Assembly: GCA_028694925.1 (NCBI GenBank)
Contig: JAQVJW010000004.1
Span: 1-48,812 of the forward strand
Source of the DNA: Patescibacteria group bacterium
GTDB taxonomy: Bacteria > Patescibacteriota > CPR2 > UBA1875
Length of the DNA: 48,812 nt
Direction: 5' to 3'
Shown here: positions 1 to 48,812 of the stretch, piece after piece
Position numbering within the stretch: the stretch's first letter is position 1
Layout of the letters: the number at the start of each line of letters is the position of its first letter
The notes under the pieces: model-generated
What the model saw: only the letters and a program-made list of their open reading frames with translations
Told to the model about the DNA's origin: nothing
The model's database searches: none
Translations under genes and position numbers: made by a program

Positions 1-23
1 TTGCTCATTCTTAGCACCTCCAT
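1..23 (-). CDS. 5' end of a CDS running off the window (MEVLRMS...), probably a transposase/integrase-type gene
   Basis: Minus strand reads GGGAGGAATA-ATG GAG GTG CTA AGA ATG AGC AA; SD-like GGGAGG upstream; adjacent terminal-type direct repeats at 77-117. Confidence 0.4.
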
Positions 24-76
24 TATTCCTCCCGTCGTTTATGTGATTTCTATATATAATCTTGACAGGGAGAAGG

Positions 77-117
77 GGACATTTCTACTTTGCTCACAAT
101 AGGACATTACTACTTTG
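77..117. mobile_element. Probable insertion-sequence terminus (two direct repeats GGACATT[T/A]CTACTTTG)
   Basis: GGACATTTCTACTTTG (77-92) and GGACATTACTACTTTG (102-117), 15/16 identical, just upstream of the off-edge minus-strand ORF. Confidence 0.4.
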
Positions 118-140
118 GGCTAACAAGAGCCAAAAAATAC

Positions 141-169
141 TTGACAAATGATCAAACATTTGATATATT
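141..169 (+). promoter_or_regulatory. Sigma70-type promoter of the LPKSG surface protein
   Basis: TTGACA (141-146), 17-nt spacer, TATATT (164-169). Confidence 0.7.
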
Positions 170-232
170 ACTATGTCATCCTAAAGGAACGCCCAAATGA
201 GCCTTAAGGGGTGATGAGAGAAAGGTGGATTT

Positions 233-1840
233 ATGAAAACATTAATTAAGAAACTGTTCGCAATCGTTGGAATCCTGTCGCTATCTACGGGCTGGCTACT
301 TATGCCTGGTACCCTGTTTAGCTCAGGAACTTATGATTGTGATACTAACGCACTTGTCTATTGTGGTGCTTCGACAAGAAGCATGCTTGCAACTAAGCTC
401 GAAAACGGTACTGGGAGACAGTATCAATCGGCCGCCGAGCTTCAAGACCTGTTTGGCTATTACCGAATCCTTCCAAAGGATATTCGTTCTAGTGCAAATA
501 TTAAGGAAGGTTATGTCACAAAGACAAACACTGTAACAGTGGGTGGTAAAGTTGTTGCAAACGGCTACAATGTCTACTCGCTAGGTCGAGAATATATTGC
601 CCCTTCAACAAGGGTATCAAGATTCACATACCCAATCTATCAGAGACACCCTTCGGTTAGCTTTAAGTCCACACAGCTTCCAGCTTGGGTATATATGAAT
701 CCAGATGGAACCTTCGCTTATGCCGTGATCAAATCTTGCGGTAATATCGTTCCTGGTAAGCTATATACTGCCCCTACGTCTAAGTACAAGCTTAATATCT
801 GGAAGTATGAGGATATGAACCTAAACAAGGTCAAAGACGCTAATGAAAACTACGTTCCTGATTGGTACTTCGATGTGACTGGTCCTAACGGTAAAACAAG
901 TAGAGTTAAGACTTCGGCAAATGGTGGAATTACCATCACAAGACTTGTCCCTGGTAAGTACACTATAACGGAGCTCTCAAGACCTGGATGGAGAAGTATT
1001 ACAGGGCTTACGCAAACAGTTACCATTAAAGACAAAGATGTAACAGTTAAGTTTGGTAACGTTGAGATGCAAAAGCTTACAATCTGGAAATATAACGACG
1101 AAAACAAAGATGGCGAAAGACAAGAGAATGAACCATTCATGTCTAACTGGGAGTTTGATGTAAATGGACCGCTTGGGTATAGCTACCGAGCCAAGACTAC
1201 CGATAATGGTGGTATCACTATAACAAGACTAAATCCTGGTACCTACACTATTACCGAAAGACAGCAAAACGGTTGGAACAATACTACTCCAATTACCCAG
1301 AAGGTAACAATTGCTCGTGATGGTAAGGTTGTCTACTTCGGTAACGCTAAGATCGTAGAAGTTCAAGATGAAAAAGCCAGACTTGTTGTCGCTAAGTTCT
1401 ACGACAAGGATGCCGACGGAACAAAAGACAGTGATGAGCGGATGCTCGAAGGCTGGACATTTAGGGTTACCGGGCCTGATGGTTATGAGAATACTCTTGT
1501 AACTGATGAGAATGGTATCGCCTCGCTTTCCGACCTAAAGCCTGGAGAATATACCGTAACAGAGGTCCTTCGGGATGGTTGGGAGAACACTACTGGCCTA
1601 ACTGTGACCGAGACTCTTGATGCTGATGAAACTCAAGACTACATCTTCGGTAACCGAGAGCTTGATGAACCAGAAGAGCCCGAAGAGCCAGAGGAACCAG
1701 AATATCCAACTGGTAAGGGTTCACTGCCTAAGTCTGGTCCAGTTGAGGCGGCTGCTGCTGCAGGGACCTTCGGTCTCTCCGGCTCAGCCCTTGCTTGGAT
1801 CCGTTCTAAGAAGAGACTTCTAGACGCCTTCAAGAAATAA
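233..1840 (+). CDS. Secreted cell-surface protein with three SdrD-B/SpaA-type repeats and C-terminal LPKSG sorting signal
   Basis: Signal peptide; three ~95-aa repeats with DxDxDGxxDxxE, TITRLxPGxYTITE, FGN; EPEEPEEPE spacer; LPKSG + hydrophobic stretch + KKRLLDAFKK tail. Confidence 0.85.
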   Translation: MKTLIKKLFAIVGILSLSTGWLLMPGTLFSSGTYDCDTNALVYCGASTRSMLATKLENGTGRQYQSAAELQDLFGYYRILPKDIRSSANIKEGYVTKTNTVTVGGKVVANGYNVYSLGREYIAPSTRVSRFTYPIYQRHPSVSFKSTQLPAWVYMNPDGTFAYAVIKSCGNIVPGKLYTAPTSKYKLNIWKYEDMNLNKVKDANENYVPDWYFDVTGPNGKTSRVKTSANGGITITRLVPGKYTITELSRPGWRSITGLTQTVTIKDKDVTVKFGNVEMQKLTIWKYNDENKDGERQENEPFMSNWEFDVNGPLGYSYRAKTTDNGGITITRLNPGTYTITERQQNGWNNTTPITQKVTIARDGKVVYFGNAKIVEVQDEKARLVVAKFYDKDADGTKDSDERMLEGWTFRVTGPDGYENTLVTDENGIASLSDLKPGEYTVTEVLRDGWENTTGLTVTETLDADETQDYIFGNRELDEPEEPEEPEEPEYPTGKGSLPKSGPVEAAAAAGTFGLSGSALAWIRSKKRLLDAFKK

Positions 1841-1850
1841 CGGAAAAACA

Positions 1851-1877
1851 AAAGGCACCGCGAAAGTGGTGCTTTTT
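1851..1877 (+). terminator. Intrinsic terminator
   Basis: GCACCGC-GAAA-GTGGTGC followed by TTTTT. Confidence 0.8.
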
Positions 1878-1911
1878 GTGTACTTAAAGCGAGCTATGCT
1901 AGAATATGATT

Positions 1912-3000
1912 ATGGATATCACAAAGAAACAACTTGAGGAAGAAGCGGTTGAAATAAAAAAGAGGGTAGCCGATGCCATAAAGAAGCTTGCCCTAACCGA
2001 TAAGGAGAGTGAGCTTGACCTTCTTGAGGAAGAGAGTCAGGGTCCTTCCTTTTGGGAGGATTCAGAGCTTGCGGCAAAGACAATGCAAAAGATTAACAAT
2101 ATCAAGGAAGTTGTTGTCCCTTGGCGGAAGATCGAAAAGGATACGGCTGATATCCTAGAAATACTAAATGAAGTAAAAGAAGAGGATAAGATTCTTAACG
2201 ACCTTAATGATAGTTTAGCTAGAATAAAAAAGGAACTTCAGGAGAGAGAGATCGATACCTATTTCTCTGGTAAGTATGATGATAATAATGCTATCCTCTC
2301 GATTTATGCTGGGGCTGGCGGGGTTGATGCTCAGGATTGGGCCGAGATGCTCCTTTCGATGTATCTTAAATATGCCGAAAAGAGAGGTCTTAAGGCAAAG
2401 ATAGTTGGACTCTCTTCCGGCCAAGAGGCAGGGATAAAAAGCGTTACGGTTGAAATAGAGGGGGTGAGGGCTTATGGACTCCTTAAGTCTGAGGGCGGAG
2501 TGCATCGATTGGTGCGAATCTCACCATACGATGCCGATAAAGCTAGACATACTTCATTTGCCTTAGTTGAAGTCATCCCAGAGATTGAGCCAAAAGACCT
2601 TACGATTGATGAAAAGGACTTAAAGATAGATACTTATCGCGCCTCTGGTCATGGTGGCCAAAGCGTTAATACAACTGACTCTGCCGTGAGGATAACACAT
2701 CTTCCAACTGGTATTACAGTCACCTGTCAAAATGAACGATCCCAGCTTCAAAACAAGGAGCAGGCTCTAAAGATATTAAAAGCCAGGATTGCGACCGAGA
2801 AGGGAGCCGAAAAAGAAAAGGAACTTAAGATTATAAAAGGTGAAAACCTTTCGGCCGAATGGGGCTCTCAGATCCGCTCCTATGTCCTTCATCCCTACAC
2901 GATGGTTAAGGACCACCGAACGGGGGAAGAGACAGCCAATACAGAAAAGGTGCTCCTAGGAGAAATTCAACCATTTATCGATGCTTATCTAAAGTCATAA
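1912..3000 (+). CDS. prfB: Peptide chain release factor 2
   Basis: GHGGQSVNTTDSAVRITHLPTGI motif; SPY anticodon-like tripeptide region; no internal UGA frameshift site. ORF track starts at 1906; start at 1912 preferred because the -10 TAGAAT (1900-1905) directly abuts 1906. Confidence 0.93.
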   Translation: MDITKKQLEEEAVEIKKRVADAIKKLALTDKESELDLLEEESQGPSFWEDSELAAKTMQKINNIKEVVVPWRKIEKDTADILEILNEVKEEDKILNDLNDSLARIKKELQEREIDTYFSGKYDDNNAILSIYAGAGGVDAQDWAEMLLSMYLKYAEKRGLKAKIVGLSSGQEAGIKSVTVEIEGVRAYGLLKSEGGVHRLVRISPYDADKARHTSFALVEVIPEIEPKDLTIDEKDLKIDTYRASGHGGQSVNTTDSAVRITHLPTGITVTCQNERSQLQNKEQALKILKARIATEKGAEKEKELKIIKGENLSAEWGSQIRSYVLHPYTMVKDHRTGEETANTEKVLLGEIQPFIDAYLKS

Positions 3001-3517
3001 GAGAACGGGGGCCCAACTTGGGCCCCCGTCAAAAAGGATGGTGTGACCGGTTCAGATGTTCCGTCTGGCGCCGAGGGTGTTGTCGCCGAACGCATAGCGG
3101 CAACTAGTGCTGAACGCACGCATCAGTCAAATACTCCCGTATTTAAACGACTGACACATCTGAATTGGAAGAGATTACTAGTGACTCGGCAATAAGCCAC
3201 TCTCTCCGGTGAACCACCCAAGTGGGTTCTTGAAGTGCAGTGTCTGCAAGGGAGTAGACGTTATTATCCCGGTAGATATCCCTTATCCCTATGGGTGCGA
3301 CTAGGTCGCAACAGCAGTGGTAGGACAAACTATCGTCCCCTGCACTTCACTTCATAAGCGCGTGGAAGCCGATGCTTCTGGCCAGGTGGCCTGCCTCAAG
3401 CGATATTCGCTTATCTCCCAAGGAGATGTCGCTCCAATCCCCGATGTTGGCTGGCCAATGTAGTGCGTTGCCGGTCGCACGCGCTGATGAACAAGGAGCG
3501 TCCCCAAGAGGGACTTA
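3000..3517 (-). ncRNA. Putative large structured RNA (~500 nt); strand tentative
   Basis: At least ten short perfect hairpins plus two long-range 9-10 bp helices; no convincing ORF; minus-strand promoter TTGACG-N17-TAATAT (3552-3524) puts the TSS 2-3 nt before a 5' hairpin. Confidence 0.5.
3005..3029. terminator. Strong bidirectional hairpin, possible terminator (no clear U tract)
   Basis: ACGGGGGCCCAA-c-TTGGGCCCCCGT, 12-bp perfect stem. Confidence 0.5.
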
Positions 3518-3523
3518 ATTTGA

Positions 3524-3552
3524 ATATTAGCGGGAAAATTATGTTTCGTCAA
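3524..3552 (-). promoter_or_regulatory. Promoter for leftward structured RNA
   Basis: Minus strand TTGACG, 17-nt spacer, TAATAT. Confidence 0.5.
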
Positions 3553-3609
3553 TATTGCTGTTTACTTTACGATGGTTTACAATATAATCTGTGAGGGGGA
3601 ATAAATAGA

Positions 3610-4302
3610 TTGATTCACTTTAAAGACGTAGTTAAAAAATATGGCAAGAAAAAGGGGGAACATCCAGCCGCCTTAAATGGGGTTAGTTTTGATATTAAGC
3701 CAAAGGAGTTTGTTAGCCTTGTAGGAGAATCAGGGGCCGGAAAGTCAACAGTTGTCAAACTGATAAACAAAGAGATAGAACCTTCAAGTGGGGAGATATC
3801 GGTTGGGAAGATAGATTACGCTAACTTTCCAAAACGTCAAATACCTTTTCTAAGAAGAAAGATTGGAATTGTCTATCAAGATTTTAAGCTTCTTCCGAAG
3901 AAGAATGTTTACGAGAATGTGGCCTATGCTCTTGAGGTAGCCGGAATCAGAAACAAGGATATTGCCGGTCGGGTTCCAAAGATTTTAAAGCTAGTAGGAC
4001 TTTCGGATAAGGCGAAATGTTATCCAAATGAGATCTCTGGTGGGGAAAAACAACGAGTTGCCATTGCGAGGGCCCTTGTGCATCAACCTCAAATCCTAAT
4101 AGCCGATGAACCGACTGGAAACCTAGATCCCAAGAATGCTTGGGAAATTATCGACCTACTTCTTAAGATTAATAGTTTTGGGACGACAGTCCTTCTTACC
4201 ACCCACAACAAAGATATTGTTGATAAGATAAAAAAACGGGTTATTACCCTAAAAAGAGGTAAGGTCGAGAGTGACCATAAAGTAGGGAGGTATATCCTAT
4301 GA
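3610..4302 (+). CDS. ftsE: Cell division ATP-binding protein FtsE
   Basis: GESGAGKST Walker A, SGGEKQRVAIARAL, DEPTGNLD; TTG start; upstream TATAAT; 4-nt overlap with ftsX. Confidence 0.9.
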   Translation: MIHFKDVVKKYGKKKGEHPAALNGVSFDIKPKEFVSLVGESGAGKSTVVKLINKEIEPSSGEISVGKIDYANFPKRQIPFLRRKIGIVYQDFKLLPKKNVYENVAYALEVAGIRNKDIAGRVPKILKLVGLSDKAKCYPNEISGGEKQRVAIARALVHQPQILIADEPTGNLDPKNAWEIIDLLLKINSFGTTVLLTTHNKDIVDKIKKRVITLKRGKVESDHKVGRYIL

Positions 4303-5243
4303 TTACTTTCTTACGTATTTTAAAGAATGGTTTTGTCAACTTTATCCGTAATGGCGTTCTTTCTTTTGCCTCGACAACCATTATGGTCCTAACCCTTCTT
4401 TCCCTTTCCGTCTTCTATATCACTAGTATGACGGTGAATCTGGGGATCGACTATATCCAAGAAAAAATCGATATCTCAGCCTTCTTTGATTATGAGGCCG
4501 ACGAGGCGTTAGTACTTGAGCTCCAAAGTGAGCTTGCAAACCTTCCGGAAGTAAGTTCGGTTAAATACGTCTCTCAAGATGAAGCCCTAGAACGATTTAA
4601 GGAGCAGAAGAAAGACCAGAAAGAGCTCATTGAATCAATCGAAAGCTTAGAGGAGAACCCTCTCCAGGCCTCAATAGAGGTTAAGATGGACGACCCAGAT
4701 CAAATTGAGAATGTGTCAAATACCCTAGAGAAAGAAGAATATGACACTATTATTGCTAAGAAGGAAAATGGTGATAAAAAGATTAGTTACAAGGAGAATA
4801 AGGCGGTGGTCGATAAGCTGCTTCACTATACTAGGATTATAAGGAATATTGGGATTGTGGCTATTACAGCCTTTGGGGTGATCTCCTTTATCATTATCTA
4901 TAACACTGTAAGGATTGCCATCTTCTCCCAAAAGAACGATATCGAGATTATGAAGCTAGTTGGGGCTACCAATTGGTATATCCGCGGTCCTTTTATCTTT
5001 GAGGGGATGCTTTACGGCATTATCGCAACTGCTATAACAATGATTGGCCTTGCCGCCATGCTATATTACTCGGCCCCATCTCTTAACTCAGCCTTTTCAG
5101 ATATCGGGGTAAATGTGACCTCACTTCTTTATGAAAACGCCTGGCTTTTCTTTGGGGCTCAGCTCCTCCTTGGAATATCGATCGGGGTCTTCTCTTCGTG
5201 GCTTGCCCTAAGGAAGTATCTTAAGATTCAATATACTGATTAA
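4299..5243 (+). CDS. ftsX: Cell division protein FtsX
   Basis: Four-TM FtsX architecture, overlaps ftsE (ATGA). Confidence 0.9.
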   Translation: MITFLRILKNGFVNFIRNGVLSFASTTIMVLTLLSLSVFYITSMTVNLGIDYIQEKIDISAFFDYEADEALVLELQSELANLPEVSSVKYVSQDEALERFKEQKKDQKELIESIESLEENPLQASIEVKMDDPDQIENVSNTLEKEEYDTIIAKKENGDKKISYKENKAVVDKLLHYTRIIRNIGIVAITAFGVISFIIIYNTVRIAIFSQKNDIEIMKLVGATNWYIRGPFIFEGMLYGIIATAITMIGLAAMLYYSAPSLNSAFSDIGVNVTSLLYENAWLFFGAQLLLGISIGVFSSWLALRKYLKIQYTD

Positions 5244-5306
5244 GGGAATCATCCACTGGTATTTCCTCTTGATATGTAGTTTAATAACAAGGTGCCTTAT
5301 AGGCAC

Positions 5307-5336
5307 TTGACAAACATGATACAAATAACGTATAAT
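5307..5336 (+). promoter_or_regulatory. Promoter of CHAP hydrolase gene
   Basis: TTGACA, 18-nt spacer, TATAAT; lies inside the reported ORF 5292, so the true start is downstream at 5355. Confidence 0.7.
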
Positions 5337-5354
5337 ACTAAACGTAAGGGGAGT

Positions 5355-6545
5355 ATGTTACACAAACTACAAACCATTAAAAACAAATACAAAAAAGGTA
5401 AATCAAAAAGTCTCAAAGCGCAGAAGGCATTTGCAATATTTGCGCTATTTTTATTGCCCTTTTTGTGGGTACCGGTTACAACTTTTTCAGCTAGTCTGGA
5501 TGAAGAAATCAGACAAAATGAAGAAGCCTTATCTGATACGAGAGTAGAAAAAAGAACCCTAAATGATCAGATAAAAGAGTTTGATTACCAAATAAATGAT
5601 ATCGAACAATCTATATATCAAACAAATCAGAAGATACAGAGCCTCAATGTTGAGATTAATGAAACCAAAAAGAAGATAGTGCAAAAAGAAAAGGAATTAG
5701 AACAACTAAAAGAACAGCTGGCCACCTTAATTCAAGTCATGTACGAAGAGGGTCAGATATCCTCAATAGAAATTATAGCTAAGTCGTCAACATTTAGTGA
5801 TTTTGTAAATAAGACAGAATACATTGAACAAATACAAGCAAAAGTTCAATTAGCAGCGGAAACTGTTGTTAAATTAAAAAATGAGCTTGAGTCAAAGAAA
5901 AAAGAACTCGAGGCAGATAAAAAAGAAGTGCAAAAGCTACAAAATGTTCAATTGACCCAACGAAACAATCTATCAGCTCAAAAAAGAGAAAAACAGAATC
6001 TTTTGGTAGAGACTAAGGGAGACGAGAAAACATATCAGAGCAGACTCGCAAAGTTGTATGCTGAGCGCGCCGCTTTAGCTAGTCGAGGGAATCAAACTAT
6101 TAATAGTGGAGGGTCTGGAGGATACCCTTATACCGGAAGTTGTGGAGGTGTAGACCCGTGGAGTTATTATAAATGTCAATGCACTTCATTTTCAGCATGG
6201 AAGTGGAATGCAGTTTACGGCAAGAGATGGATGAATATGAGGTACGATGGTTATGGCACTGGTAACGCTTGGAACTGGCCAACGCATGCTATTCCTCAAG
6301 GATATTCAGTATCTTATGCCCCCCGAGTTGGAGCGATAGCAGTTTGGCCACAAGGGGCTTTTACTAGCCCTCATTATTATGATATTTATGGTCACGTTGC
6401 CATCGTAACTGCAGTATCTGGTAACAAAATTAGCGTAGAAGAATATAATTATGTACCACTTAGCTATAGCAGAAGAGACAACGTCTCTATAAACGGCTAT
6501 AATTCATACACCGGTTTTTCATACAGAATTCAGTTTATTTATTGA
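5355..6545 (+). CDS. PcsB/CwlO-like secreted hydrolase: coiled coil + C-terminal CHAP domain
   Basis: Signal peptide, long coiled coil with VMYEEGQISSIEIIAKSSTFSDFVNKTEYIE, CHAP motifs CQCTSFSAWKWN and GHVAIV; start moved from 5292 to 5355. Confidence 0.85.
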   Translation: MLHKLQTIKNKYKKGKSKSLKAQKAFAIFALFLLPFLWVPVTTFSASLDEEIRQNEEALSDTRVEKRTLNDQIKEFDYQINDIEQSIYQTNQKIQSLNVEINETKKKIVQKEKELEQLKEQLATLIQVMYEEGQISSIEIIAKSSTFSDFVNKTEYIEQIQAKVQLAAETVVKLKNELESKKKELEADKKEVQKLQNVQLTQRNNLSAQKREKQNLLVETKGDEKTYQSRLAKLYAERAALASRGNQTINSGGSGGYPYTGSCGGVDPWSYYKCQCTSFSAWKWNAVYGKRWMNMRYDGYGTGNAWNWPTHAIPQGYSVSYAPRVGAIAVWPQGAFTSPHYYDIYGHVAIVTAVSGNKISVEEYNYVPLSYSRRDNVSINGYNSYTGFSYRIQFIY

Positions 6546-6565
6546 TGAATATTAAAGGGGGATAA

Positions 6566-7795
6566 ATAGAAAGAGGAATAAAAAGGGGGAAATTTAAGAA
6601 GGTCCTATTTGGACTTGTCTTAGGGCTTTTTGTTTGTGCTGTTTTCCTTGTACCTAAAATCTCAGAGTCTGAGAATGTAGCCGATACAATAGAGAAGGTA
6701 GAACTACTCGGGAAACAACGGGAGCAACTCACAAAAGAGATTGATTACTATCAAGAACAGATAGACTTCTTAACAGAAGAGATCAAAAAGAAAGACGAAG
6801 AGATTAAGGAGAATGAAAAGCGACTCGCAGAGATAAACGGTGAACTCCTTATCCAGCAAGGTTATCTCTCCGATAACCTTAGGGTCCTATACGAAGAAGA
6901 ACAAGTAACCTTCTGGGAAAGGCTTTTTACAGCCAGCTCAATCTCTGAGATCTTCTCAGAAGATGCCTATCTTGAGTCAATTAGGATTGAACTCTCAGAT
7001 ATCACAAACCGCATTTCGGAGTTAAAGAAAGAGGAAGAAGAGAGAAAAGTAAAACTTGAAAACGACCGCAAGATCCAAGAGACAATGAGAGCCTCGCTCG
7101 CCCTTGAAAAGGCCGAAAGCGAAACAACCCTTGAGAAGGTTGAGAAAGAAGAGCTTGTAATCAGGGAGAAGTTCTCGGCGATGATTTCAAGAAGTGACGT
7201 TAAGCGCTATTGCGCTGGTGAGGGCGAGGTTATTCGAGCGAAGTATCCCGTCTTTAGATTCCCAGTTGAATGTGGCTACGTATCTCAGGGTTATGGTAAT
7301 ACCGTCTTTGCCTCGATCGATAATGCATATAATGGGGCTATCCATAATGGTTTCGATGTTGGAGTTAGAACCGGAAGTCCAATCTATGCTGTTGGTAATG
7401 GTGAGGTTTACGCCAAAGGGAAAACCCCGTCAGGTGGTTGGGGCAACTGGGTAATGGTGAAGCACGACCCGGTTACTTACAAAACCGGAAAGAAAGATAA
7501 GGATGGTGATGATATTATGGCGACAATGCAGTTTTACTCACTTTCTGGGCATATGGTCTCAGAGTCTCACCTTGAGGTCGGAGAAAGGGTAGACTCCGAG
7601 ACTATTGTTGGTTTTGTTGGTGGTACCCCTTATTGGGCTCCTCACTTACACTTTAGCCTCTTTATCTCACCTTCAGGTTGGTCACCCACAACAATTGGTG
7701 ACTATCCAGGGAATACGATAGACCCCCTCCTCTATATGGATATCCCGATCTCAACTCAGGGGACTGATTGGGACGTTCGTTATGCTCACTTTTAA
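6566..7795 (+). CDS. EnvC-like secreted M23 peptidase: TM/signal + coiled coil + LytM domain; possible AUA start
   Basis: Open frame continues upstream of 7085 to the TAA at 6563; encodes KKVLFGLVLGLFVCAVFLVP signal/TM and coiled coil; M23 residues HNGFD, LSGHM, HLHF. Confidence 0.8.
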   Translation: MERGIKRGKFKKVLFGLVLGLFVCAVFLVPKISESENVADTIEKVELLGKQREQLTKEIDYYQEQIDFLTEEIKKKDEEIKENEKRLAEINGELLIQQGYLSDNLRVLYEEEQVTFWERLFTASSISEIFSEDAYLESIRIELSDITNRISELKKEEEERKVKLENDRKIQETMRASLALEKAESETTLEKVEKEELVIREKFSAMISRSDVKRYCAGEGEVIRAKYPVFRFPVECGYVSQGYGNTVFASIDNAYNGAIHNGFDVGVRTGSPIYAVGNGEVYAKGKTPSGGWGNWVMVKHDPVTYKTGKKDKDGDDIMATMQFYSLSGHMVSESHLEVGERVDSETIVGFVGGTPYWAPHLHFSLFISPSGWSPTTIGDYPGNTIDPLLYMDIPISTQGTDWDVRYAHF

Positions 7796-7858
7796 CCTCA
7801 TCTGGTTGCCTTAAGGTCCAGTTTACGATATCATAATATGGCCTAAGGCTATTTTTTT

Positions 7859-9073
7859 ATGAAGGATAAGAAAGACTTAAAACCAGACAAAAGAAAGAAG
7901 ATTTTAGTTGGGGCTATTATAATCCTCTCTTTTGTGATTGGCTTTATCATGGGTCATCAGGATGCTCTTCTTTCTAGAATTGGCTATACCCCAGAGGTAT
8001 ATCGGGAGAGGCTCAGTAATTCCGATGCCGACTTCTCTATATTCTGGCGAGCTTGGGATTTAATCGTTGAAAATTATGATGGTGAGGTAGACTATCAGGC
8101 TATGATATATGGGGCCATAAAAGGGATGACCGAGTCTCTCGGGGACCCCTATACCGCCTTTTTGACTCCCGAGGAGGCCAAACAGCTAGAGGATGACCTT
8201 TCGGGAGTATTTTATGGTATTGGAGCTGAGATTGGTATCAAGAACGACGAGCTGACCGTTATAACGCCGCTTAATGGTACCCCGGCAAAGGAAGCGGGGC
8301 TTATGGCAGGAGACGTGATTCTTGCGATTGATGGAGAGTCGACCCTTGGTATGAATATTGATATAGCGGTAGCGAAAATTAGGGGAGATGAGGGTACCGA
8401 GGTTACGTTGAGTATAAGAAGGGATGAAGAAGTTAAGGATTACAAGATTAAAAGGGCCAAGATTACGGTCAAAAGCGTTGATTATGAGATAAGAGATGGA
8501 AATATCGGCTATATCGAGATCTCTAGGTTTGATGAGAACACCACTGATCTTCTCAGGAAAGGCCTTGATGAGCTTAATTCAAAAGAGGTCAAAAAGATTG
8601 TCCTCGACCTTCGTGGAAACCCTGGTGGTTACTTAGACGAATCGATCACCGTTGCTTCTGAGTTTCTAAAGGAAGGGGTTATTGTCACTGAGAAGAATGA
8701 CAAGAACGGTGACAAGGAGTATGAATACAAAGCAACCGGTAATGGTAAGATGACGGGAGATGATATTAAGATTATCGTCCTCATAAACGAAGGGTCGGCT
8801 TCGGCTTCAGAGATAGTGGCTGGGGCCCTAAAGGACCAAGATAGAGCCACCCTAGTAGGTGAGACAACCTTTGGTAAGGGTTCGGTCCAAGAGATTGAAA
8901 ACCTTGCTCGAGGATCGGTGATGAGGCTAACAATTGCACATTGGTACACCCCAAGCGGGATGAACATTGCCGAAGAGGGTATTGAGCCTGACGTTAGGGT
9001 AGAACTTACTGAGGATGACTACAACGCAGATCGCGACCCGCAACTCGCGAAAGCTTTTGAATTACTTAAATAG
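7859..9073 (+). CDS. Carboxyl-terminal processing protease (S41, PDZ)
   Basis: PDZ region, GSASASEIVAGALKDQDRATLVGETTFGKGSVQ. Confidence 0.92.
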   Translation: MKDKKDLKPDKRKKILVGAIIILSFVIGFIMGHQDALLSRIGYTPEVYRERLSNSDADFSIFWRAWDLIVENYDGEVDYQAMIYGAIKGMTESLGDPYTAFLTPEEAKQLEDDLSGVFYGIGAEIGIKNDELTVITPLNGTPAKEAGLMAGDVILAIDGESTLGMNIDIAVAKIRGDEGTEVTLSIRRDEEVKDYKIKRAKITVKSVDYEIRDGNIGYIEISRFDENTTDLLRKGLDELNSKEVKKIVLDLRGNPGGYLDESITVASEFLKEGVIVTEKNDKNGDKEYEYKATGNGKMTGDDIKIIVLINEGSASASEIVAGALKDQDRATLVGETTFGKGSVQEIENLARGSVMRLTIAHWYTPSGMNIAEEGIEPDVRVELTEDDYNADRDPQLAKAFELLK

Positions 9074-9084
9074 AAAGGAGAATA

Positions 9085-9531
9085 ATGGTTAAAGTAATAT
9101 TTCTTGAAAACCTAGAGGAAAACAAAGTCGGAGACATCAAAAATGTCGCTGACGGTTACGCCCGTAACTATTTGGTCCCTAAAGGGATAGTCGAGATCGC
9201 CACCGAGGGTAAGGTTCGGGAACTTGAGTCAAAGATGGCTAAGCTTAAAAAAGAGGAAGCTGAGAAAGTAGCCGCCGCAGAGAAGATAGCCGGAAAAATT
9301 ACAAAAGAGAAGATTGTAATCGAAGAGGAGGTTAACGAAGACGGACATCTATATGGAGCAGTAACACCAAAGGAAGTGGCTGAAGTCCTTGCAGATAGGG
9401 GTTATGAGATAGATGGGTCTGACATTATTATGGAGGAGTCAATCAAAGAACCTGGTGATTATGAGGTAGAGGTTAGGGTTGGGCATGGGGTAGAGACAAA
9501 GCTTAAGGTTGTGGTTCAGAGAAAAGAATAG
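9085..9531 (+). CDS. rplI: 50S ribosomal protein L9
   Basis: MVKVIFLENLEENKVGDIKNVADGYARNYLVPKG. Confidence 0.97.
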   Translation: MVKVIFLENLEENKVGDIKNVADGYARNYLVPKGIVEIATEGKVRELESKMAKLKKEEAEKVAAAEKIAGKITKEKIVIEEEVNEDGHLYGAVTPKEVAEVLADRGYEIDGSDIIMEESIKEPGDYEVEVRVGHGVETKLKVVVQRKE

Positions 9532-9552
9532 TTATCTAAAATAGCTGTAATT

Positions 9553-9582
9553 AAAAAACCCCATCATATGTGGGGCTTTTTA
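9553..9582. terminator. Bidirectional terminator between rplI and rpmA
   Basis: AAAAAACCCCA...TGTGGGGCTTTTT. Confidence 0.8.
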
Positions 9583-9594
9583 ATGCTTTTGGGA

Positions 9595-9876
9595 CTATTT
9601 TATTGGGACAACGCTTACAATTGTTTTTTCTTGCTTTTTGCCGGTAAATCTACTTTTGGCTTTCTTTTCAAAAATGATGTGACCATCGATGGTTGCAAAA
9701 AGAGTATCGTCCTTACCAACCGACACATTATTACCTGGTTCCCATCTGGTGCCTCTTTGACGGGCAAGAATATTTCCAGCCTTAACAAACTCACCACCAA
9801 ACTTCTTGATGCCAAGTCTTTTTGATTCTGATTCTCTACCTAGCCTGGTGGAACCACCGGCTTTTGTATGTGCCAT
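9595..9876 (-). CDS. rpmA: 50S ribosomal protein L27
   Basis: [51 protein letters not shown]. Confidence 0.97.
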
Positions 9877-9979
9877 CTATTACCTCTTTTAGCCAAAATA
9901 TTTTAACATGAATATGTGGTAATTTCAACATCTTCATTTTAGGTTTGATATTTCTTACATATTTCCTTAAACTAACCAT

Positions 9980-10426
9980 ATGATTGTTATCCTTGATAAT
10001 ATTAGAAGTGCTCAAAATGTAGGTTCAATCCTTCGAACTTGTGATGGGCTTGGTATCCGTGAGGTTTATCTTTGCGGGATTACGCCTGGAATAGATGATA
10101 GAAAGGTGTTAAAGACCTCACTTGGAGCCGAGAAGAGTCTTAAGGTCTTAGAAACTCCCTCAACATTTGATACCGTTAAGGGTCTTCTAGATAAATACGA
10201 GGTTGTAGCGCTAGAATTATCTAAAGGTGCAGTAGATATTAAGGAATATACTCCGAGAAAAGAGGTTGCTCTAGTCGTTGGGAATGAGGTCTCAGGTGTC
10301 TCAGATGATGTTCAAAAGATTTGTAACAAGGAAGTAATGATCCCAATGAAAGGAACAAAGGAATCCTTAAATGTCTCAGTTGCCTTTGGGATTGCAGCCT
10401 TCTATTTAACTTCCTTGCACTCTTAA
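9980..10426 (+). CDS. SpoU/TrmH-family RNA methyltransferase
   Basis: N..S..RT motif, VVGNEVSGVSDDV, IPMKGTKESLNVSVAFGIA. Confidence 0.92.
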   Translation: MIVILDNIRSAQNVGSILRTCDGLGIREVYLCGITPGIDDRKVLKTSLGAEKSLKVLETPSTFDTVKGLLDKYEVVALELSKGAVDIKEYTPRKEVALVVGNEVSGVSDDVQKICNKEVMIPMKGTKESLNVSVAFGIAAFYLTSLHS

Positions 10427-10491
10427 ATAGTAGTAGTAAAATATATGTAGGCAATTATTAACCCGTAAGGGGGACTAAAGGAGGTCAAAAA

Positions 10492-10896
10492 ATGCCAGAA
10501 GAAAATAAAGAAGAAGTAAAAGAGACGACACCAAAGAGTAGTGGTGGTACAGGACTTGAGCCTAATGTAGCAGCGATGCTTGCCTATCTATTCCTTGGCA
10601 TCGGGGGTCTTATCATTTATCTAATCGAGAAAGAGAACAAGTTTGTTCGATTTGCTGCCATGCAATCGATCGTTCTTGGAGTAGCAGTCCTTGCCCTTAA
10701 CTTTCTCTACAGTATCATTCTTGTTCCTATCTTTTTCTCAGGAATTGGGGTAGGATTACTATTTTCGATGGTTAGCTGGTTAATCTGGCTTGGATTCGTC
10801 GTTGTTTGGATTATGCTCATGGTTAAGGCATACCAAAACCAAGAGTGGGAGCTGCCGGTTGTTGGGAAAATCGCTCGAAACGCAGTCAACAAATAG
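10492..10896 (+). CDS. DUF4870/Tic20-like small membrane protein
   Basis: GLEPNVAAMLAYLFLGIGGLIIYLIEKENKFVRFAAMQS. Confidence 0.75.
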   Translation: MPEENKEEVKETTPKSSGGTGLEPNVAAMLAYLFLGIGGLIIYLIEKENKFVRFAAMQSIVLGVAVLALNFLYSIILVPIFFSGIGVGLLFSMVSWLIWLGFVVVWIMLMVKAYQNQEWELPVVGKIARNAVNK

Positions 10897-10958
10897 TTCA
10901 ATAGTGTTTTGTTAAAAGGGCTCTTACGTGGGTCCTTTTAACTTGTTAGAATATATCT

Positions 10959-11801
10959 ATGAAATTAGGAGCCCATGTTCCAATCGGGAAAAGTCTTGAC
11001 GCGGCGGTCGATAACGCCAGCCTTATAGGTTGTGAAACAATGCAGATATTTACTTCAAATCCTAAAGGTTGGAACTTTACGGTAAGAGGTAGGGAAGAGA
11101 TAGAAAGGTTTAAAGAGAAGGCCAAAAACAAAGGGATAACCGATATCTTTGGTCATTCAATTTATCTTATAAACCTCGCGACTGAAAATCCATACGTCTA
11201 CACAAACTCTATTAATTCCTTGATCTCAGGGTTAACACTCGCCGAAAATGCCGGCTTTTCGGGGGTCGTGACACATGTGGGTTCGCATGTCGGTGCGGGC
11301 TATGAGACAGGGATTAAGCAAGTAGTAAATGCCCTAATACAAACTCTTGCGACAACCAAGGAGAAAATACCTATTCTCCTTGAGACAGATGCCGGAAGCG
11401 GCAATAAGATTGGGTGTAAGTTCTCAGATATCGCAGAGATTATATCAAAGGTAGATTCTGGGGCAATAAGAGTTTGCCTTGATACCTGTCATATTTTTGC
11501 CTCAGGCTATGATATCCGGAGTAAGGCGGGGCTTAATGAGACTTTGGAAGAATTCGATAGAGAAATAGGGCTCGAAAAACTTGCCCTAATTCACTTAAAT
11601 GATTCTAAGGGAGATTTAGGTTCAAATATTGATCGGCACGAGATTATCGGTGAAGGGAAGATAGGTCTTGAGTCCTTCGGAAGAATTATCAATCATCCAA
11701 AGCTAAAGCACTTACCTGGTATTGTTGAGACACCGGACAATAAGACGCTTGGGGATGAGAATGTGAGTTTAGAAAGATTAAGGAAATTAAGAAAAGAATA
11801 A
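10959..11801 (+). CDS. nfo: Endonuclease IV (AP endonuclease)
   Basis: MKLGAHVPIGKSLDAAV..., HSIYLINLA, LETDAGSG, CLDTCHIFASGYD, HLNDSK. Confidence 0.95.
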   Translation: MKLGAHVPIGKSLDAAVDNASLIGCETMQIFTSNPKGWNFTVRGREEIERFKEKAKNKGITDIFGHSIYLINLATENPYVYTNSINSLISGLTLAENAGFSGVVTHVGSHVGAGYETGIKQVVNALIQTLATTKEKIPILLETDAGSGNKIGCKFSDIAEIISKVDSGAIRVCLDTCHIFASGYDIRSKAGLNETLEEFDREIGLEKLALIHLNDSKGDLGSNIDRHEIIGEGKIGLESFGRIINHPKLKHLPGIVETPDNKTLGDENVSLERLRKLRKE

Positions 11802-11804
11802 GAG

Positions 11805-12749
11805 ATGACCGATATAATCTACCAGAATAAGTTACTTTACCCGGAAGTTCTTTGGGAGAGACCGGTTAATTACTACAAATCAAAGGCCGGGAGGATTCTC
11901 CTTGTGGCTGGTTCAAAGGGGTTGGCCGGAGCTGCCCTCCTTATAGCCGAAGCAGCCTTTAGAAGCGGGACTGGTATTTTAACCTTAGCATTTCCCGAGG
12001 AGCTTAAAGGGAACTATACCGAAATCTTACCAGAGGCGATGACCCTACCACTACCCCAGACTCATTCAGGGAGTATCGCAAGAGCAGCCCTTCCCACACT
12101 TACAGAACAACTTGAGGTATCTGATGTGCTCGTTGTTGGTCCAGGAATCTCCGAAAATACCGAGACTATTCAAACTATTTGGGAACTTTTGAGGGTTACA
12201 AAAATACCGACGGTCATAGATGCAGAGGGGATAAGGGCCTTGGCCCACGGGATAGAAGCAGTAAGAGAAAAGGAAGGAATGGAGAAGGTCCACAGCCTTT
12301 TTCGGGGGTTAGGAGCTGATATTGTAATCACTCCACATCCCGGAGAGGCCGCAAAACTAATGCATGCACTAGGGGAGGAAGTCAAGAAATCAAAACCAAA
12401 TTATATTGAAAAGAATAAGGTCGAAGTAGCAAGGATACTCACGAGTCATCTTAGCGCTTGCATCGTCCTAAAAGGACACGATACGACCATTACAAGCAAA
12501 AAAGGTAAGGTTGTCGTTGATAAGGTTGGTGGTCCAGAGCTAGCCACGGCCGGTACCGGAGATGTTCTGGCAGGGATTATCGGGTCGTTTATAGCTCAAA
12601 ATCCAAAGAAGATATTTAAGGCAGCTGTAACTGCCGTTTATCTCCATTCACTTTCTGGGAGGCTGGCCAAAGAAGTCACAAGTGAGCGTTCTGTTATGGC
12701 GAGTGATGTAATAAAGTATCTGCCGAAGGCGATAAAGGAGAGTGAATAA
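11805..12749 (+). CDS. nnrD: ADP/ATP-dependent NAD(P)H-hydrate dehydratase
   Basis: ITPHPGEAAKL, LKGHDT, GGPELATAGTGDVLAGIIGS. Confidence 0.9.
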   Translation: MTDIIYQNKLLYPEVLWERPVNYYKSKAGRILLVAGSKGLAGAALLIAEAAFRSGTGILTLAFPEELKGNYTEILPEAMTLPLPQTHSGSIARAALPTLTEQLEVSDVLVVGPGISENTETIQTIWELLRVTKIPTVIDAEGIRALAHGIEAVREKEGMEKVHSLFRGLGADIVITPHPGEAAKLMHALGEEVKKSKPNYIEKNKVEVARILTSHLSACIVLKGHDTTITSKKGKVVVDKVGGPELATAGTGDVLAGIIGSFIAQNPKKIFKAAVTAVYLHSLSGRLAKEVTSERSVMASDVIKYLPKAIKESE

Positions 12750-13210
12750 TGAATAAAAAAGATGGATTCGTAAGAGCCAAGGCCATTGGCTATATTATTA
12801 ATAATGGTACAGTATTTTTGGGGTTCTCAAGCACCCCAGATACTAAGAATGGTTTCTATACCGCAATCGGGGGAGGTATAGAATTTGGCGAGACTGGAGC
12901 TGAGGCGGTTATAAGGGAATATGAGGAAGAGACCGAGCTTAAGGTCGTTAATCCAGAATACAGAGGGATTATAGAGAATATCTTTGATTGGGAGGGAAAA
13001 CCAAATCATGAAATAATTCTTGTTTATCAGGTAGATTTTGAGAATAAGAATATTTACAAAGAGAAGCAAGTTGTAAGATATGACGACTTCGATAGAGAGA
13101 AGGTTGCAAGATGGGTGCCTATCTCGGACATACATGAAGGAAAAATAGATTTATTACCGACTAAATTGAAGAAATTTATTGTTGGTATTTCAGAAACAGT
13201 GGTGGATTAA
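12749..13210 (+). CDS. NUDIX hydrolase
   Basis: Nudix box GGGIEFGETGAEAVIREYEEETEL. Confidence 0.93.
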   Translation: MNKKDGFVRAKAIGYIINNGTVFLGFSSTPDTKNGFYTAIGGGIEFGETGAEAVIREYEEETELKVVNPEYRGIIENIFDWEGKPNHEIILVYQVDFENKNIYKEKQVVRYDDFDREKVARWVPISDIHEGKIDLLPTKLKKFIVGISETVVD

Positions 13211-13239
13211 AACAAACAGGATTTTAATCTGTCATATAA

Positions 13240-13812
13240 CTACAGAACATTATTAATCTTATCTAAGTCAACATCCCACATGTGGTCTTTCCCCTCTAAA
13301 ATTACTAGTTGAGCGCTTAGCTCCTTGGCCAACCTAATACCATGACTCAGGGGAACACGAACGTCGTCACGTTTATATATACAAATGATTTGCCTCGCTG
13401 ACCTTTTTATTTTAGACCAATCATATGATTGTCTTTTATACCCAAGAATATTGAATATTATTTGACTAATCTTAGGTTGAAACTTTGAAGAAGCATCCTT
13501 CTTGGCTATAGTCTCAATAGGAGTTGCTAAAAGAACAAGCGTATCTATATTGGTTCCGGCTTTGTTTAGATAATCCAATATGGCTTTACCCCCTAGCGAG
13601 AATCCAACCAGAACACTTCCGTTATCAGGGGTAAAGCTATGAATAGTCGTCTGCCACCTTCGGTTACTAGGGAAATATGAACTTGGTGATTTTGGTAACG
13701 GCATAGTAACTCCATATCCAAGCTTTTCCAGTAGTACTTTCTCATCGCGGAACCAATTTCCTCTCCTGGCTGGCCATCCCCAAAAACCGTAAAGTAGTAA
13801 TGCCCTTTTCAT
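13240..13812 (-). CDS. Small alpha/beta hydrolase
   Basis: LLYGFWGWPARRGNWF, GFSLGGKA nucleophile elbow, GKDHMWDVD; start at internal Met because the reported ORF overlaps the tRNA. Confidence 0.75.
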   Translation of the reverse strand: MKRALLLYGFWGWPARRGNWFRDEKVLLEKLGYGVTMPLPKSPSSYFPSNRRWQTTIHSFTPDNGSVLVGFSLGGKAILDYLNKAGTNIDTLVLLATPIETIAKKDASSKFQPKISQIIFNILGYKRQSYDWSKIKRSARQIICIYKRDDVRVPLSHGIRLAKELSAQLVILEGKDHMWDVDLDKINNVL

Positions 13813-13851
13813 TGAGTCATTATAGATTGAAATATAATATTCATAGAATTC

Positions 13852-13938
13852 TGGTGGGCGAGGAGAGAATCGAACTCTCACGAGATTGCTCTCATAGGTT
13901 TTTGAGACCTACGCGTCTACCAATTCCGCCACTCGCCC
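13852..13938 (-). tRNA. tRNA-Leu (CAA), CCA encoded
   Basis: GGGCGAG...TAGGT-CTCAAAA-ACCTA...long variable arm...GAGAGTTCGATTCTCTC...CTCGCCCACCA. Confidence 0.95.
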
Positions 13939-13992
13939 GAGACGTGCAAAATAAGCTCCAACCGATTATAATTGATCTGGAGGTTTTTTTCA

Positions 13993-15006
13993 ATGAACCG
14001 TGAGCCTAAGATAGAAGAGCTTGAAAAACTTATAGAGCATTTTAGAAAGACAGACCGTGAGCATGAGCTTTCGGAGATTTTAGAACGACACAAAATAATG
14101 GATAGGGACGAGGTGCTCGATGTTATCGATGATGATACTCATGAGTTTCACGAGGAAGCTATCGTTATAAACAAACTAGCCTGGCGAGAAGGGCTTGTAA
14201 GAAAGGTCGCAAAGCCTTTTAAGCGCTTTTCTTGGCTTTTTAGGAATAAGTGGTATGTTCGGTTTGGAATTTATTGGCTTTCCCTTTTTTTTGTGATGTT
14301 TTCACTCCTTAATGCCCCTATCTTCTATTCTCGTCTTAGTGTCTCCGAGGAGACTACTACAGAGACAAAAATGGTAACTACTCAGGAACTCGTAGGTGGT
14401 GCCACGGCTAAATCGGCCCCGCTAGCCACAGGTGAAGTAATTCCTAAGGGCAATTATCTTAAGGTAGGAAAGATCAAAGTTAATGCCCCTATTGTTTTTC
14501 CAAAGACAACCGATGAAGCGACAATCCAAAAATACCTTACCCAGGGAGTCGTCCACTATCACGGTACAGCCAATCCCGGTCAAGTCGGCAACACCTTCAT
14601 TACCGGCCATTCCTCAAACTTTTGGTGGATTAAGGGGAACTATAATTATGTTTTTGTGAACCTCGATAAACTCGTGAAGGGTGATCAAGCTATTATCTAC
14701 TACGGTGGTAACAAATATGTCTACGAGGTTACCGGGAAGGTGGTTGTGGCCCCAACAGATGTTTCTGTCCTTGGGGCAACTGATACTCCTACCTTAAGCC
14801 TGATGACCTGCACCCCACCGGGAACAAACTGGAAGAGACTAGTAGTCAAATTCAAACAGGTAGCCCCCAAATACGTAAAACCAAGGCTCGTTGAACGAAC
14901 TGAGATAGTCGAAAATACGGTAAAGCTTCCTTCGACTGATAAGAACTCTCTAGGGGCATGGCTCCTCACCGTTTGGGATGAAATCGTAGGCGTATTTAAA
15001 AGCTAA
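13993..15006 (+). CDS. Sortase
   Basis: TGHSSNFWW, LMTCTPPGTNWKRLVV catalytic region; long cytoplasmic N-terminus + TM. Confidence 0.88.
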   Translation: MNREPKIEELEKLIEHFRKTDREHELSEILERHKIMDRDEVLDVIDDDTHEFHEEAIVINKLAWREGLVRKVAKPFKRFSWLFRNKWYVRFGIYWLSLFFVMFSLLNAPIFYSRLSVSEETTTETKMVTTQELVGGATAKSAPLATGEVIPKGNYLKVGKIKVNAPIVFPKTTDEATIQKYLTQGVVHYHGTANPGQVGNTFITGHSSNFWWIKGNYNYVFVNLDKLVKGDQAIIYYGGNKYVYEVTGKVVVAPTDVSVLGATDTPTLSLMTCTPPGTNWKRLVVKFKQVAPKYVKPRLVERTEIVENTVKLPSTDKNSLGAWLLTVWDEIVGVFKS

Positions 15007-16393
15007 AGACAAAGAGGTCTAAATCGTTTTTCGCGAGGGTTGAGATAAAGTAGATATTGGGTTCGTCTTTTGCGGCAAGAGTCAGAATAGGGGAAGTTGA
15101 TTCAAAGAGAGGATTGTCGTAGACCCCGTTATAGTTGACCATCCTAACTTCCGTACCGGTGTGATAAATGATGTTATCACCACCTGAGAGCCAGCTCATC
15201 TGACCAAAGTCTGTACTTGTTGTTATCTCATAGTATTCAGCCTTCTTTATATCATAAACCTGAGTTTTCTTGCTCGCCTTATAGAGTATCCTCTCTTCCA
15301 CAGGAGAGACCTTAAAGTAGCTAACGTCTTTAGCAATTGTCTCGATGGTAGGATTTTTTACCTCATTACTATATAGGTAAAGCTCCTTATCATCTAGATT
15401 ATGAATAACATAAGACTTACTTTCGGAGAGATACGAGACGTTATAATTCTTTGAAGCTGGGAAAGATTTTATCAAGGTATCCTTATTACCGTTTTGGTGT
15501 ATCTTGTACAGTCCATAATTATCACTAGACTTTTGTACAAGAAGGAGACCATTTTCTGACTCATAAACGCCATAAACATCTTTAGCAAGGGTGGCCGATA
15601 AAGTTCGCTCTAGTAAATTCATCTTGTAGAGGCTATTTTCTCTTGTGACGTAGAGCTCGTTGTGGGTATAGGGGCTAAAGATAATATCATCAATTTGGAT
15701 ATTAAATAGATTTGAGATATTCCAAGAGTTGCCACCATCTCTTGCTTCCCGAACAATATATGAGGTCTTTTTGTTTTCTGTCTCCTTGGTTAGGTAGCGC
15801 TCGTTGTCGTTTGAATAGGAGAGAGGGTCAACCTTGGCCACACTAGTGTCATATTCATATATTTTTTGGGTATCCTTGTTATTTGGGTTTAGTTGCCATA
15901 GTGTGCCCACCTTTTCCACCGCATCGATACTCGATACGAGGACTTTGCTTTTATCAAACGAAGTGATTTGCGATGAGACGCTGCCACTTAACTTATATGG
16001 TTCGGCCTCTTTTTCGAGGGGGATAAGATAGAGGTAGTCAAGCCAAGTAACATAGCCGGGTTCAACTGTGACGGTATTTTCCCAAGGAATATAGCCATCC
16101 CTTTCAACTTTGACAGAATGTTCGCCGGTCGAGACTCGGTTAAGCTTGAGGTCGAAGAACCCTATGTTAGGAGTTTTTCGCGAATACTCTTCGTTATCAA
16201 GATAGACCGTGGCTTCCCCAGGGACAGTCTTTATAATAATGATGCCTGTTTTTTTAGTAACCAGCCGGCCATCCTGAAAAGAGATATCATAACCAGCGGC
16301 AAAAAAGATAATATAGATCGCAATAATTGCAAATAATAGTCCCACAAGGGGATAAAGGGTAAAGCGAACAGCGAGAGATGGGCCATATTTCAT
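14996..16393 (-). CDS. Membrane-anchored PEGA-domain protein with beta-propeller-like C-terminus
   Basis: N-terminal TM; VPGEATVYLDNEEY...TGEHSVKVERDGYIPWENTVTVEPG. Confidence 0.8.
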   Translation of the reverse strand: MKYGPSLAVRFTLYPLVGLLFAIIAIYIIFFAAGYDISFQDGRLVTKKTGIIIIKTVPGEATVYLDNEEYSRKTPNIGFFDLKLNRVSTGEHSVKVERDGYIPWENTVTVEPGYVTWLDYLYLIPLEKEAEPYKLSGSVSSQITSFDKSKVLVSSIDAVEKVGTLWQLNPNNKDTQKIYEYDTSVAKVDPLSYSNDNERYLTKETENKKTSYIVREARDGGNSWNISNLFNIQIDDIIFSPYTHNELYVTRENSLYKMNLLERTLSATLAKDVYGVYESENGLLLVQKSSDNYGLYKIHQNGNKDTLIKSFPASKNYNVSYLSESKSYVIHNLDDKELYLYSNEVKNPTIETIAKDVSYFKVSPVEERILYKASKKTQVYDIKKAEYYEITTSTDFGQMSWLSGGDNIIYHTGTEVRMVNYNGVYDNPLFESTSPILTLAAKDEPNIYFISTLAKNDLDLFVFSF

Positions 16394-16458
16394 AGCAAGG
16401 ATATTATACCGGGAAGTCACTTAAAATGCCAGGGATTATCTGCTATAATACCTGAGCT

Positions 16459-17742
16459 ATGGAACAGTTAATTATTAACGGGCCCACAAAACTTAAAGGA
16501 GAGATTAAAGTCTCTGGCTCTAAAAATGCCGCTCTTCCAATTATCGCTGCTACCATACTTGTTAGAGGGAAAGTCGTCCTTTCAAATATTCCTGAGATTG
16601 ATGATGTTATTGCTCTCCTTAATATCCTTGGAAGTTTAGGAGCAAAATATACACTAGAGAATAATACGCTTACGATTGATACCAAAGGGATACGGAAAGA
16701 AAATCCAGACCCTAAACTAGTCAGAAAACTCAGGGCTTCGATCCTCCTTATCGGACCACTTCTTAGGATAAATAAGGGAGTTACAATACCTCACCCCGGT
16801 GGTTGCCTGATTGGAACCCGCCCAATCGATATTCACCTTGAAGGGTTTAAGAAAATGGGAGCTAAAGTAATAGAAGATAGAAATGGTTACAACCTATCAA
16901 TAGATTCGATGAAACCGATAGAGTTCCGAGCTGATTTTACTGTAACCGGAACCGAGAACCTCATAATGGCTGCTGTACTCACAGAAGGGGCCACCAAGAT
17001 ATCGCTTGCCGCTGCCGAACCACATGTGCAGGACCTTTGTAATTTCCTTAACTCGGCTGGAGCAAAGATCGAAGGGATTGGAACCCATAACTTAAAAATT
17101 ATGGGAGTAGAGAAACTAAAGGAAGTAGAATATGAGATAATTCCAGACCAGATCGAAGCCGGGACGTTTGCAATCGCAGCCGCTGCTTCTAAGGGAGATG
17201 TTGTGGTTAACGGTTTCGTGCCCAAACATCACGAGAGCCTCCTTTCGAAGTTCGACCGGGCCGGGATTCGATATGAAATACTAGAAAGTGACAAAGTAAG
17301 AATATTGCCAACTCATGAGATTAGGCCATTTAATCTAAGGACCGAGATATATCCCGGGTTCCCAACCGACCTTCAAGCTCCAATGGCAGTCCTTGCAACC
17401 CAAGCAAATGGAACCTCAGAGATTTATGAGACTATCTTTGAGGGAAGACTTGGATATATCAATGAACTTTCAAAAATGGGAGCTAACTGCATCGCCCGTG
17501 ATGCCCATCAAGCAACCATCACCGGACCAACTCCACTCTATGGTACACGAATCACGAGCTTTGACCTTAGGGCTGGTGCGACACTTGTTATTGCCGGGGT
17601 GATTGCGACCGGAGAGTCGAGGCTTGATCAAATTGAGATTATCGATAGGGGATATGAGAAGATAGAAGAGAAACTAAAAGCACTTGGGGCAAATATTAAA
17701 AGGGTGAAACTAAAGGAAATTGAGCCAAGAGAGGGCTCGTGA
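16459..17742 (+). CDS. murA: UDP-N-acetylglucosamine 1-carboxyvinyltransferase
   Basis: KLKGEIKVSGSKNAALPIIAATIL, HPGGCLIGTRPIDIHLEGF. Confidence 0.96.
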   Translation: MEQLIINGPTKLKGEIKVSGSKNAALPIIAATILVRGKVVLSNIPEIDDVIALLNILGSLGAKYTLENNTLTIDTKGIRKENPDPKLVRKLRASILLIGPLLRINKGVTIPHPGGCLIGTRPIDIHLEGFKKMGAKVIEDRNGYNLSIDSMKPIEFRADFTVTGTENLIMAAVLTEGATKISLAAAEPHVQDLCNFLNSAGAKIEGIGTHNLKIMGVEKLKEVEYEIIPDQIEAGTFAIAAAASKGDVVVNGFVPKHHESLLSKFDRAGIRYEILESDKVRILPTHEIRPFNLRTEIYPGFPTDLQAPMAVLATQANGTSEIYETIFEGRLGYINELSKMGANCIARDAHQATITGPTPLYGTRITSFDLRAGATLVIAGVIATGESRLDQIEIIDRGYEKIEEKLKALGANIKRVKLKEIEPREGS

Positions 17743-17757
17743 TAAAATATCGTAAGT

Positions 17758-18759
17758 ATGCTAGCAAAAAGAATCGGAATTGATTTAGGGACGGCCAACG
17801 TCCTTGTATATATCCCGCGTCAAGGGATTATTATTAACGAACCTTCAGTTGTGGCGGTAACTGAGGATAATGTTGTCCTGGCGGTTGGGGAGGAAGCAAA
17901 AGAGATGGTCGGCAGAACTCCAGATACCATAACTGCCTATCGGCCCCTTCGCGATGGGGTTATAGCTGATTATAGGGTAACTGAATCGATGATCCGTTAT
18001 TTTATAAACAAAGTGTCGGGTACGGTTCGTCTTTCAAGGCCTGAAGTGATGATTTCGGTTCCAGCGGGAGCGACCTCAATGGAAAAGCGAGCTGTTATCG
18101 ATGCCACCAAGCAAGCCGGTGCCAAGGAAGCCTATATTATCCCAGAACCAGTCGCCGCCGCCATCGGAGCTGATGTTCCGATCGACACCGCTGCTGGTAA
18201 TCTGGTGGTCGATATAGGTGGCGGGACAACTGAAGTCGCCATTATCTCACTTGGGGGTATTGTTGCCTCAAATTCTGTTCGAATCGGGGGCAACAGGCTT
18301 GACCAGGCAATTGGCGAATACATCAGAAAGAAATACGGCCTTTCAATCGGGGACCAGACAGCCGAAGATGTTAAGATCGAGATTGGCTCGGCCCTCAAAA
18401 GCGAAAAAGAGAAAAGCACCGAGATAAAGGGGCGAGATATGATTGCCGGACTCCCAAAGACAATCACGATTACTGCAAATGAAATTACAGAAGCAATCGA
18501 GAACGAACTTGAAAAGATTGTCCTCGCTATTAAAAGCGTTCTTGAGCAGGCCCCACCAGAGCTCTCTTCTGATATCATCGATCGAGGGATGGTGATGACT
18601 GGGGGAGGTTCACTACTCCGAAACCTTGATAAGCTCTTTACAAAGACTCTTGGGATTCCATGTCACGTGGCTCAGGATTCTCTTCTTTGTGTCGCCAAGG
18701 GTACTGGAATTGCGCTTGAGAACTTGGATGACTACAAAAAGAGTGCTCTTTCAAAGTAG
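17758..18759 (+). CDS. mreB: Rod shape-determining protein MreB
   Basis: RIGIDLGTANVLVYI, VVDIGGGTTEVAIISLGGIV. Confidence 0.96.
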   Translation: MLAKRIGIDLGTANVLVYIPRQGIIINEPSVVAVTEDNVVLAVGEEAKEMVGRTPDTITAYRPLRDGVIADYRVTESMIRYFINKVSGTVRLSRPEVMISVPAGATSMEKRAVIDATKQAGAKEAYIIPEPVAAAIGADVPIDTAAGNLVVDIGGGTTEVAIISLGGIVASNSVRIGGNRLDQAIGEYIRKKYGLSIGDQTAEDVKIEIGSALKSEKEKSTEIKGRDMIAGLPKTITITANEITEAIENELEKIVLAIKSVLEQAPPELSSDIIDRGMVMTGGGSLLRNLDKLFTKTLGIPCHVAQDSLLCVAKGTGIALENLDDYKKSALSK

Positions 18760-18812
18760 TAGAGTTATTGACCGCTAGTTATGCGCCGTTATACAATTAA
18801 GAAGGAGGGATA

Positions 18813-18923
18813 TTGAGTAGACTCGAAAGTAGCGATTTTGGTTATCTATTTGTAGCACTTGGAATCATTATGGGTTCCTCGCTGGGCTTTTTGTTCTATA
18901 TCGCCCTTCGGTCAGTATATTAA
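18813..18923 (+). CDS. Small single-TM protein (36 aa), translationally coupled to the downstream gene
   Basis: SD AAGGAGGG-atat-TTG; MSRLESSDFGYLFVALGIIMGSSLGFLFYIALRSVY; TAATG overlap with 18923. Confidence 0.55.
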   Translation: MSRLESSDFGYLFVALGIIMGSSLGFLFYIALRSVY

Positions 18924-19891
18924 TGAGTAAAAAATTATACATAAAGGATTTAAAAGTAGGAGACTCCATCTTTGGAGAGATTTTTGCTGTTAAATCATTT
19001 ACTCGTAAAGCCTCAAGGAACAACAAGCCATATATCGACATTGAGCTAGCCGATAATAGTGGAACCGTAAGGGGTAAGATCTGGTCTGATGATATTGCTA
19101 ACTGCGAAGAGGTAGAAGAAGGCGATGTCGTAGAAATAAATGCCACGGTTGAAGAATACAATGGACCACAATTAAATATTACAAATCTCAAAAAGATCGA
19201 CAAATATGAAATAGGGGAGCTTCAACAGAAATCCCAATTTGATATCGAAAAGATGTGGGCAGACGTTAAAAAGACTATGGATGGGATCAAGAATCCACAC
19301 CTAAAGAAGCTACTTGATAACGTTTTTGACAAAGAGACTACCGAGCTTTACAAAAAAGCAGCCGCTGCTTACCGGGTACACCATGCTTACGTTGGTGGGC
19401 TCCTTGAACACTCTTGGGAGATGCTTAAGATGGCTGATGGGGTGAAGGACCACTACCCGAAGATCAATATGGATCTTGTTAACACGGGTATCATCCTGCA
19501 CGATATCGGCAAGATGGAAGAATACGTAATTACCACCACTATCGGGTTTATCGATCGTGGTAAATTACTTGGCCATATCTATATGGGAGCCGAGAAGGTA
19601 AAGGAGAATCTTCCCAAGGATATGCCAGAAGATTTGGCTGAAGAAATTATCCACATTATCCTCTCACACCATGGGGAACCCGGGATGGGAAGTCCGATCC
19701 GACCGATGACTACAGAGGCCCTTGCAGTACACGTTTTTGACGTTGCCTCTTCTAAAATGAATACCGCCTATAATCATATCGTTGGGGACTATGGAACCGA
19801 TAAATACACTCCATATATTCCACAACTAGAGACAGAGCTCTACCGTTCACCATATCTTTCAGAAGAAACTAACCTCGATACTCCTTTCTAG
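18923..19891 (+). CDS. YhaM-like OB-fold + HD-domain 3'-5' exoribonuclease
   Basis: OB-fold region GTVRGKIWSDD, HHAYVGGLLEHSWEML, ILHDIGKM, ILSHHGE. Confidence 0.85.
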   Translation: MSKKLYIKDLKVGDSIFGEIFAVKSFTRKASRNNKPYIDIELADNSGTVRGKIWSDDIANCEEVEEGDVVEINATVEEYNGPQLNITNLKKIDKYEIGELQQKSQFDIEKMWADVKKTMDGIKNPHLKKLLDNVFDKETTELYKKAAAAYRVHHAYVGGLLEHSWEMLKMADGVKDHYPKINMDLVNTGIILHDIGKMEEYVITTTIGFIDRGKLLGHIYMGAEKVKENLPKDMPEDLAEEIIHIILSHHGEPGMGSPIRPMTTEALAVHVFDVASSKMNTAYNHIVGDYGTDKYTPYIPQLETELYRSPYLSEETNLDTPF

Positions 19892-19907
19892 GAACCTTGG
19901 AGGGTAA

Positions 19908-20981
19908 ATGAATTGTCCCAAGTGTGGCAAAGAAACAAAAGGGGTCAGATTAAACGGTAATATTTACTGTAATTTTTGTGGTGAACTAATCAAAAAGGGT
20001 CAGGCGAAGGAAAAGGGAGTAAAAGACAAGACAGAAAAGGTACCAGATACCTTTAATTCTACCCCTGTTGCAAAGATTATTGGAAAAGACGGGGAAGAGA
20101 AGACTGAAGAGGTTGGGCTTCTTGAGGCAGAAGAAAAAGTCCTCGAGGTTATAGAAAATGAGAACACAGCACAAGGAAAGAGACCGATCATTATGGGTAA
20201 AGCAAATATTATTAAGTCTGGTAGAAAAAGAGCCGACCACCATGACCTTTCGGTCATCATGGGAGAACCAGACCCAATCGAAGAGCCAGAACTTCCGAGC
20301 CCCAAAGAGCTGGAGATTGAAAGTAAGTCTGCGGATGAGCCAGATTATCCCCTCCTTGACGCTCAGCACCGAGAAGAATTATCAGAGAAGAATAAAGCCA
20401 GACAGAGTTTTTTAAATGCCTATCTTAAAGAAAGCACCAAAGAAATATCAGGAAATAACACCGAAAAGAAAAGAAAGAAACACAAAGAGCGTAAGTCCCA
20501 TAAGGTATTCTGGATTTCCTTTGTTGTTCTGCTACTTTTGGCTCTCTCTTTTACTGGACTCGTCATCTATGTTAACTACTTTGCAGTAAACCCCGAGAAT
20601 ATAGAGACGGATCTTTTGGATGATGCTACTTTCTCATATACCAAACCAACATATATTACCCCAGGTTATGAGCTTTCATATCTTTCAAAGGTAGAGGAAG
20701 ATAAGGTTGAATATGTTTACGAGAGTCAACTAGAAGAAGGTGAGATAATAATCATTCGAGTGATTGACGTTAGGACAAAAGATGTTGATATTTACGAGGA
20801 CTACATCGAAGGAACAGGTGCCGATTACAGCTCGATTTTAGTTGGGGGGCTTGTGGCCTGGACCGCGGGTGATAATACCGTATATCTTAAGAAGGACGGG
20901 ATTGTTTATGAGGTACTTTCGGACGTGATAGGTAAGTCCGAGATTATAAAGATTGCTGAGGGGATTGCCCTTGGCGACTAA
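19908..20981 (+). CDS. Zinc-ribbon, single-TM protein of unknown function
   Basis: MNCPKCGKE...YCNFCGE, disordered linker, TM, extracytoplasmic domain. Confidence 0.6.
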   Translation: MNCPKCGKETKGVRLNGNIYCNFCGELIKKGQAKEKGVKDKTEKVPDTFNSTPVAKIIGKDGEEKTEEVGLLEAEEKVLEVIENENTAQGKRPIIMGKANIIKSGRKRADHHDLSVIMGEPDPIEEPELPSPKELEIESKSADEPDYPLLDAQHREELSEKNKARQSFLNAYLKESTKEISGNNTEKKRKKHKERKSHKVFWISFVVLLLLALSFTGLVIYVNYFAVNPENIETDLLDDATFSYTKPTYITPGYELSYLSKVEEDKVEYVYESQLEEGEIIIIRVIDVRTKDVDIYEDYIEGTGADYSSILVGGLVAWTAGDNTVYLKKDGIVYEVLSDVIGKSEIIKIAEGIALGD

Positions 20982-21576
20982 CATTTATCTCGTAAGACAC
21001 GGAGAGGTCGAAAACCCCAAGGGAGTAGAGTATATGCGGCTGCCAGGCTTTGGTCTCTCTGAGAACGGTCAAAAGCAAGCCGAGGTCCTTAGGAATTTTT
21101 TTTCCAATAAAGATATTAGTACGATCTACACTAGCCCCCTAGAGAGGACAAAGGAGACCGCAAAGATAATCTCCGGAGGAAAGATACCCATAAGAGAAAA
21201 CAGAGGGATTATTGAGGCAAACTACAAGAAGTGGCAAGGAAAAAAGCGAGAGGACAGGCCATATCTTACGGAATATACTAAGGACCCGGTAAAATATTCG
21301 GCGGTCTTAGGGGAATCAATTCACCATATCCAGGCGAGGGTCCTTAAGGAGATATTTAAGATAGTTGAAGAAAGTAAAGGTAAAAACGTTATTATCGTCT
21401 TTCACGCCGCCCCGATTATAACGGCTCGGCTCTTCTTTGAAGAAAGACCTCTTTCGGACTTTCATCAAATCACCATAAAGCACGCTTCAGTGACTTTGAT
21501 TTCCTTTAATGATGAGTTAAAATGTAGGGGGGTCGAGTACAACGAATACGCCAAAGCAAAGGAGTGGCAAGATTGA
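20971..21576 (+). CDS. Histidine phosphatase (phosphoglycerate mutase-like)
   Basis: IYLVRHGEVE, TSPLERTKETAKII, VFHAAPI; TTG start inferred. Confidence 0.85.
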   Translation: MATNIYLVRHGEVENPKGVEYMRLPGFGLSENGQKQAEVLRNFFSNKDISTIYTSPLERTKETAKIISGGKIPIRENRGIIEANYKKWQGKKREDRPYLTEYTKDPVKYSAVLGESIHHIQARVLKEIFKIVEESKGKNVIIVFHAAPIITARLFFEERPLSDFHQITIKHASVTLISFNDELKCRGVEYNEYAKAKEWQD

Positions 21577-21926
21577 ACGATGAAAAGTGGCATGATTTAA
21601 AGGAGAGGGCTAAAGAGAAGTTTAGCGACCTTGAAGTCACAGAAGAGATAGAGACCAGAGAAGATGATACTGGAAAGAAAATAACGACAAAGATAGAGAA
21701 ACTTCAGTTTACTTCACCGCTTGGGGAACTTAGAGTCGAGAGGGCCACTAGGCCAAAGATCCTTGATAAGAAAACCCACTATCACCATGGGGCAGGCGGT
21801 CAACAAGCTGATATCGAATATGTCCTCTCAGAAGACGAAGAAGTCCATAAGATAACTATCTTTAAGAAGAATGAGACCGGTGAATGGGAAGAGATGGACC
21901 TCCCAGCTGAAAGAATAAGTTTTTAA
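21564..21926 (+). CDS. Hypothetical protein
   Basis: ORF in tight operon spacing; exact start uncertain. Confidence 0.6.
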   Translation: MARLNDEKWHDLKERAKEKFSDLEVTEEIETREDDTGKKITTKIEKLQFTSPLGELRVERATRPKILDKKTHYHHGAGGQQADIEYVLSEDEEVHKITIFKKNETGEWEEMDLPAERISF

Positions 21927-21970
21927 ATAATAAATCGACTAGTTGCTTTTGCTAGTCAGTAAGGAGAAGA

Positions 21971-22582
21971 ATGAACAATTTAAAAAATCCATATCAAAGG
22001 GTGGGCGTCTTTGTAGACGTCCAAAACCTTTATTACAGCGCTAAAGCGCTATATGGCCATAAGGTAAACTTTGATGAGATTCTAAAGGAAGCAGTCGATG
22101 GTAGGCAGCTAATAAGGGCGATCGCCTACACCATTAAGGCCGATATGCCAGAGGAGCAGACTTTCTTTGATGCTCTTGAGTCTATTGGCTTTGAGGTAAA
22201 ATCAAAGGAACTTCAGACCTTTGTCTCGGGTCAAAAGAAAGGGGACTGGGATGTTGGAGTTGCGGTGGACGTCCTTAAAATGGCCCCAAAGCTTGACGTC
22301 ATCGTCCTTTGCTCTGGAGATGGTGATTATTCAGAACTGTTGCATCACGCCAAGGCTGAGGGCTGCCGGGCCGAGGTTATCTCGTTTGGAAAGTCAACTT
22401 CAGGTAGGCTACTGGAAGAGGTAGATGACTTTATCGATATGGATAAGAATAACAAAAGGTTTATTCTTGGTAACAAGCCAACAAGCGGAAACAAAAGGCC
22501 AGCAAAGAGTGCCCCAAGACCAAAGACAGGCGAGAAGGCAGGGGAGAAGGTAGAGACAACTAAAAAGGGGTGGTTTAAATGA
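21971..22582 (+). CDS. NYN-domain (LabA/DUF88) protein, predicted RNase
   Basis: VGVFVDVQNLYYSAK, KGDWDVGVAVDVLK, VLCSGDGDYSELLHHAKAEGCRAEVISFG. Confidence 0.88.
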   Translation: MNNLKNPYQRVGVFVDVQNLYYSAKALYGHKVNFDEILKEAVDGRQLIRAIAYTIKADMPEEQTFFDALESIGFEVKSKELQTFVSGQKKGDWDVGVAVDVLKMAPKLDVIVLCSGDGDYSELLHHAKAEGCRAEVISFGKSTSGRLLEEVDDFIDMDKNNKRFILGNKPTSGNKRPAKSAPRPKTGEKAGEKVETTKKGWFK

Positions 22583-22887
22583 TCGATAGTATCTTAATGA
22601 GTGACATGTTATTCTACTTATCTATAATTTTATGGCCAATTTCCATTTTCTTTTTTATAAAATCTTTAAGGAGAGGTGATTATCAAAAACCGAAGACCAA
22701 AAGACTTTATTTTTTTATCTTCTTGATCATCCTTTCAATCGTTGCCTTTCTTATAGATTTATTCCTAGGGCTTGGGCCACTACACGGAAGTGACAACGCT
22801 GCCCTGACTGTACTGTGGATAATTTATACGTTAACATTGCCACTATACGTTTTTTTCATCTATATTACTAATTTAAACAGAAGTTGA
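22579..22887 (+). CDS. Small membrane protein, hypothetical
   Basis: ORF with three TM segments; ATGA-type overlap with upstream gene. Confidence 0.55.
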   Translation: MIDSILMSDMLFYLSIILWPISIFFFIKSLRRGDYQKPKTKRLYFFIFLIILSIVAFLIDLFLGLGPLHGSDNAALTVLWIIYTLTLPLYVFFIYITNLNRS

Positions 22888-22895
22888 AGTCGTTT

Positions 22896-24305
22896 ATGAT
22901 AGTTACCAGATTCGCACCCTCACCAACCGGTAAGCCTCATGTCGGGAATATCAGAACGGCTGTATTTTCGTACCTTTGGGCGAAACATAATAAAGGAAAG
23001 TTTCTTCTTCGAATCGAGGATACCGACAGAGCCAGATTTGTACCTGAGGCGGTCAAATATATCGAAGAGGCTCTTTCTTGGCTTGGGATTAGCTACGATG
23101 ATGAGATGGTTTATCAATCAGAAAGAAAGGAGGTCCATAAAGAGTATGCCGAGAAGCTAGTTAAAGAAGGTAAGGCATATAAATGTTTTTGTACAAAGGA
23201 AAGGCTTGAGAAGTTGAGGGGGGAACAGGAAAAGAATAAAAGACCACCGGGCTACGATGGGAAATGTCGCAACCTTAGTAACTCTGAGTTAGATAAGCTA
23301 GAGAAGGAACGCAAGAGTTATGTTATTAGGTTTAAGATGCCAGATACCGGAAAGGCCGTTTGGGATGATGGTATTCGGGGTAAGATGGAGATCGATTACG
23401 CTGTCTCTGATGATCAAGTCATTCTTAAGGCTGATGGCTATCCTACCTACCACTTAGCCTCCATAGTCGATGACCATGAGGCGGGCGTTACCGATGTTAT
23501 CCGGGGTGAGGAGTGGATCTCATCAACTCCAAAGCATGTTGCAATTCATAAAGCCCTAGGCTTCCGACACCCCAAATATTCGCATATGCCCCATATTATT
23601 GGGCCGGATAAAAAGAAGCTTAGTAAGCGCCATGGCGATACAGCCATTATGGATTATCGAGATAAAGGATATCTGCCAGAGTCGATGCTGAACTTCTTGG
23701 CTCTCCTTGGCTGGAACGACGGAACAGAGAAGGAGCTTTTTAGTCATGATGAGCTTGTCGCATCATTTGATCTTGTGCGAGTGGGGAAGGCACCGGCTGT
23801 TTTTGACCTTTCGAAGTTAAACTGGCTTAATGGGCAATATATTAGAGAGACGAACACTAAGAAATTAAAAAAAGAGATAGAAACGCTCTATCCAAAGGCA
23901 GATATCGTGAAGCTTGATAATTTTGAAAGAATACTTGAGGTAGAAAAAAGTAGACTTGCTACCTTGGAAGATATTACAAAGGACACAGACTACTTTGTAA
24001 AGTTGCCTAAATACGAATCTAAGCTCCTTGTATTCAAGAAGTCCACGAAAGAAAATACTAAAAAGGGACTGCGGGCAGCTTATGAAAAATTAAGTAGCGA
24101 AAAGTGGGAAGATGATGTAGAAAAGCTAAGTAATATTCTCGCTGTAGTTGTGGAAGATACTGGGCTTTCAAATGGAGATATCTTCTGGCCTGTTAGAGTA
24201 GCCCTTTCCGGGAAAGAGAATTCTCCAAGCCCAGCCGAGCTTCTTTGGGTATTTGGTAAAGATGAGTCACTTAGAAGATTAAGGAAAGCGCTTAGGAAGT
24301 TTTGA
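22896..24305 (+). CDS. gltX: Glutamyl-tRNA synthetase
   Basis: TRFAPSPTGKPHVGNIRTAVFSYLWA, KKLSKRHGDTAI. Confidence 0.95.
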   Translation: MIVTRFAPSPTGKPHVGNIRTAVFSYLWAKHNKGKFLLRIEDTDRARFVPEAVKYIEEALSWLGISYDDEMVYQSERKEVHKEYAEKLVKEGKAYKCFCTKERLEKLRGEQEKNKRPPGYDGKCRNLSNSELDKLEKERKSYVIRFKMPDTGKAVWDDGIRGKMEIDYAVSDDQVILKADGYPTYHLASIVDDHEAGVTDVIRGEEWISSTPKHVAIHKALGFRHPKYSHMPHIIGPDKKKLSKRHGDTAIMDYRDKGYLPESMLNFLALLGWNDGTEKELFSHDELVASFDLVRVGKAPAVFDLSKLNWLNGQYIRETNTKKLKKEIETLYPKADIVKLDNFERILEVEKSRLATLEDITKDTDYFVKLPKYESKLLVFKKSTKENTKKGLRAAYEKLSSEKWEDDVEKLSNILAVVVEDTGLSNGDIFWPVRVALSGKENSPSPAELLWVFGKDESLRRLRKALRKF

Positions 24306-24640
24306 AAAGATTTAAACTAAATTGGGTAATTATTTCCTCACTTTTAATTGCTACTCTTTTAACTATTGCAACCTCTCTTTATTATATTGACGATCAAGGC
24401 AAGGAAAGAGAACCTAATCTTGATACTAGTGGAGTGCCTATTCCTGGCGGTTGCTTCTACTCAGGATATCAAGACAAAGGGTTCCCTTTGTATGTCACGA
24501 GGACACCTTATCTTTGTATCCAAGAGTTAGATACTGAATATACGACCGTTAATTACGTTAATTTGGTAATAAACTATCTGATTTACGCTTTAGGTACATT
24601 TAGCATTTTTTCAGTGATTAAGTTTATTATAAAAAGATGA
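24302..24640 (+). CDS. Hypothetical membrane protein
   Basis: Two TM segments; overlaps gltX end and next gene. Confidence 0.5.
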   Translation: MKRFKLNWVIISSLLIATLLTIATSLYYIDDQGKEREPNLDTSGVPIPGGCFYSGYQDKGFPLYVTRTPYLCIQELDTEYTTVNYVNLVINYLIYALGTFSIFSVIKFIIKR

Positions 24641-25404
24641 TCACCCTTCTTTATTTAATCGCTGCAGTTGCCCTATACGAGACCGTTATCTTTGGTCTCT
24701 CGCTTCTCCTTAAGCGCCAAGATATTGCCGATGTTTTCTGGGGCCCAACCTTTATCTATATAACGATAGTTCTTTTCTTTTTTGGCCCTAAATTATCATT
24801 AACAGCACTCATTGTTAACGCTCTCGTCCTTTTATGGGGCACAAGACTTGCCATACATATTGGGAAGAGGTTTATAGGGAAGAAAGAAGATAAGCGTTAC
24901 AGGGAGCTCAGTAAGAACTGGGGAAAGCTCTATTACCCTCGGTCTTTCTTGCAAACCTTTTTGCTGCAGGGTTTTTTGGCCTTACTAGTCTCTGTCCCGG
25001 TAATAATTCTTAATTTAACCAAGGTAACGCTAAGCCCCACCATAATAATCATCGGGGCTACTATTTGGCTATTTGGCTTTCTTTTTGAAATCATTGCTGA
25101 TAAACAATTAGCCGATTTTGTAAATGATCCAAAGTCAAAAGGAATCATGCAGTCTGGTCTTTGGCGCTACTCAAGACACCCAAACTATTTTGGAGAAGTC
25201 ACGCTTTGGTGGGGGATATTTGTAATATCTCTTACGAGCCTTAATTACTGGTATTATTCAATTATCGGACCTCTTACAATCACTTTTTTGATTTTGTTTG
25301 TTTCTGGTATTCCGATGCTCGAAAAGAGATATGGGGGAGATAAGGAGTATGAAGAATACAAGAGAAAAACTAGTATTTTTCTACCCCTACCACCTAAAGA
25401 ATGA
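24637..25404 (+). CDS. DUF1295 / steroid 5-alpha-reductase-like membrane protein
   Basis: GLWRYSRHPNYFGEVTLWWGIF. Confidence 0.85.
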   Translation: MITLLYLIAAVALYETVIFGLSLLLKRQDIADVFWGPTFIYITIVLFFFGPKLSLTALIVNALVLLWGTRLAIHIGKRFIGKKEDKRYRELSKNWGKLYYPRSFLQTFLLQGFLALLVSVPVIILNLTKVTLSPTIIIIGATIWLFGFLFEIIADKQLADFVNDPKSKGIMQSGLWRYSRHPNYFGEVTLWWGIFVISLTSLNYWYYSIIGPLTITFLILFVSGIPMLEKRYGGDKEYEEYKRKTSIFLPLPPKE

Positions 25405-25434
25405 TACTATTTTAATATAATTATAGGAGGACAT

Positions 25435-26205
25435 ATGTCAAAAATTACAATGGTTGGCCTTAAGAAGTTCAATCTGTTTATGGGTCTTATGCACGCCGTC
25501 CAGGGCGCTCTGATGCTTGCGCTCTCAAATGACTTTACGCTACCGATAAAGACTTACTTTGTAGAGTTTGATCCGGCAGTGGGGCAGCTCATTACAAAAC
25601 CAGAGGTGATCTACGACCTTAAGGTTGGTCCAGCTGTCGCTTCTTTTTTGTTTCTCTCGGCTATTGCTCATTTTTCGGTCTCACTTATTCCTCAAGTTAG
25701 AAACTGGTATGAGAAGAACCTCGGAAAGGGGATGAACCTTGCTCGCTGGATAGAGTACTCATTTTCTTCATCTGTAATGATCGTTATCATCGCCATGCTT
25801 ACCGGCATCTATAGCGCTGTTGCCCTAATGTGTATCTTCGCCCTAAATGCAATGATGGTTCTCTTCGGCTGGATGATGGAGCTCCATAATCAAACCACCA
25901 AAAAGACCGATTGGACTTCATTTATCTTTGGTTGTGTCGCCGGGATTGTTCCTTGGATTGCAATTGCACTCTACTTAGGATTTTCGGGAGAAGGGGACAT
26001 GAGAGCTCCAGACTTTGTTTACTGGATCTTCTTCTCACTATTTTTGTTCTTTAACGTCTTTGCCGTTAATATGGTCCTTCAATACAAGAAGTTAGGTAAA
26101 TGGCAAGATTATCTCTATGGAGAAAGGATGTATATCATCCTTTCTCTTGTAGCCAAATCGCTCCTTGCCTGGCAAGTATTTGCAGGAACTTTAAGGCCGG
26201 TTTAA
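25435..26205 (+). CDS. Heliorhodopsin
   Basis: RWIEYSFSSSVMIVIIA (counterion Glu at residue 107), FGCVAGIVPWI, GERMYIILSLVAKSLLAWQVFAGTL (Schiff-base Lys at residue 241). Confidence 0.96.
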   Translation: MSKITMVGLKKFNLFMGLMHAVQGALMLALSNDFTLPIKTYFVEFDPAVGQLITKPEVIYDLKVGPAVASFLFLSAIAHFSVSLIPQVRNWYEKNLGKGMNLARWIEYSFSSSVMIVIIAMLTGIYSAVALMCIFALNAMMVLFGWMMELHNQTTKKTDWTSFIFGCVAGIVPWIAIALYLGFSGEGDMRAPDFVYWIFFSLFLFFNVFAVNMVLQYKKLGKWQDYLYGERMYIILSLVAKSLLAWQVFAGTLRPV

Positions 26206-26209
26206 GAGT

Positions 26210-26542
26210 CTATTTATTCAAACGAGCAGCAATTGCAAACTTCATAAAATAGTCATCTATCTCAGTTAGGTTTGAATTGTATATAGGTTCATTGGAAAGG
26301 GCGTCAAGGAAAACTTCTCTAGCCCGAGTAATCTCTTTGAGTTGTTTTTTTCTTCTTTCGTCAGAGATCGTTAAGTCGAATAGCTCAAGGGCTCGATCAG
26401 TAGCCATTCGAAGGGTGTTATCTTCGTTTCTCTTCTTTGCTCTAAGGACTCTGCCAACCTCTGTCCCGATGTTACCCATCTGTTCATACAGACTAAGTTT
26501 ATGCCAGGCTCCTGCTTTTTGGTTTGCATGAAGGCTATTCAT
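26210..26542 (-). CDS. Four-helix-bundle-type small protein
   Basis: All-helical 110-aa ORF, 4-nt overlap with DUF5674 gene. Confidence 0.55.
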   Translation of the reverse strand: MNSLHANQKAGAWHKLSLYEQMGNIGTEVGRVLRAKKRNEDNTLRMATDRALELFDLTISDERRKKQLKEITRAREVFLDALSNEPIYNSNLTEIDDYFMKFAIAARLNK

Positions 26543-26889
26543 CTTCTTATTAGCTTCTTTACGATTGCAATAATTTTTTCCCTTATTTCAGAATTTTCCA
26601 CATCTCTTGACCGATTGCCTTGAGAAGGGCGGATATTTATCATCGAATCAAACTCGACTTGATCCTTACCCGTTTTATCAATGTAGTAGTTAATGCCCCA
26701 GAGATCCTCCTGAGAAGAGCCTTGCTCGATCAAAAGAGCTTCTTCATCTGCATGTAAGTCGCCCCCGATTGCAATTATTTCTTTTTTGACATCGACTACA
26801 AATTTAACCATATCACCAAACTGATTTTTGGCAATTTCTCTTACTACCTTCTCAGAAGTTGGTTTATCTATAATCTGTATATCAATCAT
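26539..26889 (-). CDS. DUF5674-like protein
   Basis: GGDLHADEEALLIEQGSSQEDLWGINYY...INIRPSQGNRSRDV. Confidence 0.7.
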   Translation of the reverse strand: MIDIQIIDKPTSEKVVREIAKNQFGDMVKFVVDVKKEIIAIGGDLHADEEALLIEQGSSQEDLWGINYYIDKTGKDQVEFDSMINIRPSQGNRSRDVENSEIREKIIAIVKKLIRR

Positions 26890-26950
26890 ATTAAGATTTT
26901 AGCATTAAATACCGGGGCACGGAAGGATTGAAGTTTGTTTTATCTGGTTC

Positions 26951-27033
26951 AGCATAGTCGAAGAAGTTCGAACTTATTTTGTTAATAGTAGCACAGCTTT
27001 TAGCGGAGCGTAGCAGAAGAAGTTTGGGCTTAT
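26951..27033. repeat. Pair of degenerate 27-bp direct repeats
   Basis: agcatagtcgaagaagttcgaacttat (26951-26977) vs agcgtagcagaagaagtttgggcttat (27007-27033), 21/27. Confidence 0.5.
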
Positions 27034-27047
27034 GTACAACTTATATT

Positions 27048-27070
27048 TAAAGGCCGCCTTTCAACGGCCC
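27048..27070 (-). terminator. Terminator of TIM-barrel gene
   Basis: Minus strand GGCCG-ttgaaagg-CGGCC-TTTAAAT. Confidence 0.6.
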
Positions 27071-27097
27071 GTAGGAAGTTTACTTGGCGGCTTGGTG

Positions 27098-27916
27098 CTA
27101 GCCCTCGAACACCTGCATGATGTAGAGGGCCTCTTTGAGATATGCTGATGCCAGACCGATATCGAGGTCGTCGTTCTCGTCACGGAGTCGACCTTCAGCA
27201 TCGATTGAGAGGAACGGGTATTCCGCTGCGAGCTCTGCAACAACCTTAAGATTGCCAGGAGAGAGACCACCTGCGATGCCAACACCATAGGACCTGTACT
27301 CTGAGTAAAGCTCATCAAGGTAAGGTCGGAAATGGTCGGCCGTGTAGTACTGTCCCAGGCCACCTGATGGGTCGAGGAGAATGTAGTCTATAGACTCCCC
27401 GTACTGCTCCAGACGATCAACCAGACGCTTAGGGTCATGTGAAATGACCTCAAATGCGTGGCCCCCAATCTGCTGAACGATGTATTGGCAACTCCGGCCA
27501 TCTTCCAAGTTCCTGTCTGCCCACTGAAGGTACCCTTCGATCTGATCGGGGTCTGTCCATGGGATGTTGAGCTGGAATCCATCGAGTCGGTTTGGCATAC
27601 CCGCAAGGGTATGAATCTTACCGAGTTGCAGCGCAACATCGGTGCCCTTCGTGTTGTAATGCACGAGGTTGAGAACTCGGTTGTCGTCTTCGACGATACT
27701 TCCGATCTCTGAAATCTCTGGGTAGCGATGAGGCCACTTGTTCTTGATACCGTTCAGGGTCTTCTCGCTAGCCAGAATCCCGACCATCAGCTTTGGGCCG
27801 GGGTGGGTTGCCCCGAGATGTGCACGTGCTCTTCCTGGAAGTAGCGCGGTTAGCGGCCGTATCGGGTCGGTTGGCATGAAACCAGTAATCCCGATATAGC
27901 ATGGATTTGCGCTCAC
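27098..27916 (-). CDS. Divergent phosphoribosylanthranilate-isomerase-like TIM-barrel protein
   Basis: ILLDPSGGLGQYY..., GIAGGLSPGNLKVVAELAAEYPFLSIDAEGRLRD; GTG start with SD GGAGGTGAT; GC-rich codons. Confidence 0.7.
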   Translation of the reverse strand: MSANPCYIGITGFMPTDPIRPLTALLPGRARAHLGATHPGPKLMVGILASEKTLNGIKNKWPHRYPEISEIGSIVEDDNRVLNLVHYNTKGTDVALQLGKIHTLAGMPNRLDGFQLNIPWTDPDQIEGYLQWADRNLEDGRSCQYIVQQIGGHAFEVISHDPKRLVDRLEQYGESIDYILLDPSGGLGQYYTADHFRPYLDELYSEYRSYGVGIAGGLSPGNLKVVAELAAEYPFLSIDAEGRLRDENDDLDIGLASAYLKEALYIMQVFEG

Positions 27917-27922
27917 CTGCTA

Positions 27923-28054
27923 TCACCTCCCCAGGCTTTTCACATGTTTCTTACAGGCGTGACACCAGTACGGTCTGAACCACAGTCTCTTTCCGCACCT
28001 GACACAGTGTGATAGCCCGAATGATATGGGCACGACATCCTTAAATGTCATCAT
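27923..28054 (-). CDS. Small zinc-ribbon protein (43 aa), not in ORF track
   Basis: MMTFKDVVPISFGLSHCVRCGKRLWFRPYWCHACKKHVKSLGR; CxxC...CxxC; SD GGAGGA; upstream TATAAT and hairpin CCCACCA-GGAA-TGGTGGG. Confidence 0.65.
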   Translation of the reverse strand: MMTFKDVVPISFGLSHCVRCGKRLWFRPYWCHACKKHVKSLGR

Positions 28055-28148
28055 TCCTCCAATGTTCACGAAACCCACCATTCCTGGTGGGCCCTCCGTT
28101 ATCGTCTAGCGTATTATATCAAAAATTTGTTAATTAATTAAGCTATAT

Positions 28149-28167
28149 AAAAAGGCTCTACAGAGCC
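28149..28167 (-). terminator. Terminator downstream of tRNA-Gln
   Basis: Minus strand GGCTCT-gt-AGAGCC-TTTTT. Confidence 0.85.
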
Positions 28168-28181
28168 AATAGGTTAAACCT

Positions 28182-28255
28182 TGGTTCGGGAGGCAGGATT
28201 CGAACCTGCGATCACGGGACCAGAACCCGTTGCCTTGCCACTTGGCTACTCCCGA
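28182..28255 (-). tRNA. tRNA-Gln (CTG), CCA encoded
   Basis: TCGGGAG...ACGGG-TTCTGGT-CCCGT...GCAGGTTCGAATCCTGC...CTCCCGAACCA. Confidence 0.95.
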
Positions 28256-28681
28256 TTATTCGATATTCTTTATCTTGTAGGTATCTTCTTGGCCGTAGTT
28301 ATCTTTAAACTTAAAGGTGTTACCAAGCTTAAGTCCAAGCATCTTCTGAGCCAAAGGTGATTCATTAGAGATAATCCCTTTTAGGGGGTCGGCGGTTGAA
28401 CGGGTAAGGATGGTATACTCCCGTTTATCAAAGCTGGCTAGATTTTCAAGAGTTACAGTTGAGCCAATTTGGACTTGGGCCGGATTCTTTTCATCAAACT
28501 CACGGACAAACCCTTTTTCAAGAATGCTTTCAATTTCGGAGAGCTGACTTTTGGCAATGTTTAACTCCCTTTGCCACTCGATCGTTGGCTTTTTCTTACG
28601 AGAAATTAGAGCCTTGAGCTCTTTTTGCCTTCTAGTTAAGGTCTCATATCCAAGCTTTGAAAGTGGGATTGTTTTTTCCAT
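28256..28681 (-). CDS. greA: GreA/GreB-family transcription elongation factor
   Basis: IPLSKLGYETLTRRQKELKAL..., SPLAQKMLGLKLGNTFKFKD. Confidence 0.85.
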   Translation of the reverse strand: MEKTIPLSKLGYETLTRRQKELKALISRKKKPTIEWQRELNIAKSQLSEIESILEKGFVREFDEKNPAQVQIGSTVTLENLASFDKREYTILTRSTADPLKGIISNESPLAQKMLGLKLGNTFKFKDNYGQEDTYKIKNIE

Positions 28682-28751
28682 AAATGCATCCCGAATAATA
28701 ACACAAATAAAGCTATTAGTAAACAAAATGGTATTAATTGTTGTAGGAGTT

Positions 28752-28798
28752 GATATAATATATGGGAAGGGGGAACCTTCCCGCTTCGGCGGTTTTTT
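28752..28798 (+). promoter_or_regulatory. Extended -10 promoter followed by tiny attenuator-like leader
   Basis: TGATATAAT then GGGAAGG...CCTTCCC and CCGC-TTCG-GCGG-TTTTTT before RBS/ATG at 28813. Confidence 0.6.
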
Positions 28799-28812
28799 AA
28801 ATTAGGGGGAAC

Positions 28813-29199
28813 ATGAAACACATACTACTAGTAGAAGATGATAAACAACTTGCGGCAATGTATGCCCAGAAATTCCGAACAGCTGGCTTTAAAGTAACTA
28901 TGGTTCAGGATGGGGGAACAGCTCTTGAGAGAGCAAAGCTCGATGAATATGATGGGATTGTCCTTGATATTATGCTACCTGGGATCTCAGGAGTAGAGAT
29001 CCTTGGGATCCTTAGAAGTGACCCAAAGACCGTCAAAACTCCAATCGTAGTCTATACCAACTATGGCGATAAGTTTAATCGAGAGAAATGTCTTTCTTAT
29101 GGTGCCGATGAATTTATCCTAAAGGTTGATTCGACACCAGAAAGTCTTTGTGAAACAATTAATAAGGTAATATCGGAGAAAGAAATTGAAGCGGTTTAG
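28813..29199 (+). CDS. Response regulator (receiver domain only)
   Basis: ILLVEDDKQLAAMYAQKF, DGIVLDIMLPGISG, receiver Lys. Confidence 0.92.
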   Translation: MKHILLVEDDKQLAAMYAQKFRTAGFKVTMVQDGGTALERAKLDEYDGIVLDIMLPGISGVEILGILRSDPKTVKTPIVVYTNYGDKFNREKCLSYGADEFILKVDSTPESLCETINKVISEKEIEAV

Positions 29200-30025
29200 A
29201 AGACTCCTAAAACACATGGTAGTACCCCATAGGGGGAATGCCTTTAGGCCTCATGCCCTTCAGCATAGCGCCCTCTCTCTTTACCTTTTTGGTCTGATGG
29301 TCGCCCAAGTAGCCTTTGGGGTTACCCTCTATTCTGGTCCGGCGGTAATGGGTGCAAATACTGAGGCCTTGAGGAACAATGTAATTGTTCTTTCAAATAT
29401 GGAACGTCAAAAAAATGGTGTTAGCGCTCTTTTTGTAAATGATGCCTTAAATGAAGCCGCCGAGGAAAAGCTCAATGATATGTTCGATAATAATTACTGG
29501 GATCATGTGGGACCAGCCGGAGAGACAGCCTGGGACTTCATCGCCGGTACTGGCTACCGGTACGAGGTAGCAGGGGAGAACCTGGCCCGAGGGTTTGAGA
29601 GTCCCGAAAAGGTTGTTAATGCCTGGATGTCAAGCCCAACCCACAGAGAGAATATCTTAAATGCTCGATTTCAAGAAATTGGTCTTGCTGTTGGCTCAGG
29701 TAAGATAAAGGGGGGTACGACTACCGTAATCGTTCAGTTATTTGGAAGACCCCAGACTGCTTTTGCAAGCCAACGCTCAAGTACCGTCTTGGGTGAGGCA
29801 AAACTAATCCCAGAGCTCGATACCCAAAACGCAACCCTACCATCCCGCTCACCATATTTCTTCGTCTGGGCCCTTATCTTTGGCCTTATTGTCCTTGATG
29901 GAGTGATGCTCAGAAAACTTGGCCTTCATACTTCAAGGAAGCATCTCTTGAGCTTTAGGGTATCACTCGCGATGTCGGCTTTTATGTTACTCCTACTTTC
30001 AATTGGGATCACCGCCATTATCTAG
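29186..30025 (+). CDS. CAP-domain (SCP/PR1) membrane/secreted protein
   Basis: VAGENLARGFESPEKVVNAWMSSPTHRENILNARFQEIGLAV, flanking TMs. Confidence 0.88.
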   Translation: MKRFRRLLKHMVVPHRGNAFRPHALQHSALSLYLFGLMVAQVAFGVTLYSGPAVMGANTEALRNNVIVLSNMERQKNGVSALFVNDALNEAAEEKLNDMFDNNYWDHVGPAGETAWDFIAGTGYRYEVAGENLARGFESPEKVVNAWMSSPTHRENILNARFQEIGLAVGSGKIKGGTTTVIVQLFGRPQTAFASQRSSTVLGEAKLIPELDTQNATLPSRSPYFFVWALIFGLIVLDGVMLRKLGLHTSRKHLLSFRVSLAMSAFMLLLLSIGITAII

Positions 30026-30098
30026 CTCGTTTTACATTTAACCCCCAACCATTTACAATAGTTGGGAACTAATTATGAATTAACTATAGGGAGACTTA

Positions 30099-31013
30099 AT
30101 GACCAAGAAAGTACATGACCTTGTAATCATAGGTGCCGGACCGGCTGGAATCTCAGCCGCTATTTATGCCGCAAGATACAAAATGGATTTTTTGATTGTA
30201 GGAGGAGTGCCTGGTGGCAATATGAGTGTCTCTTTTGATATTGATAACTATCCTGGGTACCCGCACACCACGGGGAGTGAACTTACAAACAATATGGTCA
30301 AACAACTTTCGATTATTGGACATGAGATTATCCCAGATAGCGTGAAAAGAATAGAAGAGACCAAAGAAGGCTTTAAGCTCGAGGGAAACACTGGAACCTA
30401 CTTTGGCAGAAAAATCCTTCTTGCAATTGGAACAGAACGGAACAAGCTAGGGGTCCCAGGAGAGGACGCTCTTATAGGGAAAGGTGTTTCCTATTGCGCT
30501 ACCTGTGATGGCTTTTTCTTTAAAGAAAAGAAGGTGGCGGTAGTTGGGGGCGGAGATGCGGCCCTTGAAGCGGCTGTTTTCCTCTCTGAGATTGCAAGTA
30601 AAGTATATATCATCGTAAGACGCGATGTTTTCCGGGCCGAGCCAGATTGGCAAACAAGAATCAAAAAGGCCAAAAACGTTGAGATTCTTTTTAAGACCCA
30701 GGTTAAAGAGATTGTGGGTAAAGAGAAGGTAGAGAAGATTGTCTTAGATAATGGTAAAGAGCTTTCCGTTGATGGGCTGTTTATAGAAATAGGGGAGACA
30801 CCATCAAGTGTCCTCTATGACCAGTTAGGACTTAAGCGCGATAAGGAAGGCTATGTGGTTGTCGATCAAAAGATGAAGACCTCAAAAGAAGGTATTTGGG
30901 CCGTAGGGGATTCGACAACCGGTTCAAACAAATTCAGACAAATTGTGACTGCTTGCGCCGAAGGAGCCATAGCTGCAAACACAATCTATACCGAACTAAG
31001 AGATAAAGAATAA
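30099..31013 (+). CDS. trxB: Thioredoxin-disulfide reductase
   Basis: GAGPAGISAAIYAAR, CATCDG, AVGDSTTGSNKFRQIVTACAEGAIAA. Confidence 0.95.
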   Translation: MTKKVHDLVIIGAGPAGISAAIYAARYKMDFLIVGGVPGGNMSVSFDIDNYPGYPHTTGSELTNNMVKQLSIIGHEIIPDSVKRIEETKEGFKLEGNTGTYFGRKILLAIGTERNKLGVPGEDALIGKGVSYCATCDGFFFKEKKVAVVGGGDAALEAAVFLSEIASKVYIIVRRDVFRAEPDWQTRIKKAKNVEILFKTQVKEIVGKEKVEKIVLDNGKELSVDGLFIEIGETPSSVLYDQLGLKRDKEGYVVVDQKMKTSKEGIWAVGDSTTGSNKFRQIVTACAEGAIAANTIYTELRDKE

Positions 31014-31167
31014 TGGCTTTACGTGGGGGAAATAGCGGAATATCTGGTAGAGGTCGTGCTTGTTTATCCACATTTTGTGCTTGACAGCAGCACGTGCTCA
31101 GTTCATCCTAGATTATACGAGTTAATTAGCCCTTAGGGGTAAATCAAATTGAAGGGAGGTGATACGA

Positions 31168-31314
31168 ATGGCAACAGAAGGATACTGCGTAAAATGTAAG
31201 GAAAAAAGAGAGATCAAAGACCCGCAAGATATTACGATGAAGAATGGCCGACCAGCTACACAGGGTACTTGCCCAGAATGTGGCACTAAGATCTTCCGAA
31301 TCGGAAAGTCTTAA
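31168..31314 (+). CDS. DUF5679-like small zinc-ribbon protein (48 aa), not in ORF track
   Basis: SD GGGAGGTGAT; MATEGYCVKCKEKREIKDPQDITMKNGRPATQGTCPECGTKIFRIGKS. Confidence 0.85.
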   Translation: MATEGYCVKCKEKREIKDPQDITMKNGRPATQGTCPECGTKIFRIGKS

Positions 31315-31344
31315 TCCAAAAGTCTTGAGAGATATGTTTTCAAG

Positions 31345-31377
31345 AACAGCCCCGCGCTTCTGGCGCAGGGCTGTTTT
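31345..31377 (+). terminator. Intrinsic terminator
   Basis: AACAGCCC...GGGCTGTTTT. Confidence 0.8.
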
Positions 31378-31463
31378 AGTACAAACGCCCTTGACATTAC
31401 GGGCAAATAGGCTTAACCTGAGCATAAAGAGGATTAAGCCCAGTTGGGCAGAAAGGAGTTGCC

Positions 31464-31655
31464 ATGCAATTCTACAATGTTAAAAAACGGGAGAAGGTTG
31501 AAATCCCAGATTCAGAAGTAAAGAAAACTACATACGAAGTAAGGGGTGGCCAAATTCGCTATGCCGTTAAGGCGGTTGATACCGATGGGATGAACCTTAC
31601 CAAGTTCATGAAGAAGGAAGACTGGGATGCACTAGACGCTCCAATGGTCGACTAG
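31464..31655 (+). CDS. Hypothetical 63-aa protein
   Basis: SD AAAGGAG; own terminator at 31672. Confidence 0.7.
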   Translation: MQFYNVKKREKVEIPDSEVKKTTYEVRGGQIRYAVKAVDTDGMNLTKFMKKEDWDALDAPMVD

Positions 31656-31671
31656 AGGCAAAGAGGTATAC

Positions 31672-31699
31672 AAAAAGTCCCGCGAAAGCGGGGCTTTTT
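31672..31699 (+). terminator. Intrinsic terminator
   Basis: AAAAAGTCCCGC-GAAA-GCGGGGCTTTTT. Confidence 0.85.
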
Positions 31700-31711
31700 G
31701 ATATCTTTATT

Positions 31712-31787
31712 TGGTAGCCCGTAGGGGAATCGAACCCCTGTTTCCAGGATGAGAACCTGATGTCCTAGTCCACTAGACGAACGGGCC
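31712..31787 (-). tRNA. tRNA-Glu (CTC), CCA encoded
   Basis: GGCCCGT...CAGG-TTCTCAT-CCTG...CAGGGGTTCGATTCCCCT...ACGGGCTACCA. Confidence 0.95.
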
Positions 31788-31860
31788 ATATTCGCTTTGT
31801 GATTTTAACAAATAATAGGACCTTTTTCAATCCTCGGTGGTCTGATATAATCTTCTCTGC

Positions 31861-32805
31861 ATGAAGAAAATTATCATCTATTTCATAATCGCCACAGGTC
31901 TTTTGGGTGGTGCCTTTACTTTCTTTAAATATAATACCCGTACCAGTGACGCTGAGGTAACAAACCTTGAATCTCAAGAAGACCTTTCAGAAAAAGAAAG
32001 AGAAGAGCTAATAGCAAAGAACGTTGAGAGGTATCAACCAAAGGGGGATAAGGAGAATAGTAAAGGGCCAGGTATTACGGCCCAATCTGCGATCGTAGTT
32101 GACGAAGAGACAAATGAGGTACTCTATGCTAAGAATGTCCACAAGAAGATGCCTCCGGCCTCGATTATTAAGATGCTGACCTTTTCTCTAGCTCTTGAAG
32201 TGTATAATGTAGATGAAAAGATTGAGATAACAGAGCATGCCTCAAAACAGATATCAAACAAGATTAATATGAAGGCCGGGGAAAAGATGAGCCTCTCTGA
32301 TCTTCTATATGGTCTGATGATGATCTCGGCTAACGATGCGGCCTATGCCATTGCTGATGCCTACGAAGGAGGCTTTGAGGCCTTTATCGAGCTCGCCAAT
32401 GAAAAGATTGCTCTCCTTGGCCTCTCAAATACTGTAATGGCAAACCCTGCTGGGCTCGATGATCCCAATCAAGTCTCTACAGTCTATGATATGGCAACAA
32501 TCACAAGATATGCTCTTCTTGAGCATCCAGAGGTAGTTAAATATGCCGGTAAGAAAACGGAGCACTCAGTTTATGCGACCGAAGATAACGAACCGCACTG
32601 GTGGTTTGGCCACCTTTCCCAGATGCTAAGGAGCTACAAGGGGATGATCGCCGCCAAGACTGGCTACACCGATGAAGCCGGGACAACATATATCGGGATC
32701 GCCGAAAGGGGAGGGCGGAGACTAGTGGTTGTTTTGATGGGTGGTAGTGGCCCAAGTGCCAATAATGACGTTAAGGCTCTTCTTGACTATGGCTTTGCAA
32801 ACTAA
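31861..32805 (+). CDS. D-alanyl-D-alanine carboxypeptidase (S11)
   Basis: PPASIIKML, SANDA, AAKTGYTDEAGTT. Confidence 0.9.
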   Translation: MKKIIIYFIIATGLLGGAFTFFKYNTRTSDAEVTNLESQEDLSEKEREELIAKNVERYQPKGDKENSKGPGITAQSAIVVDEETNEVLYAKNVHKKMPPASIIKMLTFSLALEVYNVDEKIEITEHASKQISNKINMKAGEKMSLSDLLYGLMMISANDAAYAIADAYEGGFEAFIELANEKIALLGLSNTVMANPAGLDDPNQVSTVYDMATITRYALLEHPEVVKYAGKKTEHSVYATEDNEPHWWFGHLSQMLRSYKGMIAAKTGYTDEAGTTYIGIAERGGRRLVVVLMGGSGPSANNDVKALLDYGFAN

Positions 32806-32862
32806 ATCACTATATCTTTGTTATTGATAAACTTGGTCTTTTAGCCTAAAATTGTAATTGTT

Positions 32863-34530
32863 ATGGAGGGGAAAGACCTTAAACACATCACGCAGATAAG
32901 GCTATGGCTACTTTTTGGAAACATCGCCGTTATAGTTTTCTATGGGGCAATAATCTTTTTTACTAACCTCTCTGTCATTAACTATTACGGTCTTAAGATT
33001 GCAGCCGCGCTCTCAATCTTCTATATCATTTATCATTTTTCTTCAAACTACTTTCTCGAAAAAAAACCTGAGTTTATTCTAGAACTATCAACATTCTTGA
33101 CCCTGCTTTACAGCGTTCTTCTAATCGATTACTTTAGTGGCCCCTTCGGCTATCTCTACCTCTTCATCTATATCCTTATCCTTGCGGCCTTTATCTTTAA
33201 GCCCCTCTGGGGCCTTGCAACCGCTACTGTCTTTACAATCTACCTGACTCTTTATGGCCTCTTTGCGGCTGGGGATCTTACGTCCGAATGGCGTCAGTAC
33301 CTGATTGCTTTTCTCTCAATCATCGTCTCATCAGGGGCTGGATTTCTAGTTAACTACAGGAGTCAAAAGATCGAAAGGGAAGGCCAAAAACTCAAAAAAA
33401 CGGCCGATAAGTTAACCGCCGAAAAGTCACAAGATGAGGCAGTCCTCTCTGCCATTGCCGATGGTGTTTACGCCGTCGATCGAGATCGAAACTTAGTGCT
33501 CCTTAATAAAGCGGCCCAGGGAATGGTCGGCTGGGAAGAGAAGGACGCTCTCGGGATTAAGTGTCAAACCGTAATGAAACTCATAAAAGGAGATGATAAT
33601 GTCTCGGTTTGCGAAAAGGATTGTCCGGCCCTTGCGGTTTGGAATACTGGGGAGGCCGTCTTTCGAACCGATACCTGCTTTATCCATAAAAAGAACAAGA
33701 ATAGAGTCCAGCTTTCATCATCTTATGCTCCAATTAAGGATATGGAAGGGAACATGGTTGGCGCTATTTGTGTGTTCCGCGATATCACAAAAGAGAAGGA
33801 ACTGGAAAGGCAAAGAAACGAATTTGTCTCTACGGCCTCTCACGAGCTTCGGACCCCAATCACCGCCACCGAAGGGTACCTTTCAATCATCACCGACTCT
33901 GGAATGTGTAAGGTCGATAACAATACTAAAGAATATCTCGGAAAGGCTAGGAATACCCTACTTGGGATGTCGAGCCTTGTTAAAAACCTTCTTTCGGTCA
34001 CAAAGATTGAAGAAGGAAAACTCGAGACTACAATCACCAACTTCCCAATCAAAGATCTCGTAAAAGAAGTGATCGATGTTTTTGCGAAAAAAGCAAAAGA
34101 CAAAGGAATCGAACTTAACTTTTCAGAATCAAAGGAGCCAGGAGCCAAGGGAAAGAAAGCCATCGGAAGGGCCCTAAATGTCACGGCTGATCGCGAGATG
34201 ATCAGGGAAGTATTAAACAATCTCGTAGAGAATGCGATTAAGTTTACCGATAAGGGAGGGGTTACAATCTCGATCGATTATGATAAGGAGTTTGCAACAG
34301 TTAACGTCACCGATACAGGGATGGGGATGCCCAAGGATGCTCAGAAGCATCTCTTTGAAAAGTTTTACCGGGTTGATAATACCGCAACAAGAGAGGTTGG
34401 GGGGACCGGTCTCGGGCTATATATCACAAGGTCGATCATAGAGACCTTTGGGGGTAAGATTTGGGTCGAGAGTACCAAAGGAAAGGGTTCGACCTTTCAC
34501 TTTACGATTCCTTTGGCGCTTGATTCCTAA
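32863..34530 (+). CDS. Membrane sensor histidine kinase with PAS domain
   Basis: N-terminal multi-TM; PAS; FVSTASHELRTPIT; N, G1 and G2 boxes. Confidence 0.93.
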   Translation: MEGKDLKHITQIRLWLLFGNIAVIVFYGAIIFFTNLSVINYYGLKIAAALSIFYIIYHFSSNYFLEKKPEFILELSTFLTLLYSVLLIDYFSGPFGYLYLFIYILILAAFIFKPLWGLATATVFTIYLTLYGLFAAGDLTSEWRQYLIAFLSIIVSSGAGFLVNYRSQKIEREGQKLKKTADKLTAEKSQDEAVLSAIADGVYAVDRDRNLVLLNKAAQGMVGWEEKDALGIKCQTVMKLIKGDDNVSVCEKDCPALAVWNTGEAVFRTDTCFIHKKNKNRVQLSSSYAPIKDMEGNMVGAICVFRDITKEKELERQRNEFVSTASHELRTPITATEGYLSIITDSGMCKVDNNTKEYLGKARNTLLGMSSLVKNLLSVTKIEEGKLETTITNFPIKDLVKEVIDVFAKKAKDKGIELNFSESKEPGAKGKKAIGRALNVTADREMIREVLNNLVENAIKFTDKGGVTISIDYDKEFATVNVTDTGMGMPKDAQKHLFEKFYRVDNTATREVGGTGLGLYITRSIIETFGGKIWVESTKGKGSTFHFTIPLALDS

Positions 34531-34584
34531 AATGTTTATTGACAAAAACGTAACGATTTAAGAAGATAATAGAAGGAGAACACA

Positions 34585-34956
34585 ATGACAAAGATAATGA
34601 TTGTTGAAGATGATGTAACTTTACGCGATATTTACACCACTCGGTTTAAAGCAGAAGGTTATGAAGTAGTAACTGCTTCTGATGGAGAGGCGGCTCTTTC
34701 GACTGCCGTTAAAGAAAAGCCAAACCTAATCTTACTTGATATTATGATGCCTAAGATTTCCGGTTTTGATGTCCTTGATATCCTCCGTGATACCGAGGAG
34801 ACCAAGAATACCAAGATTGTAGTGATGAGCGCCCTTTCCCAAACCTCAGACATTGAAAAGGGGAAGACCTTAGGAGCAAATGCCTATCTTGTAAAATCTC
34901 AGGTAACACTCTCTGAGGTGGTCGAGAAGGTTAAGGCGATACTAGCTGAGAAATAA
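34585..34956 (+). CDS. Response regulator
   Basis: IMIVEDDVTLRDIY, LILLDIMMPKISG. Confidence 0.93.
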   Translation: MTKIMIVEDDVTLRDIYTTRFKAEGYEVVTASDGEAALSTAVKEKPNLILLDIMMPKISGFDVLDILRDTEETKNTKIVVMSALSQTSDIEKGKTLGANAYLVKSQVTLSEVVEKVKAILAEK

Positions 34957-35100
34957 TAGCTTTATACACAATACAAAGAAGTCTCAAATGAGGCTTTTTT
35001 GCTTTATATAGCCTAAATGTCTCTATTGACTTCCATTTTACAAAGACTGATAATTTAGTTATCATTTATTATTTTAGCTGCACTCAAGGAGGGTGCTTAC

Positions 35101-35895
35101 GTGAAAGAGAAAATTAACACTAAAAGACTTTTAACAACCATTGGGATTGTACTTTTAGCCTCAGCTGCAGTTGGTGGTACTACTTGGTGGTTTATGAACC
35201 GAGAAATTAGGGAGCTCATGTTAGAGCAATCTCTTATGAATATTGATAATGCCTACAATAATTACTGTGAATCGGCTACGGATGCGGCAGACGAAAACGA
35301 TTTAGTTAAGTTCGCAAAACTTCAATACGGTATCTCAGAAGCAAAAATTGAGGAGACTGAAGAAGGTGTGTTTTTCTATATCGGATATGTCCCGGTAGAG
35401 GGTGGTTGGAATACTAGCGGATATTCACTTGCTTGCAGAGCGACTGAAACCGAAGGCGTGAGCTTAACAGATAATGAGACAATAATCGAGAACAAAACTG
35501 AAAACTTCACCCTAGGTACCCCTGCTGGCTGGACACTAGAAAACAAGATTGCAGACGGTTTAACGCAATATGTTTTTACGAAGTCGGGGGTGGGCACAGT
35601 CGTTCTTGAGATTGGTTATGGAGGCAGAGGCTTCGAAGGTACTAAAAGAGTCATAGAATATGAGGTTACGGCAAACAAGGCAAATGTTACTTACACGAAA
35701 TTGTCAGATATTACTACTAATACATGGGAGGGGGGAGAGACAAGTGGTTATTTTATTATTTCTAGAGCTGAAGACAATACAGGTTTCGTAAACAAAGACA
35801 ATTTCACACTATATGCCTATGGCGACGATGACACAAAAGCCACAGAGGCAGAGAAGGCCTACAAACAGATACTAGATTCTATTGAGTTTAACTAA
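35101..35895 (+). CDS. Secreted/membrane-anchored hypothetical protein
   Basis: N-terminal TM; promoter-like TTGACT-N17-GATAAT upstream; GTG start. Confidence 0.6.
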   Translation: MKEKINTKRLLTTIGIVLLASAAVGGTTWWFMNREIRELMLEQSLMNIDNAYNNYCESATDAADENDLVKFAKLQYGISEAKIEETEEGVFFYIGYVPVEGGWNTSGYSLACRATETEGVSLTDNETIIENKTENFTLGTPAGWTLENKIADGLTQYVFTKSGVGTVVLEIGYGGRGFEGTKRVIEYEVTANKANVTYTKLSDITTNTWEGGETSGYFIISRAEDNTGFVNKDNFTLYAYGDDDTKATEAEKAYKQILDSIEFN

Positions 35896-35938
35896 CAACA
35901 CTCTAGATATATTAACCTCATTGCGCTATAATTCTCTT

Positions 35939-37237
35939 ATGCGAACACTTGTTTCAGATATCGCAAAGAGTATCGGAAAAGAGGTAACCGTCGCTGGCTG
36001 GATCGCAAAGATCCGAAAGCTAGGCGGCATTTCTTTCGTTTCGCTTCGCGATCGCTCTGGAATTGCCCAAATCGTAGTCGAGAAGGAGGCCCATAAACTA
36101 CTTTCTGGTCTTTCAACCGAATCGGTCGTTGAATTTACCGGTAAGGTCAAGAAAGAGGAGAGAGCGCCATTTGGGGCTGAAATTTTGGCAAAGGATGTCA
36201 AGATAATCTCCCCTGTATCAGAAGATGTTCCGGTTGAGATAAACAAAAAAGAACTTAGGGCAAATATCGATACCTTACTTGATAACCGTCCAATTACCTT
36301 AAGAAATCCGGAACAACGGGCAATCTTTAAAGTACAGGCTGAGGTTATTCGAGCTTTCCGTGATTTCCTTTCTGGTGAAGATTTTACCGAGATTAATTCT
36401 TCAAAGATAGTCGAGTCAGGCCTTGAGACTGGGGGAGCTGAAATGTTCCCTGTTTCTTGGTTTCGGGACAAGGCTTTTCTTTCTCAGAGCCCCCAAATGT
36501 ATAAGCAGATTATGGTTGGAGTGTATGAAAGAGTCTTTGAGACGGCTTACGCCTACCGAGCCGAAAAACATTCAACCGCCAGACATTTAAATGAATATCT
36601 ATCGCTTGACTTTGAAATGGGCTTTATAACCTCCCACGAAGACATTATGGAAATGGAAGAGAAGCTTCTAAAATATATGATGAAGCACCTCGAGAAGACG
36701 TGTTCTCGGGAGTTTGAGATGCTTGGAGCAACTATCCCTAAGGTTGGGGCCAAAATACCTCGTATGAAGCTCTCCGAGGCTCAAAAGGTGCTTGAACAGG
36801 AGTACAAGGTGAAGTGTGCCGGCGCCCCAGATCTTGACCCCAAGCAAGAGAAGCTTATCTCAGAATACGCCGAGAAGAAACTAGAAAGTGAGTTTATCTT
36901 TATCACTCATTACCCATCAAAGAAACGCCCTTTCTATACCTACGATGATCCTAAAAACCCAAAAGAGACATTAAGCTTTGATCTTATGTTTCGCGGGCTT
37001 GAGGTTACGACCGGGGGACAAAGGATTCATTTGTACGATGAATACCTAAAGAAGATGAAAGATAGGGGAATGGACGTGGAGGCTTTCGCTGATTATTTGA
37101 TGGCTTTTAAATACGGTATGCCAGCACATGGTGGGCTTGCAATTGGAGCTGAGAGGCTAACTGCTAGACTTCTTGGGCTTCAAAACATTCGGGAGGCTTC
37201 ACTCTTCCCACGTGATATTAACAGATTAAGACCATAG
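35939..37237 (+). CDS. aspS: Aspartyl-tRNA synthetase, archaeal-type (possibly non-discriminating)
   Basis: Class II motifs; VSWFRDKAFLSQSPQMYKQ, GGLAIGAERLTARLLGLQNIREASLFPRD. Confidence 0.88.
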   Translation: MRTLVSDIAKSIGKEVTVAGWIAKIRKLGGISFVSLRDRSGIAQIVVEKEAHKLLSGLSTESVVEFTGKVKKEERAPFGAEILAKDVKIISPVSEDVPVEINKKELRANIDTLLDNRPITLRNPEQRAIFKVQAEVIRAFRDFLSGEDFTEINSSKIVESGLETGGAEMFPVSWFRDKAFLSQSPQMYKQIMVGVYERVFETAYAYRAEKHSTARHLNEYLSLDFEMGFITSHEDIMEMEEKLLKYMMKHLEKTCSREFEMLGATIPKVGAKIPRMKLSEAQKVLEQEYKVKCAGAPDLDPKQEKLISEYAEKKLESEFIFITHYPSKKRPFYTYDDPKNPKETLSFDLMFRGLEVTTGGQRIHLYDEYLKKMKDRGMDVEAFADYLMAFKYGMPAHGGLAIGAERLTARLLGLQNIREASLFPRDINRLRP

Positions 37238-37251
37238 GGGGGCCAAGGGGG

Positions 37252-37950
37252 ATGCTCGACGTCAAAGTAGAAAAATTTGAAGGACCACTTGATCTTCTTC
37301 TTGAACTCATAGAAAAAGAGAAGCTTGATATAACGGAGATATCGCTTTCCAAAGTAACCGACCAATACCTAAATAGCGTCGCTTCGCTTGACCCAAAGGC
37401 TTATGACGTTTCGGAGTTCATGGTAATTGCCGCAAGGTTAATCTACCTTAAATCCAAGGCGCTGCTTCCCACCCTTGAAACAGAAGAAGATGAGGAAGAG
37501 ATCGAAGACCTTAAAACAAAGCTTGAAATCTACAAGAAGTACAAGGATGCAGCGAAAGAGTTCTCAAACATCCTTGAGAAGAATCAGCGCTCTTATCCCG
37601 CCAAAAAGCCTCAACTTATTCTTTCGAAGTTTACACCACCAAAGGGCGTTGAGCTAAATGACCTCTGGGGCACTTTTCAGAAGCTCCTCACCGATATGCC
37701 TGAAGAGCTTGCAAGGGAAGAGGTCGAGCTCCCATCAGAAAAGATTACGGTTGAAGAGAAGTTGGCCCATCTTGAGGAGTTATTTGCGGGGAAGAAAAGT
37801 CATCGCTTTTCACATCTCATCAAGAACTCATCCGGAAAGCTTGAGGCAATCATTACTTTTCTTGCTATACTAGAGTTAGTCAAGATTAAGAAAATAACGG
37901 TAAAACAAGACAATAATTTTAATGATATTGAGCTTGTGAGGGTTGGATGA
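37252..37950 (+). CDS. scpA: Segregation and condensation protein A
   Basis: VEKFEGPLDLLLELIEKEKLDITEISLSKVTDQYL. Confidence 0.94.
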   Translation: MLDVKVEKFEGPLDLLLELIEKEKLDITEISLSKVTDQYLNSVASLDPKAYDVSEFMVIAARLIYLKSKALLPTLETEEDEEEIEDLKTKLEIYKKYKDAAKEFSNILEKNQRSYPAKKPQLILSKFTPPKGVELNDLWGTFQKLLTDMPEELAREEVELPSEKITVEEKLAHLEELFAGKKSHRFSHLIKNSSGKLEAIITFLAILELVKIKKITVKQDNNFNDIELVRVG

Positions 37951-38516
37951 CAAAGAAAAACATCAAAAGTATTATCGAGTCCATTCTCCTTGTGGCTGAA
38001 AAGCCAGTTTCCGTCAAGGAGCTCTCTTCGTGTTGTGAATCGATGGTCTCTGACGTTCAGAAGGCCCTAGCCGAGCTTATAAAAGAGTATGAAGGTAGGG
38101 GAATGAGAATTATAAAAAAGGGAAACTACTATTCACTGGTCACAGACCCTGATAATGCGGGAGCGGTAGCCAAGTTTCTAAACGAAGAGCTTCGGCATGA
38201 TCTTTCGCCAGCCGCCATCGAAACTCTTTCTGTCATTACCTACAAACAGCCCGTCACAAGAATGGAAATCGAAGATGTTAGAGGAGTTTCGGCCGACCAC
38301 CTTATAAGAAACCTGATGATCAGGGGGCTTATTCAAGAAGTAGGAAGAAAGGAAGCCCCAGGAAGACCCATCCTTTATGGAACGACGATGGAGTTCCTTC
38401 AGTACTTTGGACTCTCCTCGGAAGATGAATTACCAGAGTTTGAGATGCCGGAGAAGGCAGCAGAACTATTTCGTGAAGTGGATACGATAACTGAAAAAGA
38501 AGATGCGAATAAATAG
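37947..38516 (+). CDS. scpB: Segregation and condensation protein B
   Basis: IESILLVAEKPVS, LSPAAIETLSVITYKQPVTRMEIEDVRGVSAD. Confidence 0.94.
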   Translation: MTKKNIKSIIESILLVAEKPVSVKELSSCCESMVSDVQKALAELIKEYEGRGMRIIKKGNYYSLVTDPDNAGAVAKFLNEELRHDLSPAAIETLSVITYKQPVTRMEIEDVRGVSADHLIRNLMIRGLIQEVGRKEAPGRPILYGTTMEFLQYFGLSSEDELPEFEMPEKAAELFREVDTITEKEDANK

Positions 38517-39186
38517 GTTCCTTGCCCGAGCCGGGGTCGCTTCAAGGCGAAAAGCAGAAGAGCTAGTTAAAAAGGGCTCTGTTTTTGTAAATGGGGAAAA
38601 GATTACTAACCTAGCTACCGAAATTGACCCCGATAAAGATGAGGTGGTACTAAATGGGAATAGACTGAACTTACCAGAGCTAAAATATTACCTTTTAAAT
38701 AAACCAAAGGGATATATGACTACAAGGAGTGATCCACATGCCAAAAGAACAATTTATGAACTACTTCCGCCGGATACCACGCTATTTAGTGTCGGAAGGC
38801 TTGACAAGGACACTACAGGGCTTATCGCCATCACAAATGATGGTGACTTTGCTCAAAACATGATTCACCCCAGTAAGAAGATCGAGAAGGAATACCTCGT
38901 AACCACTAAAAGTCCTTTAACAGACTCTCAGCTAAAAACGCTGAGCGGTAATATTACTCTCTCGGATGGACCTGTAAAGGCCAAACAAATAAAAAAGATT
39001 ACAAATAACAAGCTCAGACTTGTAATTGACGTAGGACGGAACCGTATTGTAAGGCGAATGATTAAGGCAGTCGGGAACGAAGTCAGAGAGCTTGAGAGGG
39101 TTCGAATTGGTTCCCTTAAACTCGATGTTCCACTTTCTAAGTATCGGAAATTATCAGATAATGAGGTGTGGGAATATCTAAAATGA
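38503..39186 (+). CDS. rluB: rRNA pseudouridine synthase (RluB/RsuA family)
   Basis: S4 domain; VGRLDKDTTGLIAITNDGD. Confidence 0.9.
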   Translation: MRINRFLARAGVASRRKAEELVKKGSVFVNGEKITNLATEIDPDKDEVVLNGNRLNLPELKYYLLNKPKGYMTTRSDPHAKRTIYELLPPDTTLFSVGRLDKDTTGLIAITNDGDFAQNMIHPSKKIEKEYLVTTKSPLTDSQLKTLSGNITLSDGPVKAKQIKKITNNKLRLVIDVGRNRIVRRMIKAVGNEVRELERVRIGSLKLDVPLSKYRKLSDNEVWEYLK

Positions 39187-40085
39187 TTTCAAAACTAATT
39201 ATAGCTGGTCTTTTGATTTTAATCTCAGTCCTCCCCGCAAGCGACAGGACAAAAACTTGGGAAGATAGTTTAAGGGGGGCAATTGATAACGAAGAGGTTC
39301 AGGAGATAGATATCGCTGACCCAGGGTCGACCCCAAGCATCATCAGTGACGCTAGGGAAGTAGCAGTTACGGCCGAAGCAGCCTTTTTCGTCGATATTAA
39401 CTCCGGTGAGTATTTAGTGGAGAAGGCTATAGATAAAAAACTATCTATCGCCTCACTTACAAAGCTAATGACTGCCCTTATCGCAGTCGAGGAGACCTCA
39501 CCAGATGATGTGATTACTGTCCCGCCCGGCCTTGCGGTAAGGAGCGATGATTCTCGGATGTGGCTTGTAGCGGGGGACAAACTAACAAGTAATGAGCTCT
39601 TACATGGGGTCCTGATTGCCTCCGGCTCCGATGCGGCCCTAACGTTTGCAAGTCATATTTCAGGTTCTACGAATGACTTTGTTGAGCTTATGAACGACCG
39701 AGCCGAACTCCTGGGTCTTCGTGATACCCACTTTGGAAACCCGGTTGGTTGGGATGAAGCGGATAACTACTCGACCGCGCAAGATATGGCTGCGCTTTCA
39801 AGGATTGCTCTTACAAATCCAGAGATAAGGGAGATTGTAGCGAAGAGAACATATATCGCAAACTCCCAAAGAGGAAGACCATACATTCTTACAAACACCA
39901 ATTTGCTTATAGGGCAAACATACAAAGGGATAAAAACAGGGACAACCTATGGAGCGGGGCAGTGCCTTACCACCTATTACACCGATGGTGATAGGGAGAT
40001 TATAGGGGTGGTGCTGGGAAGTACCTCTAGGTTTAGTGACACAACTAGAACTATCGAATATATTAAAGAGAACTTTAGCTGGTAA
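39183..40085 (+). CDS. D-alanyl-D-alanine carboxypeptidase (S11)
   Basis: SIASLTKLMTALI, SGSDAA, KTGTTYGAGQC; ATGA overlap with rluB. Confidence 0.9.
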   Translation: MISKLIIAGLLILISVLPASDRTKTWEDSLRGAIDNEEVQEIDIADPGSTPSIISDAREVAVTAEAAFFVDINSGEYLVEKAIDKKLSIASLTKLMTALIAVEETSPDDVITVPPGLAVRSDDSRMWLVAGDKLTSNELLHGVLIASGSDAALTFASHISGSTNDFVELMNDRAELLGLRDTHFGNPVGWDEADNYSTAQDMAALSRIALTNPEIREIVAKRTYIANSQRGRPYILTNTNLLIGQTYKGIKTGTTYGAGQCLTTYYTDGDREIIGVVLGSTSRFSDTTRTIEYIKENFSW

Positions 40086-40127
40086 AAACATCGACGCAAA
40101 GCCAAAAAAGTGTTAGAATAGGGCGTT

Positions 40128-41462
40128 ATGAAAGAAAAAGAAAATAAATATAGTGTGGTGATTGTCGGGCGTCCTAACGTCGGTAAGAGTTCGCTCTTTA
40201 ACCGCCTTATTGGCACCCGGAAAGCCGTTATCCTTGCTGAACCTGGAACCACTCGTGACTTAATCGAGGAGGAGGTTGAGATAAATGGAAGAACCGTTAA
40301 TCTCATCGATACCGCTGGGTATCTTGAAAACGGTAAAGACGAGATCGCCGAAAAGGCCTATGCAAAGTTAAGAGAAGCTATCGCTCGGGGTAACAAGATT
40401 ATCTATGTCGTTGATGGGGAAGTCCCACCAACCGAGGAAGATAAGCGAGTAGCCGATGTCCTAAGAAAGACCGGAAAAGAGACCATCCTTGTTGTAAACA
40501 AGATAGATAGCACAAAGAAGAAGAACTACGCCGGGGAATACGCTCGACTTGGCTTTAAGCCCGTAGTCGAGACGTCTACCATTCATAATCTTGGGATCGC
40601 GAGTCTTAAAGAAGAGATTGCAAAAGATGCCCCTAAGGGTAAGAAAAAGGTAGAGAAAGAGACGACCAAGGTTGCTATCATCGGGAGGCCTAATGTTGGT
40701 AAGAGCTCCATCCTAAATGCTCTTTGTGGCAAAGATAAGGCAATTGTGACCGATATCGCCGGAACAACCAGGGATGTCGTTACAGAGAAAGTAACTTATG
40801 GTACGGCTGAGCTTGCACTCTCGGATACTGCCGGGGCCAGAAGGCCAGGGAAGATCGGGCGAGCCTTTAAAAAGGGTGCGCCACTTGAGCGGTTTGCCTA
40901 CCTTCGGACCGAGCGGGAGGTCGAAAGTTCCGATATTGTTCTTCTCGTGCTTGATGCCACAGAACAAAGAGCTACTACCCAAGATTTACATATCGCAGGA
41001 CTAGCCAAAGAGGCTGGGAAGGGCGTCATTCTTGTGATAAACAAGTGGGATCTGACGTCTGAAATCACTCAGGAGAAATTCCTGGCCAGGCTAAGAAACC
41101 GTTTTGGATTTATGCGTTGGGTTCCAGCGATTTTTGTTTCGGCCGAAACAGGCTTAAATATCGAAAAGATTGGGGAAATCGTTGAAAAGGTAGCCGAGAA
41201 TCAAAGAAGAAGAATTCCGACCCCAAAGCTTAATCGAATAATTGAGGACTTTAGCCTCAGGAACATCCCAAAGGCCAGAGGTAAGTATCGGCCAAAAATA
41301 TTCTATGCTGTACAAACCCAGGTGGTCCCACCAACTTTTGAGATTAGGGCCAAGCATCATGATGCTATTCACTTTAGTTGGCAAAGAGCGCTTGCAAATG
41401 AACTTAGAAAAGAGTTTGATTTTACGGGAACACCGATTAAGATTATCTTTAAGAAAAAATAA
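40128..41462 (+). CDS. der: GTPase Der (EngA), tandem G domains
   Basis: GRPNVGKSSLFN, GRPNVGKSSILN, KH domain. Confidence 0.96.
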   Translation: MKEKENKYSVVIVGRPNVGKSSLFNRLIGTRKAVILAEPGTTRDLIEEEVEINGRTVNLIDTAGYLENGKDEIAEKAYAKLREAIARGNKIIYVVDGEVPPTEEDKRVADVLRKTGKETILVVNKIDSTKKKNYAGEYARLGFKPVVETSTIHNLGIASLKEEIAKDAPKGKKKVEKETTKVAIIGRPNVGKSSILNALCGKDKAIVTDIAGTTRDVVTEKVTYGTAELALSDTAGARRPGKIGRAFKKGAPLERFAYLRTEREVESSDIVLLVLDATEQRATTQDLHIAGLAKEAGKGVILVINKWDLTSEITQEKFLARLRNRFGFMRWVPAIFVSAETGLNIEKIGEIVEKVAENQRRRIPTPKLNRIIEDFSLRNIPKARGKYRPKIFYAVQTQVVPPTFEIRAKHHDAIHFSWQRALANELRKEFDFTGTPIKIIFKKK

Positions 41463-41503
41463 GGGATGTTTAGAATTAACTCGTAATCATATATAATGGT
41501 CAT

Positions 41504-42076
41504 ATGTTACTTATAGCAGGCCTTGGTAATCCAGGCGATAAATACGAAGAAACACGACACAACGTCGGCTTTATGGTTCTTGACAAACTTGCGGATGATT
41601 TTGGCGTTACCTTTAAGGAAGATAAGAAACGGAATGCCGAAGTGGCTGAATACACTATGACTTTTCCGAGACAGAAGAAGAAGGTCAGAATGGTCCTCGT
41701 AAAGCCACAAACCTATATGAATAAATCCGGGGAAGCTGTCGCGAAGATAGCCCGCTATCATGGGATTGACCCTAGGCACACCTGGGTCATCCATGATGAC
41801 CTTGATATTGAGCTTGGGATCATCAGGACCCGCTTTGGAGGTACATCAGCCGGCCAAAAGGGGGTAGAGTCAATTATTTCTCACCTTGGGACAAAAGACT
41901 TCTATCGTTTCCGTTTTGGAATAAAACCAGAGGGAGGGCAAAAGATACCGGCCGAGGAGTTTGTTCTTAAGAAGTTCAGTAAGGCAGAGAGGGAAGTAGT
42001 CGATCTTAAGATAAAGGAACTAATAGAGATCTTAAAAGAGTCGGCCGAATTTGGCCCGGAGCCGAGTACTAGATAG
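41504..42076 (+). CDS. pth: Peptidyl-tRNA hydrolase
   Basis: LIAGLGNPGDKYEETRHNVGFMVLDKLA. Confidence 0.96.
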   Translation: MLLIAGLGNPGDKYEETRHNVGFMVLDKLADDFGVTFKEDKKRNAEVAEYTMTFPRQKKKVRMVLVKPQTYMNKSGEAVAKIARYHGIDPRHTWVIHDDLDIELGIIRTRFGGTSAGQKGVESIISHLGTKDFYRFRFGIKPEGGQKIPAEEFVLKKFSKAEREVVDLKIKELIEILKESAEFGPEPSTR

Positions 42077-42077
42077 T

Positions 42078-42761
42078 ATGTATACTCCTAAGATAAAGTT
42101 TGAATTTGACCAGAAATTAGATACAGAGATGCTTTGGGAGTTTTTAGGAGACGCTAAGAAGGGTGGCTTTGATTTTTCGGCTGAGGTAATTAAAAATCAC
42201 CCAGCCCTCAAAAACAATACAAGCAAAGAGGTTGTGAAAAAATATGTTGCCAATTACTACAGAAAACACGAGAAGGAACTTAGAGATGCAAAAAAAGATA
42301 TTGAAAAAAGATGGAAAACGGTAGAGTCCGAATTCTATAAAGCAACAGATAAATATTTTGAAAAACTCTCTTGGCCGAAGGGGAAATATATCGGCTATAT
42401 CTCAATAAACCCTTGTGGGCCTAGGTTTTTGCCGAATAAAACGTGGCAAACTCCATATTTCTGGCCTAAAGAGGCAATAGGTCAGATAATTCACGAAATG
42501 CTACATTTTCTTTTCTTTGAACAAGCAACAAAAGTTAAAAACACTCATTTTAAAAAAGACCAATTATGGCATCTTTCAGAAATTTTTAATGATATCATCC
42601 AAAAAGAAAAAGAATTTGTGCAGATTCAGGGATATATTCCTGAAATTAGCTACCCGGACCACAATAGATTACATAAAAAATATTTACTAATTTGGAAAAA
42701 GAATAAAACGGCTAGAAAGTTTATCGAAAATTCAACAGCTGAGATAAAAAAAGACTTTTAG
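42078..42761 (+). CDS. Hypothetical HExxH protein, predicted metallopeptidase
   Basis: IIHEMLHFLFFE followed by WHLSEIFNDII. Confidence 0.6.
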   Translation: MYTPKIKFEFDQKLDTEMLWEFLGDAKKGGFDFSAEVIKNHPALKNNTSKEVVKKYVANYYRKHEKELRDAKKDIEKRWKTVESEFYKATDKYFEKLSWPKGKYIGYISINPCGPRFLPNKTWQTPYFWPKEAIGQIIHEMLHFLFFEQATKVKNTHFKKDQLWHLSEIFNDIIQKEKEFVQIQGYIPEISYPDHNRLHKKYLLIWKKNKTARKFIENSTAEIKKDF

Positions 42762-42840
42762 TCAATATATCTGTTTATATAAATAACTATTGCTCTCTTA
42801 AGTCTTTGGGTGCTACAATCAATCTTGCGCTTAAATAAGG

Positions 42841-44010
42841 ATGCAGATGTTTGAGATTATAAAAAATATGTTTAGAAGGAAGCTCAGGACCGCTCTTACG
42901 GTCTTTGGGATTGCAATTGGAATCTTGGCCCTTGTTGTGATGGGAGGAATTGCAGAAAAGCTAGATCTCCTTGTTAAGGGTGGTACAGACTATTATGCTG
43001 ATAAAGTTCAAGTCCAGTCAGCTGAAAGTAACTTCTTTATCACTACTCCACTTACCCTTGATAAAGGGGAGGAGCTAAAGAAAGTCGACGGGGCTAAATG
43101 TGTTGCCGCTTCAATTGGGACTACCCTAGATAAGGAACTCGAGGCTGTTAACTTTGGACCTCCGCCGCTGATTCAAGGTAGGCAGACAGAGTGTGACCAG
43201 TATGAGAGCTTTGAGATAACCTTAACTGATGGAAGAGATATCACAGACGATGACCGGGGTAAGGTAGTCCTTGGAGCCGACCTGATAAAAAAGTTTGAGG
43301 CCGAAATCGGAAAAGAGATTGAGATTAGGGGTAAGAAGTATGAGATTGTTGGCCTGATGGAGAAGACCTTCACCGCCCCAGACTCAGTCGCTCTAATGTC
43401 GTTCCATGATGCTCAACTTGTGATCTATGAGGATTTACCAGAGATAGTTAAAAGCCAGCTTAAAGCAACTGAGGTTACTAACGGCTTTATCGTAAATCCA
43501 GATAATGGCACCGACCCAAATGAACTAGCAAGGACCCTCGAGAGTGAGGTCAAAGATATTAAGGCAGTCGGCCCAAAAGACTTTGAGGATTCGATTGCCT
43601 CAACCGTTGGTACTTTTACCTCAATTATCTATGGAATTGCCATTATTTCACTTCTTGTGGGAACCTTATCGATTATAAATACGATGACAATGTCTATCTC
43701 AGAGCGTACCAAAGAGATTGGAGTCAAAAAGGCAATTGGCGCCAAGACTCAGGATATTTTAATCGAATACTTAACCGAAGCCGGACTAATTGGCCTCCTT
43801 GGTGGAGCAATCGGAATTGGCCTTGGAACCCTCCTTGTTTATGTTATAAACTCGGCGATGGAGAAAACAGGGGATAAAATCTTCCTCTTAACACCAAGAC
43901 TTCTTTGGGGCGCCCTTATCTTCTCGGTTGTCCTTGGGGTTGTCGCTGGTATTTATCCGGCTCTTCATGCCGCCCGCCTTAGTATTGTTAAATCCTTAAG
44001 GGAGGAATAA
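42841..44010 (+). CDS. MacB-type ABC transporter permease
   Basis: N-terminal TM + MacB periplasmic core, MSISERTKEIGVKKAIGAKTQDIL. Confidence 0.92.
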   Translation: MQMFEIIKNMFRRKLRTALTVFGIAIGILALVVMGGIAEKLDLLVKGGTDYYADKVQVQSAESNFFITTPLTLDKGEELKKVDGAKCVAASIGTTLDKELEAVNFGPPPLIQGRQTECDQYESFEITLTDGRDITDDDRGKVVLGADLIKKFEAEIGKEIEIRGKKYEIVGLMEKTFTAPDSVALMSFHDAQLVIYEDLPEIVKSQLKATEVTNGFIVNPDNGTDPNELARTLESEVKDIKAVGPKDFEDSIASTVGTFTSIIYGIAIISLLVGTLSIINTMTMSISERTKEIGVKKAIGAKTQDILIEYLTEAGLIGLLGGAIGIGLGTLLVYVINSAMEKTGDKIFLLTPRLLWGALIFSVVLGVVAGIYPALHAARLSIVKSLREE

Positions 44011-44894
44011 TGGCAGAGATAGTCTTAAAACTAGAAAAGGTCACCAAGACATATATCATGGGCCAGAACCGTTCCGCAGGTAAAGCATATAACGCCATCA
44101 GAAAATACCATAAAAAGTATGAGAGTATTTGTGCCAAGAATGACGAGAAGCTCGAAAAGAAAATGGGCAAGACCCTAGAGAGGGCCCAGACGGCTTTTGC
44201 AAAAGAGAAATACGAATTAGCCTATAAGACTATAACGGGGAAGAATCTGAAGAAGAATTTGAAGGATAAAGGGGTCGTCGTTCACGCCCTAAATGGGGTT
44301 GACCTTGAGATAAAAAAGGGAGAGATGATTGCCATTATGGGTCCCTCTGGTTCTGGTAAATCAACCCTCCTTAATGCCCTGGGGCTCATTGACGATGTTA
44401 GCTCCGGTAAAGTATATATCGATGGTATCCTGGCCTCAAAACTTAAGGCAGGGAAGCTACCTGAAATAAGGGCCAAAAAACTTGGCTTTGTCTTTCAGTC
44501 ATATAACCTAATCCCAACCTTATCGGCGCTTGAGAATGTGATGCTCGCCCTCCGCTATAGTGGAGCAGGAAGAGGAGAAAGAAGAAAGAAAGCCGAAGAG
44601 GCCCTAAAATTAGTGGGGCTCGGGGACAGAATGAAGCATACCCCAAATGAACTCTCTGGTGGTCAACGTCAGAGGGTAGCTATCGCCCGCTCACTTGTTA
44701 ATGAGCCGGCTGTCATCTTTGGGGATGAACTTACGGGGGAGCTTGATACAAAGACTTCAACCGAGATTATGAATCTCCTTATAGCCCTAAACAAGAAGAA
44801 GGGTCAAACCTTTATCATCGTGACCCATAACCCAGAGGTTGCCAAGATGTGCCAAAGGACTATTAGGATGAGAGACGGGAAGATCGTAAAATAA
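44010..44894 (+). CDS. MacB/LolD-type ABC ATP-binding protein with ~75-aa insertion
   Basis: GPSGSGKST, LSGGQRQRVAIARSL; insertion between YIMGQNR and VHALNGVDLEIKKGE. Confidence 0.9.
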   Translation: MAEIVLKLEKVTKTYIMGQNRSAGKAYNAIRKYHKKYESICAKNDEKLEKKMGKTLERAQTAFAKEKYELAYKTITGKNLKKNLKDKGVVVHALNGVDLEIKKGEMIAIMGPSGSGKSTLLNALGLIDDVSSGKVYIDGILASKLKAGKLPEIRAKKLGFVFQSYNLIPTLSALENVMLALRYSGAGRGERRKKAEEALKLVGLGDRMKHTPNELSGGQRQRVAIARSLVNEPAVIFGDELTGELDTKTSTEIMNLLIALNKKKGQTFIIVTHNPEVAKMCQRTIRMRDGKIVK

Positions 44895-44949
44895 ACTTTA
44901 TTTCATATAACATAAATACACAATAAGTATTATATATTCTTGTACGAAA

Positions 44950-45003
44950 AAGGAGACTTGTGTAAGACGCACGAGACCTTGTAGGTGTCTCCTTATTCGT
45001 GCG
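44950..45003 (-). promoter_or_regulatory. Interleaved inverted repeats (terminator/pseudoknot-type) in 3'UTR of GC-rich gene
   Basis: AAGGAGAC/GTCTCCTT (44950-44957 / 44987-44994) interleaved with CGCACGA/TCGTGCG (44968-44974 / 44997-45003); minus-strand T5 after GTCTCC. Confidence 0.6.
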
Positions 45004-45018
45004 AATGAATCGCAAACG

Positions 45019-46242
45019 CTACTCGACGAAGTCGCTGACCAACTCTACGATCTCCTGGTTGGTCTTGCCTTCGGCGATAGCCTCGTCGAATCGCTCGACG
45101 AGGTTTTCGGCCCGAGACCTCTTCTCCTCGATTACGACCAGGAAGCGCTTGGCCTCGAAATAGGCTGCGCTGCACTGCTCGAAGGTGAGAGAGGCAACCT
45201 TCGGTCTCGCGGATGCCTTGACCGAAGTTTGTGACCCCGCAGGCTTCCGGCGGCGAGCCATCGCCTTCAGCTGGGCCGGCTCGAGATCGAGCTCCAGCTT
45301 GAGGTAGGCCACGAGTTTGTCATCTCCGAGAAGCTCCAGGTAATCTTCCTCGGAGACAAACATCCGGACACCCTTGGCCTTCTTCTCTTGGGTAGCCGGA
45401 AGTAGTCCATGCTTGATGAGGTTCTTGAGGCGATCGTAGTCGAAAGCCCCTTCTACCACGATCTGCCTCGTGGTCACGAACCCCTCGGGCGCGTTCGAAG
45501 AGATCGCGCAGTTGAGAAGCCACTCGGGCTTCTCGTTGATCCATCTCTGGACCTCGGAGTGGCGCACTTGGGGGGTCCGACCCAGTTTGGCAGTGACGAA
45601 CACCTTCTTCTTCGCCAGCGCACGAAGCTGGTTGTCCATCACGTCTAGCTTCGCTTCCTGAAGAAGCATAGTGGCTTCCTTGAGGCTGACGAGCTGGTCC
45701 TGGCGTACTGGGCCGGATTGGCCCGATGCAGGTGTACTCACCTTCAGCTCCTTTCCTGGAGTTGGGGTTGGCGGCTTGGTCTCCTTCTGAGAAGAGACAT
45801 CCGCTTCATCAACGTGACGGAGAGCTTTCAGCTCCTTTGAATCAATGGCCAGAACAGCAACCGAGCCTTGTTGCACGGTCGAGCAGTTGAGATCCCCAGC
45901 CGCCAGTTCTCCGAGCAACCGCGATAGCGATCCCGGGAAATCAGCAACCGCCCTCCGAACAGTCACGAGACCCTTCGGCAGCTTCCGTCGCTTGACCTCC
46001 TTGAGCCAAGATGATGGGTGACCGGCCTCCTTCATCAGCAATTCATGAGGCCAGATCTTGCCTGTACCGTGGCTATTGAGGCCACGAACACGGCCCCTGT
46101 CTACGATCCTTGCGAGCTGGTTCTTTGTAAGAACATAGCCGAGTGCTGTAAGCCACTCGGCCGCTTGGTCGGTGTTGCGGTCTTTCTCTTCGAGAATAGC
46201 CGCAACAACCTCCCTTCCCGAACATTCTACCGGTAACGGCAT
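45019..46242 (-). CDS. GC-rich solitary gene: protein with tandem MerR/excisionase-like HTH modules
   Basis: ATG at 46242 preceded by GGGAGGAG SD (preferred to TTG at 46278); recurring L..L...G.(L/V)...E...L modules. Confidence 0.7.
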   Translation of the reverse strand: MPLPVECSGREVVAAILEEKDRNTDQAAEWLTALGYVLTKNQLARIVDRGRVRGLNSHGTGKIWPHELLMKEAGHPSSWLKEVKRRKLPKGLVTVRRAVADFPGSLSRLLGELAAGDLNCSTVQQGSVAVLAIDSKELKALRHVDEADVSSQKETKPPTPTPGKELKVSTPASGQSGPVRQDQLVSLKEATMLLQEAKLDVMDNQLRALAKKKVFVTAKLGRTPQVRHSEVQRWINEKPEWLLNCAISSNAPEGFVTTRQIVVEGAFDYDRLKNLIKHGLLPATQEKKAKGVRMFVSEEDYLELLGDDKLVAYLKLELDLEPAQLKAMARRRKPAGSQTSVKASARPKVASLTFEQCSAAYFEAKRFLVVIEEKRSRAENLVERFDEAIAEGKTNQEIVELVSDFVE

Positions 46243-46317
46243 ACCAACTCCTCCCTCTCTGGACCCTACCAGGGTCAATTTGCGTTTGCTTGTGAGGTGC
46301 TCTTTGATAGCTTTGGC

Positions 46318-46346
46318 ATTATATAATAAAAAGGTAGTAATGTCAA
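46318..46346 (-). promoter_or_regulatory. Perfect consensus sigma70 promoter
   Basis: Minus strand TTGACA-N17-TATAAT. Confidence 0.9.
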
Positions 46347-46414
46347 TGTTTTTATCGTGATCGAGTTCAAGGAAAAATGATATATTTATGATATAATTCC
46401 CCTAAGGAGGAAAA

Positions 46415-47182
46415 ATGAAAAACAAACAAGGTTTATCTAATATCACTATTATCTTAATAATAGCCGGGGTTGTTGCCGCTCTTGGAGCTACAATGGTCGC
46501 CGGCTATTTTTTTTGGTATAAGCCAAACTATATCGATAGGACTGAGTTAGTAGAGAGTACCGAGCCAGAGCTTACTCTAGTCTCAGATAGCCCCCATATC
46601 AAAACCTTTAACAACAACTCATATTCCGGCAATCTGGGCTGGTGGGTTAGGGGCAATAATGAATGGGTGGAGTTTGCTTTTACGGATATCGATACCGTAG
46701 GGGTAGTAGGAGACGAACTAACTCTTAAAATGAATCTAGGAGTCACTAACAAACTTGATGGGGATGAGAATATGGATGGGCAGGTAGACCTGATGATAAA
46801 TCCATATAATCCTGAAAAGAGTCTAAACTATATGGATGTTCTCCTCAAAAACAAGAACAGAGAACAAACTATAACATCAATGCTCTCAGGAGGAACTTAT
46901 GAGACAACTTATGAAGCCCCTATCAGGAAAGACTTAATCATCAACGGCACCCTTATCGTTCGCCTCTACCGGCATGTTGATACTAATGGGGCTCCTGATG
47001 CCACTGGTAAGTCTGGGAAAATAGTCCTTAGGGAGTATGAGAATGGGACAAGTGAATATGTTATCCCAACTGGAGTTTATGAGGACGATGACTCCCATAC
47101 AGTTCACTTGAACGTACAAACAATAGAAGGGGATAAGACAAAGGCGGCACCTGGTGAGGCGGTGCTTTATGGGTATCGGTAG
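46415..47182 (+). CDS. Membrane-anchored extracytoplasmic protein, hypothetical
   Basis: N-terminal TM; TGATATAAT promoter and AAGGAGG SD. Confidence 0.65.
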   Translation: MKNKQGLSNITIILIIAGVVAALGATMVAGYFFWYKPNYIDRTELVESTEPELTLVSDSPHIKTFNNNSYSGNLGWWVRGNNEWVEFAFTDIDTVGVVGDELTLKMNLGVTNKLDGDENMDGQVDLMINPYNPEKSLNYMDVLLKNKNREQTITSMLSGGTYETTYEAPIRKDLIINGTLIVRLYRHVDTNGAPDATGKSGKIVLREYENGTSEYVIPTGVYEDDDSHTVHLNVQTIEGDKTKAAPGEAVLYGYR

Positions 47183-47239
47183 GAATAATGTTGGATTTAC
47201 ACATTAGGGTAGTGATATAATATATAAGAAGGAGAAATT

Positions 47240-47929
47240 ATGAAAAAGATATTATCAATTACAGGTCTGGCTGTCCTACTAGTAGCTTTTATGCCGTCCT
47301 TCACCGGAGCTCTATATGAGTTTGGTGAGGGTGAGGCGGTAGGAACAAGGGTGGAAGTAAGTAAAAATGGGACCGATTGGTACAACTTCTATGCCAATGA
47401 GAACCCAGGTGGTCAAACTTTGTATGTTAGCCCGGGTGACAATTTAACTTTTAAGGGTATTTCTTGGAATGCTGGTCTTTCTAACCTGGATGTTGAGTTT
47501 GAAGCAATCCTAACTGGAACAGATTACTTTGCAGATTTTGACGTGTTCGGTGATGGAGCAGATGACCTAGATGGTAACACCAATGATTATATCGCCGGTC
47601 TTGAGACAATTACCGATGCCGATAACGGGACCGCTAGCTTCCCTGTAACCCTAGCTTCTGGCTTGCCACTCGTCTCTGATGATGCTAGCCCTGAAGAAGG
47701 TTCAATCACTGTAACCTTGGCTGATGATATCCCAGACGGCACCGTTATAATGGGAATCTTCCAGGTAACAGCAGCTGAGGTACAACAGCAGATTATAAAC
47801 TTTGGAACCTTTGGTAAATACGGAAGAGTATTTGCCCAAGAGCCGGGTGAATCAACCGTAAGGATAGTGGTTCAGAATGCCACAGATGATGAAGAGACAG
47901 TTTTACCCAAAACTGGCGCCCATCGGTAA
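47240..47929 (+). CDS. Secreted protein ending in LPKTGAHR (sortase motif, no C-terminal anchor)
   Basis: Signal peptide; DDEETVLPKTGAHR-stop; TGATATAAT promoter and AGAAGGAG SD. Confidence 0.8.
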   Translation: MKKILSITGLAVLLVAFMPSFTGALYEFGEGEAVGTRVEVSKNGTDWYNFYANENPGGQTLYVSPGDNLTFKGISWNAGLSNLDVEFEAILTGTDYFADFDVFGDGADDLDGNTNDYIAGLETITDADNGTASFPVTLASGLPLVSDDASPEEGSITVTLADDIPDGTVIMGIFQVTAAEVQQQIINFGTFGKYGRVFAQEPGESTVRIVVQNATDDEETVLPKTGAHR

Positions 47930-48577
47930 ATGAAAAAAGTATTTAGACTATCACAAAAGAGCCCTCTTTTCTGGGCTCTTTTGCTTACCACTATAATCAT
48001 CCTCTCTTTAAGTACCGCTTTTTATCTAAATGAGAGGGATAAGACCAAAGAGAAGAGGGAAGAATACAGGAGACAAACAGAGATTGCCTCTGATGAAGGG
48101 CTAGGGGAGATAACTGAATTTTCGATTGAGATTCATAAGCTAGGTATAGAGGTACCGGTAATCCCTAATGTCGATGGGAAAGATGAAGGAATGTACAACA
48201 AGGCGCTCGAGGAAGGGGTGGCCCATTATTTAAATACGGCCCTTCCAGATTCTGGGAGTAATATAGTTATCTTTGGGCATTCGAGTACCATCCTTGGGAA
48301 AGGAGAGTATAGTGAGGTATTCGCAGGGCTTAATGACCTAAAGGTGGGGGATAGGATAACCTTAAGTCTTAATAATACAAGTTATCCATATAACGTAACG
48401 GAAAAGAAGATAGTAGCAGCAAATGATACCTCTGTACTTTCGGGCACCGAGGACGAGCAACTAACCCTCCTTACCTGTTGGCCGGTAGGGACTGATGCCA
48501 AGAGGCTAGTGGTTATAGCAAAGCCAAGCTATAACGGGTCTACAATATCTTTAATTCGTTTACCTTTTTCAACATAA
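47930..48577 (+). CDS. Sortase
   Basis: IFGHSS, LTLLTCWPVGTDAKRLVV; N-terminal TM; starts immediately after the upstream stop, in frame. Confidence 0.88.
   Translation: MKKVFRLSQKSPLFWALLLTTIIILSLSTAFYLNERDKTKEKREEYRRQTEIASDEGLGEITEFSIEIHKLGIEVPVIPNVDGKDEGMYNKALEEGVAHYLNTALPDSGSNIVIFGHSSTILGKGEYSEVFAGLNDLKVGDRITLSLNNTSYPYNVTEKKIVAANDTSVLSGTEDEQLTLLTCWPVGTDAKRLVVIAKPSYNGSTISLIRLPFST
47954..47983 (+). terminator. Terminator-like hairpin inside the sortase ORF
   Basis: CAAAAGAGCCC-tcttttct-GGGCTCTTTTG, perfect 11-bp stem. Confidence 0.55.
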
Positions 48578-48780
48578 TCAACAATCTTATCAAGAAAGTT
48601 CTCGTATTGTCCGATATATTCTCTCCGGGGTAGGAATTCAGTACACTTTCTGACTTCGTAGAACTTTTTACCTGAGATCTTCTGTCCGGTTGCCTTGCAA
48701 CTTCTAGTGCAATATATCTTACCGGTCTTTTCTCGGTAATTGACTGACTTTTCACAATTAGAGCATCTTATCTTTGCCAT
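48529..48780 (-). CDS. Small zinc-finger protein
   Basis: CSNCEKSVNYREKTGKIYCTRSCK; SD AGGAGGA upstream of ATG. Confidence 0.65.
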   Translation of the reverse strand: MAKIRCSNCEKSVNYREKTGKIYCTRSCKATGQKISGKKFYEVRKCTEFLPRREYIGQYENFLDKIVDYVEKGKRIKDIVDPL

Positions 48781-48812
48781 CTTTCCTCCTACTTCCTCGA
48801 GTCTTCGAGAGA

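Follow-up and report, generated by a model that had tools for sequence, protein, structure and literature searches.

A probable sortase substrate without a C-terminal membrane anchor in a Patescibacteria genome, and hairpins in the anchor codons of substrate-coupled sortase genes

The window analyzed here, a stretch of 48,812 nt, is contig C7 of G000, a Patescibacteria genome of 665 kb. On its forward strand an open reading frame (47240..47929) encodes a protein of 229 aa with a signal peptide, a beta-rich secreted domain and the C-terminus LPKTG-AHR, and it abuts the gene for a sortase of 215 aa (47930..48577, forward strand). An SD-like sequence (AGAAGGAGAAATTATG / AGAAGGAG) lies ahead of the substrate start. 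A possible sigma70-like promoter of the substrate-sortase unit, TTTACA-16-TAATAT, is located at 47196..47223 on the same strand and matches the consensus at 9 of 12 positions; this call is weak, since 8 sites were found and 5.3 are expected by chance.

Sortase substrates are conventionally defined in part by a membrane anchor at the C-terminus. The first-pass annotation of this DNA had described the substrate as ending in LPKTGAHR without a C-terminal hydrophobic segment, and this was confirmed by the sequence and by hydropathy. The C-terminus reads ...EETVLPKTGAHR, followed by the stop codon TAA (47927-47929). LPKTG represents residues 222-226 of 229, and the pentapeptide together with its three-residue tail AHR is encoded at 47903..47926 (forward strand; called from sequence, alignment and hydropathy). 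The signal peptide is the sole hydrophobic stretch of the protein. An anchor after LPKTG was sought in all three frames and none was found; hydrophobic segment and basic tail are both missing. Frames +1 and +2 past LPKTG reach stops within 5 to 9 codons, so that no single-base slip restores an anchor, and a frameshift into an alternative anchor was therefore ruled out.

Three more matches in G000 to PKTG with a nearby stop were rejected, two because their positions put them out of frame and the third (L249) because it lies out of frame inside a reading frame of 590 aa. A scan of G000 with TIGR01167 gave no match. The same model also misses the known anchors in G004:C15 and G007:C1, and is thus too insensitive to say that G000 is without other anchors. 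A Pfam search of the substrate returned no family above cut-off. Its structure model is a beta-sandwich of low confidence (mean pLDDT 54.6) that matches weakly (TM about 0.35) to cohesin-like, adhesin and BcpA pilin beta-sandwiches; because of the low confidence, structure was left out as evidence of function.

The downstream protein matches PF04203 (E=1.1e-25; 90.2 bits versus a gathering cut-off of 26.6) and comprises an N-terminal signal anchor and a catalytic domain with His117, Cys183 and Arg192, all three invariant in the alignments. The best NCBIfam models are those for classes D and C, with all scores below the class cut-offs (SrtD 86.6 versus 140; class D 81.7 versus 165; class C 72.2 versus 160). 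Most relatives with solved structures are sortases of the pilus type or of class C, and the named relatives of the genome, as judged by the sortase, include records labelled Berkelbacteria. Hydropathy gives a single TM at about residues 13-33. The flanking charges (+4 on the N-terminal side, +2 on the C-terminal side) predict an N-in signal anchor. As noted at first reading, the sortase ATG at 47930 is the next codon after the substrate TAA, in the same frame, and is not preceded by an SD (junction at 47927..47932, forward strand; the bases before the ATG read GGCGCCCATCGGTAA). This in-frame adjacency is weak evidence, since chance alone would place roughly one in three abutting pairs in the same frame; pairs with normal anchors (L141, L152) also abut in frame.

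Within the TM codons of the sortase gene we found a perfect 11-bp hairpin with a U-rich 3′ side, CAAAAGAGCCC-TCTTTTCT-GGGCTCTTTTG (47954..47983, forward strand). It begins 25 nt past the substrate stop, spans 25-54 nt and is followed by CTTACC; as the two genes abut, it is located inside the downstream coding sequence. In the whole window there are six perfect inverted repeats with a stem of 9 bp or more and a short loop, this hairpin included. Folding of the region is stronger than in dinucleotide shuffles (z=-3.25) and is equalled by just 1 of 200 synonymous-codon shuffles. A GC-rich stem and a U-rich tract after the stop of the upstream gene have the form of an intrinsic terminator. The U-tract is modest (TTTTGCTT) and partly paired, and a consensus terminator scanner did not list the hairpin because the stem runs into this tract. 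An Rfam search of 46300-48812 found no family. At the homologous G007 locus an unrelated sequence in the same place contains a hairpin, AACCAGAATTGC-GATT-GCAATTCTGGTT, followed by TTTATTTTATTTT.

Among 59 related genomes, homologues of the substrate were present only in G004 and G007, and the sortases adjoining them are 45-47% identical to the G000 sortase over the full alignment. A third homologous pair is L047 (G206). All three homologous substrates keep a full LPxTG-TM-basic tail, with the endings LPKTGVQGANMLDKIFPYAVLGGFLLFIGFQLARRKKQT, LPKTGNVGG...SRKRKQTK and LPVTGNDT...AAKRAQR, and each lies beside a close relative of the G000 sortase. In the alignment the LPKTG of the G000 protein falls exactly on the LPKTG of two homologues and on the LPVTG of the third, so it is not a chance occurrence, and only the part after the pentapeptide is missing. 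Since the three homologues retain the anchor, the short tail is derived: as judged from these alignments, the loss of the anchor in the G000 genome is real.

The anchorless arrangement recurs. An LPxTG-like motif near the C-terminus of the upstream ORF was seen for 28 of the 157 distinct sortase ORFs collected, and two of these 28 pairs are cleanly anchorless, the G000 pair and one in G158. In the latter (G158:C28, L159; reverse strand) the sortase is encoded at 2022-2702 and a substrate of 1173 aa, ending in LPRTGE, at 2702-6223. This pair is of a different family, and its substrate, which has weak GH20 and Ig-domain matches, is unrelated to that of G000. The substrate TAG overlaps the GTG start of the sortase, whose likely ribosome-binding site is AGGAGA, contributed by the sorting-motif codons for Thr-Gly-Glu. 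A frameshifted fusion was considered for this pair and rejected, as the sortase starts at a GTG of its own that AGGAGA precedes. Near its N-terminus the G158 substrate carries a long hydrophobic stretch, which may itself hold the protein at the membrane. The substrate upstream of another sortase (L052, G307:C3) ends in LPETGGNWYLGWVNSLF, a truncated-looking anchor. In a scan of the class to which G158 belongs, the loci read gave no further clean anchorless pair.

The short sorting signal of AbpA is said to be confined to oral streptococci. AbpA of Streptococcus parasanguinis ends in KAGKALPKTSAVK (LPKTS-AVK) and lacks the hydrophobic and charged parts; srtB is always located directly downstream of abpA, SrtB anchors AbpA while part of it is released, and deletion of just AVK abolishes amylase binding (PMC4974636). 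The G000 pair shares with AbpA-SrtB the motif LPKT[S/G] followed by three tail residues of which the last is basic (AVK or AHR), the missing hydrophobic segment, and the sortase gene directly downstream of the substrate gene. It differs in phylum, in the substrate fold (a helical coiled coil in AbpA, predicted with low confidence to be beta-rich in G000) and in the sortase, which in G000 scores nearest to the class D and C models. The likeness of AbpA and the G000 substrate is one of mode alone, and we do not claim homology. Compared with the canonical LPXTG signal (TIGR01167), the G000 substrate has the Sec signal peptide, the LPKTG, a cognate downstream sortase and anchored homologues in relatives, but the hydrophobic segment and the basic tail are missing. 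SrtA of S. aureus incorporates exogenous LPETG without hydrophobic and charged parts (PMC3929722). CD3392 of C. difficile is found in the supernatant when its sorting signal is removed, and in most tested systems such removal leads to release of the protein (PMC5569036). From the AbpA, SrtA and CD3392 precedents, partial anchoring together with partial release would be expected for the G000 substrate.

The best reading of the locus, and in our opinion a somewhat probable one, is a short-tail substrate of the AbpA type with a coupled sortase that is attenuated by the hairpin. One of the two options offered by the first-pass annotation was a substrate that lacks an anchor and is processed by the sortase coupled to it, and this option is the better supported one, now strengthened by the anchor loss, the second anchorless pair and the AbpA/SrtB precedent. 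Both genes would be transcribed together, and the substrate would leave the cytoplasm through Sec. Although not first held in the membrane, the substrate would then be attacked by the coupled membrane sortase at the Thr-Gly bond of its C-terminal pentapeptide, and part of the protein would be linked to the envelope and part released, as with AbpA-SrtB. Besides this anchoring by the G000 sortase we infer reinitiation and attenuation: as no ribosome-binding site precedes the sortase gene, ribosomes that have completed the substrate probably reinitiate at TAA-ATG to translate it, and the hairpin may be a leaky intrinsic terminator or a structure that stabilizes the substrate mRNA at its 3′ end. 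In either role it would raise the level of substrate mRNA above that of sortase mRNA, and the hairpin past the substrate stop thus probably keeps the sortase scarce.

The main rival to this reading is a plain loss, in which a deletion removed the TM, the protein is simply secreted with a vestigial LPKTG, and the sortase serves other substrates or drifts. The anchored homologues attest the loss, deletion of sorting signals leads to secretion in tested systems, and the pentapeptide could linger if the loss was recent. However, LPKTG, the His, Cys and Arg of the sortase active site and the adjacency of the genes are all intact despite the loss of the anchor, which argues for a short-tail substrate in use, and both a second independent anchorless case and a tested short-tail system exist. 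We regard simple secretion as rather unlikely.

To learn how far the hairpin extends beyond this locus, we analyzed 151 sortases. In each, the 70 codons preceding the catalytic domain were tested against 50 synonymous shuffles, and so was a segment of equal length from within the domain. The set was collected by similarity to the G000 sortase, and the hairpin had first been noticed in this window. A sortase was considered substrate-coupled (n=61) if it directly follows a gene with LPxTG or with a C-terminal TM-plus-basic tail. Twenty of the 61 coupled sortases beat all 50 shuffles, as did 3 of 61 of their catalytic-domain segments and 9 of the 90 other sortases (coupled versus other, Fisher p=7e-4; Mann-Whitney p=2e-6 for the folding z-scores). 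As a control we took 173 ordinary genes that abut an upstream neighbor at these loci, of which 9 beat the shuffles (Fisher p=2e-7); one sortase hit (L108) escaped the filter and is counted among them, which makes the control conservative. With one member per 55%-identity cluster the values were 6.4 versus 1.0 of 29. An earlier statistic, built on fewer loci and a stricter start-codon rule, had given a weaker contrast (4/41 versus 6/203), and the domain-anchored one replaced it. A significant hairpin was absent by the shuffle test from the homologous locus in G004 and from the anchorless locus in G158.

Could the hairpin be incidental to the choice of T-rich TM codons, or have a translational role? 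This would concern only the attenuation part of the preferred reading, and is compatible with the other alternatives. U-tracts easily arise in TM codons, and 41 of the 61 coupled sortases do not beat all shuffles. On the other hand, synonymous shuffles preserve protein and codons, and only 4 of 83 control genes with an N-terminal TM beat all shuffles. The position is also fixed relative to the end of the substrate gene: the best hairpin window starts 0-40 nt past the stop in 16 of the 20 hits, compared with 6 of 25 clear non-hits. In one sortase family from four species, 95% of the cells of 15 pairs are kept and four pairs show changes on both sides, and the covariation score was unmatched by 500 shuffles or slid structures; as this is a single family with few related rows, the covariation is supportive of the structure rather than final. 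We consider an incidental or a translational hairpin unlikely.

Internal intrinsic terminators set operon stoichiometry in known systems, for example in clostridial ABC importers, where the stem-loop sits after the gene of the abundant exported protein (PMC9045158). Like these, the G000 locus has a stem-loop after an exported-protein gene and before a membrane-protein gene, with a long stem and a modest U-tract paired with the 5′ side, but the G000 hairpin is inside the coding sequence of the next gene. In the open-access literature searched we found no report of terminators within sortase coding regions. In four loci from Lysobacterales and other Gammaproteobacteria (L107, L108, L109, L111), the TM codons of the sortase contain hairpins of the type GGCGGCGGTG...CACCGCCGCC with U-rich tracts behind them, and the sortases of these loci share the design. 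We tentatively propose, as a generalization that may well reach too far, that in Patescibacteria and apparently in some Gammaproteobacteria a leaky substrate terminator is placed in the sortase-anchor codons and results in much substrate and little sortase, and that some lineages also drop the substrate anchor, so that the short-tail LPxTG protein then depends on the coupled sortase alone.

An artefact of assembly or base calling in a metagenome-type contig, the true gene being anchored, is improbable. G000 is a single draft genome of 32 contigs, and the contig ends about 880 bases beyond the junction. However, in no frame does one base change restore an anchor, some 85 nt would need to have been lost precisely between two intact reading frames, and, the hairpin aside, there is no repeat at the junction. 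A regulated substrate-sortase fusion, the other option of the first-pass annotation, in which readthrough of the TAA would complete the sorting signal with the TM and basic residues that follow in the same frame, is highly improbable and was rejected: in related, normally anchored pairs of the same sortase clade (G004, two loci in G007, L047 and L048/G188) the frames differ, by 1 or 2, which the first-pass annotation had itself named as a refuting outcome, no recoding signal was noticed, and the flanking charges suit an N-in sortase anchor, so that by the positive-inside rule the TM of a fusion with an exported substrate part would insert from the outside inwards, with the catalytic domain remaining cytoplasmic.

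With two independent short-tail substrates in Patescibacteria, the anchor may be more widely dispensable when a dedicated sortase is made alongside, and annotation that demands a TM after LPXTG will miss such proteins. The hairpin rule offers a testable mechanism for operons with many substrate and few enzyme molecules in compact genomes without intergenic space. The hairpins would represent overlapping information, an RNA structure kept in membrane-anchor codons.

Directly upstream of the substrate gene, a protein of 255 aa with an N-terminal TM is encoded (46415..47182, forward strand). A Pfam search of this protein gave no family match; it could be a partner of the substrate-sortase pair. 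Further upstream, on the reverse strand, lies the gene for a 419-aa protein with a weak HTH_17 match (45019-46278), preceded by a sigma70 promoter with 12 of 12 consensus positions (46346-46318, reverse strand). This region has a GC content of 52-58%, compared with 42-46% around it, and by this measure looks foreign. The window also contains a second sortase gene (13972-15006, forward strand), which encodes 344 aa with a C-terminal extension. Long relatives of about 320-410 aa occur across the order, and it is therefore probably the housekeeping sortase. In a Gracilibacteria record (L083, 4515-5459) stop codons interrupt a sortase reading frame, which is what would be seen if UGA specifies an amino acid there.
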